From Flavobacterium filum DSM 17961 (lineage in GTDB: Bacteria; Bacteroidota; Bacteroidia; Flavobacteriales; Flavobacteriaceae), in assembly GCF_000425465.1 (NCBI RefSeq), contig NZ_AUDM01000004.1, forward strand, positions 1-64,000: 64,000 bases of DNA, given 5' to 3'. The notes under the pieces are model-generated. The model did no database searches. It was not told where the DNA came from and saw only the letters and a list, made by a program, of their open reading frames with translations. Both the position numbers and the translations under genes were made by a program. Shown here in pieces: positions 1 to 64,000 of this stretch. Every line of letters starts with the position of its first letter. Positions within the stretch are counted from its first letter, which is position 1.

Positions 1-2
1 AA

Positions 3-296
3 AAATACCCTGCAATATTTAGGAGCTGGGATAAAAACTGGGATAGACTAGCTAATATTTACAAGTATTCACCTCATTTAAAGAGACTAATGTACACAAC
101 AAATCCAATAGAAAGTTATCACAGAATGATACGAAAAGTAACCAAAACTAAAGGTGCATTCTCTTCAGAAAACGCAATCCTAAAACAGGTATACTTAGCT
201 ATTATGAATGCACAAACTAGATGGAATGGACAAATTTTTCACTGGTCTGCTATTCAAAATGATTTAAATGCGTATTTTAGTGATAGAATAAAATGA
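3..296 (+). CDS. IS256-family (Mutator-type) transposase, C-terminal part only
   Basis: Open from the left window edge to a stop at 294-296; the first in-frame ATG is only at 90, but the reading frame is open upstream of it (KYPAIFRSWDKNWDRL), so this is a 5'-truncated view of a longer gene. The segment TTNPIESYHRMIRK followed by a K-G-F-S-S-E-A-x3-K spacing is typical of the C-terminal end of IS256-family DDE transposases. It is followed within a few bases by an IS-type terminal repeat. Whether the upstream portion is intact cannot be judged here. Confidence 0.85.
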   Translation, partial: KYPAIFRSWDKNWDRLANIYKYSPHLKRLMYTTNPIESYHRMIRKVTKTKGAFSSENAILKQVYLAIMNAQTRWNGQIFHWSAIQNDLNAYFSDRIK

Positions 297-299
297 AAT

Positions 300-325
300 G
301 ACACAGTTTATTGAACACTCCCCTA
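300..325. repeat. Right terminal inverted repeat of the IS256-family element
   Basis: The stretch GACACAGTTTATTGAACAC (301-319) and the following CTCCCC lie just after the transposase stop. Reversed, it reads as a GGGGAGTGTTCAATAAACTGTGTCA-type end, which is typical of IS256-family tips. The left end is outside the window, so the target duplication cannot be checked. Confidence 0.65.
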
Positions 326-360
326 TTTAACAAAATACAAACCATTTAACCACCAACCCC

Positions 361-400
361 TTTTAAACTTTTAAACCTTTAAACTTCTAAACTCTTAACT
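361..400. repeat. Tandem 8-bp microsatellite, five degenerate units
   Basis: Units TTTTAAAC, TTTTAAAC, CTTTAAAC, TTCTAAAC and TCTTAACT run head to tail and end on the prfB stop codon (399-401 on the minus strand). The stretch sits between the IS end and prfB and has no coding role. Confidence 0.7.
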
Positions 401-1494
401 ATTCCTCCTTCTGTCCCATCATCATCAAATACGCTTTCAAAAACGCATCAATTTCGCCGTTCATCACACCTTCAACATCACTGGTTTCGTGAGCGGTTCG
501 AACGTCTTTGACTAATTTATAAGGATGCATCACATAGTTTCGGATTTGTGAACCCCATTCAATTTTCATTTTCCCGGCTTCAATATCGGCCCGTTGAGCC
601 ATTCGTTTGTTCAATTCAATTTCATACAATTGCGAACGAAGCATTTGCATCGCCCGTTGACGATTGTCTTGTTGTGAACGCGTTTCAGAGCATTGAATTT
701 GAATTCCGGTTGGTTTATGAAACAACTGCACTTTCGTTTCTACTTTGTTCACGTTTTGTCCACCTGCACCACTCGAACGAGAGGTGATGATTTCTAAATC
801 GGCCGGATTGATTTCAATTTCAATCGTATCATCCACTAACGGATACACATATACAGAAGCAAAAGAAGTATGGCGTTTGGCGTTACTGTCAAACGGTGAA
901 ATACGCACCAATCGATGCACACCGTTTTCCCCTTTGAGGTAACCAAAGGCATAATCGCCTTCAATTTCAAGGGTTACGGTTTTGATTCCGGCCACATCGC
1001 CTTCCTGAAAGTTCAATTCTTTTACTTTGTAACCTTCTTTTTCGGCCCACATGAGGTACATTCGCATGAGCATCGAAGCCCAATCACAACTTTCCGTACC
1101 ACCTGCACCGGCAGTAATTTGCAATACGGCACTCAGGTTGTCGCCTTCCTCAGAAAGCATGTTTTTGAACTCAAGGTTTTCAATTAAGGTATTGGTTTGC
1201 TCAAAAACGGTATCTACTTCTTCCTCAGTAGCATCGCCGTCTTTGAAAAATTCAAAAACCATTTGTAATTCTTCCGATAAATTGACTGCTTTTTGGTAAT
1301 CTTCTACCCATTTTTTCTTGGAACGTAAGTCGCGGACCACGATTTCAGCTTCTTTTGGGTTGTTCCAAAAGGTAGGGTCGAAGGTTTTTTCTTCTTCGTT
1401 GGTAATTTCAATTAACTTCTTATCGATGTCAAAGATACCTCCTCAACGCACCAAGGCGTTCTACAATACCTTTTATTTGTTCGGTATTTGTCAT
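399..1494 (-). CDS. prfB: Peptide chain release factor 2 (programmed +1 frameshift)
   Basis: RF2 recognises UAA and UGA stop codons and triggers peptide release at the ribosome. The main frame (399-1430) carries the anticodon-mimic SPF ([12 protein letters not shown]) and the catalytic GGQ in [14 protein letters not shown]. The true start is the ATG at 1494: 21 codons ([20 protein letters not shown] then L) run to an in-frame TGA at 1431-1429, and a +1 slip continues as [10 protein letters not shown] into the long frame. The assembled product is 364 residues, the normal RF2 length. Gene callers that start at the internal GTG at 1340 lose 51 residues. Monocistronic, with a -7 promoter element upstream. 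Confidence 0.96.
1428..1443 (-). promoter_or_regulatory. RF2 autoregulatory +1 frameshift site
   Basis: On the minus strand the sequence reads AGGAGGTATCTTTGAC: a Shine-Dalgarno-like AGGAGG three bases before CTT, then the in-frame TGA followed by C. This is the classical prfB recoding site: when RF2 is scarce the ribosome pauses at UGA-C and slips from CUU to UUU, so RF2 sets its own level. It is notable that a strong SD-like sequence is kept here, since Bacteroidota mRNAs rarely use one for initiation. Confidence 0.95.
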
Positions 1495-1517
1495 AATTGT
1501 TGTAGTTTTGTTCTTTG

Positions 1518-1525
1518 CAAAGGTA
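1518..1525 (-). promoter_or_regulatory. Candidate prfB promoter, -7 element TACCTTTG
   Basis: TACCTTTG on the minus strand matches the Bacteroidota primary-sigma -7 consensus TAnnTTTG exactly and lies 24 bases upstream of the prfB ATG, leaving a short leader. No well-spaced -33 TTG is obvious, which is common in these genomes. Confidence 0.5.
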
Positions 1526-1764
1526 GGGACAAGATGTGATTTGTCCTAATCAAAAAGAAAAGTGATTTTTTGCCATAAATAATAATGAGCTTTGTCAAAT
1601 TAAAAATAGAAATGCTATTGATTTAATGATTGGCTAATACTTAGATTTTTTGGTGATTATTTTGTTTAAACCATATAAGGCATATTAAGGATTGTAAGGG
1701 TGAAAATGAAGTAAATATAAAGTACAAATAAGAAAAAGAATATAAGCAATACAGTGTTTTACGC

Positions 1765-2790
1765 ATGGAAATAAATTTAATTAGTGATACGGTAACCAAG
1801 CCTTCTTTAGACATGTTAAGGGCGATGTTTACGGCAAAAGTGGGTGATGATGTATTCAAACACGACCCTACGGTTAATGAATTAGAAGCCTATACGGCTG
1901 CTTTTTTTGGGATGGAAAAAGCCTTGTTTTTTCCTTCCGGAACTATGGCGAATCAAACCGCCATCAAATTACACACCCAACCGGGAGAGCAATTGATTGC
2001 CGATAAATATGCCCATATTTTTAACTACGAAGGAGGAGGAGTTTCCTTTAACAGTGGGGTTTCCTGTCGTTTATTGGAGGGTAATCGCGGGATGATTACA
2101 GCCGAGCAAGTGGAAGCCGCCATCAACCCACCGGATTTTTACCATAGTCCGTTAACCACATTGGTTTCCTTAGAAAATACAACCAACAAAGGTGGAGGAG
2201 CGTGTTATGAAATAGAAGATTTAATAGCCATTCGTAAAGTATGCGACCGTCACGGATTAAAATACCATTTAGACGGAGCACGATTATGGAATGCCTTGGT
2301 AGCCAAAAACCAAGACCCGTTGCAATTCGGGATTTTGTTTGACACCATTTCGGTTTGTTTTTCTAAAGGAATGGGAGCACCAATTGGTTCCGTTTTGTTG
2401 ATGAGTGAAAAGGATTATCCTAAAGCCTTACGCATTCGAAAAGTATTGGGCGGTGGCATGCGACAAGCCGGTTATTTGGCAGCTGCGGCACTATATGCGA
2501 TGGAACACAACATTGAGCGATTGACAGAAGACCATCGACGTGCAAAGGAATTAGGGGAGGTGTTATCCAAAACAAATTGGGTACAATCGGTGGAAGAAGT
2601 AGAGACGAATATTGTGATTTTTTCCGTTTTACCGCACATCAAAGACGAATTGGTGATTGAAAAATTAAAACAGAAAAACATTTCCATCAGTTCGTTAGGC
2701 AAAGGAAAATTGAGAATGGTGACCCATTTGGATTACAAAGAAGTGATGCATTCGTATGTAATGGAAGCGTTAGAGAAGATGTCGTTTTAG
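1765..2790 (+). CDS. ltaE: Low-specificity L-threonine aldolase
   Basis: PLP enzyme of fold type I that cleaves threonine or allo-threonine to glycine and acetaldehyde. Seen: the N-terminal NLISDTVTKPSLDML, the GDDVFKHDPTVNELE motif, the PSGTMANQTAIKLH cofactor region, HLDGARLWNA, and the probable PLP lysine in SVCFSKGMGAPIGS (about residue 200). 341 residues is the usual family length. It stands alone between divergent or convergent neighbours; the following gene runs towards it with a 4-bp gap. It could equally be annotated as a beta-eliminating lyase family member. Confidence 0.9.
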   Translation: MEINLISDTVTKPSLDMLRAMFTAKVGDDVFKHDPTVNELEAYTAAFFGMEKALFFPSGTMANQTAIKLHTQPGEQLIADKYAHIFNYEGGGVSFNSGVSCRLLEGNRGMITAEQVEAAINPPDFYHSPLTTLVSLENTTNKGGGACYEIEDLIAIRKVCDRHGLKYHLDGARLWNALVAKNQDPLQFGILFDTISVCFSKGMGAPIGSVLLMSEKDYPKALRIRKVLGGGMRQAGYLAAAALYAMEHNIERLTEDHRRAKELGEVLSKTNWVQSVEEVETNIVIFSVLPHIKDELVIEKLKQKNISISSLGKGKLRMVTHLDYKEVMHSYVMEALEKMSF

Positions 2791-2794
2791 TGAA

Positions 2795-3982
2795 TTATCC
2801 CGATTTAGAAAGCCATCTGAAAATGCCATTTTCATAGATAAGTTTACCGGAATATCTTCGTTTATCACCGGTATTTTGGTTGGTAATGAAATATTGATAT
2901 TCCACCATTTTGTTTTGGGGGTTAAATTTCATACCAAAAGGAGTTCCGTCTTCCAATTCGGATTGTCTGGCGGTTATTTGTATTTCAGTTTCATTTTTGT
3001 TGCTTTGATGCATATTGGAAAGTGAAAATTTTCCAATCTTTATTTTGTTTTTGTTAAGCGTAATTATAGTTGCTACATAGTGTTCTTCTGAATAAATTCC
3101 GCCACCATCATAGCCTGAGTGTAAGACAATGTAATTTGATTCGTCCATTTGGATAATTTTATCAATTGGGAAGAAATTCGTTTCTACGACAGTTGGATAT
3201 TTCTTATCTAAATTAAAATGGAGAAAAGAATTGTAAAAAGTATGGCAATTTGCCCCACAACTTTCTCCTTTGAAGATAAAGATTTTGAAACGGTTGTCAG
3301 GAGCATAAATGACTTTTCCATCCTCTATTCGATCATGTTCCGGTTGATCTACAAAGTTTTTCTTTACCAAATAATTTTGATATGTCGTGAGTATTTTTTG
3401 GTCTTTTAAGCCTGATATTTCGATTAATTCGATTTCCTTTTTGGGTAAAAAGTCATCATCATCTATGCCGTATTTCAATTTCTGTTTATTTATTTCTTTC
3501 AACAGAAAATTTTCTTTTTGTTGGAAGGTTTGGTCGCTAATAGAAGTCAATAATGCATTGTAGTAGTTGGATTTACTATTCTGGATGTCTAATCTTGTAA
3601 GCTTTTCTTCTTCGATGAAAAAAGTACCTTCTTTAAATGACAAATGTTCAATAGCAAATTGTTTTCTGGTTCCACCTTTGGTTTTAAAAACCAATTGCAT
3701 GGTATCTTTTTGTTTGATAATATCAATAATCAAATCATTATAAACTACGCTTCCGCCCACCGAGAAGGTTTTGTTAGTTGGGTTAAAATGATAATTTGGG
3801 TGTTTATTTTTATGCTTGGATGGGTTGATAATGATATACTTTTTATCAAATTCTTTAGGTGTTAAGGGTTTATCATTTTCAAAGAATTTAAAATCAACAG
3901 ATATGTAAAAGGAAGGTTGAGCAAAAGCACTAAATTGTACAACCACCAAAAGGAGAATGAAAAGATGTAGGCTTTTGCTCAT
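2795..3982 (-). CDS. Exported protein of unknown function
   Basis: 395 residues with a clear Sec signal peptide (LHLFILLLVVVQFSAFAQP), probably cleaved after AFA or FAQ, so periplasmic or surface-exposed. The rest is lysine-rich and beta-rich with no recognised motif; a GESCGANCHTFYNS segment near residue 240 has two closely spaced cysteines that could form a disulphide. It ends 4 bp from ltaE and begins 8 bp after ybaB, so it probably shares the ybaB transcript. No function is proposed. Confidence 0.75.
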   Translation of the reverse strand: MSKSLHLFILLLVVVQFSAFAQPSFYISVDFKFFENDKPLTPKEFDKKYIIINPSKHKNKHPNYHFNPTNKTFSVGGSVVYNDLIIDIIKQKDTMQLVFKTKGGTRKQFAIEHLSFKEGTFFIEEEKLTRLDIQNSKSNYYNALLTSISDQTFQQKENFLLKEINKQKLKYGIDDDDFLPKKEIELIEISGLKDQKILTTYQNYLVKKNFVDQPEHDRIEDGKVIYAPDNRFKIFIFKGESCGANCHTFYNSFLHFNLDKKYPTVVETNFFPIDKIIQMDESNYIVLHSGYDGGGIYSEEHYVATIITLNKNKIKIGKFSLSNMHQSNKNETEIQITARQSELEDGTPFGMKFNPQNKMVEYQYFITNQNTGDKRRYSGKLIYENGIFRWLSKSG

Positions 3983-3990
3983 TACTTTGT

Positions 3991-4314
3991 TTATCGAAAC
4001 ATATCCATACCAGGGATATTCGGCATACCTTCTTTGGCAACGGCAGCTAATTCAGCTTCATTTACGTTGGTTGCTTTTTGAATCGCTTTGTTCATAACCA
4101 AAATAAAATAGTCCTCTAGTTGTTCTTTGTCATCCAATAGAGAAGGATCAATTTCAATTGATTTTACGGTTCGATTAGCCGTTAACGTCACCTTTAAAAG
4201 TCCGTCATTGCTTTGTTCATCAATTAAAACGTGGTCTAATCGCTTTTTTGTTTCTTCAATTTTTTGCTGGGTTTCTTTCAATTTACCCATCATGCCCATT
4301 AAGTCGCCAAACAT
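3991..4314 (-). CDS. ybaB: YbaB/EbfC-family nucleoid-associated protein
   Basis: 107-residue DNA-binding protein of the YbaB/EbfC family, which acts as a dimer on the nucleoid. Seen: N-terminal coiled coil rich in K, E and Q ([18 protein letters not shown]), central [19 protein letters not shown], and a glycine/proline tail ending PNIPGMDMF, all in family order and length. In many bacteria it accompanies dnaX-recR; here it is followed 8 bp later by an exported protein and is divergent from the prolyl oligopeptidase gene. Confidence 0.9.
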
Positions 4315-4360
4315 GTTAATAATTTTTATCGTTATTCATTTACAAATGTAGTATATTGCA

Positions 4361-4368
4361 TAGTTTTG
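4361..4368 (+). promoter_or_regulatory. Candidate -7 element TAGTTTTG for the S9 peptidase gene
   Basis: Exact TAnnTTTG match 15 bases before the ATG at 4384. It also shows that the TTG at 4366 lies inside the promoter, which argues for the ATG as the real start. Confidence 0.45.
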
Positions 4369-4383
4369 AGTAAGCATTTTTTT

Positions 4384-6516
4384 ATGAAATTTACGATACG
4401 TTTAAGTTTAGTTTGCATTATTTTTGCAACTTCTTGTGCTAAAAAAGAGACAACCATGTCAGAAAACCTTGTTCCGCCGATGGCGGCGAAAAAAGATACC
4501 GTTTTAGAGAAACACGGTGACAAGCGAATTGATTCCTATTATTGGTTAAACGACCCCGAAAATCCTGAAGTAATTCAATATTTAAAGGATGAGAATACCT
4601 ATTATGAAAAAATGACAGCTCATACGAAAGATTTTCAGCAACAATTATTTGATGAAATGAAAGCCCGAATCAAAGAGGATGATGAGTCGGTTCCGTATTT
4701 ATACAATGGTTATTATTACATTACCCGTTTTGAAAAAGGGAAAGAATACCCCATTTTTTCAAGAAAAAAAGGAAGTTTGACCGCCAACGAAGAAATCATG
4801 TTTGATTGTAATGAGATGGCCAAAGGCAAAGCCTATTTCAAACTATCCGGACTCAATGTAAGCGAAGACAACAAATTGGTTTCTTTTGCTACGGATGAAA
4901 CGGGGAGAAGAATTTACACTTTACAAGTAAAAAATTTAGAAACCGGTGAAATTTTAGCGGATAAAATTCCGAATGTAAACGGAGAGTCGGTTTGGGCAAA
5001 TGATAACAAGACGTTATTCTATTCTACAAAAGATAAAAAGACGTTGCGTTCGGATAAGATTCACAAACATGTATTAGGAACGGATGCCAAAAAAGACGAA
5101 TTAGTATATTTTGAAAAAGATGAAACATTCACCGTATATGTTGCCAAAACTAAATCGAAAAAATTTATTGTGATTGGGAGTACCAGTACGTTGACGTCAG
5201 AATTTCAAACTTTAAATGCAAATGAACCGAATGGAAAATTTAAGGTATTTCAACCGCGTGTGAGAGGATTGGAGTATAATATTTCACATTATAATGATCA
5301 CTTTTATATTGTGACCAACAAGGATAAAGCGACTAATTTTAAAGTGATGAAAACACCGGATAATGCCACTGCTTCTTCCAATTGGGTGGATGTTATTCCA
5401 CATGATGAAAAAGTGTTGATTGAAGGAATTGAGATTTTTAAAAACTATTTAGTAGTAGAAGAGCGTTCAAATGGTTTAAATAAAATCCGAATCATGCCAT
5501 GGGACAAGAGTGGAGATTATTATTTGCCGTTTGACATTGAAACCTATTCAGCAGAGACAAATACCAATATCGACTTTGATACCGATATTTTACGTTATGG
5601 CTATCAATCATTGGCCACGCCATATTCCGTGATTGATTTTAACATGAAAACCAAAACCAAAGAAATCAAAAAAGAGTATGAGGTTTTAGGAGGAAAATTT
5701 GATAAGAACAATTATAAAGAAGAGCGAGTTTGGGCCACTGCGACGGATGGAACCAAAATACCGATTTCAGTAGTGTACCGTAAGGAAATGAAGAAAGACG
5801 GTAATAATCCATTATTGTTATATGCATATGGTTCGTATGGTTATTCAATGGAACCCAATTTTGATTCCACTATTTTAAGTTTGTTAGACAGAGGGTTTAT
5901 TTATGCTATTGCTCATATTCGCGGAGGAGAAGACATGGGTAGACAGTGGTATGAAGACGGAAAATTATTGAAAAAGAAAAACACGTTTACCGATTTTATT
6001 GACTGTTCAAAATTTATGATTGAACAAAAATTTACAAGTTCAAAACATTTGTATGCACAAGGTGGATCTGCCGGTGGCTTATTAATGGGAACTATTGTGA
6101 ATATGGCTCCTGAATTATACAATGGTGTGATAGCGGCTGTTCCATTTGTAGATGTCATTACCACTATGTTAGATGATTCTATTCCGTTAACAACCGGAGA
6201 ATATGATGAGTGGGGAAATCCGAATGATAAAGTGTATTACGATTATATGAAGTCCTATTCGCCTTATGACAATGTTAAGGCTCAAGATTACCCAAACATG
6301 TTGGTTACCACAGGCTTACATGATTCGCAAGTACAATATTGGGAACCGGCAAAATGGGTGGCAAAGTTGAGAACTTTAAAAACAGATAAGAAAGTTTTGT
6401 ATTTAGACACCAACATGGATGCCGGTCATGGTGGGGCATCCGGAAGGTTTGAAGCCTTGAAGGAATTAGCAAAAGAATTTAGTTTTTTATTAGATTTAGA
6501 AGGAATTAAGAAATAA
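4384..6516 (+). CDS. Prolyl oligopeptidase family serine peptidase (S9A), lipoprotein
   Basis: Cleaves short proline-containing peptides; here probably anchored in the periplasm or outer membrane, because the N-terminus is a lipoprotein signal (LVCIIFATSC, lipid on the Cys) starting from the ATG at 4384. A beta-propeller region (about residues 60-430) precedes an alpha/beta-hydrolase domain with the triad S562 (GGSAGG), D647 (LHDSQ) and H682 (DAGHGG). 710 residues matches bacterial prolyl endopeptidases. Single gene, divergent from ybaB. The TTG at 4366 would add six residues but overlaps the promoter. Confidence 0.92.
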   Translation: MKFTIRLSLVCIIFATSCAKKETTMSENLVPPMAAKKDTVLEKHGDKRIDSYYWLNDPENPEVIQYLKDENTYYEKMTAHTKDFQQQLFDEMKARIKEDDESVPYLYNGYYYITRFEKGKEYPIFSRKKGSLTANEEIMFDCNEMAKGKAYFKLSGLNVSEDNKLVSFATDETGRRIYTLQVKNLETGEILADKIPNVNGESVWANDNKTLFYSTKDKKTLRSDKIHKHVLGTDAKKDELVYFEKDETFTVYVAKTKSKKFIVIGSTSTLTSEFQTLNANEPNGKFKVFQPRVRGLEYNISHYNDHFYIVTNKDKATNFKVMKTPDNATASSNWVDVIPHDEKVLIEGIEIFKNYLVVEERSNGLNKIRIMPWDKSGDYYLPFDIETYSAETNTNIDFDTDILRYGYQSLATPYSVIDFNMKTKTKEIKKEYEVLGGKFDKNNYKEERVWATATDGTKIPISVVYRKEMKKDGNNPLLLYAYGSYGYSMEPNFDSTILSLLDRGFIYAIAHIRGGEDMGRQWYEDGKLLKKKNTFTDFIDCSKFMIEQKFTSSKHLYAQGGSAGGLLMGTIVNMAPELYNGVIAAVPFVDVITTMLDDSIPLTTGEYDEWGNPNDKVYYDYMKSYSPYDNVKAQDYPNMLVTTGLHDSQVQYWEPAKWVAKLRTLKTDKKVLYLDTNMDAGHGGASGRFEALKELAKEFSFLLDLEGIKK

Positions 6517-6530
6517 ATCAATTTTTTTTA

Positions 6531-6538
6531 TACATTTG
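6531..6538 (+). promoter_or_regulatory. Candidate -7 element TACATTTG for the downstream PLP enzyme
   Basis: Exact TAnnTTTG match 60 bases upstream of the ATG at 6598, in the gap after the prolyl oligopeptidase stop. The -33 region is AT-rich with no distinct TTG at standard distance. Confidence 0.45.
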
Positions 6539-6597
6539 CATGGTTCTAAGGTTTACAAAAATTTTATAAAAATTTTACCTTGACTAACATATTTTTT

Positions 6598-7638
6598 ATG
6601 AAAGAACAAATCAAAGCTTATAATAGTGTGTTGGATTTAATAGGAAACACTCCTCTAATAAAGCTCAACAACGTCACATCAAATCTAGAAGGTAATTATT
6701 ACGCTAAAGTAGAAGCATTCAATCCTGGTCATTCTACAAAAGACAGAATAGCACTTTATATTATTGAAGAAGCTGAGCGTCAAGGAATACTTTCACCAGG
6801 AGATACCATCATTGAAACTACTTCAGGAAACACAGGATTTAGTTTAGCGATGGTAAGTATCATCAAAGGTTACAATTGTATTTTAGCGGTAAGTTCTAAA
6901 TCATCTAAAGATAAAATTGATATGTTACGTAGTATGGGAGCAAAAGTGTATGTTTGTCCCGCACACGTTTCAGCTGATGATGAACGTTCATATTATAATG
7001 TTGCTAAACGTTTACACGAAGAAACGAAAGGTTCAATATACATCAATCAATATTTTAACCAATTAAATATTGATGCCCACTACAAAACAACCGGTCCGGA
7101 AATCTGGGAACAAACCAACGGTAAAATTACTCATTTAATAGCCTGCAGTGGAACAGGAGGAACATTATCCGGTACTGCAAAATATTTAAAAGAGAAAAAT
7201 CCGAATATCAGAATTCTAGGCGTTGATGCGTATGGTTCAGTATTAAAAAAATACCATGAAACGAAAGAGTTTGATAGCGAAGAAATTTACCCTTACCGCA
7301 TTGAAGGTTTAGGAAAAAATTTAATTCCTACAGCTACTGATTTTGACGTAATTGACAAATTCATTAAAGTAACCGACGAGGAAAGTGCTCACACTACTCG
7401 TGAAATTGCAGTTAAAGAAGGATTATTTGTAGGATATACCTCAGGTGCAGTAGTACAAGCCATTCGTCAATTTGCTGAGGAAGGGGAGTTTGATTCCAAT
7501 TCTAATGTAATTGCGATTTTCCCTGATCATGGTTCACGTTACATGAGCAAAGTATTCAGTGATGATTGGATGAATGAGCAAGGCTTCTTTGACAGCATAA
7601 ACATGGAAGAAGTTCAGAAAATAGAATTTATTAAGTAA
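6598..7638 (+). CDS. Cysteine synthase / cystathionine beta-synthase family PLP enzyme
   Basis: Fold-type II PLP enzyme. Seen: [15 protein letters not shown] at the N-terminus, the PLP lysine in [11 protein letters not shown] (about residue 44), the substrate loop [11 protein letters not shown], and the phosphate-binding [10 protein letters not shown] (about residue 185). 346 residues from the ATG at 6598; the upstream in-frame TTG at 6580 adds little. The long substrate loop and absence of a C-terminal CBS domain leave O-acetylserine sulfhydrylase versus truncated cystathionine beta-synthase undecided. It ends at a strong bidirectional terminator shared with the convergent ABC exporter. Confidence 0.85.
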
Positions 7639-7667
7639 GCTTATTTTTTAGATAATAGAATATAGAT

Positions 7668-7699
7668 AAAACGCCAAGTGATTTGCTTGGCGTTTTTTT
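7668..7699. terminator. Bidirectional rho-independent terminator
   Basis: Stem ACGCCAAG (7671-7678) with CTTGGCGT (7686-7693), flanked by A-run and T-run so it serves both the PLP-enzyme gene (+) and the ABC exporter (-), whose stop codon overlaps the T-run. Confidence 0.9.
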
Positions 7700-9479
7700 A
7701 TTCTGAAAATTGAAGATTACTCAAGTTTTTATAGATACCATTTTCAACTTCCATTAGTACTTTGTGTGTTCCTTGTTCAGCAATAATTCCATTATTCAAT
7801 ACCAAAATGGTATCCGCTGTGCGAATAGTGGATAAACGATGAGCAATGATGATACTCGTTCTGCCTTTCATCAGTGTTTCCAGAGCTTCTTGAACTAGTT
7901 TTTCACTTTCACTATCAAGAGAAGAAGTTGCTTCATCTAAGATTAAAATACTTGGATTTTTAAGTAATGCACGGGCAATTGCAATGCGTTGACGTTGTCC
8001 GCCCGAGAGTTTAATTCCTCTTTCGCCTACGAGGGTTTCAAATTGTTCCGGAAATCCGTTAATGAATTCTAAGGCATTAGCTTGTTGAGCAGCCAACTTT
8101 ATTTCTTCAAAAGTAGCATCCGGTTTGCCGTAGGCGATGTTTTCTTTGATACTCCCACCAAAAAGAATGACGTCTTGTGGCACGATACTCATGTTTCCAC
8201 GAAGTTCAGCTAAATCATATTCTTGGATATTTTTTTCGTCAATGATAATTTCACCTTTGTCCACATCATAAAAACGAAGCAGTAAAGCGGAAATAGTGGA
8301 TTTTCCGGCACCACTCGTACCCACTAAAGCAATTTTTTGTCCAAATGTCGCTTGAAACGAAACATCGGATAAAACCGTAATTTCTTTTCGGGAAGGATAA
8401 CTAAATCCCACATGATTAAACGATACATTACCTTTTAATTTTAAAGAAGTTCCGTTTTGAGTATTTTTGATACCTTCAGGTTTTTCGTCTAATAGTTCAA
8501 AAACGCGTTCTGTTGCTCCAACCGCTTTTTGAATTTGGGCATATAATTCAGCTATTCCACCAAAAGAGGCTCCCACAAAAGTAGAATACAAAACAAACGT
8601 AATCAATTGACCTACAGACATTTCCCCTTCAATACTTAAAGTGACACCAAACCAAACTACACCCACAATAGCACCAAATAAGCAAAAAATGATGAAAGAA
8701 GCAAAATAGCCCCGGTATTGTCCGCCTTTAATGGCAATGGACACAATTTCTTTAATTTTCGATTGATAGCGGTCTATTTCATACCATTCATTTGAAAAGG
8801 CTTTAACGTTAGAAATACCCTGTAATGTTTCTTCCACAATCACTTGACTTTCTGCCACGGTATCTTGTACTTTTTTAGAATATTTTCGAATAAAACGACC
8901 AAAAATAACCGCCGCAACAGCAACTAGGGGCACAATGGCCAACATCATCAAGGTAAGCTTAATGCTTTCACTAGCTAAAAGAATTACACCGCCGATAATT
9001 AATATGAATTGTCTCAGAAATTCTGCTATGGTTGTTGTTAAGGTATCTTGTATTTGGGCAATATCAGAACTGATTCTACTGTTTAATTCACCTACTCTTT
9101 TTTGCGTAAAAAAGTTCATAGGCAATTTGATTAAGTTGGCATACAAAGCAAAACGCAAATTAGCTAACGTGTTTTCGGTAAAATTGACAAAAAGAAAAAT
9201 TCTAAAAAAGGAAAAAAAGGATTGCAAGAATAAAATTCCGAGTAATAATAAGGCAACATTGTTGGCAGCACTAAGGTCTTTATCTTTTACACAATCTACT
9301 AGCATTCCCATGAGTTTTGGAAAGGCTAGGGCAGTACCACCGGTGAACAATAAAAAAAGTAAACCTACAAAAAACTTCCAGCGATGTGCACCTGCATATC
9401 TAAAAATGGTAATTGCTTTGTTTAATGAAGTTGTATTTATTTTTGATTTTGGTAAATCATTTTCTTTGAATCGGGCCAT
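7698..9479 (-). CDS. ABC exporter, fused permease and ATPase (MsbA-like)
   Basis: 593-residue half-transporter of the inner membrane that would work as a homodimer. Six membrane segments lie between about residues 35 and 305, followed by an ATPase domain with Walker A GTSGAGKST (387-395), signature LSGGQRQR (491-498), Walker B ILILDEATSSLD (511-522) and the H-loop in IIAHRLST. This architecture is shared by lipid A flippase MsbA and by multidrug and peptide exporters; the substrate cannot be read from sequence. Single gene, convergent with the PLP enzyme. Confidence 0.92.
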   Translation of the reverse strand: MARFKENDLPKSKINTTSLNKAITIFRYAGAHRWKFFVGLLFLLFTGGTALAFPKLMGMLVDCVKDKDLSAANNVALLLLGILFLQSFFSFFRIFLFVNFTENTLANLRFALYANLIKLPMNFFTQKRVGELNSRISSDIAQIQDTLTTTIAEFLRQFILIIGGVILLASESIKLTLMMLAIVPLVAVAAVIFGRFIRKYSKKVQDTVAESQVIVEETLQGISNVKAFSNEWYEIDRYQSKIKEIVSIAIKGGQYRGYFASFIIFCLFGAIVGVVWFGVTLSIEGEMSVGQLITFVLYSTFVGASFGGIAELYAQIQKAVGATERVFELLDEKPEGIKNTQNGTSLKLKGNVSFNHVGFSYPSRKEITVLSDVSFQATFGQKIALVGTSGAGKSTISALLLRFYDVDKGEIIIDEKNIQEYDLAELRGNMSIVPQDVILFGGSIKENIAYGKPDATFEEIKLAAQQANALEFINGFPEQFETLVGERGIKLSGGQRQRIAIARALLKNPSILILDEATSSLDSESEKLVQEALETLMKGRTSIIIAHRLSTIRTADTILVLNNGIIAEQGTHKVLMEVENGIYKNLSNLQFSE

Positions 9480-9554
9480 TTTTTTGTTGTAAAGTAAATA
9501 ATAAATAAATTAAGAAATGGGTCAACAATGTATAAATTACCATTGTTTACTAAC

Positions 9555-9583
9555 TAAAAAAACTCCTTTTGAAGGAGTTTTAT
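9555..9583 (-). terminator. Rho-independent terminator of yebC
   Basis: Nine-bp stem AAACTCCTT / AAGGAGTTT (9560-9580) with a 3-nt loop; on the minus strand it is followed by a T-run (the A-run at 9555-9561), 20 bp after the yebC stop. Confidence 0.85.
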
Positions 9584-9603
9584 ATATAGCTATTCAAGTT
9601 GAT

Positions 9604-10314
9604 TTATTCCTGCATGGTGTGGTACACATTCATCACATCATCATCTTCTTCAATTTTTTCCAATAGTTTTTCTACGTCTGCCACTTGCTCAGGGGTTAAT
9701 TCTTTGGTTACTTGTGGAATGCGTTCAAAACCGGAAGATAAGATTTCGATATTACGGTTTTCCAGTTCTTTTTGAATGGCACCAAAACTTTCAAAAGGAG
9801 CATACATTACGATTCCGTCTTCATCAGCAAAGATTTCTTCTACACCAAAATCAATCATTTCTAATTCTAAATCTTCTACATTTTGACCTTCAGCCGGTAT
9901 TCTGAAATTGCAGGTATGATCAAACATGAATTCAACAGAACCTTGTGTGCCTAATGCTCCATTACATTTATTAAAATAACTGCGAATATTCGCTACGGTT
10001 CTATTGTTGTTGTCGGTAGCTGTTTCAATTAAAATAGCAATTCCATGAGGAGCATAGCCTTCAAAAAGTACTTCTTTAAAGTTAGCAGTATCTTTATCGG
10101 AAGCTTTTTTAATCGCTCTTTCCACATTATCTTTCGGCATATTCGCCGCTTTCGCATTTTGAATAACCGCTCTTAATCGTGAATTGGTTTCCGCATTCGG
10201 ACCACCTTCTTTAACGGCCATTACAATATCTTTTCCTATTCGGGTAAATGTTTTGGCCATGGCTGACCAACGCTTCATTTTTCGTGCTTTTCTAAATTCA
10301 AACGCTCTTCCCAT
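9604..10314 (-). CDS. yebC: YebC/PmpR-family regulator / translation factor
   Basis: 236 residues with the family hallmarks: RARKMKRWSAMAKTFTRIGKDI near the N-terminus (sequence seen in two parts), NSRLRAVIQNAKAANMPKDNVERAIKKA, the FEGYAPHGIAILIE motif, and an acidic C-terminal third. Members bind DNA as regulators and some help ribosomes at proline stretches; which applies here is not visible. It lies 88 bp after gcvT on the same strand and ends at its own terminator. Confidence 0.92.
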   Translation of the reverse strand: MGRAFEFRKARKMKRWSAMAKTFTRIGKDIVMAVKEGGPNAETNSRLRAVIQNAKAANMPKDNVERAIKKASDKDTANFKEVLFEGYAPHGIAILIETATDNNNRTVANIRSYFNKCNGALGTQGSVEFMFDHTCNFRIPAEGQNVEDLELEMIDFGVEEIFADEDGIVMYAPFESFGAIQKELENRNIEILSSGFERIPQVTKELTPEQVADVEKLLEKIEEDDDVMNVYHTMQE

Positions 10315-10402
10315 TTCTATTTATTTCAAAGTTCTGTATTCGTTTTCCAAAGTTCAAAATTGTGGTGCAAAAATAGTATTTAAACTAAAATTTCAAAAAC
10401 TT

Positions 10403-11485
10403 TTACTTCTTATAAAAAGGCATTTTGACCACTTTTGCCAATACTTTATTATTTCTGATTTGGATATAAATTTCAGAATCAATTGCTGAATGTTCTGTTT
10501 TTACGTAACCCATTCCAATTCCTTTTCCAACAGTAGGAGCCATTGTACCGGATGTTACAATTCCAATATTGTTTCCATTCGCATCTACAATCTCGTAGTC
10601 ATGACGCGGAATTCCTCTTTCCAACAATTCAAAACCTACCAATTTTCGAGAAACACCTTCTTCTTTTTGTTTTTTCAGGTTTTCGGAATTGACAAAGTCT
10701 TTGGTAAATTTGGTTATCCACCCTAAACCGGCTTCAAGTGGAGAAGTCGAATCGTTGATGTCATTTCCATACAAACAAAATCCCATTTCCAAACGCAAAG
10801 TATCGCGAGCCGCTAGACCAATTGGTTTGATACCAAAAGGAGCACCTGCTTCAAATACTTTGTTCCATATTTGTTCTACTTCGGAATTTTTACAATAAAT
10901 TTCAAATCCGCCCGAACCGGTATAGCCGGTAGCCGAAATAATTACATGTTCAATTCCGGCAAAATCGGCCACCTCAAAATGATAGTATTTGATTTCTGAT
11001 AAGTTCACTGAAGTTAAGGCTTGCATCGCTTCAACCGCTTTTGGTCCTTGAATTGCTAACAAGGAATAGTCATCCGAAAGGTTTTTCATGTCCACACCTA
11101 AATCATTGTGAGACGAAATCCAATTCCAATCTTTTTCAATATTGGAAGCATTTACGACCAATAAATATTGTTCCTCTTTCATGCGATACACAATCAAATC
11201 ATCTACAATTCCGCCCTCTGCATTAGGTAAACACGAATATTGGGCTCTACCTATGGTTAATGTTGACGCATCATTAGAAGTCACTTTTTGAATCAAAGCC
11301 AGTGCATTTGGTCCGGTTAGTAAAAATTCACCCATGTGGGAAACATCAAAAACCCCAACACCGTTCCGTACGGTTTCATGTTCTGCTGTTACTCCTTCAT
11401 ATTGTACCGGCATATTAAATCCGGCAAACGGAACCATTTTTGCTCCTAAACTTTCGTGAATATGCGTTAACGCTGTATTTTTCAT
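10403..11485 (-). CDS. gcvT: Aminomethyltransferase, T-protein of the glycine cleavage system
   Basis: Transfers the methylene group from the lipoyl-bound H-protein to tetrahydrofolate, releasing ammonia, in glycine breakdown. Seen: [30 protein letters not shown] at the N-terminus (folate pocket, viewed in parts), the catalytic Asp in [22 protein letters not shown], and [17 protein letters not shown]. 360 residues is normal. gcvH and gcvP are not in the window, as is usual in Bacteroidota where the three genes are scattered. Confidence 0.96.
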
Positions 11486-11699
11486 GTGTAATATTTGTAA
11501 AATTTGAAGTGGCTAATGTATTAAAAATAATGCGATTTTGAGGTGGTATTTTGTACATAAATTTGATAATTGTGAATAAAAAGAGGCTTTGCTTTTCATT
11601 CTTTCAGAAATGCATCAACCTGAAAAAAAATTTTTTATCATGAGCGGAAAGGCCTATATTTACTCATTATTAAATTTTGAATACGAATTACCTCGTACT

Positions 11700-12839
11700 A
11701 TGAAGCCGGAAGAAAATACGCTATCGCACCAAACAGAAAAAGAAATCATTGATCCTCAACTGAATATCCTGCTTACTACCGATGAAGATGATGACCGACC
11801 GGTGTATATTTCAGGGAATTTTAACCAATGGATTACGCAAGATAAGCGTTTCCAAATGGATAAAGTGGCCAAAGGTTTATACCATTACACATTTGCTCCT
11901 GATTTTGTATATCCTGAAGAATTATTATACAAATTTACCCGTGGCGATTGGAGTGAGGTTGAAATTGACAAATACGGAAACCGAACCGAAAACCGTTCGT
12001 GTAAACAACATTCCGGAGTACGAAAAGAACATGTGGCCAAATGGCGACACAACTGGTTGCCTTTTAAACCCAACTTTTTACCCAAAGTTCACTTAATTTC
12101 GAAAGAGTTTGAAATTCCACAGTTGAACAAAACCCGCAAAGTTTGGGCCTTGTTACCGCATGATTATGAAACATCAACCGAACATTATCCGGTGATGTAT
12201 TTACAAGATGCTCAAAATTTATTCAATGAAAAAGCCCAATACGGCAATTGGGAAATTGATAAAAAACTCGCTGTTATGGCAGAGTATAAAATCGGTAAAA
12301 TCATTGTTATTGCTGTTGAGCATGCTGATAATGAACGAATCATCGAATACAATGTGGGCAATACCGTTTTAGGTGCCGGTCAAGGAAAAAAATACATTCG
12401 TTTTTTAACCGATACGTTAAAGCCTTTTGTAGATACTAATTTTCGCACCAAACCCGAACGGGAGCACACCGGAATAGGTGGGAGTTCGATGGGAGGATTA
12501 GTGAGCATTTTCAGTGGCATTATGTATCCGGAAGTGTTTGGGAAGTTGATGATTTTTTCGCCCTCATTGTGGGTAGTACCAAAAATAAAATTATCGTTTT
12601 TAGATATGGAAGAACCACAAGAAACCCGCATTTATTTGTATGCCGGCGGAGATGAAAGTGCAACTATGATTGACCATGTAAAAAACTTTAAAAAGCGATT
12701 ATTAAAACGAAAATCGTTAGAAGACAAAATGAAAGTGCGATTAAGCATCAACGAATTTGGCAAGCACAATGAAATCTATTGGAGTGACGAATTCCCCAAA
12801 GCAATCGAATGGTTGTTTTTTAGTACAAAAGAAGAATAA
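11700..12839 (+). CDS. Esterase-D-like hydrolase with N-terminal carbohydrate-binding-like (CBM48/E-set) domain
   Basis: Residues 20-110 (PVYISGNFNQWITQDKRF) look like a beta-sandwich E-set/CBM48 module, followed by an alpha/beta-hydrolase of the esterase D/Fes type with nucleophile GIGGSSMGGLVS and YPVMYLQDAQNLF. No signal peptide, so cytosolic. I prefer the ATG at 11700 (379 residues) to the open start at 11589, because TAAATTTT-like promoter sequence falls between them. First gene of a tight operon (5-bp then 3-bp gaps) with an M17 peptidase and an ATP-grasp enzyme, suggesting it processes an amide or ester product of that pathway. Confidence 0.8.
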   Translation: MKPEENTLSHQTEKEIIDPQLNILLTTDEDDDRPVYISGNFNQWITQDKRFQMDKVAKGLYHYTFAPDFVYPEELLYKFTRGDWSEVEIDKYGNRTENRSCKQHSGVRKEHVAKWRHNWLPFKPNFLPKVHLISKEFEIPQLNKTRKVWALLPHDYETSTEHYPVMYLQDAQNLFNEKAQYGNWEIDKKLAVMAEYKIGKIIVIAVEHADNERIIEYNVGNTVLGAGQGKKYIRFLTDTLKPFVDTNFRTKPEREHTGIGGSSMGGLVSIFSGIMYPEVFGKLMIFSPSLWVVPKIKLSFLDMEEPQETRIYLYAGGDESATMIDHVKNFKKRLLKRKSLEDKMKVRLSINEFGKHNEIYWSDEFPKAIEWLFFSTKEE

Positions 12840-12844
12840 AAATT

Positions 12845-14257
12845 ATGAAAATAAAGCATTTAAACAAAGTTAGTTCAACAGAAAGTTTAGTATTGGTTCC
12901 CGTTTTGGAGATAGAGGAAACTGTTCAATATTTATCGTTATCGGTTTCTAATTCTATTTTTTCCGGAAAGAAAGATACCCATTATGCGTTAGAGAAAGTG
13001 GGTGTTGTTTATCTTTTTATTGGTTTGGGAAAGAAACCGATGGTAACCGATTTTAAGAAAATATTCAGACGTGTGGCTCAAAAGCAAGCCTCTTTTTTTC
13101 AAAAAGAAACGTCTCTGTTTTTACCTGACTTTTTTACGGATGAATGGGCTGCTGCGGCTGTGAACGGATTAGTTTTAGGCACCTATCAATTGGGACATTA
13201 CAAAAAAGAGAAAAAAGTACATCCGTTACAGGAAGTGCGATCGGTATTGAATATTGTGAGTGCCACCAATCGCCAAAAAGCAGTTGAATTGGGTTTAAAA
13301 ACGGCTCAAGCTCAATTGGAAACTTTTCATTTGGTTGATTTGCCACCTAATAAAATTACCCCTAAACATTTGGCCAATTGGTCAATCGATTTAGGCAAAA
13401 AATTCAAATTGGAAGTGGAGATCATCGGAGCAAAAAAAGCCAAAGAAATCGGATTACATGCCTTTATTTCTGTTGGAAAAGGTAGTGCCAATGAAGCCCA
13501 ATTTATTGTTTTAGATTACCAACCGAAAAACGCTCAAAAACATTTTGGTTTGGTGGGTAAAGGCATCACGTTTGATACGGGAGGTTTGAACATTAAAACT
13601 GCCGGAATGGTACATATGAAATGTGATATGGCGGGTGGTGCGGCCGTTTTAGGTGCCATGCAATTGATAGCCGATTTGAAATTACCACATCGTGTTACGG
13701 CAATTGTACCGGCTTGCGAAAATTCAGTAGATGCTCAATCCTTTTTGCCTAGTGATGTCATAGAAAGTTATAGCGGACATACGATTGAAATCATTGATAC
13801 CGATGCCGAAGGCCGTTTAATTTTAGCAGATGGATTATCATATCTCATCAAAAATTACAATCCCGAAACGATTATAGATATTGCTACCTTAACCGGAAGC
13901 AGTGTAGCTACATTTGGTTATGAATGTGGTGCTTTGTTTACGAATAATGAACAACTATCTAAAAAACTTCAAGAGGCCGGAACCAAAACTGGGGAACGTT
14001 TGTGGCCTTTGCCACTTTGGGAGGCGTATCAATCTGATATTGAAAGTGAAATTGCCGATGTAAAGAATTATTCCGGGAAACCGGTTGCCGGAGCGATTTC
14101 AGCTGCGAAGTTTTTAGAATTTTTTACTGACAATCATCCTTCTTGGGCACATTTGGATATTGCCGGAGTGTCATTTGTGGACGATGAATTTGCCAAAACC
14201 AAACATGCCACGGCATTTGGTGTACAATTAATTACTACTTTTATTCAAAATCAATAG
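12845..14257 (+). CDS. pepA: Leucyl aminopeptidase, M17 family
   Basis: Two-zinc aminopeptidase removing N-terminal residues from peptides in the cytosol. Seen: the N-terminal macro-like domain (residues 1-160), metal ligands in GITFDTGGLNIK and MKCDMAGGAAVLGAM, and NTDAEGR-type motif IDTDAEGRLILADGL. 470 residues is the family norm. It sits 5 bp after the esterase gene and 3 bp before an ATP-grasp ligase, so it is co-transcribed with an amidoligase set and may trim or hydrolyse its product rather than serve general turnover. Confidence 0.93.
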   Translation: MKIKHLNKVSSTESLVLVPVLEIEETVQYLSLSVSNSIFSGKKDTHYALEKVGVVYLFIGLGKKPMVTDFKKIFRRVAQKQASFFQKETSLFLPDFFTDEWAAAAVNGLVLGTYQLGHYKKEKKVHPLQEVRSVLNIVSATNRQKAVELGLKTAQAQLETFHLVDLPPNKITPKHLANWSIDLGKKFKLEVEIIGAKKAKEIGLHAFISVGKGSANEAQFIVLDYQPKNAQKHFGLVGKGITFDTGGLNIKTAGMVHMKCDMAGGAAVLGAMQLIADLKLPHRVTAIVPACENSVDAQSFLPSDVIESYSGHTIEIIDTDAEGRLILADGLSYLIKNYNPETIIDIATLTGSSVATFGYECGALFTNNEQLSKKLQEAGTKTGERLWPLPLWEAYQSDIESEIADVKNYSGKPVAGAISAAKFLEFFTDNHPSWAHLDIAGVSFVDDEFAKTKHATAFGVQLITTFIQNQ

Positions 14258-14260
14258 GTT

Positions 14261-15478
14261 ATGGAGCAAACTACCAAAACATTTATTTGCATTTCCAATT
14301 ATTTTAAGGGAAATGATTTTTTAATTAACATGAAGCGATTAGGAAACAAGGTATTCTTGATTACTTCCGAGAAATTACGGGATAAACCTTGGGCATTTGA
14401 TTCCATTGATGAAATTTTTTACATGCCCGGACAAGATATCGATTGGGATTTGGATATGCTTTTGCACGGTGTGGCCGGATTGATGCGAAAAGAAAAAGTA
14501 GATGCCATCGTAGCGTTAGACGATTTTGATGTGGAAAAAGCTACTTTTTTGCGAGAAAATCTACGAATGGCAGGTATGGGACAAACCACCGGAAGGTATT
14601 TTAGAGATAAATTGGCCATGCGGGTAAAAGCCCAATCTGAAGGTGTACCTGTGCCGGCATTTAGTGCGTTGTTCAATGATGAGTATATCAATCACTTTGC
14701 GGATACTGTTTCTCCCCCTTGGGTGTTGAAGCCCCGTTCTGAAGCTTCTGCTTCCGGAATTATGAAAGTGCATACTAAAGAGGAATTGTGGCAAAAAATT
14801 CACGAATTAGGAGATAATCGTATCAAATATTTAGTGGAACAATTCAAACCCGGAGCGGTGTATCACTGTGACGGATTGAATTTTAACGGAAAAGTGTTGT
14901 TTAGTATTACTTCACAATATTTGGCTACGCCAATGGAAATTTCGCAAGGCGGTGGGATTTTCAGAAGTGCCAACATTCCGTACAATAATGCTGATGATAA
15001 AGCGATAAAAAAAGTAAATGAGCAAGTAATGAAAGCGTTTGGAATGAAACACGGTGCCACGCATACTGAATTTATCAAATGTAATGAAGACGGAAAAATT
15101 TACTTTTTAGAAACGTCTTCCCGAGTAGGTGGAGCTCATTTAGCGGAAATGGTGGAAGCCGCTTCCGGAATTAATTTATGGGGTGAATGGGCTAAAATTG
15201 AAGATGCATTAGTTCGTTATGAAACCTACAAAGTTCCAACTCCTAAAAAACAATATGCCGGAATAGTGTTGACGTTATCCAAATACGAACATCCAGATTT
15301 GAGTGGGTTTAACGATAGTGAAGTCTGTTTCAGAGTACCTTTAGAATACCATGCCGGATTGATTGTAAAATCAGATAAGCACGAACGTGTTCGGGAATTG
15401 TTAGACGATTATGCAGAACGATTGGTGAAGGATTTTGCGGCTGTTGCTCAACAACAGGAAGTGAAGAAGTTGCATTAA
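14261..15478 (+). CDS. ATP-grasp carboxylate-amine ligase, biotin-carboxylase-like
   Basis: 405 residues. The ATP-grasp region runs from about residue 110 to 320: RYFRDKLAMRVKAQSEGVPVP, the lysine in PPWVLKPRSEASASGI, EQFKPGAVYHCDGL, and the metal-binding KIYFLETSSRVGGAHL. Such enzymes activate a carboxylate as acyl phosphate and join it to an amine or thiol. Third gene of the operon starting at 11700. The partners (aminopeptidase, esterase, and the opposite-strand ligases downstream) suggest synthesis of a small peptide-like metabolite. Substrates unknown. Confidence 0.88.
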   Translation: MEQTTKTFICISNYFKGNDFLINMKRLGNKVFLITSEKLRDKPWAFDSIDEIFYMPGQDIDWDLDMLLHGVAGLMRKEKVDAIVALDDFDVEKATFLRENLRMAGMGQTTGRYFRDKLAMRVKAQSEGVPVPAFSALFNDEYINHFADTVSPPWVLKPRSEASASGIMKVHTKEELWQKIHELGDNRIKYLVEQFKPGAVYHCDGLNFNGKVLFSITSQYLATPMEISQGGGIFRSANIPYNNADDKAIKKVNEQVMKAFGMKHGATHTEFIKCNEDGKIYFLETSSRVGGAHLAEMVEAASGINLWGEWAKIEDALVRYETYKVPTPKKQYAGIVLTLSKYEHPDLSGFNDSEVCFRVPLEYHAGLIVKSDKHERVRELLDDYAERLVKDFAAVAQQQEVKKLH

Positions 15479-15486
15479 TTTATTTT

Positions 15487-15582
15487 TTAGCCACGAATTA
15501 CACGAATATACACGAATTATCTGATTGACAAACTGTTATTTTTTTAAATTAGTGAAAATTCGTGAAATTTGTGGCAAATAAC
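15487..15582. repeat. Imperfect inverted repeat of the CACGAATT type
   Basis: TTAGCCACGAATTACACGAA at the left and its imperfect complement (TTCGTGAAATTTGTGGCAAA) at the right enclose about 35 bp of AT-rich spacer. This pattern recurs as intergenic repeats in Flavobacterium-type genomes. It follows the ATP-grasp stop by 8 bp and may act as its terminator-like end. Confidence 0.65.
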
Positions 15583-15585
15583 TTT

Positions 15586-15633
15586 ATGAAGAAATATTCA
15601 GCTTTAAACTTCCACAAACACTGTTTTTGCTTT
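15586..15633 (+). pseudogene. Duplicated 5' fragment of the gene at 16086
   Basis: ATG-initiated stub reading MKKYSALNFHKHCFCF then stop. Its bases 15587-15621 are identical to 16087-16121 and the similarity continues with a few differences to about 15633. The spacing is exactly 500 bp. It probably marks the original start of the 16086 gene, displaced when a 500-bp segment was inserted. Confidence 0.75.
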
Positions 15634-15646
15634 TAAAAATTATGTT

Positions 15647-15681
15647 TACACCTGACAGGTTTCAAAAACCTGTCAGGTGTA
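15647..15681. repeat. Perfect 16-bp palindromic hairpin (ACCTGACAGGT type)
   Basis: Stem TACACCTGACAGGTTT (15647-15662) and its exact complement (15666-15681) around a 3-nt loop. Comparable CCTGACAGG hairpins are spread through many Flavobacterium genomes. It lies inside the 500-bp inserted segment, between the duplicated gene start and the lipoprotein ORF. Confidence 0.8.
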
Positions 15682-15732
15682 GTTAACTTAGAGAAAATAT
15701 TTTTATGATTAGATTAAGTTGCCTTATTTTTT

Positions 15733-16089
15733 TTGTTGCTATTTAGTTGCAAAAACGAAAAAGTTTTCAAAGAGTCTGATTATGATAAAAAACAGGCCTT
15801 GGTAACAGAAACTAAAATAGTATATAAATCTTTTCGAATAAAAGAATACCTTTTAAACTATAAAGTATTCATAGATTCAAATTTAACTTTGTCCAAAAAA
15901 TATTTGGAAGGAGATTTTAGAACAAATGAAAATCAACCTATTGTAGTTTATATCAATAAAAAAGATTCTTCCGATTATTTCATTGCACATAAAGGAATAA
16001 TAGATAATGATTTGTTGTTTAATTATTTAAAAAAGGAAAGAGTTCCATATTACATAAAAAACATAAAAAGAATAAATCTCAAACATTGA
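15733..16089 (+). CDS. Small putative lipoprotein with a frameshifted signal peptide
   Basis: 118 residues from a TTG at 15733 (MLLFSCKNEK), lysine- and tyrosine-rich, no known domain. The lipobox LLFSC is recognisable but the signal is too short. An ATG at 15705 in another frame reads MIRLSCLIFFVAI then stop; removing one T from the T8 run at 15727-15734 would join them into MIRLSCLIFLLLFSCKNEK, a textbook lipoprotein leader. So the gene is either disrupted, phase-variable, or miscalled by one base. It overlaps the next gene by 4 bp and is carried on a 500-bp insertion. Confidence 0.55.
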   Translation: MLLFSCKNEKVFKESDYDKKQALVTETKIVYKSFRIKEYLLNYKVFIDSNLTLSKKYLEGDFRTNENQPIVVYINKKDSSDYFIAHKGIIDNDLLFNYLKKERVPYYIKNIKRINLKH

Positions 16090-16583
16090 AGAAATATTCA
16101 GCTTTAAACTTCCACAAACACACTTTTTGCCTTTGGAAAGAAGTTTCGCAATCGGATTTTGATTTACAGCAATCGCAGTTCAAAAGCAAGTCGGGAAGTG
16201 AATATTATTTTACAGAAGAGGGTGTTTATCGGATTTCTAATCATTGGGGTAGGGTGGCTAATTGCCGTTGGCGTTTGCTTCCGTTAAGTGATTATAAAAA
16301 TCAACATACAAAAATTGGTTTTGCCAATTGGATCGATTTTTATGCGAATGATGAAACCGCCAACTTATTTTTTATTCAAGTCAATTGGGAACAGAAAACA
16401 GCTGACTTTTTTCATAAAGACATGCCTTTTTATAATGGAAAAGCTACGTTGCGAAATGCATCAGAAACCGCCAAAACTCTCAAAAAAATCAAACTCATTT
16501 TGAATGAAGATACTTGGGCGAAGTATTTGAATTATGAGAATTTGGAGGAGTTGAGAATAGAAATGGTGAAGAAATTAATCTAA
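16086..16583 (+). CDS. Conserved hypothetical protein, 165 residues
   Basis: No recognised domain. Tryptophan- and lysine-rich (NHWGRVANCRWRLLPLSDYKNQ, seen in parts), no signal peptide or membrane segment, so likely cytosolic. It now starts at TTG 16086; the duplicated copy of its 5' end at 15586 keeps ATG, so the present start looks second-hand. Translational coupling to the lipoprotein ORF (4-bp overlap) may rescue the weak start. Function unknown. Confidence 0.7.
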   Translation: MKKYSALNFHKHTFCLWKEVSQSDFDLQQSQFKSKSGSEYYFTEEGVYRISNHWGRVANCRWRLLPLSDYKNQHTKIGFANWIDFYANDETANLFFIQVNWEQKTADFFHKDMPFYNGKATLRNASETAKTLKKIKLILNEDTWAKYLNYENLEELRIEMVKKLI

Positions 16584-16664
16584 AATTAAACATTAAGCAA
16601 TTAAGAAAAATTAAGGTATTCATTAAGGATCAATGAAAAAAAATTAATTTCTTTATGTTAAAAA

Positions 16665-17855
16665 TTATCGCTCAAACATCCCAACCGTTCCACCCACCCA
16701 ATCTTTATCTTTATTGAATTTCACGCCAATCATTTCGCCACGGCTTAAACGCACTAAATTCGTTACCGGAATAGGAGCAGGGGCATTATCGGGCCAAACA
16801 CAAAGAATGCGAACTTCTGCTTTGACTTTACCATCCGGTGATTGAATGATTGGGATGTAATTCACTTTTTTCTGTAATATGTATAAGTCTTTTTCTACAA
16901 CCGCTTCGATATCTTCTTTTTTAACATGGAAAATCACACCACTACCGGAGAAAGAAAACAAAGGTTTCAGCACATAATTCTCTAAATCGGTTGGAATTTC
17001 TTTTAAATCACTCAACAAAGTCGTTTCAATGAAATAATCTCCTTTCAAATATGATAAAATGAACTTACTGATGCGGAAAAACCAATTCGGATGTCCGGCC
17101 CATTCTACATCTAAATCATCTGAAAAATCAAAGTTCAATTGTAAATCGGTACGCAAATCTAATTCGTCAAAAATAACCCGATTGTAGATGCGTTTTACTT
17201 CAATTTCTTCACCCTTTTTGTTGGTATAGTAGAGATTTTTACCTTTTTGAAAGAGTTCTGTGACACATACAATCGGAATACCAAAGTCGCGTTGACAGTA
17301 ATAAAAATCGATTTTAGTGTTTTGTTTTTCCGGTTCAATTTCCAATAGAATTACTTGCTCTTTGGGATGACGGTTTAGTAGTACTTCTTCCATTAACGCC
17401 AAATAACTTTCATGTGTATAACCACTTAAAAAAGGGGTTAATTCATTAAGAAAAGGGTAGAGGTTAACAAATTTCTTAGATAATTCATTCTGAAAATTAA
17501 ACAAGGATGGAAAGCCTTGCACTTCGATCAATTTTGGAATAATTTTTCCATTATCTTCACAAATACCAAAATCAATCGCCAAGAAAGTAGTATGTTGATC
17601 TTCATTGGGTACTTTACGGTTGAGTTCTAAAGCTTTGTTGGTTAAAGATTTGAAATCCGGTTTTTGTATAAAATCAATCACCTCTTGGCATCCTTGCAAC
17701 AATTGTGCTTTCAATTCATTTGGAATGAAAAAAGGAGTTTCACCAATACGAAATGTAGGACGATAATCAAAATCGTTTGTGATAGAATCGATGAGTTGGT
17801 TGTATTTTTCTTCTGAAAATTGTGCGTTGAATACCTTTCTATAATGTTGATTCAT
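16665..17855 (-). CDS. ATP-grasp-like protein of unknown substrate
   Basis: 396 residues. The N-terminal half has FLAIDFGICEDNGKIIPKLIEVQGFPS, and the C-terminal half has ENYVLKPLFSFSGSGVIFHV, which resembles the ATP-grasp nucleotide-binding lysine and glycine loop, then AEVRILCVWPDNAPAPIPV. It is the last gene of the leftward operon 21814 to 16665 with a second ATP-grasp ligase, a GCS2 ligase and a glutamine amidotransferase. Alternative view: a circularly permuted or degenerate ATP-grasp relative. Fold call is by motif only. Confidence 0.7.
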   Translation of the reverse strand: MNQHYRKVFNAQFSEEKYNQLIDSITNDFDYRPTFRIGETPFFIPNELKAQLLQGCQEVIDFIQKPDFKSLTNKALELNRKVPNEDQHTTFLAIDFGICEDNGKIIPKLIEVQGFPSLFNFQNELSKKFVNLYPFLNELTPFLSGYTHESYLALMEEVLLNRHPKEQVILLEIEPEKQNTKIDFYYCQRDFGIPIVCVTELFQKGKNLYYTNKKGEEIEVKRIYNRVIFDELDLRTDLQLNFDFSDDLDVEWAGHPNWFFRISKFILSYLKGDYFIETTLLSDLKEIPTDLENYVLKPLFSFSGSGVIFHVKKEDIEAVVEKDLYILQKKVNYIPIIQSPDGKVKAEVRILCVWPDNAPAPIPVTNLVRLSRGEMIGVKFNKDKDWVGGTVGMFER

Positions 17856-17921
17856 ACTATTTTGGTTTTAAAAAAGGCACAAAAGAAAAACTTGAGTGCC
17901 TTATTTAGTGTTGTGTATCGA

Positions 17922-18749
17922 TTAATTTGATAATGTCTTTTTATGCTTTAATAAATCATTAATAGAGGTGCGAAGAAAATTGGGGATGATGGTTTCATTG
18001 GTCAAATAAATTTTATCTTCTTCCACTAAGTATTCCAACATTTTTGAATATTTAACTTTGCCTTTCATTTCAATAATTTTTTCTCTAAAAGCTCTGTTTT
18101 TCATATGTGCCAGGAAACTCAGCGGATCGGCTTCCGGGTGGAATTGAACACCCACAAACTCCTTTGAAAAACGGATTCCCATGATAGCACGTTCGTATTG
18201 TACATGGTCGCGAATTTTTTCCAACGCAATAATTTGTGCACCTAATTTCTTAATGTTTTTAAGGTGAGGTTGTACCACTTGAAAATCACGACTATCAATC
18301 GTATAAAACGGATTTTGGAGGCCTTCAAAAAGTATGTCTGTCAATCCTTCATTTACTTTGTGCGTGGTCATAATACCAAAAGAAGTATCTTTTCGCTTGT
18401 TGATTTCGGCTAAGCCAAAGTGTTTACAAGCCATTTGAAAAGAATGACAAATGAACAAAACATGTTTCTTCATTTCATTTTCTTTATTCCATTTCCATAA
18501 GGCATCAATCAATTCATAATATTTTTTATCCCAAACACCGTCACCTTCTAAAGGATTTCCGGGACCGCCGGTTGAAATATAGATGTCAAATTTTGTTATA
18601 TCCGGAAATTCTTTTTTTCCTCTGATATCAAAGATTTGAAACGAAACCATTTGATTAAAACGGTTAATGATATCGATGATACACCGCATTCCCTGGTTGG
18701 GTTCGCCATTGTACATGTCTAACACCGCTATTCTGATATGTGAATTCAT
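17922..18749 (-). CDS. Class I glutamine amidotransferase-like protein
   Basis: 275 residues with a triad-type GATase-1 domain: oxyanion strand STGGPGNP (59-66), nucleophile C101 in FICHSFQMA, and the His-x-Glu pair in VQFHPEADP. It resembles the glutaminase half of GMP synthase but stands alone, so it should supply ammonia from glutamine (or hydrolyse a gamma-glutamyl bond) for a neighbouring ligase. A C-terminal 50-residue tail is outside the domain. Preceded by a 235-bp gap from the GCS2 gene, so it may have its own promoter. Confidence 0.88.
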   Translation of the reverse strand: MNSHIRIAVLDMYNGEPNQGMRCIIDIINRFNQMVSFQIFDIRGKKEFPDITKFDIYISTGGPGNPLEGDGVWDKKYYELIDALWKWNKENEMKKHVLFICHSFQMACKHFGLAEINKRKDTSFGIMTTHKVNEGLTDILFEGLQNPFYTIDSRDFQVVQPHLKNIKKLGAQIIALEKIRDHVQYERAIMGIRFSKEFVGVQFHPEADPLSFLAHMKNRAFREKIIEMKGKVKYSKMLEYLVEEDKIYLTNETIIPNFLRTSINDLLKHKKTLSN

Positions 18750-18984
18750 AAGGTCACAATTAATTGATGCAAATATACCAATTTTGATTTAGTTGACTTC
18801 TAAGCTTTTATTGTTCTTTATTCAATAGAAATTAACATTATTTATTGAATACTGATTTTATAGATTTTTTCAAGATTTACATTGAAACTTTGCTAAAGAT
18901 TCAAAATGTGTAAACATTTTTGCCCGTAAAGACGGGAGATTCCTCTTTCGACTTCGTCATCTTTTCGGAATGACAAAAATGCTT
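18750..18984. other. Intergenic gap inside the amidoligase operon
   Basis: 235 bp without an ORF. The left part is AT-rich. The right part (18922-18980) is a more GC-rich stretch with CCCGTAAAGACGGG as a small hairpin and TTTCGACTTCGTCATC, looking like a dispersed intergenic repeat. A promoter for the amidotransferase gene would have to lie here; I see no exact TAnnTTTG. Confidence 0.4.
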
Positions 18985-20100
18985 TTAAATTCCTTTTGTA
19001 AATTCACTCGTAATAAAATCTACTACTTTGGTTAAATCTTTTGTTTCTTCATAAACGGCTAATTGTTTAGCTGCTCCGGTTCCGTCTCTCAGAATATTGT
19101 GGACGTAATTGATTTCTTCACGGCTTCCGAGTTCATCCACTACATCATCAATAAAATCAAGCAATTCTAGAATTAACTCTTTAGTTGGTACTTCTTTTTG
19201 CAAACCAAAATCAATCATATTTCCTTGTACACCATAACGAGCTGCCCTGAATTTATTCTCCTTAATTAACGCCAAGCGATACACATTAAAACTTGTATTA
19301 GCCGTATTTAATTTATACAATTTTGCTACGATAGCTTGAATAATTGCAACGATACAAATGGTTTCATCTACTGTCAGACTCATATCGCAAATGCGGAATT
19401 CAATGGTATTATAGAATGGGTGCAAACGTAAATCCCACCAAATTTTTTTGGGATTGTCGATACAATTTGTTTTCACTAATGTTTCCAAGAAATTGTCATA
19501 CGATTGAACAGAGTCAAAATATTCCGGTAATCCGGTACGGGGAAATTTATCAAATACTTTGGTTCTAAACGATTTATATCCCGTATTTCTTCCTTCCCAA
19601 AAAGGTGAATTGGTAGAAAGTGAAAAAATATGGGGTAAAAAATAACAGGCTTGATTGATTAGCTGCAACCCAATTTCCCGACTTTCGATTCCCACATGGC
19701 AATGCATACCAAAAATCAAATTGGAACGAGCCGCATCTTGCAATTCATTTACAATATTATGGTAACGAGGGTCATCCGTAATGGGTTGATCTTGCCATTT
19801 AGAAAATGGATGCGTTCCGGCGGCACCTACTACTAATCCTTGTTTAGCAGCCAATTCCACAATCTTTTTTCGTAGAAAAGTGATTTCCTCTCGAGCTTCT
19901 TTAACGTTTTTGCAAATATTGGTTCCGACTTCTACCACCGATTGGTGCATTTCGGCTTTTACTTGCTCTTGTAAAATAATTTTGGCTCCATCCACAATTT
20001 TCGACATGTGCGATCGAAGGTCACGCGTTTCGGGGTCGATAATTAAATATTCCTCTTCTACACCTAATGTAAAAACAGGTAAAGGTTTCTTCACACTCAT
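18985..20100 (-). CDS. GCS2-family carboxylate-amine ligase (YbdK-like)
   Basis: 371 residues. Hallmarks of the glutamate-cysteine ligase 2 family: FTLGVEEEYLIIDPETRDL at the start, AGTHPFSKWQDQPITDDPRY, and FGMHCHVGI (metal and ATP site). The family forms gamma-glutamyl-type amide bonds and includes enzymes with weak glutamate-cysteine ligase activity. Set 21 bp downstream of an ATP-grasp ligase gene; the pair may act one after the other on the same substrate. Confidence 0.93.
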   Translation of the reverse strand: MSVKKPLPVFTLGVEEEYLIIDPETRDLRSHMSKIVDGAKIILQEQVKAEMHQSVVEVGTNICKNVKEAREEITFLRKKIVELAAKQGLVVGAAGTHPFSKWQDQPITDDPRYHNIVNELQDAARSNLIFGMHCHVGIESREIGLQLINQACYFLPHIFSLSTNSPFWEGRNTGYKSFRTKVFDKFPRTGLPEYFDSVQSYDNFLETLVKTNCIDNPKKIWWDLRLHPFYNTIEFRICDMSLTVDETICIVAIIQAIVAKLYKLNTANTSFNVYRLALIKENKFRAARYGVQGNMIDFGLQKEVPTKELILELLDFIDDVVDELGSREEINYVHNILRDGTGAAKQLAVYEETKDLTKVVDFITSEFTKGI

Positions 20101-20121
20101 TTTAATTCAATTAGCAGTTTT

Positions 20122-21078
20122 TTAAAAACGTTTAGCGTCATTTACGGAATCTTTCATAAATGTTCCCCAAGTAAGGTTCATCTGTCCTTCTTTGTGTTTT
20201 TTGGCGTATTCAATGGCCATTTTAGCGGCTTCTTCTACTACCCATTCAAAATTTTCTTTACCTACCGAAGTAATTTCAGCATCGGGAGCCGGATTTCCAA
20301 AGTCGATTGCATAGGGAATACCGTCACGTACGGCAAATTCAACTGTATTGAAATCATACCCCAATCCTTTACAAAGTCGAATCGTGTAGTCTTTAATCGT
20401 AGCCAATAATTTTTTATCTGCCGGAGGACCATCCACTACATAACGCAAATGATGCGGATTTCTGGGTTCATAAGGCATAATTCGCACCGACTTTCCGCCC
20501 AAACAATATACTCTGAAATAAGATTCAAACACAATTTCTTCTTGTAAAAGCATCACTAATTGTCCGGTTTCCCGGTGAATATCCCAAAACTCATCACGGT
20601 TCTCCAAGCGATATACATTTTTCCATCCGCCACCGGCATATGGTTTCATATAAGCTGGAAACTTGACATAGTCAAAAATGGCTTCCCAGTTGAGTGGATA
20701 TTTTAAATTACGAAAAGATTTACTGGAAGTATCGGTTGGATGTTCAGCAGAAGGTAAAATTACTGTATTGGGTAGCGGAACACCTAAAACATCAGCAAGG
20801 CAATTGTTGAAAAACTTATCATCGGCACTCCACCAAAATGGATTATTGATTACGGCAGTACCGGTGAGAGCAGCATTTTTTAAATAGGCTCTATAAAAAG
20901 GTACATCTTGTGATATACGGTCAATGATTACGGCATATTCCGTAGCTTTATTTTGAACCACTTTATCGATGGATACTGCTTCTGCTACGATTCCTTTTTC
21001 ATTTTTTGAATTTACGCGGTCTATAAACGCTTGTGGGAAGGTATCTTCCATTCCGAATAAGATTCCAATTTTTTTCAT
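20122..21078 (-). CDS. ATP-grasp ligase, D-Ala-D-Ala ligase/RimK-like
   Basis: 318 residues. N-terminal preATP-grasp part MKKIGILFGMEDTFPQAFID, ATP-binding PAYMKPYAGGGWKNVYRL (lysine and glycine loop, about residue 143-160), and a metal-binding segment IPYAIDFGNPAPDAEI in place of the usual E-x-N pair. It would form an amide bond from a carboxylate and an amine using ATP. Second gene of the leftward operon, 22 bp after the esterase and 21 bp before the GCS2 ligase. Confidence 0.87.
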   Translation of the reverse strand: MKKIGILFGMEDTFPQAFIDRVNSKNEKGIVAEAVSIDKVVQNKATEYAVIIDRISQDVPFYRAYLKNAALTGTAVINNPFWWSADDKFFNNCLADVLGVPLPNTVILPSAEHPTDTSSKSFRNLKYPLNWEAIFDYVKFPAYMKPYAGGGWKNVYRLENRDEFWDIHRETGQLVMLLQEEIVFESYFRVYCLGGKSVRIMPYEPRNPHHLRYVVDGPPADKKLLATIKDYTIRLCKGLGYDFNTVEFAVRDGIPYAIDFGNPAPDAEITSVGKENFEWVVEEAAKMAIEYAKKHKEGQMNLTWGTFMKDSVNDAKRF

Positions 21079-21100
21079 ATTGTTTTGTTTTTAGTGCTGT

Positions 21101-21814
21101 TTAAAAATATTTAATTCTGGATAAATAATGAGGAAACATTTCCCGCCACACCGGCCAATCGTGTTCTCGGTCCTGTCGAATATCCAACCAATGTGGAATA
21201 TCACGATGAGCAAGCACTCTACTGAGTTTTAAATTGGCATCGAGACAAATATCCCAATTGGAAGTACCTAATATAATATCCATGTTCCAAAGTTCGCGGT
21301 CATTTAAACCATGAAGAAAATCTTCTGGACTATTATAAAATACATTTTCGTCATGATAACCATCCATAAAGCTTTTAATGCTGAATGCTCCACCCATTGC
21401 AAACACATGACTTACATAGCCTGGATGTCGAAAAGCAAAATTGGCAGCATGATAACCTCCAAAACTGCAACCTGCTACAGCAACTTTTCCGGAGTAGGTG
21501 TTATTTTTGACTTTCTCTACAATTTCATGGCAAATCATTTTATCATACCAAACATGGTTTTGGATGCGATGGGAAGGATGAATTTTCTTGTTGTAAAAAC
21601 TATCTTTATCAATGCTATCCGGACAAAATATTTGAATTAGTCCTTGTTCAATATACCATTTTGCCGATTCAATTAAACCTTGGTCTCTATTTTCATGATA
21701 ACTTCCCATAGAGGTTGGGAATAAAATCACTGGATAACCAGCATGACCAAAAACTAACATTTGAATTTCCCTACTTAAATTGGGGGAGTACCATTTGAAG
21801 TATTCTTCTCTCAT
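21101..21814 (-). CDS. Esterase-D-like alpha/beta hydrolase
   Basis: 237 residues, no signal peptide. Nucleophile in VAGCSFGGYHAANFAF (GxSxGG-type elbow), with HDWPVWREMFPHYL at the C-terminus supplying the probable His. First gene of the leftward amidoligase operon. Together with the esterase at 11700 it gives the cluster two hydrolases of similar fold but different length (this one lacks the N-terminal sandwich domain). Substrate unknown; an ester or amide formed by the ligases is an inference. Confidence 0.85.
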   Translation of the reverse strand: MREEYFKWYSPNLSREIQMLVFGHAGYPVILFPTSMGSYHENRDQGLIESAKWYIEQGLIQIFCPDSIDKDSFYNKKIHPSHRIQNHVWYDKMICHEIVEKVKNNTYSGKVAVAGCSFGGYHAANFAFRHPGYVSHVFAMGGAFSIKSFMDGYHDENVFYNSPEDFLHGLNDRELWNMDIILGTSNWDICLDANLKLSRVLAHRDIPHWLDIRQDREHDWPVWREMFPHYLSRIKYF

Positions 21815-22120
21815 ATCAATCGTTTTAACAATAATAATGAAAAAATATCAGTATTTTACATAAATAATTAAGTTCCTTAAATTTTTATCATTAAGCTTTA
21901 CACACATGTAAAACGATGGTAAAAAATCAAAAAAAACGATAAAATGGAGTATTGAATTTCAGTTTTTTCAATAAAATTAGCTCTCTGCAAAGTCCGAAAA
22001 CAATAAAATTAAGAATTGTTTACACCACAAAACAACTTTTTTTGGTGTCGTAGTGAAAAACATGTTATCATTATTCATCAAAATTGAGTAAATTTATAGT
22101 TCAATATAAATTTGACTAAT
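21815..22120. other. Divergent intergenic region
   Basis: About 305 bp between the divergent esterase and META-domain genes. AT-rich, with one inverted repeat, ACACCA (22022-22027) and TGGTGT (22043-22048). Promoters for both genes should be here, but I cannot place them confidently. Confidence 0.4.
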
Positions 22121-22888
22121 ATGAAAAGAATAGTAATTATTTTGTTTTTTATCGGTTTTTTAAGTTGTGAAACTACTAAAAAATCATCTTCTACTATAAT
22201 GACAAAAGAGGCAAATTTGTTAAAGTCTAAAGAGGAAGGATATTTTAAAGCAGTTGGAAAAGATTCAATGTGGATATTAGAAATTTCTGAACAACAAGTT
22301 CGATTTAAAAATAGTCAACAACAAATTGATTTTACTGCTCTTCACGTTGAACCCATTCGAGCAGCTGATGCGAATATCAAATTATATACTGTTCGATCCG
22401 GTGATGAAAACGTACAAATTTCTATTTATGCACAATCTTGCGAGGGTTATAATAATCAAAAAAGTGATTATAAAGTTGAAATAAAATGGAAAAAAGGGTT
22501 TAATTCTGAGGAAGAATTATTTTCTGGTTGTGGAAAGTATAGTATTGATTATCGATTGTATGATAATTGGATTTTGGAATCTTTAGAAGGAAAAGAATTG
22601 GACAGAACACTATTCCAAAACAATATGCCATCAATTGAAATTAATTCTTCTACCAAAAAAATTAGTGGATTTTCAGGATGTAATCGATTTAACGGAAGTA
22701 TTTTTCAAGAAAGAGATTTACTCCGTTTTACACAAATAATTTCTACTAAAATGGCGTGTAATAATTTAACTTTTGAAACTACATATTTTAAAGTCATTCA
22801 ACAGTCAACAGGTTATAAAATTAAGTATAACCGATTATTTCTAACACAATCCGATCAAGTTATTGCTGTTTTTAGAAAAATCGATTAA
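22121..22888 (+). CDS. META-domain (HslJ-like) lipoprotein
   Basis: 255 residues from the ATG at 22121. Lipoprotein leader IILFFIGFLSC puts it in the inner or outer membrane facing the periplasm. Residues 150-255 form a META domain: DNWILESLEGKEL, ISGFSGCNRFNGSI and STKMACN, in the order seen in HslJ-like proteins linked to heat and drug resistance. The N-terminal half (residues 30-140, ending SCEGYNNQKSDYKVEIKWKK) resembles the COG3650-type domain that often precedes META. Ends with a 4-bp overlap of the convergent gene. Confidence 0.85.
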   Translation: MKRIVIILFFIGFLSCETTKKSSSTIMTKEANLLKSKEEGYFKAVGKDSMWILEISEQQVRFKNSQQQIDFTALHVEPIRAADANIKLYTVRSGDENVQISIYAQSCEGYNNQKSDYKVEIKWKKGFNSEEELFSGCGKYSIDYRLYDNWILESLEGKELDRTLFQNNMPSIEINSSTKKISGFSGCNRFNGSIFQERDLLRFTQIISTKMACNNLTFETTYFKVIQQSTGYKIKYNRLFLTQSDQVIAVFRKID

Positions 22889-23289
22889 GATGCTTGTTGA
22901 GAATCAAAAAGGATAAGTTGACTTTTTAAACGTTCAATTAGCATATTCATCATACGTTTATTTAGGTTTGATGAATTTTTTAAATATTCAGCATATTCCT
23001 CAACTGTAAATAAACCAATTACCATTCCTTTTAAAGCATTTCTAAATTTGATATCTTTTTGAATAGACGTTTCTATAAATTGATTTTTCTTTTCAATTGA
23101 ATAACTATAAAAATCATTTTTATGCTTGGTGATGTAGTTTTTAAAAACTTCAATAAATAAATCATTTTGCAATTTAAGAATAGGGCGGATGGTTGCATTT
23201 TGAAATCGTTCTTCCGCTGATGAAAACTCAGTAATCATTCCAAGTGATTCGCCTCTGTTTTCAGTGATATAAAGATCTCGCGTAGTCAT
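22885..23289 (-). CDS. Conserved hypothetical protein, 134 residues
   Basis: Soluble, helix-rich, no recognised motif (MTTRDLYITENRGESLG at the start; KGMVIGLFTVEEYAEYL in the middle). Related proteins occur in flavobacteria; some carry a glyoxalase label, but no glyoxalase metal motif is visible. Convergent with the META gene, which it overlaps by 4 bp, and followed on the other side by the ompA-family terminator. Confidence 0.65.
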   Translation of the reverse strand: MTTRDLYITENRGESLGMITEFSSAEERFQNATIRPILKLQNDLFIEVFKNYITKHKNDFYSYSIEKKNQFIETSIQKDIKFRNALKGMVIGLFTVEEYAEYLKNSSNLNKRMMNMLIERLKSQLILFDSQQAS

Positions 23290-23311
23290 GATATTTTTTC
23301 TTTTAAAAGTA

Positions 23312-23341
23312 TAAAAAAACCTCTGTTAAAAAACAGAGGTT
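23312..23341 (-). terminator. Rho-independent terminator of the OmpA-family gene
   Basis: Stem ACCTCTGTT (23319-23327) and AACAGAGGT (23332-23340); minus-strand T-run follows. 30 bp after the stop at 23372. Confidence 0.85.
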
Positions 23342-23371
23342 AATTTATAGTTATTAAGAATTGACTGTTAA

Positions 23372-24667
23372 TTATTTCACTTTGAAAGTTACTCTTCTTA
23401 CCAATCTTCTTGCACCAGCAGAATCTTTATCAACAGAAGCATCTTCTCCTTGTGAAACTACGTTTAAACGATTTGGATCAATACCAGCTTTAACTAATAT
23501 TTCTTTAACATTATTTGCTCTATCGTTAGCTAACTTATCGTTGTAAGGTGTTTTACCGATTTCATCTGCATGACCAATAATATCAACAGTTGATTCAGGA
23601 TTGTTTAACAAATAAGTACGGATAAAATCTATACCTTCTGTAGAAACATTTGTAGGTTGCTTTTTGTTGAAATCAAAATAGGTAGCAACATAACCATCAT
23701 TGATGAATTTAGCCATCATTTCAGCATTATTATTTCCTGAATTATACGTTTCATTGGTAACATATGTATTGTTCAAGAATTTCTCCAATTCATCAGGAAC
23801 ACCATTTTGATTAATATCAACCATTCTTCCTTTTGTATCAACCGCTACACCGGCAATAGAGTTTGGTTCAACATCAAGATAATCAGGCACCCCGTCTTGA
23901 TCACTGTCCGTCATGTTGTTCTCAATTTGTCCAACTCTTTTCTCAAGAGCAGCAATTTCTTCTTGTTGTTTATTGGTTAACACAGCCCAATCACCGTGGA
24001 TTTTATGAGCACCAAAAGATACAGAAACACCCATAGAAATAGTATACATACTACCTGCTAAATTGTTATTAGCATCTGAATAAGCACCATCCCAATTAAA
24101 ATGTTGTCTCACATTTGATAACATTGTAAAATCAGCATTTAGTGCAAAGTTTTTAGTAATTCTGAATTCCGGAGTAAAACCGAACATTACACCACCATTC
24201 CATTCATCTCTACCTTCGTTTATGCCCATTTTAGGAGTCATTTGTGCAACTTGAACACCACCATGGAAAAGGAATGAGAAGCGACCCAATGATTCTTGAA
24301 TGTCGAATAAACGAGCTCCATTAATTACTCCTTGAAAACCAATTCTAATGTTTTGCATTTCAAATTCTAAACTTTCATCACTCAAGTTCTTTAAACGATC
24401 AAAACCAAAATCTAATTTTAATCCAAATTTTGGACTAAACATATATCTAACACCACCATTGTAATTATTAATTGTTACTCCACCGAAAAACTTTCCTGGG
24501 TCACTTCCAAAATAACCAATAGAATAAGGTTTAATACCTTTGCTTTGTCCAGCATTTAATTCAAATGTCCATTTGTTGTATTCATCTGTTTTTTCTTCTT
24601 GAGCCTTAACATTAAAAGTACTGAAAAGCAAAACTGAAAAGGAAAGAATAAGTAAACTTTTTCTCAT
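23372..24667 (-). CDS. OmpA-family outer-membrane protein
   Basis: 431 residues: Sec signal (LLILSFSVLLFSTFNVKAQ), an N-terminal 8-strand-type beta-barrel (about 25-225), a heptad stretch EEIAALEKRVGQIENN, calcium-binding type-3 repeats (DSDQDGVPDYLDVEPNS, DINQNGVPDELEK), and a C-terminal OmpA peptidoglycan-binding domain with STVDIIGHADEIG and NDKLANDRANNVKEIL. It links the outer membrane to the wall and is typically among the most abundant proteins in flavobacteria. Own promoter and terminator, so monocistronic. Confidence 0.94.
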   Translation of the reverse strand: MRKSLLILSFSVLLFSTFNVKAQEEKTDEYNKWTFELNAGQSKGIKPYSIGYFGSDPGKFFGGVTINNYNGGVRYMFSPKFGLKLDFGFDRLKNLSDESLEFEMQNIRIGFQGVINGARLFDIQESLGRFSFLFHGGVQVAQMTPKMGINEGRDEWNGGVMFGFTPEFRITKNFALNADFTMLSNVRQHFNWDGAYSDANNNLAGSMYTISMGVSVSFGAHKIHGDWAVLTNKQQEEIAALEKRVGQIENNMTDSDQDGVPDYLDVEPNSIAGVAVDTKGRMVDINQNGVPDELEKFLNNTYVTNETYNSGNNNAEMMAKFINDGYVATYFDFNKKQPTNVSTEGIDFIRTYLLNNPESTVDIIGHADEIGKTPYNDKLANDRANNVKEILVKAGIDPNRLNVVSQGEDASVDKDSAGARRLVRRVTFKVK

Positions 24668-24708
24668 TGTTCGTTAATTATTGATTATAAATATCATTTA
24701 AACTAGTG

Positions 24709-24716
24709 CAAATATA
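24709..24716 (-). promoter_or_regulatory. -7 element TATATTTG of the OmpA-family gene
   Basis: Exact TAnnTTTG on the minus strand, about 42 bp upstream of the ATG, giving a leader of roughly 35 nt. No clear -33 TTG upstream. Confidence 0.55.
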
Positions 24717-24872
24717 AATGAATTGTTCAGATAATCTAATGATATGTTAAAAAAGTGAGTGTTAAATGAAAGGTTTTTATAGATTAAATGCAACTTATTC
24801 CTTATTACGTATGAACTTTCTTAAAAAAAATGTCTCATTTTCGTTTCTTAATAATAAAAAATAAAAAAATAG

Positions 24873-24880
24873 TAATTTTG
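24873..24880 (+). promoter_or_regulatory. -7 element TAATTTTG of the thioesterase gene
   Basis: Exact TAnnTTTG 12 bases before the ATG at 24893. This placement rules out the longer reading from 24830 and predicts a very short leader. Confidence 0.55.
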
Positions 24881-24892
24881 AAAAAAAAAGAT

Positions 24893-25285
24893 ATGCGATT
24901 TCATACCAGAAAATGGGTTAAACCCGAAGATTTAAATCCAAATGGTACATTGTTTGGTGGACGATTATTAGCGTGGATAGACGAAGAAGTTGCTTTATAT
25001 TCTATTATTCAGCTAGAAAATCCAAAAGTTGTCACCAAACACATGTCAGAAATTAATTTTAAAAGTTCTGCTAAACCCGGAGATATTGTTGAAATTGGAA
25101 TTGATGTAGTTAAATTTGGTAAAACATCAATTGTCTTGACTTGTGAAGTGAGAAATATCATGACAAGAGAAACCATCATTACTGTAGAAGCAATTACCAT
25201 GGTTAATTTAGATGAAAATGGAAAACCAAAACCTCATGGCAAAACCCAAATTGAATTTATCCAAGACCGCTTAAAAAAGGATTAA
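24893..25285 (+). CDS. Acyl-CoA thioesterase, hotdog fold (YciA/BFIT type)
   Basis: 130 residues from the ATG at 24893. Seen: DLNPNGTLFGGRLLAWIDEEVAL (hotdog helix with the family NxxGxxFGGxLxxWxDE pattern), KSSAKPGDIVEIGIDVVKFGKTSI and a second-half strand pattern ending TITMV-like ITMVNLDENGKP. Hydrolyses acyl-CoA to free acid and CoA in the cytosol. Single gene that overlaps the convergent membrane-protein gene by 4 bp. Confidence 0.9.
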   Translation: MRFHTRKWVKPEDLNPNGTLFGGRLLAWIDEEVALYSIIQLENPKVVTKHMSEINFKSSAKPGDIVEIGIDVVKFGKTSIVLTCEVRNIMTRETIITVEAITMVNLDENGKPKPHGKTQIEFIQDRLKKD

Positions 25286-25551
25286 AGGTATTTTTTTTCT
25301 AAATAAAATGTTCCAAATGGTATAAGTGAAGCCAAACAAACTATCATAAATAATTTAGTGTTCCACTTTTCGGTGTATTTTAAAATTATGGCTAAGAAAA
25401 TATAGGCTATAAATAAAATTCCATGAGCCATTCCTATTATTTGAACATATTCTTTTTGATCCATCACATACTTCATTGGCATGGCAAAAAAGATTAGTAA
25501 TAGCAATGAAAGTCCCTCCAACAAAGCAATTTTTTTGAAAAATGATAACAT
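25282..25551 (-). CDS. DUF3817-family small membrane protein
   Basis: 89 residues from the ATG at 25551 (MLSFFKKIALLEGLSLL); the longer open frame to 25617 would overlap the upstream gene. Three membrane segments, with MKYVMDQKEYVQIIGMAHGILFIAY typical of DUF3817/YdzA-like integral membrane proteins. Function unknown. Four bp after the VTT-domain gene, so part of the nhaA-VTT-DUF3817 transcript. Confidence 0.8.
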   Translation of the reverse strand: MLSFFKKIALLEGLSLLLLIFFAMPMKYVMDQKEYVQIIGMAHGILFIAYIFLAIILKYTEKWNTKLFMIVCLASLIPFGTFYLEKKYL

Positions 25552-25555
25552 AGTA

Positions 25556-26167
25556 TTATAACATTTGATAAATGGCAAAACCGTAAATGATAAAGCGAAG
25601 TAATCGCAACAAAGCAAACAAAAGGAAATTTTTAAAATTAAATTTAATCATTCCTGCGGCCATAGATGCCATTGCAAATGGTAATGGTAATAATGCTCCT
25701 ACTGCAATTAAAAACCCACCCCATTTTCGCATGTTGGTAATGTGTTTACTCATTTTAGTAAACATAAATTTGTTAACTGAGGGTATCAATAGCATCGCTT
25801 TTCCTGACAAATAAGATACAACTCCGCCCAAGTATGACAATAGTGCTAGGATTGATAAAAATAGTATTGGATGATCTGTATTTTTGGTCCATGCAATAAA
25901 AATATCTGGAGGAATTAAACCTAAAATGGATTCTGAAGCAAAAAATACTGAAAATATGGCAAAGTCACTGTAATTTTGAGTAAAATTTACTAATGCAACA
26001 TTGATATTGATTACATTATAATGAACATAAAGAAGGGCACCTACAATAATAACGGTTGGCAAGAAAGCACTCTTTAAACCTTCTATTATGAATTTATAAA
26101 ATCCTGTATAGGTATAATATAAATGTAATTGTTTCCATTTATTTTTTTTGATTCTATCTTTTTGCAT
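25556..26167 (-). CDS. VTT/SNARE-associated (DedA/YqaA-like) membrane protein
   Basis: 203 residues with about five membrane segments and the DedA-superfamily features: FFASESILGLIPPDIFIAWT (E and PP region) and MRKWGGFLIAVGALLPLPFAMASMAAGMIKF (G-x-x-P-x-P-F). Members act in lipid flipping and membrane homeostasis. One bp before nhaA's end; probably translated from the same message. Confidence 0.87.
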   Translation of the reverse strand: MQKDRIKKNKWKQLHLYYTYTGFYKFIIEGLKSAFLPTVIIVGALLYVHYNVININVALVNFTQNYSDFAIFSVFFASESILGLIPPDIFIAWTKNTDHPILFLSILALLSYLGGVVSYLSGKAMLLIPSVNKFMFTKMSKHITNMRKWGGFLIAVGALLPLPFAMASMAAGMIKFNFKNFLLFALLRLLRFIIYGFAIYQML

Positions 26168-26168
26168 A

Positions 26169-27524
26169 TTAATGAATGTCAGAAGGTTTAAGTTTAGATT
26201 TGGGATGACTAAAATATAAAAATGTAAATCCTATAATTCCGCCAATTAGCGAGGCAATTAGAATTCCGATTTTTGCTTGATGAATATAAATTGGATTTGT
26301 AAAAGCCAAATTAGCAATGAATAACGACATTGTAAATCCGATGGATGCTAAAAATCCTACTCCAATTAAATGTTTATAGTTCATTCCATCAGGAAGTGGT
26401 GCTAGCTTTAACTTTACAAATAGGGAAGAGGTGCCAACAATTCCGATGAATTTACCCAATAATAAACCAAGAGCAACACCTATAGCTACATAACTTGTGC
26501 CTGTTTCTGCTGTTTCAGCTGATAAGGTTACACCGGCATTGGCAAGTGCAAAAATTGGCATAACAACAAATGTTACAAAGGGATGCATTCCGTGTTCTAA
26601 ACGTTGAAGTGGTGTCATGGCTTGTTTAGAAAGGGTACGCATATCTTCAAGAATATGAAGTTGCTCAGGTGTAACCGTAGGAACGTCATTAGGATCTGCT
26701 TCTTTAAATTTTTGCAAATATTTTTTCATTTTTTCAATGAACCCAACTTCATCAATTTTTACGTTTGCCGGAATGGTAAATGCAGCTAAAACGCCAGCAA
26801 TAGTTGCATGAACACCAGAAACTAAGAAGGCAATCCATAAACCACCTACACCTAATAACCCGTAATAAAAGGTATTTCTAACGCCAATTTTATTTGAGAA
26901 AATGAGCAATAATAAAAATATTGAACCAATGATTAGACTCGTGAAAGAAATATCAGAAGTATAAAAAAAGGCAATCACCAAAACGGCACCTAAATCATCG
27001 GCAATGGCCAAAACAGTTAAAAAAACTTTCAAAGATGTTGGAACTCTTTTACCTAACAGAAAAAGTACACCAAGAGCAAAGGCAATATCTGTAGCCATTG
27101 GAATTCCCCAACCACTGTGAGCTTCACCGGTTTGGTTAAAAAGCAAATAAATCAAGGCAGGGAAAATCATACCGCCTAATCCGGCAACAATTGGCAAAAT
27201 GGCTTTTCGAGGATTGGATAATTCACCACCTATTATTTCTCTTTTTAATTCGAGACCAACCACAAAAAAGAAAACGCCCATTAATCCATCATTAATCCAA
27301 TGATGCAACGTTTTATCGAGAAGTATATTTTCACCAATTCCGAAACTTATTTTATGTTCCCAAAAATGATGATAAGCATGTTGCAACGGTGAATTAGCCA
27401 AAATTAAAGCAACAACAGCCGATAAAAACAAAACAATTCCACCTGTTGTTGATTTACCGATAAATCGGTTAACAGGATCTATAATCCATTTGTCAACAGG
27501 TGTTATTTTTAATTTATACTTCAT
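26169..27524 (-). CDS. nhaA: Na+/H+ antiporter NhaA
   Basis: 451 residues, about 12 membrane segments. Hallmarks: LLDKTLHHWINDGLMGVFFFVVGLELKREI, PMATDIAFALGVL, and the ion-binding aspartate pair in LAIADDLGAVLVIAFFY; also the discontinuous helix region NAGVTL. It exports sodium in exchange for protons at alkaline pH in the inner membrane. An inserted cytosolic segment of about 50 residues (VGFIEKMKKYLQKFKEADPNDVPTV region) between the two halves is longer than in E. coli NhaA. First gene of a three-gene leftward operon. Confidence 0.95.
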   Translation of the reverse strand: MKYKLKITPVDKWIIDPVNRFIGKSTTGGIVLFLSAVVALILANSPLQHAYHHFWEHKISFGIGENILLDKTLHHWINDGLMGVFFFVVGLELKREIIGGELSNPRKAILPIVAGLGGMIFPALIYLLFNQTGEAHSGWGIPMATDIAFALGVLFLLGKRVPTSLKVFLTVLAIADDLGAVLVIAFFYTSDISFTSLIIGSIFLLLLIFSNKIGVRNTFYYGLLGVGGLWIAFLVSGVHATIAGVLAAFTIPANVKIDEVGFIEKMKKYLQKFKEADPNDVPTVTPEQLHILEDMRTLSKQAMTPLQRLEHGMHPFVTFVVMPIFALANAGVTLSAETAETGTSYVAIGVALGLLLGKFIGIVGTSSLFVKLKLAPLPDGMNYKHLIGVGFLASIGFTMSLFIANLAFTNPIYIHQAKIGILIASLIGGIIGFTFLYFSHPKSKLKPSDIH

Positions 27525-27696
27525 AAAACGACTGAAAAGGCTTTTAAAGGGGCGTAAAAATAATAAAATCAGTAGTATTATTTGTAAATTTTGAAATGAA
27601 TAAATAATTTTTAAGTATAATTTAACCTTTTTATGAACAAAATGTAAATTTTCAACAATTAATGCTATAAAATTATTATTTAGGGTTTTAACTGAT

Positions 27697-27704
27697 TATT
27701 TTTG
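27697..27704 (+). promoter_or_regulatory. -7 element TATTTTTG of the helicase gene
   Basis: Exact TAnnTTTG 22 bases before the ATG at 27727. Confidence 0.5.
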
Positions 27705-27726
27705 CAAAATTTTATTTTTCAAATCA

Positions 27727-29265
27727 ATGTCAAAAAAAGATATTTTATTGGAAATAGAGGAGAAGAAAAAACTCTATGGCTATCAATTAAGTGATATTGA
27801 TCTTATTTTTGACAAAATAGAAAATTCTTCAGTCAATCATCATTTACTTTATCAATTACCAACCGGAGGAGGAAAAACGGTAATATTTTCAGAAATCGTT
27901 CGTCGATATCTTGAAAAGTATGATAAAAAGGTAGTGGTGCTCACTCATCGAATAGAGTTGTGTAAACAAACTTCTAAAATGTTAAAAGCATTTGATGTAA
28001 AAAATAAAATCATCAATAGTTTAGTTAAAGACTTGCCTGATCAAGATGATTACAGCTGTTTTGTTGCCATGGTGGAAACCTTGAAAAACCGCTTAAATGA
28101 TGAAAAATTATTGATTCATGATGTAGGATTATTAATCATTGATGAAGCTCATTTTAATTCCTTCAGAAAATTATTTCATGCTTTTAAAAACTCCTTTTTT
28201 CTTGGAGTTACAGCTACACCATTGAGTTCAAATATCAAACTTCCGATGAAGGAGAATTATCAAGAACTTTTGGTTGGTCATAGTATTGATTCTTTGATAG
28301 ATAATGGATATTTAGCCAAAGCAACAACGTATTCCTATGATGTAGGTTTAACTTCTTTAAAAGTGGGAATCAATGGTGATTACACCGTTAAATCATCTGA
28401 TGAATTATATACCAACATGATGATGCAAGAAAAATTGATTCATGCTTATCAGTACCATTCGCAGGGAAAAAAGACATTGATTTTCAACAACGGAATTATA
28501 ACCTCTCTTCATGTTTTGGATAGTTTTAAAGAAGCCGGATACAAGAATATCAGGCATTTAGACAATACTAATAACAATGAAGAACGTAAAGAAATATTGA
28601 AGTGGTTTAAAGATACACCGGATGCAATTTTAACTTCAGTAGGTATTTTGACCACCGGATTTGATGAACCTACTGTTGAAACCATTATTTTGAATCGAGC
28701 AACCAAATCATTGACTTTATATTTTCAAATGATTGGAAGAGGGTCAAGAAAGCTACCCAATAAAGATAAATTTACGATTATTGATTTAGGTAACAATGCA
28801 GCCCGATTTGGCTTGTGGACCGATCGAATTGATTGGCAACATATTTTTAAATTTCCGGAACAATACATTCATAATCTAAAAGGAGATGCAGAAATTGAAT
28901 TAAATTTTACCTATAAAATGCCGGATGAATTAAGGCAAAAATTTTCTAAGACAGAAGAAATAACTTTTGATATTGAGGAAGCTTACAGATTGGCTATTAG
29001 AAATCAAGAACGACCTAAAGTTGTGATTGATAAATCGATTCGCCATCATGCACAAATGTGCGTAGATAATTCTGAAACCCTTAATGAAGCCAAACAATTA
29101 GCCAAAGAGTTAGCTGATGATATTGAAAGCAGAGTGCGTCATTTTACTACTTGCTTGGCTAACTCCACCAAAAACTATCGCGATTGGTTAATTGAAGATT
29201 ATAAAGTCCGATTACTAGTTGAAATAGGCAAATTACACCGTGAAAAAATATTTGCTTCTGAATAG
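27727..29265 (+). CDS. Superfamily II DEAD/DEAH-box helicase
   Basis: 512 residues. Motif I LPTGGGKTVIF (about residue 44), motif II IIDEAH, motif III GVTATP, and motif VI QMIGRGSRKLPNK are all in order. The two RecA-like domains take up the first 390 residues; the C-terminal 120 residues are helical and unassigned. Overall closest in layout to RadD/SSL2-like DNA helicases of Bacteroidota rather than RNA helicases. Monocistronic. Confidence 0.9.
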   Translation: MSKKDILLEIEEKKKLYGYQLSDIDLIFDKIENSSVNHHLLYQLPTGGGKTVIFSEIVRRYLEKYDKKVVVLTHRIELCKQTSKMLKAFDVKNKIINSLVKDLPDQDDYSCFVAMVETLKNRLNDEKLLIHDVGLLIIDEAHFNSFRKLFHAFKNSFFLGVTATPLSSNIKLPMKENYQELLVGHSIDSLIDNGYLAKATTYSYDVGLTSLKVGINGDYTVKSSDELYTNMMMQEKLIHAYQYHSQGKKTLIFNNGIITSLHVLDSFKEAGYKNIRHLDNTNNNEERKEILKWFKDTPDAILTSVGILTTGFDEPTVETIILNRATKSLTLYFQMIGRGSRKLPNKDKFTIIDLGNNAARFGLWTDRIDWQHIFKFPEQYIHNLKGDAEIELNFTYKMPDELRQKFSKTEEITFDIEEAYRLAIRNQERPKVVIDKSIRHHAQMCVDNSETLNEAKQLAKELADDIESRVRHFTTCLANSTKNYRDWLIEDYKVRLLVEIGKLHREKIFASE

Positions 29266-29630
29266 TTTATTCTTACTAAAAAGACTCCATTAAGTTTGTT
29301 AAAATCAATAGCTTACTACCGTTAATCGGTAATATATGCAACTGGTCTAAAGCATAGTGCATTTCATCGATAAAATGAGTGTTTTCAACAGATTTCAGAG
29401 GATTTATTTTGTGCTCTTTTATATTCAATTTACATTTGTCTAAGATTTAAAACATGAATCAATTACAAATAAAATGTTAATGATTGATGAATTAAATTCA
29501 GATTAAGTCGTCCCCAAAAACCGGCGTATCAAAAATACCACAAACCACCCTAAGATTGTTTAAGTGCATCAATTTGCTATGTTCTTATTGAAAGAACCTA
29601 TGGCGTATGGAATTTTATTAAGTAAGCGTT
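29266..29630. other. Promoter region upstream of the Pel-like operon
   Basis: 365 bp with no ORF I would call. AT-rich with several short palindromes but no clear TAnnTTTG near the PelF start. If the operon responds to a second messenger or regulator, its control sequence should be here. Confidence 0.4.
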
Positions 29631-31175
29631 ATGAAAAGAAAGCACGATGTAATGTTAATTTTAGAAGGTACGTATCCTTTTAATGGTGGTGGAGTTTCTA
29701 CTTGGGCTCACATGCTCTGTAATGATGTGAAAAATTCTAATTTCACTCTTTACTCTATCAATGCAGATTTCGAATCTAAATCAAAATATACACTAAGTGA
29801 TAACGTAACTAACGTTATACAAGTTCCAATGTGGTCACCGCTTGAACCACAAGAAATGATTGACTATGGAAAAAAATATTTTAAAATCATTTCTATAAAA
29901 GAAAAAAATGATTTGAAAAAAATCAATGAAATTTTCATTCCAATTTTTCAAGATTTATTGCGTCATATTTTTTCTAACACTAGAGATGTAAGAGCTTTTG
30001 ATGAAACGATGAAAAAAATGTGGCGTTATTTTCAAAAGCATGATTATAAAAAAACCATGAAGAGTGAATCGGTTTGGAGAACTTTTTGTTACATGGTAAG
30101 TGAGTTAAATGGAGATGATGAGAATGAAAAAGTTACTTTATTTGATTTAACTTCGGGAATGCGTTGGATTTATCGCTTTTTGATTCCACTTTCCATTAAT
30201 GTTCCAAGAGTTGATGTTTCACATTTGACCTTATCCGGGTTTCCTGTAATTCCTGCTTTGGTTTTAAAATATAAATATGGAACACCAATGGTTGTAACTG
30301 AGCACGGCGTATTTATTCGTGAGCGATTATTAGCCATCAATTCTTCAGAATATTCATTTTTCTTGAAAAAGATGTTGATTAAATTCTCAGAATGTGTTAC
30401 AGAATTGGTGTATTACAAAGCAGATAAAATTCTCTCAGTAAACAAATTCAACATGAAATGGGAGAAATTATATGGAGCTGACCCTAAAAAAATTGAAGTG
30501 ATTTATAATGGTATTGATCATCAATTATTCAAACCACTTCCAAAACCAAGTCACTTAAAAGATGTACCAACTGTTGTTGCTGCTGCTCGTATATTTGATT
30601 TGAAAGATATCATTACGATGATTAGATCTTGTGCTGTTGCTCAAAAACAAATTCCAAACATTCAATATTTGGTATATGGTGATAATAATGCCGTACCTGA
30701 ATATACTGCTGAATGCGAGCGTTTGATTGATGAGTTAGGTATTAGAGCTAATTTCAAATTAGCCGGATATCACAGCAAACCACATGAATTATTTTGTGAA
30801 GGCGATATTTCTATTTTGACTTCCATTTCAGAAGGCTTCCCTTATACCGTTTTAGAATCAATGAGTTGTGGAATTCCGGTTGTTGCTACTGATGTTGGTG
30901 GAGTTACCGAAGCATTAGATGAAAACTGTGGATTTATTTGCAAGCCAAAAGATTATGAAGAAATCGGAAACAGTGTAGTGATTTTATTAAAAGATAAAGC
31001 GTTAAGAGATAGAATGGGTGAGTATGCCAGAGAAAAAGTAATTCGTAACTTTACCATTGATAAATTTATTAATGCTTATGAAAATGTTTACGAACAAGTT
31101 GCCAATAAAGAAGTTAAAGAAGTTCAATTACCAATTATAACAATAGAAGAAGAACAAACAATTAAAGCCTCCTAA
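29631..31175 (+). CDS. pelF: PelF-like glycosyltransferase (GT4)
   Basis: 514 residues. The N-terminal DUF3492-type segment LILEGTYPFNGGGVSTWAHML is the PelF signature; the C-terminal GT-B half has SISEGFPYTVLESMSCGIPVVATDVGGV, the EX7E donor-binding motif. In Pel systems PelF is the cytosolic polymerase that uses UDP-GalNAc/GlcNAc and works with PelG. First gene of a rightward operon of five; the next gene begins 63 bp later. Confidence 0.92.
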   Translation: MKRKHDVMLILEGTYPFNGGGVSTWAHMLCNDVKNSNFTLYSINADFESKSKYTLSDNVTNVIQVPMWSPLEPQEMIDYGKKYFKIISIKEKNDLKKINEIFIPIFQDLLRHIFSNTRDVRAFDETMKKMWRYFQKHDYKKTMKSESVWRTFCYMVSELNGDDENEKVTLFDLTSGMRWIYRFLIPLSINVPRVDVSHLTLSGFPVIPALVLKYKYGTPMVVTEHGVFIRERLLAINSSEYSFFLKKMLIKFSECVTELVYYKADKILSVNKFNMKWEKLYGADPKKIEVIYNGIDHQLFKPLPKPSHLKDVPTVVAAARIFDLKDIITMIRSCAVAQKQIPNIQYLVYGDNNAVPEYTAECERLIDELGIRANFKLAGYHSKPHELFCEGDISILTSISEGFPYTVLESMSCGIPVVATDVGGVTEALDENCGFICKPKDYEEIGNSVVILLKDKALRDRMGEYAREKVIRNFTIDKFINAYENVYEQVANKEVKEVQLPIITIEEEQTIKAS

Positions 31176-31238
31176 AAAATCTACCGCCCCAATTTATTTA
31201 ACCTAACAACAATAGAATATGAGTTCTACTAATGCATC

Positions 31239-32852
31239 ATGGAAAAGCATAGTGAAAATATAAAGATATTAATAGAAAATGTAAAAGATAAAATAGGAAA
31301 ACCGGTAAGCAGCAGAGTTGTTGCCGCAACTATTGAGTCTTTTGGTATTCGGGATATTGATACGGAAGCTGATTATGGCGTATCAAATATTCAAGATTTG
31401 GCTGTATATATTTACAGACAATTAACTACTTCGATTGAGCACAAAGAAAGTTTGAATGCAAAAGAGAAAGAGTTTGTTGCTACTAATCCTGAAACCATAC
31501 AACTTTCTGATTATATGAGGGTTAAAGCTAAGCTTTTTGCCCAATACTACCCATTAGGAATTTTTCATCTTTTACCGGTATTTCTTCAAATTGCTGCTAT
31601 TGTAGCTTTTGGTTATTCGTTATGGACACACGTTCATTTTAATCATTTACAATCTACAGCTGTTGTTTTAGGGGTTATTATTGGTATCGTTTCTACCGGT
31701 GGATTTGTACAAGTTATTGGACGGCAAGCAACTTTTTATTGGAATTATCACGATTATTCCATGACAAAGAAAACGGTAGATTCTTTATTGAAATTGGGCG
31801 TAAAGACATTATTAGTCGTTTTTGCTTCCATTTATTTTATCAATGTATTTTTTCATATTTTTCCATTTAAAGTTTTATTAGTCATTTTTGCTTATGCTTT
31901 TTTAATTGGAACTTTATTATTAGTCTTAGCACCTTTACATACCATAAGACAACGATGGATGATTACCATTTCAATTGTAACCGGAACAGTGATTACAATT
32001 GCTTTAAACCAATTTTCAACTTTACTTATATATTATACCCATTGGATTGGAATTGCTGTTGCAATTTTAATTACTAAAATTTATCTATCTTTATTCTTCC
32101 GAAAATATCTAAAAAAACATCCCCCTAAAGCTGATTTAACAATTAAAGATACAGTATTAATTTATCAAAATCATCGTTATTTCTTGTACGGCTTTTGTGT
32201 TTATTTGTTCATATTTATTGATCGAATATTAGCATGGTCAACCTCTAAAGACGGACAATTACCCTTTATCGTATATTTTGAAAAAAACTATGAACTTGGA
32301 ATGGACATGGCTATTTTAGTATTTCTTTTATTGGCTGGAGTTTTAGAATACAGTATAGCTTCATTTACTCGCTTTTTGGACATCACTCAGAAAGTAATCA
32401 ATTTTCAAAAACCAAAACAATTTAATAAAGAGTTGTTCAAATTATATTGGCAAAATGTAATTGTTTTATTAGTTTCAACATTAGTCATTTATTTGCTTAT
32501 ATATCAAGTAATGTTTGCTTCATGGGGTTATAAAGGTCAGTTTAATGAAGAGCTTGATAATTTAAGTGTAATGGTATGTTATATTGGAGGAACTGGCTAT
32601 TTCTTTCTGGCTTGGGGCATGTTAAACACCCTTTATTTGTTTACACTTGGACAAACTTTACAACCTGTTAAGGGAATTATTTATGCTATTGTAATCAATT
32701 TTATGGTTGGTTTTGTGTTAAGTAGATTTGTAAGTTTTGAATATAGTGTAGTAGGGATGTTCTTAGGCTCTCTATTTTTTATGGGATATACAATGAAACA
32801 TATTTTTCATTTTTTCAAAAAATTAGACTATCATTATTATGCGGCGTATTAA
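31239..32852 (+). CDS. pelG: PelG-like polysaccharide flippase (MOP/Wzx superfamily)
   Basis: 537 residues: an N-terminal soluble part of about 95 residues, then around 12 membrane segments, with HHYDYSMTKKT-like YWNYHDYSMTKKTVDSLLKLG. Located directly after pelF, the standard pairing. It would pass the growing polymer across the inner membrane. A 14-codon ORF from ATG 31219 (MSSTNASWKSIVKI) overlaps its start out of frame and might modulate translation. Overlaps the next gene by 14 bp. Confidence 0.9.
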   Translation: MEKHSENIKILIENVKDKIGKPVSSRVVAATIESFGIRDIDTEADYGVSNIQDLAVYIYRQLTTSIEHKESLNAKEKEFVATNPETIQLSDYMRVKAKLFAQYYPLGIFHLLPVFLQIAAIVAFGYSLWTHVHFNHLQSTAVVLGVIIGIVSTGGFVQVIGRQATFYWNYHDYSMTKKTVDSLLKLGVKTLLVVFASIYFINVFFHIFPFKVLLVIFAYAFLIGTLLLVLAPLHTIRQRWMITISIVTGTVITIALNQFSTLLIYYTHWIGIAVAILITKIYLSLFFRKYLKKHPPKADLTIKDTVLIYQNHRYFLYGFCVYLFIFIDRILAWSTSKDGQLPFIVYFEKNYELGMDMAILVFLLLAGVLEYSIASFTRFLDITQKVINFQKPKQFNKELFKLYWQNVIVLLVSTLVIYLLIYQVMFASWGYKGQFNEELDNLSVMVCYIGGTGYFFLAWGMLNTLYLFTLGQTLQPVKGIIYAIVINFMVGFVLSRFVSFEYSVVGMFLGSLFFMGYTMKHIFHFFKKLDYHYYAAY

Positions 32853-33657
32853 TTTATTTTTTTGGCTTTTGCCATCGATAATGATAGCATATTTATCTGA
32901 ATCAAAGGTAAATAAGAGTTCCGTTTTTGTTTGCTATGGTAAAATCAAAACAGATCAAATCAAAGGCTATTCTTATGTCATTTTAGAAGAAAAACATTAT
33001 AATAAAGAAGAAATACGCCTTTTGAAAAAGCAGAATAAGCATGTAGTTGCTTATATTAGTTTAGGAGAAGTAAATAGCAATGCTACACATTTCAACCTAT
33101 TAAAGGATAATACTTTAGGAAAAAACAACAATTGGAACAGTCATTATCTTGATTTATCAAAAGATAAAACTGTAATTGTATTATCACGATTAGTAAAAAA
33201 ATGTTTAGACAAAGGTTTTGATGGAATGTTTTTAGATAACATTGACAATTTCACCTCATTTGGTCCACAAAAAAATCAAAAAAAGGAATTATTTTCTTTA
33301 TTAAAAAAAATTAGACAAGCCAATCCGGATGCTTTCTTTATTCAAAATGCAGGTTTTGAATTAATAAACGATACTAGTTTATATGTAAATGCAGTGCTAT
33401 TTGAATCTGTATTTACCAATTATCAATTCTCTACCAAAAAATATCAATTAAGAGAACAAAAGGAAACAGATATTTATCTAAATAAATTAAAGACAGTTAC
33501 AGAAAAATATAATTTACCAGTTTTATTGGTTGAGTATGCTGATAATCAAGAACTGTATAAAAATATACAACAAAAGATAAATAATTTAAATGTGAGTTAT
33601 TTTATCGGAAGCATCGATTTACAAGGAATTCCCTCTTTTAGTAATAGTAAAAAATGA
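32839..33657 (+). CDS. GH114-like (PelA hydrolase-type) TIM-barrel protein, exported
   Basis: 272 residues with an N-terminal hydrophobic leader (LFFWLLPSIMIAYL). Seen: HVVAYISLGEVNSN and GFDGMFLDNIDNF, the two conserved acidic strands of GH114/GH166-type alpha-1,4-galactosaminidases, plus PVLLVEYAD near the end. In Pseudomonas PelA this hydrolase is the N-terminal domain of a multidomain protein; here it is a separate polypeptide. Overlaps pelG by 14 bp and the next gene by 4 bp, so tightly coupled in translation. Confidence 0.85.
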   Translation: MRRINLFFWLLPSIMIAYLSESKVNKSSVFVCYGKIKTDQIKGYSYVILEEKHYNKEEIRLLKKQNKHVVAYISLGEVNSNATHFNLLKDNTLGKNNNWNSHYLDLSKDKTVIVLSRLVKKCLDKGFDGMFLDNIDNFTSFGPQKNQKKELFSLLKKIRQANPDAFFIQNAGFELINDTSLYVNAVLFESVFTNYQFSTKKYQLREQKETDIYLNKLKTVTEKYNLPVLLVEYADNQELYKNIQQKINNLNVSYFIGSIDLQGIPSFSNSKK

Positions 33658-35624
33658 TTTTATCAAGCTCCATATTAATAGGTTTTATAAGGATGGTTTT
33701 ACTAATACTATTCTTATATTATTGTAATAATAAATTAGTAAAACGTGAAGGAAGTCACACACTTATACAATTTATCGTAAATGAATGGTTTAAGTATGGA
33801 AGTCTTACTTTAATAATAGTATTTGTCCTGATTCAGTTAAACGTTTACAGTTTAATTAACTTCTTGTTTGTCATTTTAATCTTTATTCTATTAGATGTTG
33901 TTGGGATAAAATACTTTAAAAATCCATTGAAATTTTTCAAAAAATCATCAAAAAACAGATTTTTTGAATTTTTAAAAGATACAGAAAATAAAAAATCAAT
34001 CATAGAACGAGTAAAGCTTGAGCGTCCAAAAAACCTAAAAGATGACCGTGTTTATGTATTTTATTGTACATTAATATTGATAACTCTCGCATTCTTAGGA
34101 AGATATTATTTTTACACTTACGATACCTTCTTATTATCTGATTTATGGATAACAGATTTATATAAAATTATTCAATTTGATAATTTTCACTGGTTTGAAA
34201 CAACAGTAGAGGTGGAGGGTGAGTTGGCTTTTGCTAATATTTATTCTAAACTTGTTGATGTGAGTCCGGAAACGGGCTTGCAAACATTAGTTATTATTGA
34301 AGATGTATTACTAAGTATTATCGTTTTTTGGTCCATTCGGAAAATTACCGTTTCTGCTGTATTTGCTCCTATGATTGGTTTCTTTGCCTATATTTTTCTT
34401 TACTTTTTATCACCGGTAGAAATTCATTATTTATTGCAAAATCATCCTGTTTTATTAGCCTTAACCCTTGCTTTACCGGCTATGATTTATACTTTGAGAC
34501 CAGATGTTATTAATTTTAAGAAGACCAATTTTTTCTTTAGTTTAACAACCTGTTTTTTCGCGATTGGATTAATTGATTTGTTTACATTACTTATTTTAAT
34601 TCCTCCTTTTTATGTCATATCAATTCTTTTTGTAAACAAAAAATATCTATATTTTAAATGGCTATCATTAGCGGCTTATTTGGTTGGAACTGCTCTAATT
34701 TTAGGTGCCTACTTTTTAGCTTGTATGCATAAGCAAAATGATTTCATGATTTTTCTTCAATCTAGTTTGATATCTGTCAATTCATTTACTTATATGCCAA
34801 ATCTGATGGTTCCATTTGAAGAGTTAATTACCTATTATCAATATGGTTCAATATTTGGAATTATTATTCTTCCCATTTTAATTTGGATCAAAAAAGAAGA
34901 ATGGAAACCTTCTTTAGTATTTTTACTTTATTTTAATCTATTAGTAGCTTTATATTTCTTGGGTTATGAATGGATTGACAAAGATTCACTTCGTTTAGCT
35001 TTGTCTGTTTTTATCCCAATTTGTTTTGGAATAACTGCGGCAATTCTTTTGCGATTGTTTTCATTCTTAACCAAATATTTATATAAATTCAAATATACTT
35101 TTGCAACATTTGCTTCCATAGTATTACTCACTGGCATTATATATTTCCAAAAAGATATTTTTAATAACGTTAATACTTCTGACAAAACACCTAGGATGGT
35201 TTTAGATGCTTATGATGAAATTCTCCACGAATATTTCCCTTTTTCGTATGCAGTAGTTAATGATAATATTGCTCAAACCATGAGTATTAATAAACATTTC
35301 TTCATCAATTATGAAGATTTCCTATATGGATATTTGGAAAGTGATGAAATGTATCATAAGAACAAGAAAAAGCCCAATTTCTTAGTTGAAAATCCTCAAT
35401 ATGTCATTCCCAAAAGCATATTAGTATTTGTATATCATGATAATTCGGAACGAAACAATCATTTTGCAGATCAAAGTGAAATTGAACCGCTATTAATGGA
35501 CCAAATTGAAACATTAAAAAAGCGTGGTCGAGAAGTTTCTTTATTTTATAAAAGCCCTTATGTAAATGTATATGAGATTGTAAATGAACCCAAATCAAGT
35601 AAAATTGATGACCTAATCTATTAA
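33654..35624 (+). CDS. Large polytopic membrane protein of the Pel-like operon
   Basis: 656 residues with roughly 13 membrane segments: two or three at the N-terminus, a cytosolic loop of about 55 basic residues (KFFKKSSKNRFFEFLKDTEN), a cluster of ten more, and a C-terminal soluble tail of about 150 residues. I do not recognise a family. By position it would fill the role of PelD/PelE (inner-membrane scaffold of the synthase), but no GAF or degenerate GGDEF domain that would bind c-di-GMP is visible. Overlaps the previous gene by 4 bp and sits 2 bp from the next. Confidence 0.75.
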   Translation: MILSSSILIGFIRMVLLILFLYYCNNKLVKREGSHTLIQFIVNEWFKYGSLTLIIVFVLIQLNVYSLINFLFVILIFILLDVVGIKYFKNPLKFFKKSSKNRFFEFLKDTENKKSIIERVKLERPKNLKDDRVYVFYCTLILITLAFLGRYYFYTYDTFLLSDLWITDLYKIIQFDNFHWFETTVEVEGELAFANIYSKLVDVSPETGLQTLVIIEDVLLSIIVFWSIRKITVSAVFAPMIGFFAYIFLYFLSPVEIHYLLQNHPVLLALTLALPAMIYTLRPDVINFKKTNFFFSLTTCFFAIGLIDLFTLLILIPPFYVISILFVNKKYLYFKWLSLAAYLVGTALILGAYFLACMHKQNDFMIFLQSSLISVNSFTYMPNLMVPFEELITYYQYGSIFGIIILPILIWIKKEEWKPSLVFLLYFNLLVALYFLGYEWIDKDSLRLALSVFIPICFGITAAILLRLFSFLTKYLYKFKYTFATFASIVLLTGIIYFQKDIFNNVNTSDKTPRMVLDAYDEILHEYFPFSYAVVNDNIAQTMSINKHFFINYEDFLYGYLESDEMYHKNKKKPNFLVENPQYVIPKSILVFVYHDNSERNNHFADQSEIEPLLMDQIETLKKRGREVSLFYKSPYVNVYEIVNEPKSSKIDDLIY

Positions 35625-35626
35625 GT

Positions 35627-38600
35627 ATGAAAAACCGTGCATTTTTAACTTCCATACCAAAAGCAGTTTTATTTCTGTTTATGATGCTGTCATTATTCAG
35701 CTGTGCTGATTTTGATGCTTTAAATCCTTTAAAAAATGATTTGTTTTCTAGCGAAAAAGACAAATTATCTAATTTAAGAAGATATAATGATGCTGATTTA
35801 AATTTACCTCCAGTGGTTGAATATATCATTGATTTTGAAAATCCGATAAGTGTAAAATACAGTAATCATTTGAAAAAAATGTGCAATTACACTAAAATGC
35901 CTTTTCGAAATATAAATGTTAAAAGTTGGAATGCTAATTTAGCTATTCAAGAATCAACTCGCGTCATCTGTGTTTTAGAAACAAAAAAACTATCGGATGC
36001 TTCTGTAGAAAAGCTATTAAAATTTGTATCCGATGGAGGAACCCTTTTTCTACCTTTTGCCTGCGAAGACAAACGTTTTGGTTTTATGGCAGGAATGAAA
36101 GTTAATGCAGAATACTCAACCGATATTACTTCTCTGGGAATCAATTTCACGGAATCATTTCTTCCAACTATGAAAAATTCCGAAGTAAGAAAAGCGATTA
36201 CTCATTATGGAATGAGCGGAGAAAATTTTGATAAAACAAAAGTAAAGATCCATGCAACGGCTATTAATAATACTTCATTCCCTTTTATCATTGAAAATAA
36301 AATAGGAGTAGGGAGGGTTATCAATTTCAATACCACTTTTGAATTAGAAAAAATGGATCGCGGATTGTTATATTCCGGAATCATGATGGGCTTAGAAGCA
36401 ATTCCATATCCGGTTGCCAATACCAATACTATCTTTTTAGATGATTTTCCATCTCCATTATACGATACCAAAATGGAACCTATTAAATCTGAAATGAATT
36501 TATCTATTTCTGATTTTGTTAGAAAAATCTGGTGGCCGGATATGAAAGAATTAGCTAAAAAATACCAAGTGAGCTATACAGCTGTACCGGCATTTGATTA
36601 TAATGTAAAAACCAATCCTCCCTTTCTTTTTTCACAATGGGATGAGAAAAAAGTAACCTTAAGCAATAGAGTAGAACCGGTTAGTAGTTGGCTCATGCGT
36701 GATTGTTTGAAAAATGGTCACGAATTAGGTTTTCATGGTTATAATCATGTTTCATTAGTAAAAAGAGATTGGAAAAAACCAGAATTTATTGTTACTGCTT
36801 TAGAAGGGGTTCAAAAAAAATGGAAAGTCAGTAGTTTTGGTGATTTGCCGGTTTCTTATGTTCCTCCTTCCAATTATATTGATCAAATGGGGTTAAAACA
36901 ATTAAAAGAAGGTTTACCAACCATTAATTATATGTGTAGTTTGTATTTAGGTGAAACTTACGAAGGTGGAAATAGAGAATATGATTTTGATCCTTATCAT
37001 CACAACATGTTTGATTATCCTCGAATTTCAAGTGGTTTTGTGGTAGATGATAATTCTAAATACAATATTCATTCTTTGTATTTATATTCCGGTATATGGA
37101 ATCACTTTGTACATCCTGATGATGTCTATCAAATACCTAGTCCATTTAACAAAAGTGCCGGTAATTTTGAACTACGCAATGCAAAAGGATTAGGCTGGAG
37201 AAAAACAAAAGGAGTAGAGGGTGGGCTTTTAGCAGAATTTGATGCTTACATGAAAGAATTTACGCGTGCTTTTCCTCATTCACGCTTTTTAAACGCTGCT
37301 GAAGGTGGTCCGGTTACATTAGACTGGAGAGCTTCTAAGTTCAATCATAAAATCTACAATGGTCAATACATAGTGGAGGAAATTAATCCGGAAACTTCTT
37401 TGTCAAACAGTCAATATTGGTTTTTATATGGCACATTGGAAAAAGCTGAAAACATCGAATCACAATTGAAACAAAATGCTGTTACTTTTTCAAAAACACC
37501 TTACTTAAATGGATATTTATATTCAATTTACACCAATGAACCAAAATTGTCCTTAAAAGATTATCGAGAATACCGAGACAAAGAATTGGATTTTATTTTC
37601 AGTAAAATCAAGTCCGATTATTACACGTATGTTGTAAAAGTTAGAGAATTTGAAAATGGTGCAGATAGTTTTGATGATTATGAAGAACAACTACGAATCG
37701 AAAAAGAAGCTTTGAAACAACGAATGTTGAGCGAATCAAAAATTGATTATGCCGTTTGGAACAAATATGCAGAGTACATGTCATGGGAAAATAAAGGAGA
37801 GGATGTATGGAAAATGTTAGAAAAACATTGCTCCAAATATCCAACCAAAGAAAATGTAATGTATTCTCAAGAGTTGGATAAATTAATTGGTTATCCGAAT
37901 GATTTAGCTATGGAAAAATGGATAAACGCACAATTATTAGTAAATCCAAGAGATAAAGATTTACTCAATCGATATGTGGCCGACTTTAATACTCCTGAAA
38001 ATAAAGAAAAAATTAAACAAGCCCTAATCACTTTATTAAGCGTTGATACAGGAAAAGAAAGTTTATTTAATTATATTCAACATTTGTTGTGGTATGAACC
38101 GCAGACTGCTTTACAAGAATTAGAGAAAATTCAACCCAATTTAGATTTTAAAGATTTGGCCACCAACATAACCTGGTTATATGCGAATGAAAAACAGTTT
38201 CAAAAAGCATATGATTGGTCGTTTTATAGTAATGAAATTGATTTTGCTACAAAAATGGAGTGGTTAATGGAGTTAAAGCAATATGATATCCTGATCAGTG
38301 AATATAATAATTATATCCAGACTAATCCAGATGATTATAAAACAAAAGCCTTGATGAGTAATTATTATCATGAAATGGGTAAATTCAAAGAATCATGGGT
38401 CATTGCAAATGAATTACCAGATTCCAAAGAAAAGGAAAGCCTACGAAAAATGCTTAATGAAGATGTTATTTATCAAGATGAAATGTTACAACAAGATTTA
38501 TTACAAAATCATTCTGAATTGTTTTATGATAACGTAAAAAAATCACTCACAAAAACCAATCGACTTAAATATGGCAATTTTATTGAGTCTGAAAATGAAT

Positions 38601-39556
38601 TGCAAACCAATCAAACTCGAAGAGCTTCAATAGCAACAAGACATTCTTACAATTTTTACGATAAAAAGAAAAACTTACATCGTATTGCTGCAACCTATTC
38701 TGAGTTTTACCCTTTAATTCGTTCAACTATTGATACGATTATTGTTGATCCAACCTTTACAAGAATGATGAATAGAGCAGAGGAGGAGACAACTATTCCA
38801 ATTTCTGAACAAAATAAATTTAGAAATCTTTTCGGAATTGAGTATCAGTATAAAAATCCATTTTCTTATGATAAATTTCAGTATTGGTCAAGAATTCGTT
38901 TAGAAATGGATAATTTTAACGAGCTTTATATGCAATTTGGAGCGGGAATTAGTAAAACATACAATAAAAACTTTAGTTCTGCTCAAATAAATGTTATGCC
39001 TGTTCAAACCGCTCCTGGTCATGCTAAAGAAATTTATCATGTACAAACAAACCTTTATCAGAGTATGTATTTTTATAAAAAGATAAATGTTAGTTTGGCA
39101 ATTGAATCAAGCTATTATTCAAAAAGTAATTATAATACTGATTTTATAACCGATAATAATATTGATATTACGTTTACCTTAAGAACCGGTTGGGATGATG
39201 GAGAGGAAAAACAATTTAAATGGGTTCCATTCCTTGAATCTTCATTAGTAAGAGGATCTACAAATTTAGGTGACGGTTATCCGTATTGGATGTTAGATAA
39301 ACGATTTTTTGGTGGTGCTGGATTGTCTTTTAGTTATGGTTTGGAAAAAGATGATTTTAAAGCAAAAGCTGAAGCCGCCTATTTCTTAGATGATTATGCA
39401 GATGAATTTCAACGTTTCTCTGGAACAATTTCCTATAGATTGTTTAATTACACTGCTCTAGTTGGTAGTTTTGAAATCTTTAACCAAGATAAGTTTTATT
39501 CCAATACTATTCAATTTGGGTTAAAACATAGTTTCAAAGAAAAAAAGAAAAAATAA
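35627..39556 (+). CDS. PelA-deacetylase / TPR / outer-membrane-barrel fusion lipoprotein
   Basis: 1309 residues. Lipoprotein leader (LFLFMMLSLFSC). Residues about 50-220 resemble the PelA middle domain; 225-560 form a NodB-like deacetylase with FLDDFPSPL (catalytic and metal Asp) and ELGFHGYNHVSL (HxxxH). A helical TPR-like section follows (about 690-960), then a beta-strand-rich C-terminal 250 residues with alternating aromatic strands (AEAAYFLDDYADEFQRFSG) like the PelB/outer-membrane porin. So activities that are split between PelA and PelB in Pseudomonas seem joined here. Last gene of the operon, closed by a strong terminator. Confidence 0.85.
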   Translation: MKNRAFLTSIPKAVLFLFMMLSLFSCADFDALNPLKNDLFSSEKDKLSNLRRYNDADLNLPPVVEYIIDFENPISVKYSNHLKKMCNYTKMPFRNINVKSWNANLAIQESTRVICVLETKKLSDASVEKLLKFVSDGGTLFLPFACEDKRFGFMAGMKVNAEYSTDITSLGINFTESFLPTMKNSEVRKAITHYGMSGENFDKTKVKIHATAINNTSFPFIIENKIGVGRVINFNTTFELEKMDRGLLYSGIMMGLEAIPYPVANTNTIFLDDFPSPLYDTKMEPIKSEMNLSISDFVRKIWWPDMKELAKKYQVSYTAVPAFDYNVKTNPPFLFSQWDEKKVTLSNRVEPVSSWLMRDCLKNGHELGFHGYNHVSLVKRDWKKPEFIVTALEGVQKKWKVSSFGDLPVSYVPPSNYIDQMGLKQLKEGLPTINYMCSLYLGETYEGGNREYDFDPYHHNMFDYPRISSGFVVDDNSKYNIHSLYLYSGIWNHFVHPDDVYQIPSPFNKSAGNFELRNAKGLGWRKTKGVEGGLLAEFDAYMKEFTRAFPHSRFLNAAEGGPVTLDWRASKFNHKIYNGQYIVEEINPETSLSNSQYWFLYGTLEKAENIESQLKQNAVTFSKTPYLNGYLYSIYTNEPKLSLKDYREYRDKELDFIFSKIKSDYYTYVVKVREFENGADSFDDYEEQLRIEKEALKQRMLSESKIDYAVWNKYAEYMSWENKGEDVWKMLEKHCSKYPTKENVMYSQELDKLIGYPNDLAMEKWINAQLLVNPRDKDLLNRYVADFNTPENKEKIKQALITLLSVDTGKESLFNYIQHLLWYEPQTALQELEKIQPNLDFKDLATNITWLYANEKQFQKAYDWSFYSNEIDFATKMEWLMELKQYDILISEYNNYIQTNPDDYKTKALMSNYYHEMGKFKESWVIANELPDSKEKESLRKMLNEDVIYQDEMLQQDLLQNHSELFYDNVKKSLTKTNRLKYGNFIESENELQTNQTRRASIATRHSYNFYDKKKNLHRIAATYSEFYPLIRSTIDTIIVDPTFTRMMNRAEEETTIPISEQNKFRNLFGIEYQYKNPFSYDKFQYWSRIRLEMDNFNELYMQFGAGISKTYNKNFSSAQINVMPVQTAPGHAKEIYHVQTNLYQSMYFYKKINVSLAIESSYYSKSNYNTDFITDNNIDITFTLRTGWDDGEEKQFKWVPFLESSLVRGSTNLGDGYPYWMLDKRFFGGAGLSFSYGLEKDDFKAKAEAAYFLDDYADEFQRFSGTISYRLFNYTALVGSFEIFNQDKFYSNTIQFGLKHSFKEKKKK

Positions 39557-39558
39557 AA

Positions 39559-39588
39559 AAATAGCCGTCCAAAATGAGACGGCTATTT
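39559..39588. terminator. Bidirectional terminator between the Pel-like operon and the DUF4832-type gene
   Basis: Eleven-bp stem AAATAGCCGTC (39559-39569) and GACGGCTATTT (39578-39588) with A-run and T-run on either side. Confidence 0.9.
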
Positions 39589-39608
39589 TATTTCAATTAA
39601 TTTATTAT

Positions 39609-41246
39609 TTAGTGTTTCACAACAAAACGTCTTGAATCTTTGGTTTGTCCATTCTCAAATTGAAGGAAATAAACTCCGTTGTTTAGATGTTGTACATCAA
39701 AACTAACTTTGTTACCAACTTGAGTTGCATTCAATTTAATTTGTTGCCCTACTGAATTGTAAATAGTAAAAGTATAGTCTTCAATTGTATCCATTTCTAC
39801 AAACAACTCATTAGATGCCGGAACCGGATGTAAAGTAACTTTAGCTCTATCATTATCTGTCAAACTAAGTGCTTGATTTACGATAATGGTATGTTTTAAA
39901 TCGTTATATCCTGTTGACGATTCCCACATATTATTGTTTGCAAATCGTATAGCGTATTCAGGTCTATTAGCAATGGTTTCATAAATATCCGGTAAATGTA
40001 AATATACTTTATAACTTCCCGGAACCATATTTGTTGGCAATGTTAAATTCTCAGTTATCGATTTTGTTCCCATCCAATCTCTTGGATCTGCTTCTAGCAT
40101 TAAAGAATAGGTTTGATTTGTAACTGCATTTTTCAACACGATATATGCATATCGTTCATTAAATGGGGCAGAATATCCAACATTTTTCAGATTTAAAGTT
40201 ACCGGTAAAGTACTGTTAGCAGTTATACTTTGTGGAAAAACTGCAGATGTCAGTTCAAAACGATACCCCAATTTCTTTTGAATATCACCAAAACAATCAC
40301 TTGTTTGCCATCCATTAATAACATTTGGATGATAATCTAAATTTAAATACGACCAATGAAATTTTGCCATTTCTAATTGTGCAGTTGCACAATTTGTTCT
40401 GGATTCAAAAACAGCACACGTTTCACCACCCATTGGTAGAAATTTAGTTTCTTGTTCTAAATATGGATATTCTGTATTCACATTTGTGTAGGTACCAACA
40501 TCTGTATTACTTGATAAAAAACAATCATTATGGTGACCAATTCGAGCCAAAGAAGAGTTTGTAAATGCTTGATTTGCAGGTAGAGGAGAAGTTGCATTAT
40601 ACATTTGCTGTTTCATTTTTGGGTAACGAATTTGAACGGCTCTTGTATTGGGTAATGCTGCTAAAATGGCATTCGTAATGTCCTTTCTATGATTATAATT
40701 AGCAGTGGTTAAATTTGTTTGATTATATCCCCAACCGCCAAATTCTGCTTGGTTGGTATAATACCATTCTCCCCAAGCTCCAATAAATCCAGCTTGCATT
40801 ACAGCAATTACATCGGTATTGGCAATTAAAATTGGTTTAAGTTGATTGATATGCTCTAAAATTCTTGTTTTAGTTGCATCTAGATATTGAGCATTTTCAT
40901 CATCAGAATAGGCAAATCTAATAACAGCTTTTAATCCTGCATTTCTAATCCGATTAAAATCAGTTTGCATGTTATTTAAATACGATTGAGGAATTGTTGT
41001 ATTCACAAAATCATTCAAATAAAAATACCTAAAAACTAAAGAAATATTCTGACTAGTTCTATAATTGGTTAATGTTGATTGGTTAATCAAATTATAACCA
41101 CTTGAAGATTGTGTGTCACTGTATTTGTAAAAACCTCTTTCCGGATTAGGAAAGTTTGCAGTCGAAGGGCTGTAACTAACTGTTACATTTTGTGCCGCAA
41201 GTTGTAAACACAACATGGCACTCAAAAAGGTAAATGCTTTCTTCAT
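39609..41246 (-). CDS. T9SS-exported DUF4874/DUF4832-type protein
   Basis: 545 residues: Sec signal (FTFLSAMLCLQLAAQ), a TIM-barrel-like DUF4874 region starting NFPNPERGFYKYSDTQ and including QAGFIGAWGEWYY, a DUF4832 beta domain (about 300-450), and a C-terminal type-A sorting domain (LHPVPASNELFVEMD to RRFVVKH). It should be secreted by the type IX system and attached at the surface. The family is thought to act on carbohydrates, so a link with the convergent Pel-like operon is possible but unproven. Operator-like repeats lie upstream. Confidence 0.9.
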   Translation of the reverse strand: MKKAFTFLSAMLCLQLAAQNVTVSYSPSTANFPNPERGFYKYSDTQSSSGYNLINQSTLTNYRTSQNISLVFRYFYLNDFVNTTIPQSYLNNMQTDFNRIRNAGLKAVIRFAYSDDENAQYLDATKTRILEHINQLKPILIANTDVIAVMQAGFIGAWGEWYYTNQAEFGGWGYNQTNLTTANYNHRKDITNAILAALPNTRAVQIRYPKMKQQMYNATSPLPANQAFTNSSLARIGHHNDCFLSSNTDVGTYTNVNTEYPYLEQETKFLPMGGETCAVFESRTNCATAQLEMAKFHWSYLNLDYHPNVINGWQTSDCFGDIQKKLGYRFELTSAVFPQSITANSTLPVTLNLKNVGYSAPFNERYAYIVLKNAVTNQTYSLMLEADPRDWMGTKSITENLTLPTNMVPGSYKVYLHLPDIYETIANRPEYAIRFANNNMWESSTGYNDLKHTIIVNQALSLTDNDRAKVTLHPVPASNELFVEMDTIEDYTFTIYNSVGQQIKLNATQVGNKVSFDVQHLNNGVYFLQFENGQTKDSRRFVVKH

Positions 41247-41346
41247 AGTAGTAGGTTAAGTTGCTAAATTTGGGTTTAGCGGGTTACACGGATTAGTTTT
41301 TTTCTCTGTTAAACAACTTGTGGTTTATTGTTTCAACAATTCAAAT

Positions 41347-41413
41347 ATAGATGAAATGCATTTTAATATCGATTAAATGCGTTAAAAAAATGCTCAAAAA
41401 ATCGATGAAATGC
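41347..41413. promoter_or_regulatory. Three 13-bp direct repeats, operator-like
   Basis: ATAGATGAAATGC (41347), ATCGATTAAATGC (41368) and ATCGATGAAATGC (41401), spaced 21 and 33 bp, i.e. near two and three helical turns on one face. They sit 100-170 bp upstream of the DUF4832-type gene start on the minus strand. Confidence 0.5.
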
Positions 41414-41579
41414 AAAAAAATATTTTTTTTGTAATATATAGATTACGTAAAATTTTTATATCAGCATTTTATTTTCGATGTATTAGAACTATAACTAATT
41501 GTTAATAAGTTGTTTATAACTATACTAGCTGAAGACAATCTGTAAGTTTTGTTTTATCAATAAATCTAAATTATTCAAA

Positions 41580-41607
41580 ATGAATTATAATTTATAGTAA
41601 GTAAAAT
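41580..41607 (+). other. attL: dif-like XerC/XerD site
   Basis: XerC arm ATGAATTATAA, spacer TTTATA, XerD arm GTAAGTAAAAT. It matches the right-hand site at 24 of 28 positions with an identical spacer and the same orientation. Against the E. coli dif pattern the 3' half of the XerC arm, the spacer and the end of the XerD arm fit. It marks the left boundary of the phage element; the diverged XerD arm may be the phage-derived half. Confidence 0.75.
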
Positions 41608-41624
41608 AAAACGTATATTATTAA

Positions 41625-41648
41625 ATGATTTAAATAAAATTAAATCAT
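41625..41648. promoter_or_regulatory. Perfect inverted repeat over the first phage start codon
   Basis: ATGATTTAA (41625-41633) and TTAAATCAT (41640-41648), 6-nt spacer, overlapping the ATG at 41647. Position suggests an autoregulatory operator or a hairpin hiding the start. Confidence 0.45.
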
Positions 41649-41970
41649 GGCAAAAAAGCAATTAACAATGTCCGAATTTGAATTTATGATTTCTCAAATG
41701 AGAGAAACTTCAAAAGTTAATCTCAACACATTAGTGAATTTTTTAAGAAAATTTTGTAATACTAAACGCTCCGGTAATTATTTATTAATTAGACCAAAAA
41801 AACAAAATAAAGTTGCAATATTTTGCACTTTTAACATCAATGATGGTTTAGTCGAAATTAGAAAAGCTTATTCAGACCACACATATAGATTAAATGTAAA
41901 AAACAATAAAGAATTTTTAAAAAAAATAGTTAAACACGAACTTTTAAAAACTGTAATATGTCAAAATTAA
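41647..41970 (+). CDS. Phage early protein of unknown function, 107 residues
   Basis: Basic protein (KKQ, KRSGNYLLIRPKKQNK) with predicted helix-strand mix and no membrane segment; could bind nucleic acid. First gene inside attL, overlapping the next gene by 13 bp, so part of the replication operon. I do not recognise the family. Confidence 0.65.
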   Translation: MAKKQLTMSEFEFMISQMRETSKVNLNTLVNFLRKFCNTKRSGNYLLIRPKKQNKVAIFCTFNINDGLVEIRKAYSDHTYRLNVKNNKEFLKKIVKHELLKTVICQN

Positions 41971-42197
41971 CAATTGAGACAGTTTTTTTAAAAGATTTGG
42001 TTACTATGTCTTTGATAGCAATTACAAATCTTCCTAAAGATAAACTTTTCTTTCATCTACAATCTATAGATAATAGAATACAAAAAGGCACACTTTTAGA
42101 ATCTGAATTGTCATTTCAATTATTAAATGCTTATCATTATTATATTTTATATATGCCTATAATTGACAAAGATCATTACCAAAAAACTAGGCAATAA
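41958..42197 (+). CDS. Phage early protein of unknown function, 79 residues
   Basis: Small, mostly helical protein (LKDLVTMSLIAITNLPKDKLFFHL). It overlaps the upstream gene by 13 bp and its TAA abuts the TTG start of the Rep gene, a typical translational-coupling arrangement. No recognised domain. Confidence 0.6.
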   Translation: MSKLTIETVFLKDLVTMSLIAITNLPKDKLFFHLQSIDNRIQKGTLLESELSFQLLNAYHYYILYMPIIDKDHYQKTRQ

Positions 42198-44129
42198 TTG
42201 ATTGATACAATTGAAATAGTATTGCATGATATTAATTCAAAAAACATTCATTTAGATAAACCATCTGGTTACGATTTTAAAAGTGATTTTAATCATCAGT
42301 TATATGATAGATTGTTACATTACCAATCTGTATATATTGAAAGACAAAAAGCTTTTATAGCAGAACAAATACATATTGAACCTGATGGAACTGAATTTAA
42401 AAGAAAATCGATACCTAAAGATTTTGTTTTAACTAAACGTGAAGGAATATTTTTTGATGGCATGAACGGAACGGATTTATTTTTTCGTCCCGTACGTGGT
42501 TCATTAAACAATCCATCATCTGATTATCGCGTTCAGTTTTCTGCTAATGAAAATATGGACGCTATTACATTTTCTTTTTCAATACCTAAATATATATATA
42601 ATCATAACATTGCTCAATTTGTACCCAATATAGAAAGTCAACGTTATAAAAATAACATTTTCACTATGCGAAATTGGAGTACCCAAATTGAGCATATACG
42701 TCAAAGATTAATTGAATTTTTATATACTTTTTTTGACGACCTTTCTATTATTTTAAATCTTCCTGATTTAGCAAATTTTTCTTTAAATAACGTTGAAATT
42801 AAACGTTTAGACTTATGCTATAATCAATATTTTTCTGAGCATGCAATGGTACTTGATTATTTGAATGCTCAACGTAAATTTTATCGGACCAAAGTACGCT
42901 CCAATACTATTGTTAAAGATGACCGAGATACATCCTTTTTTTATAGGCATTCTAAAGATGGTTTTTTCTTCAAAATATATTCTAAAGGCGAAGAATTTCT
43001 AGTAAATGATTTCCCAAAATTATTTAAAGAAAATGAACAGTATTTTGAAGTAAGAAAAGCAGATTTAATGCCAAAAGCAAAAAAAATATTTGAAAAATAT
43101 TTCAATCAAACTTATAAAAAATTGAATGGCAAAGTTGAAGATTTAATATTTTCTTATTATAAAACATATCTTCCAAAAAATGAAAATATTTCATTTTGTG
43201 AAGATTTAGACAATATTTTAAAATGGAAAATAAAATCTTTAATAATTGAATCTAATAAAATTTTAAGGTATGAAATGTCTTTTACTAGAACGTATCTTTC
43301 CACTTTATATAAACAAAATTTTTTTAGAAAGTCATGTAAATATTGGAAAGTTTTTCAAAATTCATATAATTTAATAACTAGATATAATCTTCTATTATCT
43401 CAAGGTAAGTTAAATCAGGCTAAAGCTTTTAAATTAAAAAATCTTATCACAACAAAAACTTTTAAACAATACGAAATATACGACCGTTCCATTAATAAAA
43501 AACATGAGTTTTTTTTACTTACAAATAATAATTTAAAAAATCATGAAAATGAATTTTTAGATTATAAAAATACAATTATTAACCAAAATTATAAAATCAT
43601 TGAAATGAAAGAGGCTTCTTTTAATGATCAATTATTTAAAATAATTTTTAAAAGATTTCAATCAGAAATTGAATATTTTAAAGTAAAAGAATTTACTGAA
43701 GTAAAATCAATTTTGGAACAAATTGATTTATATAACAAAAAGGTAGAAAAAAGAGTTGAACAATGGAAAAAAGATTTTCCCGAAACTTTTAAAAATCTAT
43801 CTACAACAAAAAAAAGAAAAGCAAATTTGATTAAGTTAAATAAACCTCGCATGAAACTTATATTAGATTTAATGGATAAAGAATTTTCTATTAATCAAGT
43901 TGTTCAACAATTAGGAATGTCAAAAAGTACTTATTATGAATTATTAAAACAACTTGAAAAATTTAACATACACAAACAAACTATCAAACATAAATATGAC
44001 TTCACTCATATAAAAACTGATTTTTCATCATATTACGAAAAATTTTATATAGAATCTCATTATCATAGAAAAATATTTCATAATCCTTATTTGATTTCTT
44101 ATGACGCATTAAGGCAGCATAATCATTAA
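42198..44129 (+). CDS. Replication initiator, RepG2P / phage X-like, with C-terminal HTH
   Basis: 643 residues from a TTG coupled to the upstream stop. N-terminal IDTIEIVLHD, the mid-protein VEIKRLDLCYNQYF (R-x-D strand) and FFKIYSKGEEFLVND (Y-x-K-x-x-E) fit the layout of filamentous-phage G2P/phage X replication initiators, which nick DNA to start rolling-circle replication. Residues 555-605 (SINQVVQQLGMSKSTYYELLKQL) are a clear helix-turn-helix, an unusual addition that could bind the origin or control transcription. The catalytic tyrosine cannot be assigned by eye. Extremely AT-rich codon use. Confidence 0.65.
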   Translation: MIDTIEIVLHDINSKNIHLDKPSGYDFKSDFNHQLYDRLLHYQSVYIERQKAFIAEQIHIEPDGTEFKRKSIPKDFVLTKREGIFFDGMNGTDLFFRPVRGSLNNPSSDYRVQFSANENMDAITFSFSIPKYIYNHNIAQFVPNIESQRYKNNIFTMRNWSTQIEHIRQRLIEFLYTFFDDLSIILNLPDLANFSLNNVEIKRLDLCYNQYFSEHAMVLDYLNAQRKFYRTKVRSNTIVKDDRDTSFFYRHSKDGFFFKIYSKGEEFLVNDFPKLFKENEQYFEVRKADLMPKAKKIFEKYFNQTYKKLNGKVEDLIFSYYKTYLPKNENISFCEDLDNILKWKIKSLIIESNKILRYEMSFTRTYLSTLYKQNFFRKSCKYWKVFQNSYNLITRYNLLLSQGKLNQAKAFKLKNLITTKTFKQYEIYDRSINKKHEFFLLTNNNLKNHENEFLDYKNTIINQNYKIIEMKEASFNDQLFKIIFKRFQSEIEYFKVKEFTEVKSILEQIDLYNKKVEKRVEQWKKDFPETFKNLSTTKKRKANLIKLNKPRMKLILDLMDKEFSINQVVQQLGMSKSTYYELLKQLEKFNIHKQTIKHKYDFTHIKTDFSSYYEKFYIESHYHRKIFHNPYLISYDALRQHNH

Positions 44130-44161
44130 CCTTAAATAAATGTTAAAAAAAATCAAAACAC

Positions 44162-44191
44162 TTGACAAAACTAAAAACGTAGTTATCTTTT
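44162..44191 (+). promoter_or_regulatory. Candidate phage structural-operon promoter
   Basis: TTG (44162-44164), 19-bp spacer, TATCTTTT (44184-44191, one mismatch to TAnnTTTG). 30 bp before the small membrane protein that precedes the capsid gene, in the only non-coding gap after Rep. Confidence 0.55.
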
Positions 44192-44221
44192 TATTCTCTT
44201 CATTAAATAAAATAAAAAAAT

Positions 44222-44356
44222 ATGAGATTTTTATCACGTTTGCCTTGGCTAACATTGTTAGCCGTTGCGGGTCTTGTCATGTATTTTCACAGTGACATCA
44301 AAGAATTCATCAATTCAAAAATGCCAAGTTTGGGCAATTTTTTAACTAAAAAGTAA
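44222..44356 (+). CDS. Small phage membrane protein, 44 residues
   Basis: MRFLSRLPWLTLLAVAGLVM and a polar tail ending SLGNFLTKK: one membrane segment with a positively charged N-terminus. Located 4 bp before the candidate capsid gene, so translated with it. In membrane-containing tailless phages many virion proteins are this size; a virion membrane protein is an inference. Confidence 0.65.
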   Translation: MRFLSRLPWLTLLAVAGLVMYFHSDIKEFINSKMPSLGNFLTKK

Positions 44357-44360
44357 AAAC

Positions 44361-45239
44361 ATGAAAATTATTGTTGCACCAGGCGAAAGCAGATTTGAAG
44401 TGTTTGAAAAAGGAACTACAGCTGGTTTATTAATTTCTATTGAAACTGATGAAGCTGCACTTGTTTCTTCAATGCTTGCTAATATGCAAATTGAAGTACA
44501 TAATACTTTAGATGGTCAAAAAGTACATCAAATCACACCAAACAACTTCAAGTTAAACCATTTACATGGAATTATTTTTGCAAATAACGCACCGTTATCT
44601 GAAAAAACTTTTGAAGTTGCAAAAACTATCAACGGTACTAAAACTTACATTTTACCTTTCTACTTTGGCACAAATGAAGTGTTAAACAAACAACGTGGTT
44701 TGTATGTTGAAATTAAAAACGGTAACCTTTCCGGTTCTTCTGAAGATGCTACTGTTGTAATTGAAACCATTCCTTCTGTAGGATTGAAAACCTCTCAATT
44801 AACAATTGAACGTTTAACTTTAGAAGCTACAAAAACTAACCACACATTAAAACTTGGCTCTTTTGTTAATCAGTTGGTGTATTTTCCTCCGGCTGATGAC
44901 GATGTGTTTTCAGTTGATGAATTGGAAGTTTCTTCTGATAAATTAAATGAAGAATATTCTGCTCGTCAAATTTACAACCAATTGAATAACACAATTGAGC
45001 CGGATATTGCTTACGCAAAAACTCCGATTAATTTGATTAAAGAAGATATTGGCTTAAATGGAGTTTCAATTGATATTGACTTCCTTACTGCTAAAGCCAG
45101 TAGAGAGTTGTTTATTGTACGTCGTATTGTAACTCCCCAAATTGCAAACGAATTAGTTACAAAAACTAACGAGCATTCCTCAGAAAACATCCAATTTATC
45201 AAGGCTACTACCTTGAAAAGTGCTTGCGGTTGTAATTAA
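44361..45239 (+). CDS. Candidate major capsid protein
   Basis: 292 residues, no signal or membrane segment, rich in predicted beta-strands in two similar-sized halves (residues 1-140 and 145-250), ending SACGCN. It comes first in the structural block with its own promoter just upstream and terminator just downstream, and its codon use (less extreme AT, many GCT/GTT) suggests high expression. Size fits FLiP-type double-jelly-roll capsid proteins. I assign it by position and composition; no motif proves it. A spike or other abundant virion protein is the alternative. Confidence 0.5.
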   Translation: MKIIVAPGESRFEVFEKGTTAGLLISIETDEAALVSSMLANMQIEVHNTLDGQKVHQITPNNFKLNHLHGIIFANNAPLSEKTFEVAKTINGTKTYILPFYFGTNEVLNKQRGLYVEIKNGNLSGSSEDATVVIETIPSVGLKTSQLTIERLTLEATKTNHTLKLGSFVNQLVYFPPADDDVFSVDELEVSSDKLNEEYSARQIYNQLNNTIEPDIAYAKTPINLIKEDIGLNGVSIDIDFLTAKASRELFIVRRIVTPQIANELVTKTNEHSSENIQFIKATTLKSACGCN

Positions 45240-45260
45240 AAAAAATATCACACAAATAAC

Positions 45261-45291
45261 AAAAAACCCTGATTTTATCAGGGTTTTTTTT
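45261..45291 (+). terminator. Rho-independent terminator after the candidate capsid gene
   Basis: AAACCCTGA and TCAGGGTTT around TTTTA, followed by a T-run. It would give a separate abundant message for the capsid gene, with reduced read-through to the rest. Confidence 0.9.
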
Positions 45292-45306
45292 AAATAAAAA
45301 AATATT

Positions 45307-46041
45307 ATGTCTGCATTTTTAGAAATTGCCGGAAGTCAATTAAATGGATCGGCTGGTCAGGCTGCAACTAACGCAATGAATCAAGGAATTGCGGGTATTA
45401 CTTCATTTGCTACTAATCTCTTTTCTTCAACATTGGGAGCTGTTTTTGCAAATGGTTTCGATTTATCATGTTGGGGTGCTTCCCTAACTCCGGCTGATGC
45501 AAAAAAAGAATTAGAAGATATTTTTATCCCACATCTAACAGTTTTAAACAATAAACTTTCAAATGCATCATCTAAATCAGATATGCAATTGTCAATGAAT
45601 GAATTGTTAAAATATGTATTTGTTTGTGATGAGTATTTTACAAATGTTAAGCGAAAAATGGCTTCTTGGTCTGCATGTTCAATAAAAGGAATCAATGCAC
45701 AAAGAGATTATTTCAAAGGCATTATAACTGAAATTAACACTCTTTTAGAGTCTTATATTTCCAAAGGTGCAACTACTTCACAAGTTCAAGTTGCCATTCC
45801 TTATACAATTCCCGCTTCATCAACAAAAAGCGGTTCTGCTTATCCTTTTGCAAAAAATCGTCAGGAAAAAGTCACTTATCCAAATGTTAATTTATCTAAC
45901 TATAACCTACAATCACAAAGTCAAAATTTTGACGGTTCAAACGGTTCTACTGTAGATACTCCTGATTCAGAAACAAAAAAAGAAGGTAGTTCTGTACCTT
46001 TATTGCTTGGACTTGGTTTATTACTTGCAAAATTATCTTAA
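45307..46041 (+). CDS. Phage virion-associated protein with C-terminal membrane segment
   Basis: 244 residues. Small-residue-rich N-terminus (AGSQLNGSAGQAATNAMNQ), helical middle with three or four cysteines, a Ser/Gln/Asn-rich low-complexity section (about 160-225), and a hydrophobic tail VPLLLGLGLLLAKLS. This build suits a minor virion or membrane-anchored vertex protein. No family recognised. Confidence 0.6.
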   Translation: MSAFLEIAGSQLNGSAGQAATNAMNQGIAGITSFATNLFSSTLGAVFANGFDLSCWGASLTPADAKKELEDIFIPHLTVLNNKLSNASSKSDMQLSMNELLKYVFVCDEYFTNVKRKMASWSACSIKGINAQRDYFKGIITEINTLLESYISKGATTSQVQVAIPYTIPASSTKSGSAYPFAKNRQEKVTYPNVNLSNYNLQSQSQNFDGSNGSTVDTPDSETKKEGSSVPLLLGLGLLLAKLS

Positions 46042-46051
46042 AAAAAATATT

Positions 46052-46336
46052 ATGAATTTAATCAAAATTTTTCAAAGAATTTACCTTGAGCAATTTGGAT
46101 GGGCTTTTGAAGATGAAATGTCAATGACTAGAACGTTTAACGATTTGGATAATTTTCATAATCGGGCTTTACCCGATTCAGAAAATAAAATTGAAGCGAT
46201 TTACGCAAAGCTTTTCAAAAACAATCTTTTTTATCTTTTAGCACCAATTTTATTTTTATACTTGAAATATCTCGCGACTAAATTTACTCATCCTGAGTTT
46301 TTAAATAGACTTGTTGAGAAAGAAATGGAAGAGTAA
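46052..46336 (+). CDS. Phage protein of unknown function with one membrane segment
   Basis: 94 residues from the ATG at 46052, 10 bp after the previous stop (a longer reading from 46007 would overlap it). Acidic, helical N-terminal two thirds and one membrane segment (NNLFYLLAPILFLYLKYLA) before a charged tail. Virion membrane protein is possible. Confidence 0.6.
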   Translation: MNLIKIFQRIYLEQFGWAFEDEMSMTRTFNDLDNFHNRALPDSENKIEAIYAKLFKNNLFYLLAPILFLYLKYLATKFTHPEFLNRLVEKEMEE

Positions 46337-46449
46337 TTTTCACGTAATAAAAAAATCGTATCCGGATTGATCTAAACAAATAAAAAAATAAAATAACGTG
46401 ATTATCTTTTACCTGGTTTAATCCGGAAAACCATTTTCACGTTAAAATG
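46337..46449. repeat. Left cluster of TCACGTTA-type motifs
   Basis: Non-coding. TCACGTAATAAA (46340-46351), AATAACGTGATTAT (inverted copy, 46392-46405) and TCACGTTAAAA (46438-46448), with TCCGGA twice (46361, 46422). The same words recur at 50636-50788, so the two clusters bracket the block of packaging, lysis and moron genes. Confidence 0.65.
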
Positions 46450-46471
46450 TTTAACTTTAAAATAAATAATC

Positions 46472-46675
46472 ATGGGAATGTTTTCAAATGATCCACTTGC
46501 TAAAGCTCTTGGATTTGGTAAAAAAACCACTCGTAAAAGACGTAAAAAAGGCACAAAAACTGCCGCCGAAAAAAAAGCCTATTTAGCTGGTAAGCGTACC
46601 GGATTGAAAGTAGGACAAAGAAAAGGTTACAGAAGAGGCAAAATGTCTGGAATGATGTCTCGCCGAAGATATTAA
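46472..46675 (+). CDS. Highly basic protein, likely phage genome-binding
   Basis: 67 residues with runs KKTTRKRRKKGTK and GLKVGQRKGYRRGKM and a C-terminal RRRY; almost a third Lys/Arg and almost no acidic residues. Such proteins usually condense packaged nucleic acid. It starts 23 bp after a cluster of repeated motifs. Role inferred from charge only. Confidence 0.7.
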   Translation: MGMFSNDPLAKALGFGKKTTRKRRKKGTKTAAEKKAYLAGKRTGLKVGQRKGYRRGKMSGMMSRRRY

Positions 46676-46690
46676 TCTAAATCAATATAT

Positions 46691-46867
46691 ATGTCTTTAA
46701 ATTATAAAACTATCCGTCATTTATCTTTAAAAAAGAAAATGACGGAATTAGAAAAACTTACTTTACAAGAGTTAAAAGATTTTCTAACGAATTATAAAAT
46801 ACCTTTTCCAAAAGGTAAAAAAGCAACGAAAGAAGCTTTATTAAAAATCATTTTAGCAAAAACCTAG
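46691..46867 (+). CDS. SAP-like DNA-binding small protein, 58 residues
   Basis: Residues 18-56 (MTELEKLTLQELKDFL then PFPKGKKATKEALLKII) match the helix-loop-helix pattern of SAP domains, which bind AT-rich DNA. Preceded by a basic LKKK stretch. 15 bp after the basic protein and 3 bp before the next gene. Together the pair may organise the phage genome. Confidence 0.65.
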   Translation: MSLNYKTIRHLSLKKKMTELEKLTLQELKDFLTNYKIPFPKGKKATKEALLKIILAKT

Positions 46868-46870
46868 ATT

Positions 46871-47290
46871 ATGCCTAATTTTACTGTTATAGCTGTTTTA
46901 ATCGTTTCTTTTTATTTTTTGTTTACAAAAAAAAAGAAAGTAGATTTATCAGATTTAGTTATTACTAACCCTGATGGAACGATTCAAGGTTTTGGATTGC
47001 CTACAATTAACCAAGCAAAGGCAAAAGGTATTGCTAACCGTCTTTGGGATGAAATGGGCTCAACTTTTATAACAAGTGAATCTAAAGTGCTTGCCGAGTT
47101 GCAAGGACTTAACCAAGCAGACTATGTACTTGTTTTTGATGCTTTTGGTTTAAAACCTTATGATACTATTTTTTCCGGTAGTGGTACTTTTTGGGGCAAA
47201 GACCAAAATTTAACACAATGGATTTCACATGAAATTACTAGTTCATCAAACCTTGCTAAATTGAAAACTTGGTTTCCATCATTTTTTTAA
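46871..47290 (+). CDS. Phage protein with N-terminal membrane anchor, 139 residues
   Basis: MPNFTVIAVLIVSFYFLF then KKKKVD: an N-terminal membrane anchor with positive-inside stop, followed by a soluble helical domain of about 110 residues with several Trp and Phe. Several proteins in this element share this hydrophobic-start-then-KKK form. Its 3' end overlaps the oppositely oriented PLD gene by 12 bp. Function unknown. Confidence 0.6.
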   Translation: MPNFTVIAVLIVSFYFLFTKKKKVDLSDLVITNPDGTIQGFGLPTINQAKAKGIANRLWDEMGSTFITSESKVLAELQGLNQADYVLVFDAFGLKPYDTIFSGSGTFWGKDQNLTQWISHEITSSSNLAKLKTWFPSFF

Positions 47291-47896
47291 GATTGGTTTT
47301 GCAAAAGAAGTATTGCCGTTTGAAATTTCCCCAGTAAGATGGCAATACTTTTCTTTATAATGAATGTTTTTATAAACATTCCATTTTGCAAAAGCTTCTT
47401 TACAAAATGGTTTATTCGGATTGAAATTTATTTTAACTCCGGTTCGAATACAAAAACCAATTTTATTGTCAAGTTTATTTGACAATTTTTCTAAAAAAGA
47501 ATTTTCTATAATTTCTGATGCTGCATTTAAAATTTCTTGATATCCTTTTTCATTTTTTTCAAATAAAACACTTAATTCAAAATTGTTTTCTTCTGAAAAT
47601 TTGTAAAAGTTCATACTTGAAACGATACATATTTTATCGCTATAATATATTTTAGCGTGTAAATTTTCACAAAATAAGATGCTTAAGTTTTTTATTGAAT
47701 GTAGATTATTTTCAAGTTCCGGTAACATATCTGTTTTACCGTAAACAATTGTTATATCTATTTTCTTATTAATAATTTCATCTAAATATTTGTTTTTTAT
47801 CTGTAGATACGGACTTATAATACCGACAAATTCATCAGCTTTTTTTATCATTTCAAGTATTTTTTTACTTGTTTCTTTTGTTTTTAAAATTTCCAC
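47279..47896 (-). CDS. Phospholipase-D-family protein, single HKD motif (moron)
   Basis: 205 residues. HAKIYYSD then SSMN is an HxK(x4)D...S-x-N catalytic motif at about residues 100-118, with the fold start VGIISPYLQIKN. One HKD motif suggests a homodimeric Nuc-type nuclease or lipase. The C-terminus FCIRTGVKINFNPNKPFC resembles the zinc-ribbon-like tail of chromosomal PLD relatives but has lost several cysteines. It is the only leftward gene inside the rightward block, so it probably has its own promoter and a lysogenic role (superinfection or host-defence related, inferred). Confidence 0.75.
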   Translation of the reverse strand: MEILKTKETSKKILEMIKKADEFVGIISPYLQIKNKYLDEIINKKIDITIVYGKTDMLPELENNLHSIKNLSILFCENLHAKIYYSDKICIVSSMNFYKFSEENNFELSVLFEKNEKGYQEILNAASEIIENSFLEKLSNKLDNKIGFCIRTGVKINFNPNKPFCKEAFAKWNVYKNIHYKEKYCHLTGEISNGNTSFAKPILKK

Positions 47897-47919
47897 ATTA
47901 ATAAATTTATTTCAAAATT

Positions 47920-48273
47920 ATGAAATTTCAATATATTCTGATTTTAATTTTAGCTTTTTTCTTTTTTTCTAAAAAGAAAAACACACCAATTGTTGAAGGT
48001 GGCGGTTTGGTTTTAGATGGTGTTACTGATGACTTTGGCAATACTATTGCCGCTGTCGGCAATTATAACACACCTGAACAAATTGCAGATAATACACCTA
48101 AAGTATCTATTCCTAATGTTCCAAATTTAGTTGTTGTTGAAACAACACCACCACCGAAAACAAGTGATTTTTCAACGATTCCACCAAGTACATCAAATCC
48201 AAAACAACTTATATCACTTGATATAAACCCTTTTGAAATTGTTATTGAAAAATTAGTAAACCATTACCAGTAA
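47920..48273 (+). CDS. Phage protein with N-terminal membrane anchor and Pro/Thr-rich tail
   Basis: 117 residues: FQYILILILAFFFF, a KKK stop, then a low-complexity Thr/Pro/Val-rich extracellular-like region (VETTPPPKTSDFSTIPPSTS). The linker-like tail could reach through peptidoglycan. Followed 4 bp later by the M23 peptidase, also membrane-anchored. No known family. Confidence 0.6.
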   Translation: MKFQYILILILAFFFFSKKKNTPIVEGGGLVLDGVTDDFGNTIAAVGNYNTPEQIADNTPKVSIPNVPNLVVVETTPPPKTSDFSTIPPSTSNPKQLISLDINPFEIVIEKLVNHYQ

Positions 48274-48277
48274 AAAA

Positions 48278-48733
48278 ATGAGAAACAATTATATCATTAT
48301 TGCTGTAATTGTTTTGTTTTATTTACTTTTTAAAAAAGTTAAAATGAAATATCCAATTATTATACCCTTTCGAATTACTTCGAAATATGGTAATAGAAAA
48401 CATCCCGTTTCTGGAAATATTTCTTTCCATAATGGTATAGACATTGCTGTTCCTATTGGTACTCACATTATCAATCCATATAACGGTGTAGTTAAAAATA
48501 TTAATACTCATTCTACTGGTGGAAAACAATTAATCATTCAACATGATAATGGTTTTACAACCGGTTACGCACATCTTGAAAATAATTCTTTTTTTCAAAT
48601 TGGTGATAAAGTAAAACAAGGTGAAGTCATTGCCACTACTGGAAATACTGGTATATCTACCGGACCACATTTACATCTTACTTTGAGAAAAGATGGTGTT
48701 TTAGTTAACCCTGAAAGTTATTTCAATGTTTAA
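48278..48733 (+). CDS. Membrane-anchored M23 (lysostaphin-type) peptidase
   Basis: 151 residues: N-terminal anchor (YIIIAVIVLFYLLF), then an M23 domain with TSKYGNRKHPVSG, the zinc ligands His and Asp in SFHNGIDIAVP, and the HLH pair in TGPHLHLTL. It would cut peptidoglycan cross-bridges; the anchor suggests a virion membrane enzyme for entry or a lysis enzyme. Overlaps the next gene by 8 bp. Confidence 0.9.
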   Translation: MRNNYIIIAVIVLFYLLFKKVKMKYPIIIPFRITSKYGNRKHPVSGNISFHNGIDIAVPIGTHIINPYNGVVKNINTHSTGGKQLIIQHDNGFTTGYAHLENNSFFQIGDKVKQGEVIATTGNTGISTGPHLHLTLRKDGVLVNPESYFNV

Positions 48734-48944
48734 ATTTTTTTTATCTCTGATAATTTTAGCTTTAATTATAATTATTTTAACAGCTATTGTCCTGATTTCT
48801 CCATTTATATGTATATATGCCACAACTTCACTATTTGTAAAGCCTAAAATAGAACAACCTAAAAGTGGTTTTTTAGGCTCAATTATTAAATCATTTATCC
48901 ATGAAAACAACTCAAAACGGAATACAACTACTCAAAAATCATGA
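48726..48944 (+). CDS. Small phage membrane protein, 72 residues
   Basis: Long hydrophobic N-terminal stretch (FFLSLIILALIIIILTAIVL and onward, one or two segments) and a polar tail. It overlaps the M23 gene by 8 bp and the lysozyme gene by 44 bp. Could be a spanin-like or second holin component. Confidence 0.5.
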   Translation: MFKFFLSLIILALIIIILTAIVLISPFICIYATTSLFVKPKIEQPKSGFLGSIIKSFIHENNSKRNTTTQKS

Positions 48945-49452
48945 AGGTTTACGTCTTCGTGCTTATGATGATTTACAGCCCAATCTTACAATAACATCAG
49001 CTTCACAAATCAAAGGAATTTTAACTATTGGTTACGGTCATACTGGTACTGATGTTTATGTTGGTCAAACAATTACAGAAGCGAAAGCAGAAGAATTTTT
49101 AAAAGCTGATTTAATCAGATTTGAAAATAATTTAAATGCGAAAGTTTTAGTTCCAATTACATCAAATATTTTTGACGCTCTTATTTCCTTTTCTTACAAC
49201 GTAGGAAATGGAAATTTTAATAAATCTACTTTATTGAAATTGTTGAATCAGAATAATTATACTGATGCAGCTGAAGAATTTTTGAAATGGACAAAAGCTG
49301 GTGGAAAGGTATTAACTGGATTAGTTCATCGTAGAAATGATGAGCGTGAATTATTTTTAAATGGTATTGGTGTACTTCAAATAGAAACACCCTCAAAAAA
49401 TGGATTATCTGCACTTGCAAAAGCTGCAATAACTTTAACTTTATTAGGATAA
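48901..49452 (+). CDS. Phage lysozyme, GH24 (T4-type muramidase)
   Basis: 183 residues. Catalytic Glu in LLKNHEGLRLRAYDD, then ILTIGYGHTG (catalytic-site Gly-Tyr-Gly-His-Thr) and LISFSYNVGNGNF; VHRRNDERELFLNG near the end is typical. Cuts the MurNAc-GlcNAc bond. No signal peptide, so release needs a holin. An extra C-terminal hydrophobic tail (SALAKAAITLTLLG) may attach it to a membrane or virion. Starts inside the previous gene. Confidence 0.92.
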   Translation: MKTTQNGIQLLKNHEGLRLRAYDDLQPNLTITSASQIKGILTIGYGHTGTDVYVGQTITEAKAEEFLKADLIRFENNLNAKVLVPITSNIFDALISFSYNVGNGNFNKSTLLKLLNQNNYTDAAEEFLKWTKAGGKVLTGLVHRRNDERELFLNGIGVLQIETPSKNGLSALAKAAITLTLLG

Positions 49453-49628
49453 TGAAATCATTAACTATATACTACCTTGTTATATCTTTAACTTTTATTG
49501 AATTTTTCAATATTTTTAATCCTTTGATACTTGGTGCTATTTATGTAGCATCATTTATATATACATTATTCAAAGCTTTTAATGAGATACATAAGTACTT
49601 AATCAGAAACAATAATGATAAAAAATAG
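49452..49628 (+). CDS. Small phage membrane protein, 58 residues
   Basis: MKSLTIYYLVISLTFIEFF then NPLILGAIYVASFIYTLF: two membrane segments and a basic tail. Start overlaps the lysozyme stop by one base (TAATG-type) and the end overlaps the next gene by 14 bp, so translational coupling is likely. Holin-like size. Confidence 0.55.
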   Translation: MKSLTIYYLVISLTFIEFFNIFNPLILGAIYVASFIYTLFKAFNEIHKYLIRNNNDKK

Positions 49629-49848
49629 ATATAGACAAAAATTTGTTTATTTCAAATTTGAAGTCGAAACTGATAAAAATCGATCTTGGGATAAAAAGTA
49701 TTTTGTTTATAACAAAAAACGTAAAAGAGTACAAATATCTCAATTAAGATTTGATGAGGCTTTACAAAAAGCCTATTCTTATTCAACATCTTTTGCCGAT
49801 GCTTATTTTTTTACAATTAAGCGTTATACAATGAAATTCAAAATCTAA
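49615..49848 (+). CDS. Phage protein of unknown function, 77 residues
   Basis: Basic, Tyr/Phe-rich soluble protein (YRQKFVYFKFEVETDKNRSW). It overlaps both neighbours (14 bp and 1 bp). No motif recognised. Confidence 0.5.
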   Translation: MIKNRYRQKFVYFKFEVETDKNRSWDKKYFVYNKKRKRVQISQLRFDEALQKAYSYSTSFADAYFFTIKRYTMKFKI

Positions 49849-50246
49849 TGGAAAAAATATTAAAAGTAATAAACGGAATCTTTTCTTCTCCAATTCAAGG
49901 CGTACTTGATAAAATATTTCCAGATAAAAATGAAAAACTAAAATTTGAAATGCAACTTCGAGAAATTATTTTTAAAGAAATGGAGCTTGAATTTAAAGAT
50001 TTAGAAAATGCTAGACAGATGCAAATTGAAGCATTACGACAAAATGATTTATTTTCAAAAAGATTTGTTTATTATCTTTCATTAGGTGTATTATTAAATT
50101 CTTTTTTCGCTGGTGCAATGGCTTTTTTTGTCACATTTCCATCTGAAAATAAAGAATTAGTAATGATGTATTATTCTTTTAGCTTTATTATAGCTGGTAG
50201 CCAAATTATGCAGTTTTTTTTCGGTAGATCTAAACACGAAAACTAA
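49848..50246 (+). CDS. Holin-like protein (3TM gene-transfer-agent holin type)
   Basis: 132 residues: amphipathic N-terminus (INGIFSSPIQGVLDKIFPDK), a charged helical middle (KLKFEMQLREIIFKEMELEF), then two membrane segments (VYYLSLGVLLNSFFAGAMAF; YYSFSFIIAGSQIMQFFFG). The DKIFPDKNEK start followed by an EL/Q-rich helix resembles the GTA_holin_3TM family. With the lysozyme upstream, it would form the lesion releasing the enzyme. Confidence 0.65.
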   Translation: MEKILKVINGIFSSPIQGVLDKIFPDKNEKLKFEMQLREIIFKEMELEFKDLENARQMQIEALRQNDLFSKRFVYYLSLGVLLNSFFAGAMAFFVTFPSENKELVMMYYSFSFIIAGSQIMQFFFGRSKHEN

Positions 50247-50251
50247 AATTT

Positions 50252-50572
50252 ATGAAAAAAAAATATATAAAACAATTAATTGAACTTGTTTTAAAAGGTC
50301 ACGACTATCAAATAGTTCCTTACTATAGTCACACAAATAAACCAAATCATACATTTAATGAAAGCAATATTATTTATATTGCTAAAATATCTGAGGTTGG
50401 TGCATTGTTATTTTTGCAAGACAATTTAATCAAACCATTAAATGAAAATATTTTTTACATATTTGATTCATGCAAAAGCAATCAAAATTTAACAATTCAA
50501 GGTTATTGCATAAAAACAAATGATAAAATTTTATTAACCAAATTACTTTCAGAATATTTTTATAAAGGTTAA
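50252..50572 (+). CDS. Phage protein of unknown function, 106 residues
   Basis: Soluble, mixed helix and strand, with GHDYQIVPYYSHTNKPNHTF near the N-terminus. Last gene of the rightward block, closed by a terminator. No family recognised. Confidence 0.55.
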   Translation: MKKKYIKQLIELVLKGHDYQIVPYYSHTNKPNHTFNESNIIYIAKISEVGALLFLQDNLIKPLNENIFYIFDSCKSNQNLTIQGYCIKTNDKILLTKLLSEYFYKG

Positions 50573-50576
50573 AATA

Positions 50577-50610
50577 AAAGCATCTACTATTTTAGTGGAT
50601 GCTTTTTTTT
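50577..50610 (+). terminator. Terminator of the rightward phage block
   Basis: AAAAGCATCTACT pairs with AGTGGATGCTTTT (one G-U) and is followed by a T-run, 5 bp after the stop at 50572. Confidence 0.88.
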
Positions 50611-50635
50611 TGGCCAAATTTTGCACTTTTATTTT

Positions 50636-50788
50636 AACGTTAATTTAGTAACCGGTTCTGGAGATCTTTTTACCAAAATCACGTTAAAAAATTTATCTAC
50701 AGATATTACCCGGATAATAAAATCACGTTAAAAGTAAAATTCCGCAAGCAAAGCACACCCGGAACTTAAAATTTAATCACGTAATAAA
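50636..50788. repeat. Right cluster of TCACGTTA-type motifs
   Basis: AACGTTAA (50636-50643), ATCACGTTAAAAA (50678-50690), ATCACGTTAAAA (50722-50733) and ATCACGTAATAAA (50776-50788), the last overlapping the 3' end of the RHH-like gene. CCGG words are interspersed. Spacing of the three main copies is 44 and 54 bp. Same words as the cluster at 46337-46449. Confidence 0.65.
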
Positions 50789-51012
50789 TTTTTTAAATCA
50801 ATAATAACATCTTTATATTTTTCTAATTTTTCAATTTTTTCAATTAGCAATTTATTATTTTCTTTTAATTTTTTTATTATTTCTTTTTTTTCATTTCTAT
50901 CTCTCAAAGCAACTTCTAAAGCTTTTGAAGCTGTTTTAACTTCAAATTCTTTCATAACATCTTTGATGTTATTCTCAAAATCACTATTAATATTTCTGAC
51001 ATCTATATTCAT
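50773..51012 (-). CDS. Ribbon-helix-helix-like protein with coiled-coil tail
   Basis: 79 residues. MNIDVRNINSDFENNIKDVM then FEVKTASKALEVAL fits the strand-helix-helix pattern of Arc/MetJ-type regulators; residues 43-79 are a Lys/Glu/Leu coiled coil (KKLKENNKLLIEKIEKLEKY). A small DNA-binding regulator is the best guess; the repeats overlapping its 3' end are possible targets. Last gene of the leftward module, 2 bp after its neighbour. Confidence 0.6.
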   Translation of the reverse strand: MNIDVRNINSDFENNIKDVMKEFEVKTASKALEVALRDRNEKKEIIKKLKENNKLLIEKIEKLEKYKDVIIDLKNLLRD

Positions 51013-51014
51013 TA

Positions 51015-51239
51015 TTACACATTTATATAATTAAACATTAACCAATAAAATAATTCGTATAAGCAGTACATAATAACTGCTAAAACAATGTAAGGAATAC
51101 AACCAAAGTACATTGGTAAATCTTCTTCTTTATTTTCAAATTCTTTTATTTCCAATTCTGTAAAACTTCTATTAAAATCTTCTTTAGGATTTTTAATATT
51201 TTTTTTATGATTGTATTTTTTTAAATTATTCATTTTCAT
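51015..51239 (-). CDS. Small membrane protein of the leftward phage module, 74 residues
   Basis: Basic N-terminus (NNLKKYNHKKNIKNPKED), acidic middle, and a C-terminal membrane segment (IPYIVLAVIMYCLYELFYWLMF). C-tail-anchored layout. Overlaps the upstream gene by 14 bp. Function unknown. Confidence 0.55.
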   Translation of the reverse strand: MKMNNLKKYNHKKNIKNPKEDFNRSFTELEIKEFENKEEDLPMYFGCIPYIVLAVIMYCLYELFYWLMFNYINV

Positions 51240-51657
51240 TAATTTTTGAATTAAACATTTTTGTTTGAATACCTAAACCTTCACTTATTTCATATTTTTT
51301 TATCCACTTCATTATAATTAAAGCTTCTTCTTTTCTAGTCTTATCAGCATTTAAATGAATATAGTTAACTGAATCATTATTTTTTGCTAAAATTTTTGTG
51401 TTGTTATCTTCAAATGATATGTACCAATATTTAGAATATTCTTTTAAAATATCTTTACATATATCCACCATATCAAACACACTTTCTTTTCTTTTTAATA
51501 CTGCTTCATTTACACGAATTCTTTCAATGTTACACACACTATTCAAAATTCTTTGTTCATACGTAGAATCTATTCTAAATGCCTTTTTTAGTCTTAAATG
51601 ATTATCACTTACATTTTGTAATAATACTTTTTCTATACTTTTTAATATTTCTTCCAT
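51226..51657 (-). CDS. Phage protein of unknown function, 143 residues
   Basis: Soluble, helical, charged; KRKESVFDMVDICKDILKEY in the middle. No motif recognised. Between a 112-residue ORF (12-bp gap) and the small membrane protein (14-bp overlap) in the leftward module. Confidence 0.55.
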   Translation of the reverse strand: MEEILKSIEKVLLQNVSDNHLRLKKAFRIDSTYEQRILNSVCNIERIRVNEAVLKRKESVFDMVDICKDILKEYSKYWYISFEDNNTKILAKNNDSVNYIHLNADKTRKEEALIIMKWIKKYEISEGLGIQTKMFNSKINENE

Positions 51658-51669
51658 AATTTCTAAAAG

Positions 51670-51990
51670 TTATTTTGTTATAAATTCAATTTTAAGGTGG
51701 TTTCTAAATTTTTTGCTATATACTTGAGTTTTACAATCAATCGCCTCGTTAAAAGCTTTATTTGCTTCTATTTTACCAATTATCTTATGTAGATTACCAG
51801 CACCAACTAAAAAAGTTCGTGTAGGATTCTCAAAAAATCTATATCTAATCAAAAAGTTACGATTAATCAATTTAATCATTAAAGCATCTTTAGAAAGCAA
51901 TCTTTCTAAAGATTCCGCTTTGGGCGGGTCGGGTGGGAATAATACAGGATTTTTTTCAAATCCTGTATTCATTAACTTTTTATTCTTCAT
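51670..51990 (-). CDS. Phage protein of unknown function, about 106 residues
   Basis: I prefer the ATG at 51990 (MKNKKLMNTGFEKNP); an upstream ATG at 52008 adds six residues. PVLFPPDPPKAESLERLL looks like a flexible linker, followed by a basic C-terminal half. Overlaps the previous gene's end by about 11 bp. Function unknown. Confidence 0.5.
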   Translation of the reverse strand: MKNKKLMNTGFEKNPVLFPPDPPKAESLERLLSKDALMIKLINRNFLIRYRFFENPTRTFLVGAGNLHKIIGKIEANKAFNEAIDCKTQVYSKKFRNHLKIEFITK

Positions 51991-52228
51991 ACATTCTTCT
52001 TTTATCAAACAATTCTTTTATTTCTTCTGCACATCCTATCCAACTTTTATAATTTATGAAACTAACCTTTCCTTCATTTACTTTTTTTTCATCTTCTTTT
52101 AATAGGTTATCTTTTTCACTAATAACTATATCTGCAAAAGTCTCTAATCCTTGCATTATAAAAGCTTGTTGTAATGCTCCATACTTTGATGAGTTCATCA
52201 ATTTATTAATCAATTCTGTATTTGTCAT
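51980..52228 (-). CDS. Mobile-element hypothetical protein, 82 residues
   Basis: LINKLMNSSKYGALQQAFIM then LETFADIVISEKD. Helical, soluble. Proteins of this style occur on Bacteroidota plasmids and other mobile elements, but no function is known to me. 12 bp after the RadC-like gene. Confidence 0.55.
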   Translation of the reverse strand: MTNTELINKLMNSSKYGALQQAFIMQGLETFADIVISEKDNLLKEDEKKVNEGKVSFINYKSWIGCAEEIKELFDKRRMYEE

Positions 52229-52240
52229 ATCTATAAATTT

Positions 52241-52672
52241 TTAAATTAAATTTTCAGCTACCATACTCAAATAACCATTTTTCGTCAAAATAATATGGTC
52301 CATTACCATAATATCTAATAACATCAAACATTTTTTAATTTTTTCAGTGATTAAAATATCATTCTCACTTGCTTGTAATTTTCCTGATGGGTGGTTGTGA
52401 GCTAATACAACACTTATTGCTAAACTTTCAACGGCATATTTCGCCACAATACGTACATCTACTACAGTCCCGGTAATACCTCCCTGAGAAATTTTTGCAT
52501 AACCTATTGTTTGATTTGAAATATTTAACATCAGTATGAAAAAAGATTCAAAAATTTCAATGTCATCATTGTATAATTCCCGTATAAATTTTGCCGCATC
52601 TTCATTTGTTACAATTTTTACTCTTGGAAAATTCGTTTGAATAGTTTTTAATTCGTACATTTTTGCATTCAT
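52241..52672 (-). CDS. RadC-like MPN/JAB-domain protein
   Basis: 143 residues, essentially the MPN domain alone: VVLAHNHPSGKLQASENDILIT contains the HxHx(7)S-x-x-D-type zinc site, followed by LDIMVMDHIILTKNGYLSM. The N-terminal HhH part of chromosomal RadC is absent. Such short RadC proteins are common on plasmids, phages and islands; the biochemical role is unsettled. First gene of the leftward module, directly downstream of the long palindrome. Confidence 0.88.
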   Translation of the reverse strand: MNAKMYELKTIQTNFPRVKIVTNEDAAKFIRELYNDDIEIFESFFILMLNISNQTIGYAKISQGGITGTVVDVRIVAKYAVESLAISVVLAHNHPSGKLQASENDILITEKIKKCLMLLDIMVMDHIILTKNGYLSMVAENLI

Positions 52673-52694
52673 AATTTTTAAGATTTTAGTTAAA

Positions 52695-53171
52695 CTTTTT
52701 TTTGATACATTCAGATTTTAGATTTTAGATTTTAGAGCCTAATTTTTATTTCCTTTTCTGAACTGATTATTTTTAAGAACTTTTAATACATTCATCTTTT
52801 TGAGTTTTGAGTTTCTTCGCCTTTTACATTCCACCATATGAAAATTCCATTTTAATAAGCAATCGAAAGCCGTTTAAATCTAGATTTTAAGCCTTTTTTT
52901 TCTTTCAATAACATTGAAAAAAAAGGCTATAAAATCTTTTTAAGGCGGCTTGCGTAATTGTGTTTAAAATGGAATTTTTCAACTTTGAATGTAAAAAGCG
53001 GGGACACTCAAAATTCATGAATGTGTTAAAAGCTTAAAAAAGAAGTTCAAATTAAAAAAGGAAATACTCTACAGCGTAACGAAGTGAAGCGTTCCAAAAG
53101 CGTAGCGATAAAGAAAATAATAACTCTTAAAATTATGTTAAAATCTAAATTTTAAGTATCACAAAAAAATG
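52695..53171. repeat. Imperfect palindrome of about 480 nt centred at 52911
   Basis: Paired blocks (left with right): 52890-52909 with 52913-52928; 52883-52889 with 52930-52936; 52868-52872 with 52946-52950; 52844-52855 with 52964-52975 (12/12); 52819-52831 with 52987-52999; 52802-52811 with 53007-53016; 52780-52795 with 53017-53032 (15/16); 52747-52757 with 53056-53066; 52696-52708 with 53156-53169. The loop is only 3 nt. The right arm holds an unpaired insert at about 53067-53138. Several mismatches would be G-U in the plus-strand RNA. Confidence 0.8.
53073..53108 (+). repeat. Direct repeats AGCGTARCGA
   Basis: AGCGTAACGA (53073-53082) and AGCGTAGCGA (53099-53108) flank GTGAAGCGTTCC. They form the GC-richer insert in the right arm of the palindrome. 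Iteron-like candidates for Rep binding. Confidence 0.45.
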
Positions 53172-53216
53172 TTGACGTCGCCAGTAACTACGTCAACTTA
53201 CAGTCCGAATCTCGGA
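53171..53216 (+). other. Two adjacent short hairpins, candidate nick/origin site
   Basis: GTTGACG (53171-53177) with CGTCAAC (53191-53197), 13-nt loop; and TCCGA (53204-53208) with TCGGA (53212-53216), 3-nt loop. They follow the long palindrome immediately. Rolling-circle initiators commonly nick in or beside such hairpins. Confidence 0.5.
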
Positions 53217-53429
53217 ATTAAAAACGAATGTAATTATTTGTCTATAAGTGAATTAAACAAAAAAACAACTAAATGTTAAAAAACCCTTAAAATCTTTTGT
53301 TTTAAAATGTTAAAAACATTGTTAATAATTTAAACAACAATAAAAAAATGAATTTTCTTTTCATCGTTAAATTTACATACACAAAGCAAACCAATTCAAT
53401 TAATCAATCATTCTAATAACATACTGATA

Positions 53430-53457
53430 TTGAACTATAATTTATATTATGTAAAAT
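53430..53457 (+). other. dif: attR: dif site
   Basis: XerC arm TTGAACTATAA, spacer TTTATA, XerD arm TTATGTAAAAT. The XerD arm matches E. coli dif (TTATGTTAAAT) in 10 of 11 positions and the whole site in 19 of 28. It is the more canonical of the two sites and probably contains the chromosomal XerD half. It places this window at the replication terminus. Confidence 0.8.
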
Positions 53458-53472
53458 AGAAATTATTAATAA

Positions 53473-54075
53473 TTAAATTCGTTTATTACTGATATAAATG
53501 AAAACAATTGATGTTAGAACAAAAAGTATTGTTACACCTACACTATTTAGAAGAACAACTTTATAACCAATTGTATTCACATCTAAAAATGGATATGGAT
53601 AATGTTTAATAAAAAAACCAAGAATTAATACCAAAGACAAATAAAATAATGGAAAAATTAAAATTTTGAATATATAACGATATGGAATTTGATAACGATT
53701 ATTATTTTTAAACCATATTATAATAAATAATACAGGATTAATGACATGTAATAATTCATCTAAAATTTTACTTAATCCGGTTGGATTCCAAATAAACCTT
53801 AAAATACAATTATAAACAATAGCCACGATCGTAATATAAATTACAATTGTGATTTGAGTTGTATAAGAAATTAATTGTGATTTTTTATAAAATAAGCAAA
53901 AACTATAAAATAACGTAACCATTAGATTAGATAAAATGGTAAAATAAGTAAAGAATTTGAGATTTGTAACCAAAACATTTGTCTCACTATTTTTCACAAA
54001 TATGATGTACTGAGCAATTAAAGTAAACCACCCCAATAAAAACCCAATTCGAATCAGATTGTTTTTTAAATTCAT
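53473..54075 (-). CDS. Pr6Pr-like integral membrane protein
   Basis: 200 residues, six membrane segments; GFLLGWFTLIAQYIIFV, FFTYFTILSNLMVTLFYSF and the loop LDELLHVINPVLFIIIW match the Pr6Pr membrane-protein pattern (T-I-L-S-N and LLH-x-x-x-P). Function unknown; related to the FAR-17a/AIG1 superfamily. Its stop lies only 16 bp from attR, so it is the first chromosomal gene right of the prophage. Confidence 0.8.
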   Translation of the reverse strand: MNLKNNLIRIGFLLGWFTLIAQYIIFVKNSETNVLVTNLKFFTYFTILSNLMVTLFYSFCLFYKKSQLISYTTQITIVIYITIVAIVYNCILRFIWNPTGLSKILDELLHVINPVLFIIIWFKNNNRYQIPYRYIFKILIFPLFYLSLVLILGFFIKHYPYPFLDVNTIGYKVVLLNSVGVTILFVLTSIVFIYISNKRI

Positions 54076-54168
54076 GTAAAAATATTTTCATAAAGTTAAT
54101 AAATATGGTTTAATTTTTGAAATAAATTGGTCAATTTGACTAATTTTATAGTATAATTTACTTTTTGT

Positions 54169-56088
54169 ATGAAAAATTCAATTGCTGAACGTATTGCCGA
54201 TTTTTTAAAAAATTACCCCCCTTTTACTAGCTTGATTTATAGCGAATTAGTCGATATTTCAAAACAGATTCACGTGCTTCATATGGAGAAAAATCAAGTA
54301 CTTTTTAAAGTTGGCGATCAAACGCATGGCTTTTTTTATGTTGTAAAAGAAGGTGCAATTGGACTTTCAGTAAATTCTGACACAGAAGAAACGCTGATTG
54401 ATAAATGTGATGAAGGTGATATTCTTGGACTTCGTCCTTTTTTTGCAAAAAACAATTATTTAATGACCGCTAAAGCTCGAGAAGAGTCCCTAATTTATGC
54501 TATTCCAATCGAAATTTTTAAACCGTATGTAAGTCAAAATGCTGAAGTTTTAAGTTTCTTATTGGAAAGTTTTGCCTCCAATACAAGAAATCCTTATGAC
54601 AAAGAACATAAAGGAAAACTGATTTCTGAAAATGTAATTTACAATGAACAAAGTTCTGAAATACAATATTTTCAGCCCATTAAATATACGTCTACTCCTA
54701 TTACAGCATCCAGAAAAAATAGTGTTAAAGAGGTTGCAATAACAATGACACAACATAAAATTGGTAGTGTAATTATTCAAGAAAATAATTTACCTGTTGG
54801 AATTGTTACTGATAAAGATTTACGTTCAAAAATTGCCACCGGAAAATTTTCTATTGATATTCCAATCGAACAAATAATGTCAGCACCTGTAATTACGGTT
54901 TCTGAAAACATATCAATTGCTGAAACGCAATTAATCATGTTGAAACAAAATGTTGGTCACCTTTGTGTTACAGCTGACGGAACTACAAAATCTAACATTA
55001 TCGGAATTATTTCTGAACATGATGTTGTAGTTGCACAAGCCAACAATCCCGGTGTTTTACTAAAGGAAACCAAGCGTGCCACTCGTTCAAAAGAGTTGAA
55101 ATTGGTGCGTGAAAAACTGAATGATTTAATTCAAAATTCATTGGATAAAAATATTCCTATTCAACATATTTCAAATCTTGTTGGTGAAATCAATATTGCC
55201 ATTACCAAAAGAGCAGTTGAGTTAGCTATTGAGAAAATGGATGAACAACCCCCTACTCGATTTGCTTGGATGAATATTGGCAGTCAGGGTCGTAAAGAGC
55301 AATTATTGATGACTGATCAAGACAATGCCTTAATTTTTGATGATGTAGAGGAAAACCGCTATGACGATGTGAAAAAATATTTTGTTGAATTAGCTGAAAA
55401 AGTAACCAAAACATTGAATAAAATAGGTTACGAATTTTGTCCGGCAGAAATGATGGCAAGCAACCCAATGTGGTGTAAATCAGTAACGGATTGGAACAAG
55501 CAATATAATTCCTGGATCAACAAACCTGGAGAAAAAGGAATCTTAATGTGTTCAATTTTCTTTGATTATGATTTCATTTATGGGGATGAAAACCTAGTGA
55601 ATCAAATTACTGAAAACATCTTTGCTAACATTCATAATAATCAATTGTTTTATGCTTATTTAGGGACAGATGCATTGAAAAACCCACCTCCATTAGGCTT
55701 TTTCCGTCAGTTTTTGGTAGAAGATGACGGAGAACACAAAGATACTTTTGACATTAAAAGTAGAGCTTTAATGCCCTTGATAGATGCTGCACGATTATTG
55801 ATTTTAAGTCAAGATATCAAAGGAATCAACAACACCTATCAACGGTATAAAAAAATGGCTGAATTAGAACCTCAAAACGCCGATTTATTTGAAAGTTGTG
55901 CAGATGCTTTTTCTACACTTTCTCATTTTAGAACAGAAGAAGGTTTAGCAAACAATAGCAACGGTAGATATTTGAATTTGAATGAATTATCTAAATCAGA
56001 TAAAGTAAAACTTAAAAACACTTTTCAACCGATTCGCGAAGTACAAGATGCCATAAAAAATCGTTTTCAACTGACTTATTTTACTTAA
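54169..56088 (+). CDS. cNMP-binding / CBS-pair / DUF294 nucleotidyltransferase signalling protein
   Basis: 639 residues: cyclic-nucleotide-binding domain (about 20-135; FKVGDQTHGFFYVVKEGAIG), two CBS domains (about 170-300; GIVTDKDLRSKIA and GIISEHDVVVAQ), then a DUF294-type nucleotidyltransferase with GSQGRKEQLLMTDQDNALIF and a C-terminal helical DUF294_C. This is a widespread bacterial signalling layout, probably sensing adenylates. Four bp before the exonuclease gene, so co-transcribed. Confidence 0.92.
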   Translation: MKNSIAERIADFLKNYPPFTSLIYSELVDISKQIHVLHMEKNQVLFKVGDQTHGFFYVVKEGAIGLSVNSDTEETLIDKCDEGDILGLRPFFAKNNYLMTAKAREESLIYAIPIEIFKPYVSQNAEVLSFLLESFASNTRNPYDKEHKGKLISENVIYNEQSSEIQYFQPIKYTSTPITASRKNSVKEVAITMTQHKIGSVIIQENNLPVGIVTDKDLRSKIATGKFSIDIPIEQIMSAPVITVSENISIAETQLIMLKQNVGHLCVTADGTTKSNIIGIISEHDVVVAQANNPGVLLKETKRATRSKELKLVREKLNDLIQNSLDKNIPIQHISNLVGEINIAITKRAVELAIEKMDEQPPTRFAWMNIGSQGRKEQLLMTDQDNALIFDDVEENRYDDVKKYFVELAEKVTKTLNKIGYEFCPAEMMASNPMWCKSVTDWNKQYNSWINKPGEKGILMCSIFFDYDFIYGDENLVNQITENIFANIHNNQLFYAYLGTDALKNPPPLGFFRQFLVEDDGEHKDTFDIKSRALMPLIDAARLLILSQDIKGINNTYQRYKKMAELEPQNADLFESCADAFSTLSHFRTEEGLANNSNGRYLNLNELSKSDKVKLKNTFQPIREVQDAIKNRFQLTYFT

Positions 56089-56091
56089 TTT

Positions 56092-56706
56092 ATGGTATTT
56101 AAATGGTTTAAAAAAGTAAACAAAGAGTATCCTAAATTTTGGGAGAATTACCTCGAATATTTTGAGCAAGAACCTAATGATTCTAAACCAAAACGCTTTG
56201 TAGTTTTTGATTGTGAAACAACTGGCTTGGATCATCGCAAAGATGTTATATTATCCATTGGTGCAGTTGCAGTAGTTGAAAATGCTGTTATTGTAAATGA
56301 TGCATTGGAAGTATTCCTAAAACAAGATGTATATAAACCTGAAACTGCCTCTATTCACGGCATTTTAAAAGAAGGAAAGGAAGAAAAAATTGTAGAAGCC
56401 GAAGCGGTCATTCGCTTTTTAGAATTCATTAAAAATGCTACTCTCGTTGGTCATAACGTGAATTTTGATATCGAAATGATTAACCAAGCTCTTAAACGCA
56501 TAAACGTTGGAAAACTCAAAAATGACAGCATGGATACGGATGCCATGTATCAAAAATTCAAAGGTTTGCAAGAGGATCAACATTCAACTTTAGATGAACT
56601 TTGCAAAGTATTAAAAGTAGAAAAAAGCGACCGACACACCGCATCTGGAGATGCGTATATTACGGCTCTAGTTTTTTTAAAACTAAAGAAAAGACTTTTG
56701 ATATAA
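56092..56706 (+). CDS. DnaQ-type 3'-5' exonuclease (DEDDh)
   Basis: 204 residues. ExoI VVFDCETTGLDHRK (D and E), ExoII HNVNFDIEMI (D), ExoIII HTASGDAYITA (H and D): a full DEDDh set as in the epsilon subunit of DNA polymerase III. The N-terminal 40 residues form a short extra helix region. It is a regular partner of the cNMP/CBS/DUF294 protein in Bacteroidota; the functional reason is not established. Confidence 0.92.
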   Translation: MVFKWFKKVNKEYPKFWENYLEYFEQEPNDSKPKRFVVFDCETTGLDHRKDVILSIGAVAVVENAVIVNDALEVFLKQDVYKPETASIHGILKEGKEEKIVEAEAVIRFLEFIKNATLVGHNVNFDIEMINQALKRINVGKLKNDSMDTDAMYQKFKGLQEDQHSTLDELCKVLKVEKSDRHTASGDAYITALVFLKLKKRLLI

Positions 56707-56743
56707 ACTAGTTAAGATAGTTGGCTAAAGCTAAATTTTGTTT

Positions 56744-57070
56744 TCATACTTCACTCACAAAAAGTTTGCAAATTTCTGTTGCTCCCAAAGCTGACAAATG
56801 CATAATATCTGTAATTCCATCCAGAAAATAAGCGTTTTCTCCTTCGGTAAAATGTAAACGTAATTTCTTTGATTCTTCCACATCAAATGAAACTTCCATT
56901 TGCTCTGTAAGATATTGTAATAAATGAACGGAACATTTACTTCCTGATCTATGCAAGGTATAATTTCCTTGTGCATCTAACAAAACACCTTGGGGATTAA
57001 ATTTTCTTCTGGTAATCGATAAAAAAAATATTCCTCTTACCAACATAACTGCTATCGCTAATAAAATCAA
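56744..57070 (-). CDS. Small membrane-anchored hypothetical protein with a possible start frameshift
   Basis: 108 residues from a TTG at 57070: one membrane segment (ILLAIAVMLVRGIFFLS) and a soluble domain with TEGENAYFLDGITDIMHL. An ATG at 57090 lies in another frame; one extra A in the A7 run (57071-57077) would give MLNHQKKLILLAIAV, a more normal start. Either a slippage-prone start, a recent frameshift or a base-call error. No domain recognised. Confidence 0.55.
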   Translation of the reverse strand: MILLAIAVMLVRGIFFLSITRRKFNPQGVLLDAQGNYTLHRSGSKCSVHLLQYLTEQMEVSFDVEESKKLRLHFTEGENAYFLDGITDIMHLSALGATEICKLFVSEV

Positions 57071-57173
57071 TTTTTTTGATGATTTAGCATTTTTGCTATA
57101 GCTTTAAATTTTAGATTTTGATAAATCTTACTCTTTCATAGAAAATCAAATTTATTGTTAAAAAATTAAATTT

Positions 57174-58415
57174 TTAATTAACAATAAACTTTTCTGTCAA
57201 AATTTTATATTCTGATTCTAATTTTAGAATATACATTCCGTTTGAAAGTCCATCAACATAAATTGTATTGTTGGTATTTAAATATCCTGATGAAACCGTT
57301 TTTCCCATAACATCAATTATAGAGTAATTTGAAACAACTCCATCAAAACCAACTTTTATAAGATCATTGGTTGGATTGGGAGAGATTGTAAATGAAGTGG
57401 ATTTATTGTCGTTCAAAACTAAAACACCATATCTGCTAGCTGCAAAAATTGAATTATCACATTCGAATTCCAAAATATATTCTGATGGCAATGGCAGATT
57501 ATCAACGATTCCTGTTACTGTATTTACAACTTTCAAATCGCGTTCACCAACGGTATCCACACCAACAAAAATAAATGAATCGGTTTCTTGGTCAAAAGTT
57601 TTGTTGCCCATTTCATATCCCGGAGTGTCAACCATGTCAACTATTGTAGAGACAGTGGCGTTTAGAGGATTTAAGACACCAATTTTAACAGAGATTGGTG
57701 TTCCAAATTCATATGAGTTGTTATACATGGTGTATATTGTATTCGTTTTGTTGCTAAATTCTAATCCGTAAAAATCTACTAACGTTGAATCCGTAATTGG
57801 AAGAATTGTATAAGAAAAAGGCTGAGAATTTACATTTACGGTAACTAGCTCCTTGACGCCATCTTCTTTTAATACCGTAAAATAAAATATTTTTAAATTA
57901 GAATCAAAACAGGAAGAATCATGATAATAACTTCTAAACGAATCAAAATTTATAACTCCTAAAGTGGTAGTGGTTAATGTTGATGGATTAAACATTTTAA
58001 ATTCAGGGTTGTTAGGGTCTGAAAAATCATAACTGTAAACTAGACCACTCTCCATGTCTACTTCGCTTCCGCCGTTGAATAAGCTACTTTGTGGAGAAAC
58101 AGTAATTATTTGAGAATTGGTATCATAACTAAAAAGTTTATTTTGATATTCTCCTGAATCATACTGGATTGCATTGACATAGAATTTTGCACTTCTAACA
58201 TCAAAAGTTGAAGTTCCCATGTAAACGGATTGAATTGTGGAAGGTATACTGCTATTAAACGAACTAGAACCGGCATTCCACTTTACAATGTCCAATTCAT
58301 TATTTTCTGTTATATTAAAACCAATTAATTTGATTTCCTGGGCATTTATAATTAGAAAATTACTGAGAAAAACGCAAATTGTAATAAATAATTTTAAGTA
58401 ATTTTTTGTTTTCAT
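57174..58415 (-). CDS. T9SS cargo protein of unknown function
   Basis: 413 residues from the ATG at 58415: Sec signal (LFITICVFLSNFLIINAQ), a beta-propeller-like body of repeated blades (FDVRSAKFYVNAIQYDSGEY and similar), and a type-A sorting domain (FTISPNPTNDLIKVGFDG to LTEKFIVN). It should be secreted by the type IX system. No catalytic motif seen. Single gene. Confidence 0.85.
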   Translation of the reverse strand: MKTKNYLKLFITICVFLSNFLIINAQEIKLIGFNITENNELDIVKWNAGSSSFNSSIPSTIQSVYMGTSTFDVRSAKFYVNAIQYDSGEYQNKLFSYDTNSQIITVSPQSSLFNGGSEVDMESGLVYSYDFSDPNNPEFKMFNPSTLTTTTLGVINFDSFRSYYHDSSCFDSNLKIFYFTVLKEDGVKELVTVNVNSQPFSYTILPITDSTLVDFYGLEFSNKTNTIYTMYNNSYEFGTPISVKIGVLNPLNATVSTIVDMVDTPGYEMGNKTFDQETDSFIFVGVDTVGERDLKVVNTVTGIVDNLPLPSEYILEFECDNSIFAASRYGVLVLNDNKSTSFTISPNPTNDLIKVGFDGVVSNYSIIDVMGKTVSSGYLNTNNTIYVDGLSNGMYILKLESEYKILTEKFIVN

Positions 58416-58526
58416 AATAGTTTGATTTACAGAATAATAAATCAAAGTTACTTACATAATTTAACATCCATCATTAAACATAAGTTAAATGTTTATAAAA
58501 TAAAAAAAACAATAAAAATCTATCCC

Positions 58527-58567
58527 AAAAAAAAGGGCTTATTGAGTCTGTAAACTTCAATAAGCCC
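58527..58567 (-). terminator. Terminator of acs
   Basis: GGGCTTATTGA (58535-58545) with TCAATAAGCCC (58557-58567); the minus-strand T-run comes from the A-run at 58527-58534. 12 bp after the acs stop. Confidence 0.9.
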
Positions 58568-58578
58568 GAAATAATTTT

Positions 58579-60486
58579 TTACAACTTCCCTTCTTTAATC
58601 TCCTCCACAATTTCAGGATTCAATAACGTAGTTATATCTCCAAAATTAGAATAATCTCCTTCCGCAATTTTACGTAAAATTCGTCGCATGATTTTTCCGG
58701 AACGTGTTTTAGGTAAACCACTTACAAACTGAATTTTATCCAATTTAGCAATTGGTCCGATTTGATCAGAAATTTGTTGGTTTATTTCTTTACGGAGATT
58801 TTCTTTATCACGGGTTTCACCGGTTTCTTTTAAAATCACAAAGCCATATAAAGCATTTCCTTTGATATCATGTGGGAAACCAACAATTGCACTCTCTGCC
58901 ACTGCAGGGTGTTCGTTGATAGAATCTTCAATTGGAGCGGTTCCCAAATTATGACCGGAAACAATGATTACATCATCTACTCTACCTGTGATTCGGTAAT
59001 ATCCTACTTCATCACGTAAAGCACCATCTCCAGTGAAATATTTCCCTGGGAAAGCAGAAAAATAGGTTTCTTTATATCGTTGATGATCTCCCCATATTGT
59101 TCGTGCCATTGATGGCCAAGGGAATTTAATACACAAACTTCCAGTGACTTGATTGCCTTCAATTTCGTTTCGCAATTCATCCATCAAAACGGGTTGAATT
59201 CCCGGTAATGGTAAAGAAGCATAGGTTGGTTTTGTGGGTGTAACAAATGGAATAGGTGAAATCATAATTCCTCCCGTTTCCGTTTGCCACCATGTATCGA
59301 CTAGTGGGCATCGCTTCCCTCCTACGTGGTCATTATACCAGTGCCAAGCTTCTTCGTTTATCGGTTCACCAACAGAACCAATCACTTTTAATGATTTTAA
59401 TGGAAAACGTTGAACGTAATCCAAACTTTCTTTAGCTAAGGCACGAATGGCCGTTGGAGCGGTATAAAATTGAGTAATTTTATGTTTTTCAATCACTTCC
59501 CAAAAGCGACTGAAATCCGGATAAGACGGAACACCTTCAAAAATAACCGTAGTAGCTCCATTCAATAATGGGCCATATAAAATATAGGAATGTCCGGTTA
59601 TCCAACCAATGTCAGCTGTACACCAATAAATATCATTTTCTTCGTAATTAAATACATTTTTAAACGTATAGGCGGTATAAACCATGTAACCAGCCGTGGT
59701 ATGCAACATTCCTTTTGGTTTTCCGGTTGAACCGGAAGTATAAAGAATGAATAACGGATCTTCTGCATCCATAATTTCGGCAACATTATTGGGAATAGCA
59801 TCGTCTAAAAGCGGTTGCAACCAAAGATCACGACCCCCTTTCATGTTCACGTTTTCGTTAGTTCTTTTTACGACCAAAACTTTTTCTACGCAAGGTGATT
59901 TTTCTAATGCTTCATCAATAATACCTTTTAAATCAATGGTTTTATTTCCACGATAACCTCCGTCCGACGTTATAACCATTTTACATTCACTATCGTTAAT
60001 TCTGGCAGAAACAGCCGAAGCTGAAAATCCTGCAAAAACCACTGAATGTATCGCTCCAATTCGTGCACAAGCTAAAACAGCAACAGCCAATTCAGGAATC
60101 ATCGGCAAATAAATACAAACCCTATCCCCTTTTTTGATGCCTTGATCACGCAATACATTCGACATTTTGGCTACTCTACCATATAAATCATTGTATGTAA
60201 TATGTTGTGCTTCTTCGTCGGGATTATTGGGTTCAAAAATAATGGCCGTTTTTTCACCTCTTTTAGCCAAATGACGATCAATACAGTTTTTGGTAATATT
60301 TACTTTAGCATCTAAAAACCATTTGAATTTTGCTTCTTGCATATCAAATTCAAATACTTTGTCCCATTTTTGGTACCAAGTGAAATTCTCATCAGCAATA
60401 CGGTCCCAAAATTTTCTGGGCTCACGTACCGATTTTTTATACATTTTGAAATAATTCTCGAGGTCATGTATTTTATAGTAACTCAT
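58579..60486 (-). CDS. acs: Acetyl-CoA synthetase
   Basis: 635 residues. Converts acetate, ATP and CoA to acetyl-CoA through acetyl-AMP. Seen: VYLPMIPELAVAVLACARIGA, P-loop YTSGSTGKPKG, WWQTETGGIMISP, GRVDDVIIVSGHNLGT, and the C-terminal PKTRSGKIMRR whose lysine is the usual acetylation control site. Slightly shorter than enterobacterial Acs (652). 104 bp downstream of a paralogue on the same strand, suggesting a joint acetate/propionate module. Confidence 0.95.
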   Translation of the reverse strand: MSYYKIHDLENYFKMYKKSVREPRKFWDRIADENFTWYQKWDKVFEFDMQEAKFKWFLDAKVNITKNCIDRHLAKRGEKTAIIFEPNNPDEEAQHITYNDLYGRVAKMSNVLRDQGIKKGDRVCIYLPMIPELAVAVLACARIGAIHSVVFAGFSASAVSARINDSECKMVITSDGGYRGNKTIDLKGIIDEALEKSPCVEKVLVVKRTNENVNMKGGRDLWLQPLLDDAIPNNVAEIMDAEDPLFILYTSGSTGKPKGMLHTTAGYMVYTAYTFKNVFNYEENDIYWCTADIGWITGHSYILYGPLLNGATTVIFEGVPSYPDFSRFWEVIEKHKITQFYTAPTAIRALAKESLDYVQRFPLKSLKVIGSVGEPINEEAWHWYNDHVGGKRCPLVDTWWQTETGGIMISPIPFVTPTKPTYASLPLPGIQPVLMDELRNEIEGNQVTGSLCIKFPWPSMARTIWGDHQRYKETYFSAFPGKYFTGDGALRDEVGYYRITGRVDDVIIVSGHNLGTAPIEDSINEHPAVAESAIVGFPHDIKGNALYGFVILKETGETRDKENLRKEINQQISDQIGPIAKLDKIQFVSGLPKTRSGKIMRRILRKIAEGDYSNFGDITTLLNPEIVEEIKEGKL

Positions 60487-60590
60487 ATTGTTTCAACTTT
60501 AGTTTTAATATCATGTAAATTTATGTATTCTATCCTTTAATAGCAATATATCTTTGCTAAAAAGATATAGCTTATTTTATGAAATCTGTT

Positions 60591-62486
60591 TTATTTTTGC
60601 TTTGAATTTGTATATAACTCAATTACTCCTTGAATTTCGTCAATAATTGCTTCATCGTCAATTGTTGATGGAATTTGAAAATTTTCTTTATCAACAATAC
60701 TTCTCAATAACTTTCTTAAAATTTTTCCTGAACGCGTTTTGGGTAAACGTTGAACAACCATTACATTTCGCAAACAAGCTACCGCACCAATTTTTTCACG
60801 AATCAAATGAACAATTTCGTATTCCAATTGAAAATGTTCCATTTCATTACCGGTTTTTACTACTATCATGGCTAAAGGAATTTGTCCACGAAGTTCATCA
60901 TTTACACCAATTACGGCACATTCAGCCACCGCCGAATGCGAAGCTACAATTTCTTCCATTTCGGCTGTTGACAAACGATGTCCTGCCACATTGATAACAT
61001 CATCCACTCTTCCGGTAATGAAAATATATCCTTCTTCATCTTTAAATCCTCCATCTCCTGAAAAATAATAACCGGGAAATTTTTGTAAATAGCCGGAATG
61101 AAATCGTTCAGTATCGTTCCATAAATCCAACATCGTTCCGGGTGGTAAGGGTAATTTAATGGTTACAAATCCTTCTTCATTGGAATTCAATTCTTGACCG
61201 TTTTCACCCAAAATTTGAATAGCATAACCGGTAACTGCTTTTCCGGCTGAACCAGGTTTGATTGGCAAAAACTCCACTCCCATCATATTAGCAATCATCG
61301 GCCAACCAGATTCCGTTTGCCACCAATGGTCAATGGCCGGAACCGGAATATGCTCATTATACCATTCCAAAGTAGCAACATCACAACGTTCTCCAGCTAA
61401 AAATTGGGTTCGTAAACACGACAAATCGTATTGTTTGATAAATTCCCCATTCGGGTCTTCTTTTTTGATGGCTCGAATAGCGGTTGGAGCAGTAAACATC
61501 ACTTTTACCTGATGATCTGATATCACTCGCCAAAAAGTTGAAGCATCAGGAGTTTTAATTGGTTTTCCCTCAAATAAAACAGTTGTATTTCTATTGATGA
61601 GAGGACCATAAACAATGTAACTGTGTCCGACTACCCAACCTACATCTGAAGCGGCCCAAAAGACTTCACCGGGTTGAGCTCCGTAAATGTATTGCATAGA
61701 AAATTTAAGTGCGGTTGCATAACCACCTGTATCTCTGACAATTCCTTTGGGTTTTCCGGTTGTTCCCGATGTATATAAAACATATAACGGATGAGTCGAT
61801 TCCACCGAAACACAATCAACTTCTTCTGAACCATACACTAACGCATCATAATCGACATCGTATTTTTTGAAAGGAACTCTCGCTCCTAATTTTCGGTTTA
61901 AAACCACCACTTTTTTGGGTTTATGACTCGCTAATTCAATGGCTTCATCAACTAAAGGTTTATAGGCAATCAAACGATCTACTTCAATACCGGAAGACGC
62001 CGTTAAAATAATTCTTGGTTTACAATCATCTATTCGGATTGCCAATTCATGAGGAGCAAATCCGCCAAAAACAACGGAATGAGTGACTCCAATTCGAGCA
62101 CAAGCCAACATGGCAAAAGCGGCTTGCGGAATCATTGGCATATAAATAACCGCCGTTTCCCCTTTTTTAATGCCTAATGAAAGTAAACCTCCGGCAAGTT
62201 TTGCCACTTCTGTTTTTACTTCATTATACGTATATTTTTTTACGGTTTGCGTAACCGGAGAATCATAAATAATGGCAATTTGCTCACCATAACCGTCTTC
62301 AATGTGTTTATCTATTGCCAAGTAACACGCATTTAATTCGCCATCGGCATACCAAAGTGGATACTCGTTTTTGTCTTTTGATAAAATGGTTTGCGGTTTT
62401 TTAAACCAATGTATAGATTCAGCTTGATCGCTCCAAAATTGTTTAGGATTGTCAAGACTTTTTTGATATAATGCTAAATATTTCAT
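60591..62486 (-). CDS. Short-chain acyl-CoA synthetase (propionate-CoA ligase type)
   Basis: 631 residues of the same AMP-forming family: YTSGTTGKPKGIVRDTGGY, WWQTESGWPMI, GRVDDVINVAGHRLSTAEME, and LPKTRSGKILRK. The W-Q-T-E-S-G-W-P-M form and G-I-V-R-D-T-G-G-Y are typical of PrpE-like propionyl-CoA synthetases rather than Acs. Paralogue of the next gene downstream. Assignment to propionate is by motif only. Confidence 0.85.
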   Translation of the reverse strand: MKYLALYQKSLDNPKQFWSDQAESIHWFKKPQTILSKDKNEYPLWYADGELNACYLAIDKHIEDGYGEQIAIIYDSPVTQTVKKYTYNEVKTEVAKLAGGLLSLGIKKGETAVIYMPMIPQAAFAMLACARIGVTHSVVFGGFAPHELAIRIDDCKPRIILTASSGIEVDRLIAYKPLVDEAIELASHKPKKVVVLNRKLGARVPFKKYDVDYDALVYGSEEVDCVSVESTHPLYVLYTSGTTGKPKGIVRDTGGYATALKFSMQYIYGAQPGEVFWAASDVGWVVGHSYIVYGPLINRNTTVLFEGKPIKTPDASTFWRVISDHQVKVMFTAPTAIRAIKKEDPNGEFIKQYDLSCLRTQFLAGERCDVATLEWYNEHIPVPAIDHWWQTESGWPMIANMMGVEFLPIKPGSAGKAVTGYAIQILGENGQELNSNEEGFVTIKLPLPPGTMLDLWNDTERFHSGYLQKFPGYYFSGDGGFKDEEGYIFITGRVDDVINVAGHRLSTAEMEEIVASHSAVAECAVIGVNDELRGQIPLAMIVVKTGNEMEHFQLEYEIVHLIREKIGAVACLRNVMVVQRLPKTRSGKILRKLLRSIVDKENFQIPSTIDDEAIIDEIQGVIELYTNSKQK

Positions 62487-62533
62487 TTTTGTGTGTTGTT
62501 TCTAATATTGTAATTCATTCTTCACTACTTACT

Positions 62534-62575
62534 AAGGACTATGAACTAAGGACTGAGAACTGAGGACTATGAACT
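62534..62575. repeat. Three tandem 14-bp units
   Basis: AAGGACTATGAACT, AAGGACTGAGAACT, GAGGACTATGAACT, running into the last codons and stop of the response regulator gene. Slippage here would alter the 3' end of that gene. Confidence 0.75.
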
Positions 62576-62938
62576 AGTAGCAAGCAATTCATTCACTTGA
62601 TCCACTAATTTTTTAATTGAAAAAGGTTTCGTCATATAGGCATTAGCTCCTAATTGCATACCTTTTTCAATATCACTTTCTTTGTTTTTGGCAGAGAGAA
62701 AAATGACTTTACAATGGGTTAATTTTTCATTCTTTTTAATCGATTCAATGGTAGCATAACCATCAACATTGGGCATCATGATGTCGAGAATAATTACATC
62801 CGGTTGTTCTGTTTTTAAAATATCCAGAGCTTCTTGACCGTCACGAGCGATAAATACTTCAAAATTTTGTTTTTTGAACGTATATTCCAACGACATGATA
62901 ATGTTGGGTTCGTCATCTACTAATAAAATCTTTTTCAT
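62567..62938 (-). CDS. Single-domain response regulator (REC only)
   Basis: 123 residues, one receiver domain: acidic pair in ILLVDDEPN, phospho-acceptor D52 (ILDIMMPN), Ser in FLSAKNK, Lys in MTKPFSIKK. No output domain, so it signals through protein contacts. Its start is 2 bp from the upstream kinase stop, so the two form an operon and likely a pair. Confidence 0.93.
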   Translation of the reverse strand: MKKILLVDDEPNIIMSLEYTFKKQNFEVFIARDGQEALDILKTEQPDVIILDIMMPNVDGYATIESIKKNEKLTHCKVIFLSAKNKESDIEKGMQLGANAYMTKPFSIKKLVDQVNELLATSS

Positions 62939-62940
62939 CT

Positions 62941-64000
62941 TTATTGTATTTTTTTAGGAAGAGTAAATGAAAAGGTTACGCCATTTTGAACGTTTTCTGC
63001 CCAAATTTTGCCTTTATGAGCTTCAATGATTTGCTTGCAAATGGCTAATCCTAAACCGCTTCCGATTGGTTTTTTAATATTTTGATTGCTGGATTGATAA
63101 AATTTGTCGAAAATAGACTCTAAATCCTCGGGATTGACTCCTTTTCCGTTGTTAAAAACATTCACTTTCAGATATTCATCTTCATGCTCAGAAAGGGTGA
63201 TGATAATTATTCCATCCTTTTCATCAGCAAATTTAATAGCATTGGAAACCAAATTGGTAATCACTTGAATGATTCTTTCTTCATCAAAAGAAATAAAAGT
63301 GGTATTCTGATTTTCATCAAATTCAACGTGTATTTTTTTATTAGAAATCAATTGTTGCAAAGGCGATAGTGATTTTGAAATGGTTTGAACTATACTCCCT
63401 TGAGTTGGATAAATTTTCTGCTTACCGGTTTCAAATTTTTCCAAATCCAAAATTTTATCAATCAAACGATTTAAACGATCTGATTCGGTAATAATATTTT
63501 GAAGAAATTGCTTTTTCAATTCATCCGGAATTTCATCATCGTCATGTAAAATTTCGCTTGCGGCACGAATGGCGGTTATTGGCGTTCGTAGTTCATGCGT
63601 AACAGTATCCAAAAATTCATCTTTTTGTTTGTCTTTCAAAACCAAATTCTCATTGGCTTTTTTCAATTGAGAAGAAAGCTCTTTTAATTCATTGGATGTT
63701 TCCGTTAATTTTTTGTTGATAATAAGATTTTCTTTCGATTCCTCTAATATTTTTAAGACTTCCGGTAAACTGATTTTGTCTTCTTTGGTTACACTTTCAA
63801 TTAAAATTTTAGCCGAAGCAGTGCCAATGTGTCCGGTTAGTAAGTTTTCTGCAAATTTGACTAATCGTGCATCTGCCATCAAATTATCAGGAGCGATATT
63901 ATATTTCATTTTGAAAATAGAAAGTGCACGATTGGTTCGCTCTTCACCTAGAAAACGCTTTAAAACTTTTTGAATATCAGATACATAAGCCGTTCCTTTC
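62941..64000 (-). CDS. STAC-domain sensor histidine kinase, probably a Na+/solute-symporter fusion; 5' part outside window
   Basis: The frame stays open past the ATG at 63909 to the window edge (GTAYVSDIQKVLKRFLGEER), so the protein is longer than the 322 residues seen from that ATG. Seen: STAC-type segment LVKFAENLLTGHIGTASAKI, a coiled coil, H-box FLDTVTHELRTPITAIR, N-box region and G-box GSGLGLAICKQIIEAH. In the SSS-STAC-HK (CbrA-like) family a sodium symporter precedes this. Its place beside acs suggests sensing or uptake of a short-chain acid. Confidence 0.85.
   Translation of the reverse strand, partial: KGTAYVSDIQKVLKRFLGEERTNRALSIFKMKYNIAPDNLMADARLVKFAENLLTGHIGTASAKILIESVTKEDKISLPEVLKILEESKENLIINKKLTETSNELKELSSQLKKANENLVLKDKQKDEFLDTVTHELRTPITAIRAASEILHDDDEIPDELKKQFLQNIITESDRLNRLIDKILDLEKFETGKQKIYPTQGSIVQTISKSLSPLQQLISNKKIHVEFDENQNTTFISFDEERIIQVITNLVSNAIKFADEKDGIIIITLSEHEDEYLKVNVFNNGKGVNPEDLESIFDKFYQSSNQNIKKPIGSGLGLAICKQIIEAHKGKIWAENVQNGVTFSFTLPKKIQ

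Follow-up and report, generated by a model that had tools for sequence, protein, structure and literature searches.

The window, a stretch of 64,000 nucleotides from Flavobacterium filum DSM 17961, carries an operon that is a conserved variant of the Pel machinery in Bacteroidota, one that our literature search did not find described. The operon probably makes a Pel-like amino-sugar exopolysaccharide and exports it through a protein in which a deacetylase and an exporter are fused. The first-pass annotation had read positions 29631-39556 as a Pel-like operon with a re-partitioned domain set, and the reading is borne out: PelF scores above its model cut-off, the hydrolase is separate, and deacetylase, solenoid and barrel are fused in a single protein of 1309 residues, here called FUS.

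Gene content and layout

The operon consists of five genes on the forward strand, in the order pelF, pelG-like gene, PelA-type hydrolase, 656-residue membrane protein and FUS, with spacers of 63, -14, -4 and 2 bases (Table 1). A Bacteroidetes-type promoter candidate at 29408-29438 was dropped, since the window contains nine matches of this type and chance alone would give 8.8. Downstream of the operon lies a T9SS-sorted protein.

Table 1. Positions of the operon's genes, of the parts of FUS and of the terminator-like element in the window
Feature	Coordinates	Strand	Basis
pelF, GT4 glycosyltransferase, 514 aa, putative polymer synthase	29631..31175	+	NCBIfam PelF, Pfam DUF3492
pelG-like inner-membrane transporter, 537 aa	31239..32852	+	Pfam PelG, residues 113-534
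PelA-type hydrolase, own gene, 272 aa, N-terminal signal-like stretch	32839..33657	+	GH114 model, 5tcb
Polytopic membrane protein, 656 aa, C-terminal alpha/beta part	33654..35624	+	Pfam/NCBIfam: no match
FUS, 1309 aa: signal with lipobox, PelADA, TPR-like solenoid, 16-strand barrel	35627..39556	+	
Lipobox cysteine, FUS residue 26 (LFSC)	35702..35704	+	
CBM114-like domain, FUS ~61-255	35807..36391	+	9ZAU alignment from residue 45, domain scheme as described in PMC13254593; borders our own
CE26 deacetylase (putative), FUS ~265-503	36419..37135	+	9ZAU alignment and conservation
Strand-rich stretch, FUS ~572-644, probable counterpart of the PelADA beta-rich domain	37340..37558	+	Low-confidence model region
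TPR-like helical hairpins, 18 helices, FUS ~683-982	37673..38572	+	AlphaFold2, block pLDDT about 77-93
16-strand beta-barrel, FUS ~985-1302	38579..39532	+	AlphaFold2, VIA-align
Terminator-like stem-loop, closing the operon	39558..39589	.	Strong and bidirectional, with 12 pairs on one strand and 13 on the other

This layout recurs in the phylum. Of 43 long loci examined, 37 have the complete set, representing 36 genomes (L038 and L095 encode identical proteins). Order and strand are kept in all 37, and every gap is at most 121 bases in 36 of them; in L094 the frames of the hydrolase and of PelG seem to be disrupted or truncated. The six incomplete loci comprise one cut by a contig end (L033), two from Bacillus (L039 and L040), two in which FUS stands without its partners (L051 and L052) and one too diverged for BLAST (L076), in whose genome a profile search places the membrane protein about 4 kb upstream of FUS.

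PelF and PelG had both been called recognisable. For PelF this is clear, with 177.8 bits against NCBIfam PelF (NF038011; cut-off 100) and 1.2e-57 against Pfam DUF3492. For PelG it applies to the family rather than to the window protein, which reaches 14.0 bits against a Pfam PelG cut-off of 29, while 14 of 25 members of its family match the model at E<=1 (best 1.4e-9). The protein lies at the position expected of PelG and bears a conserved N-terminal extension of about 100 residues; judged by its sequence, it is probably a strongly diverged PelG.

The proposal that the hydrolase part of PelA forms a separate GH114-like protein also holds. The GH114 model matches at 4.5e-24, and the best solved structure is the PelA hydrolase 5tcb (1.6e-16), with TM1410 behind at 2e-4. 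The putative catalytic Glu189, retained in 39 of 39 rows, presumably corresponds to PelA E218, an equivalence that we take from the construct length and its tag. E218 is described as the catalytic base of PelA (PMC9894940). A second GH114-type gene lies elsewhere in the window genome. The separate hydrolase is an arrangement already known from Gram-positive pel loci, whose PelA is described as having the deacetylase alone, with hydrolases encoded close by (PMC7112168), and the Bacillus loci L039 and L040 likewise have a separate hydrolase.

A predicted fusion of deacetylase and exporter

Residues 75-502 of FUS match DUF2194 at 4e-66, and residues 45-502 match PDB 9ZAU at 2.2e-39. The latter is Bacillus cereus PelADA, the founder of CE26 and CBM114, which is described as a three-domain protein that deacetylates alpha-1,4-GalNAc oligomers (PMC13254593). 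Its key residues D262, D263, H350, H354, P405, R458, H488 and D491, as listed in that paper, map in the 9ZAU alignment to D272, D273, H370, H374, P414, R466, H496 and D499 of FUS; all eight are kept, and the CE26 set of D-D, HxxxH, P, R and HxxD is complete (PMC13254593). The N-terminal part of FUS is thus a putative CE26-type deacetylase. All eight positions are likewise kept in 42 of 44 rows. L051 and L052, which belong to one genus, are the sole rows in which HxxxH is lost (RxxxD), and one of them has further changes; the genomes concerned (G286 and G075) carry FUS and gave no PelF match. Since the zinc ligands are lost just in the FUS proteins of genomes without PelF, the deacetylase site is tied to the presence of the synthase, as observed in this one lineage.

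Structure prediction, which had been suggested as a check, answered for part of the protein. An AlphaFold2 model of FUS residues 256-1309, based on eight sequences, has a mean pLDDT of 64.6, with a good solenoid and 16 strands and a poor CE domain, much of it below pLDDT 50; the deacetylase assignment therefore rests on sequence. The TPRs of the first-pass annotation appear in the model as a helical solenoid that is TPR-like by fold alone, Pfam listing no TPR in FUS. Aligned with VIA-align, the solenoid and barrel match BcsC (Z 23.3, rmsd 3.6, 296 aligned), PelB 9h80 (Z 22.4, rmsd 5.2, 334 aligned) and PgaA (Z 22.2, rmsd 3.4, 270 aligned). Two BcsC cryo-EM rows score Z 22.7-22.9 but at an rmsd of 14-21, and the next row after the exporters is CymA at Z 16.1, so that the five top-scoring structures are all polysaccharide exporters. 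The 16-strand barrel is described as common to PelB, BcsC and PgaA (PMC12141448). Together with the 9ZAU match, these results support a covalent deacetylase-exporter in one protein, in agreement with the earlier claim that a deacetylase and an outer-membrane barrel are joined in the 1309-residue chain. Separate PelB or PelA orthologues elsewhere would have spoken against it; the window genome holds one DUF2194 match and no second match to a CE-solenoid-barrel profile, a search that a very diverged PelB might escape.

The description of FUS as surface-anchored is rejected. A lipobox is present by pattern in 32 of 42 fused proteins and by eye in three more, while seven (L076-L081 and L083) have no lipobox cysteine, counts that depend on unproven start codons. 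As the barrel is C-terminal and preceded by a solenoid like that of BcsC and PelB, the enzyme at the N terminus is expected, by homology with these exporters, to lie in the periplasm, and the lipid would tether the protein rather than display it. The lipobox and the downstream T9SS-sorted protein would also fit a catabolic or adhesin-type surface protein that exports no polysaccharide. This seems very improbable given that the best structural matches are without exception polysaccharide exporters and that the key CE residues are lost solely in the two proteins of PelF-less genomes.

For FUS as a deacetylase-exporter, we infer the following route. PelF would polymerise the sugar in the cytosol and the PelG-like protein would move the polymer across the inner membrane, where the periplasmic PelADA part of FUS would bind it through the CBM114-like domain and the CE26 metal site would de-N-acetylate it. 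The TPR-like solenoid would then hand the polymer on for export through the protein's own 16-strand barrel, and the separate PelA-type hydrolase may trim or clear chains. As FUS would be the PelA deacetylase and PelB in one chain, modification and export could not be uncoupled.

The 656-residue membrane protein and the control of the operon

The fourth gene encodes what appears to be a constant, hitherto undescribed fifth component of the machine; neither Pfam nor NCBIfam matched it to a family. The 13 transmembrane segments first assigned to it are a rough figure, a plain hydropathy scan and a low-quality model giving about 11-13 helices. The model, built from seven sequences, has a mean pLDDT of 50 (poor); its best Foldseek match has an E value of 1.1, and profile searches of the PDB returned nothing. 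Most of its invariant residues belong to the C-terminal part, for which no nucleotide-binding match was found.

Faint resemblances within the family suggest that the protein is possibly GT-C-like. Among 30 members, one matches DUF6541 at 4.3e-6 and three match a mannosyltransferase model (best E 0.04). GT-C enzymes are expected to have an acidic residue after the first helix; at the expected position 16 of the 30 rows have D and 12 have N, while E206 is conserved in 27. If GT-C-like, the membrane protein could act in the periplasm to attach another sugar or a lipid-linked group, and the same machine might then handle another polymer, a different hexosamine or a mixed one, with the name Pel fitting the machinery alone. 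The strong divergence of PelG and the additional, shorter PelF-like GT4 found in the f24 and f13 loci would accord with this. We nonetheless regard it as rather unlikely, because the GT-C evidence is weak, with the expected acidic residue so often replaced by N, and because the CE26 key residues are conserved, as is the PelA-type hydrolase, both of which characterised systems link to GalNAc polymers. A Pel-like polymer is the reading that we retain.

The operon was correctly described as having no PelD-like c-di-GMP receptor: none of its five genes is of this kind, and the 37 complete loci have none in the interval from pelF to FUS. The operon likewise contains nothing resembling PelE, and no PelC gene was seen in it, as the spacers between the five genes leave no room for one. 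At E<=0.001, no GGDEF match was found in the window genome and seven others (8 of 11 tested), whereas G530 gave one match, G309 six and the Bacillus control 12, and 8 of 14 control genomes were positive. Since G530 and G309 carry both GGDEF and the system, there is room for a c-di-GMP link in these two. A search with PF16963 (PelD_GGDEF) matched nowhere, Bacillus and the 14 controls included, and is thus uninformative about PelD. PelD and c-di-GMP do not appear to control the operon.

A candidate regulator is found elsewhere. In all 22 complete f24 and f13 rows, from 21 genomes (L038 identifies f24 as Balneolaceae), pelG and the hydrolase are separated by a gene of 518-547 residues. The C-terminal part of its product is HD-GYP-like, with a 3'3'-cGAMP phosphodiesterase as the nearest structure (3.3e-14); the rows printed have the motif HHEWxNGxGTP, whereas the canonical HD-GYP motif ends in GYP. 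The gene is absent from 14 complete flavobacterial rows and from L097 (f8).

The membrane protein occurs in loci both with and without the HD-GYP-like gene and is therefore not simply a stand-in for PelD. The earlier statement that it takes PelD's place is not supported, given this coexistence and the missing nucleotide-binding link. It could still replace PelD/PelE functionally, by activating PelF and recruiting it at the inner membrane, as the operon has neither a PelD nor a PelE gene and the family occurs in the same genomes as PelF. This appears distinctly unlikely: where the HD-GYP-like protein is present it is the likelier regulator, the mostly C-terminal invariant residues fall in a part without a nucleotide-binding match, and the N-terminal extension of PelG is an equally good candidate for docking PelF.

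Distribution and relation to known systems

In the 299 genomes of the window's family, DUF2194 was matched in 47 at E<=0.001, in 16 above the cut-off and in 13 at E<1e-40. Twelve of these 13 have frames of 1314-1349 residues, and the remaining one (843) runs off its contig. Across Bacteroidota, 27 of 395 genomes match at 1e-10, every frame being 1268-1349 residues long, and the same 27 are the ones matched by DUF3492 (PelF) and by a profile of the membrane protein. They span five families and 12 of 170 genera and are related, not independent, cases. The membrane-protein profile was built with rows from 19 of the 27 genomes, so those 19 were bound to match; the informative part of the co-occurrence is the absence from the other 368 genomes, in each of which up to three candidates were scored, and the presence in the eight that were not used. 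Within the window's own genus the operon is patchy, since G000 matched and at least 20 others, among those listed, did not. The closest named records to FUS are a Flavobacteriales MAG (98% identity), a Flavobacterium MAG (76%) and F. piscinae (L034, 76%).

In Bacillota, DUF2194 was found in 8 of 249 genomes, with frames of 573-640 residues in all eight; the full-length forms found are thus all fused in Bacteroidota and all split in Bacillota. DUF2194 and DUF3492 were both matched in a Thermotoga control genome. The proposed phylogeny of fused and split forms was computed for the shared part of FUS from 42 rows, leaving out five near-duplicates and the truncated L043. It places 36 fused and 6 split forms on opposite sides of one branch (support 100/99). 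As the root of the tree is not known, this is consistent with, and not proof of, a single fusion event.

BcsC and PgaA share with FUS the TPR solenoid and 16-strand barrel (Z 22-23), and to our knowledge neither has a deacetylase in front. The pelABCDEFG system of Pseudomonas aeruginosa resembles the operon in having PelF, PelG (here the PelG-like protein), a PelA-type hydrolase, a deacetylase and a TPR-barrel exporter of the same fold. In that system, however, one protein combines the hydrolase with a CE21 deacetylase, and a separate exporter has a 12-subunit PelC ring. Here a CE26-like deacetylase is joined to the exporter, the hydrolase is a protein of its own, and the operon showed no gene for PelC, PelD or PelE. 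PelA reportedly binds the TPR region of PelB (PMC12141448). B. cereus pelDEADAFG also has PelF, PelG, a deacetylase that by sequence is of the same family and the hydrolase as its own gene, but its PelADA is described as stand-alone (573-640 residues in our Bacillota frames) and TM-anchored, where the operon's deacetylase is fused to solenoid and barrel, and its locus as being under PelD and c-di-GMP (PMC7112168, PMC13254593), where the window operon has no PelD. A periplasmic enzyme joined to a TPR-barrel pore has a described precedent in BcsZC of Zymomonas, which differs in that the enzyme is a hydrolase of a cellulose system and not a deacetylase of a Pel-type one (PMC7112194). The suggestion of a distinct solution to exopolysaccharide export therefore stands for the covalent deacetylase-exporter, and not for enzyme-pore fusion as such or for the separate hydrolase (PMC7112194, PMC7112168).

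A survey of 1733 genomes reports 146 pel operons, pelB fission and the BcsZC fusion, and none of the words in its main text starts with bacteroid-, flavobact-, cytophag- or rhodotherm- (PMC7112194). In Fusobacterium nucleatum, a DUF2194 gene is reported as downregulated together with pelF and pelG (PMC9848294). Our literature search, whose scope did not extend to subscription papers and preprints, gave no description of Pel-type machinery in Bacteroidota among the matches listed, and no paper for PelF and PelG with Bacteroidota.

As a tentative and bolder proposal, which we consider possible though well short of likely, Flavobacteriaceae and Balneolaceae may share a c-di-GMP-independent Pel lineage, defined by an obligate deacetylase-exporter protein and a new invariant polytopic membrane protein, which might be a transferase of the GT-C type or a factor that passes the polymer on, and producing a modified or differently attached Pel polymer. 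In Gram-negatives, the link of the inner-membrane Pel machinery to deacetylation by PelA and export by PelB/PelC is described as unclear (PMC13254593, 2026). With the deacetylase and the pore in one chain, one purified protein could help to answer this question. The finding extends Pel-type machinery to Bacteroidota, in hosts that, like that of the window, gave no GGDEF match, and it would supply a biological context for DUF2194 (CE26 and CBM114) and for a membrane-protein family that has no name as yet.

Further proteins in the operon and beside it

The PelG-like transporter of the F. filum operon begins with a conserved N-terminal extension in which P22, A30 and E33 are invariant across an alignment of 25 rows. 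The extension is apparently absent from Bacillus PelG, a comparison that rests on a very weak alignment (E 6). A separate 317-aa ORF in one related locus resembles the C-terminal part of PelG (25%, 6.6e-23). Loci L077-L098, with the exception of L097, carry a second, shorter PelF-like GT4 (about 390-430 aa) 5' of pelF, of which L076 holds a mere fragment; this additional enzyme possibly points to a two-sugar polymer.

The HD-GYP-like protein, whose domain is degenerate, is encoded in the pel-like operon of L038 (Balneolaceae) and of 21 further rows of family groups f24 and f13. Its ligand is a puzzle, since a search of the Balneola genome (G681) found no GGDEF match at E<=0.001. The DUF4874+DUF4832 protein keeps the same place in L033-L036 and is likely an operon neighbour and no part of the system.

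Features and their positions
Feature	Position	Strand	Setting
Degenerate HD-GYP-like protein, ~540 aa	L038:5298-6917	+	within pel-like operon
Partial PelG duplicate, 317-aa ORF	L050:13063-14016	-	upstream of pelF
GH114-like protein, 319-359 aa	L041:12852-13847; also L042, L044, L045, L047-L050	- (L041)	near pelF
GH114-like protein, own-genome copy	G000:C6 about 161476-161802 (L100:1483-2505)	-	
DUF4874+DUF4832 protein, T9SS sorting tail	window 39609-41246	-	convergent to FUS
FUS, PelF-less genome	L051:9214-13143	+	
FUS, PelF-less genome	L052:2630-6577	-	
PelG N-terminal extension, ~100 residues	window 31239-31550		

Swapped order of profile matches in the GH114-like protein

Profile searches returned the pel hydrolase matches in swapped order in all nine GH114-like members: the N-terminal half corresponds to later profile positions and the C-terminal half to positions ~40-145. 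The N-half matches are weak (i-E 3.6e-5 at best, 0.13 at worst). The protein resembles a TIM barrel that has been circularly permuted.

FUS in unusual genomic settings

A fused operon also lies on a contig (L037) filed under a Limnohabitans MAG; its FUS clusters with flavobacterial FUS in the tree, and the contig is probably misbinned. The zinc ligands are lost from the FUS proteins of two PelF-less genomes of one genus (L051, L052), which are probably deacetylase-dead, exporter-like proteins that would have been retained alone.
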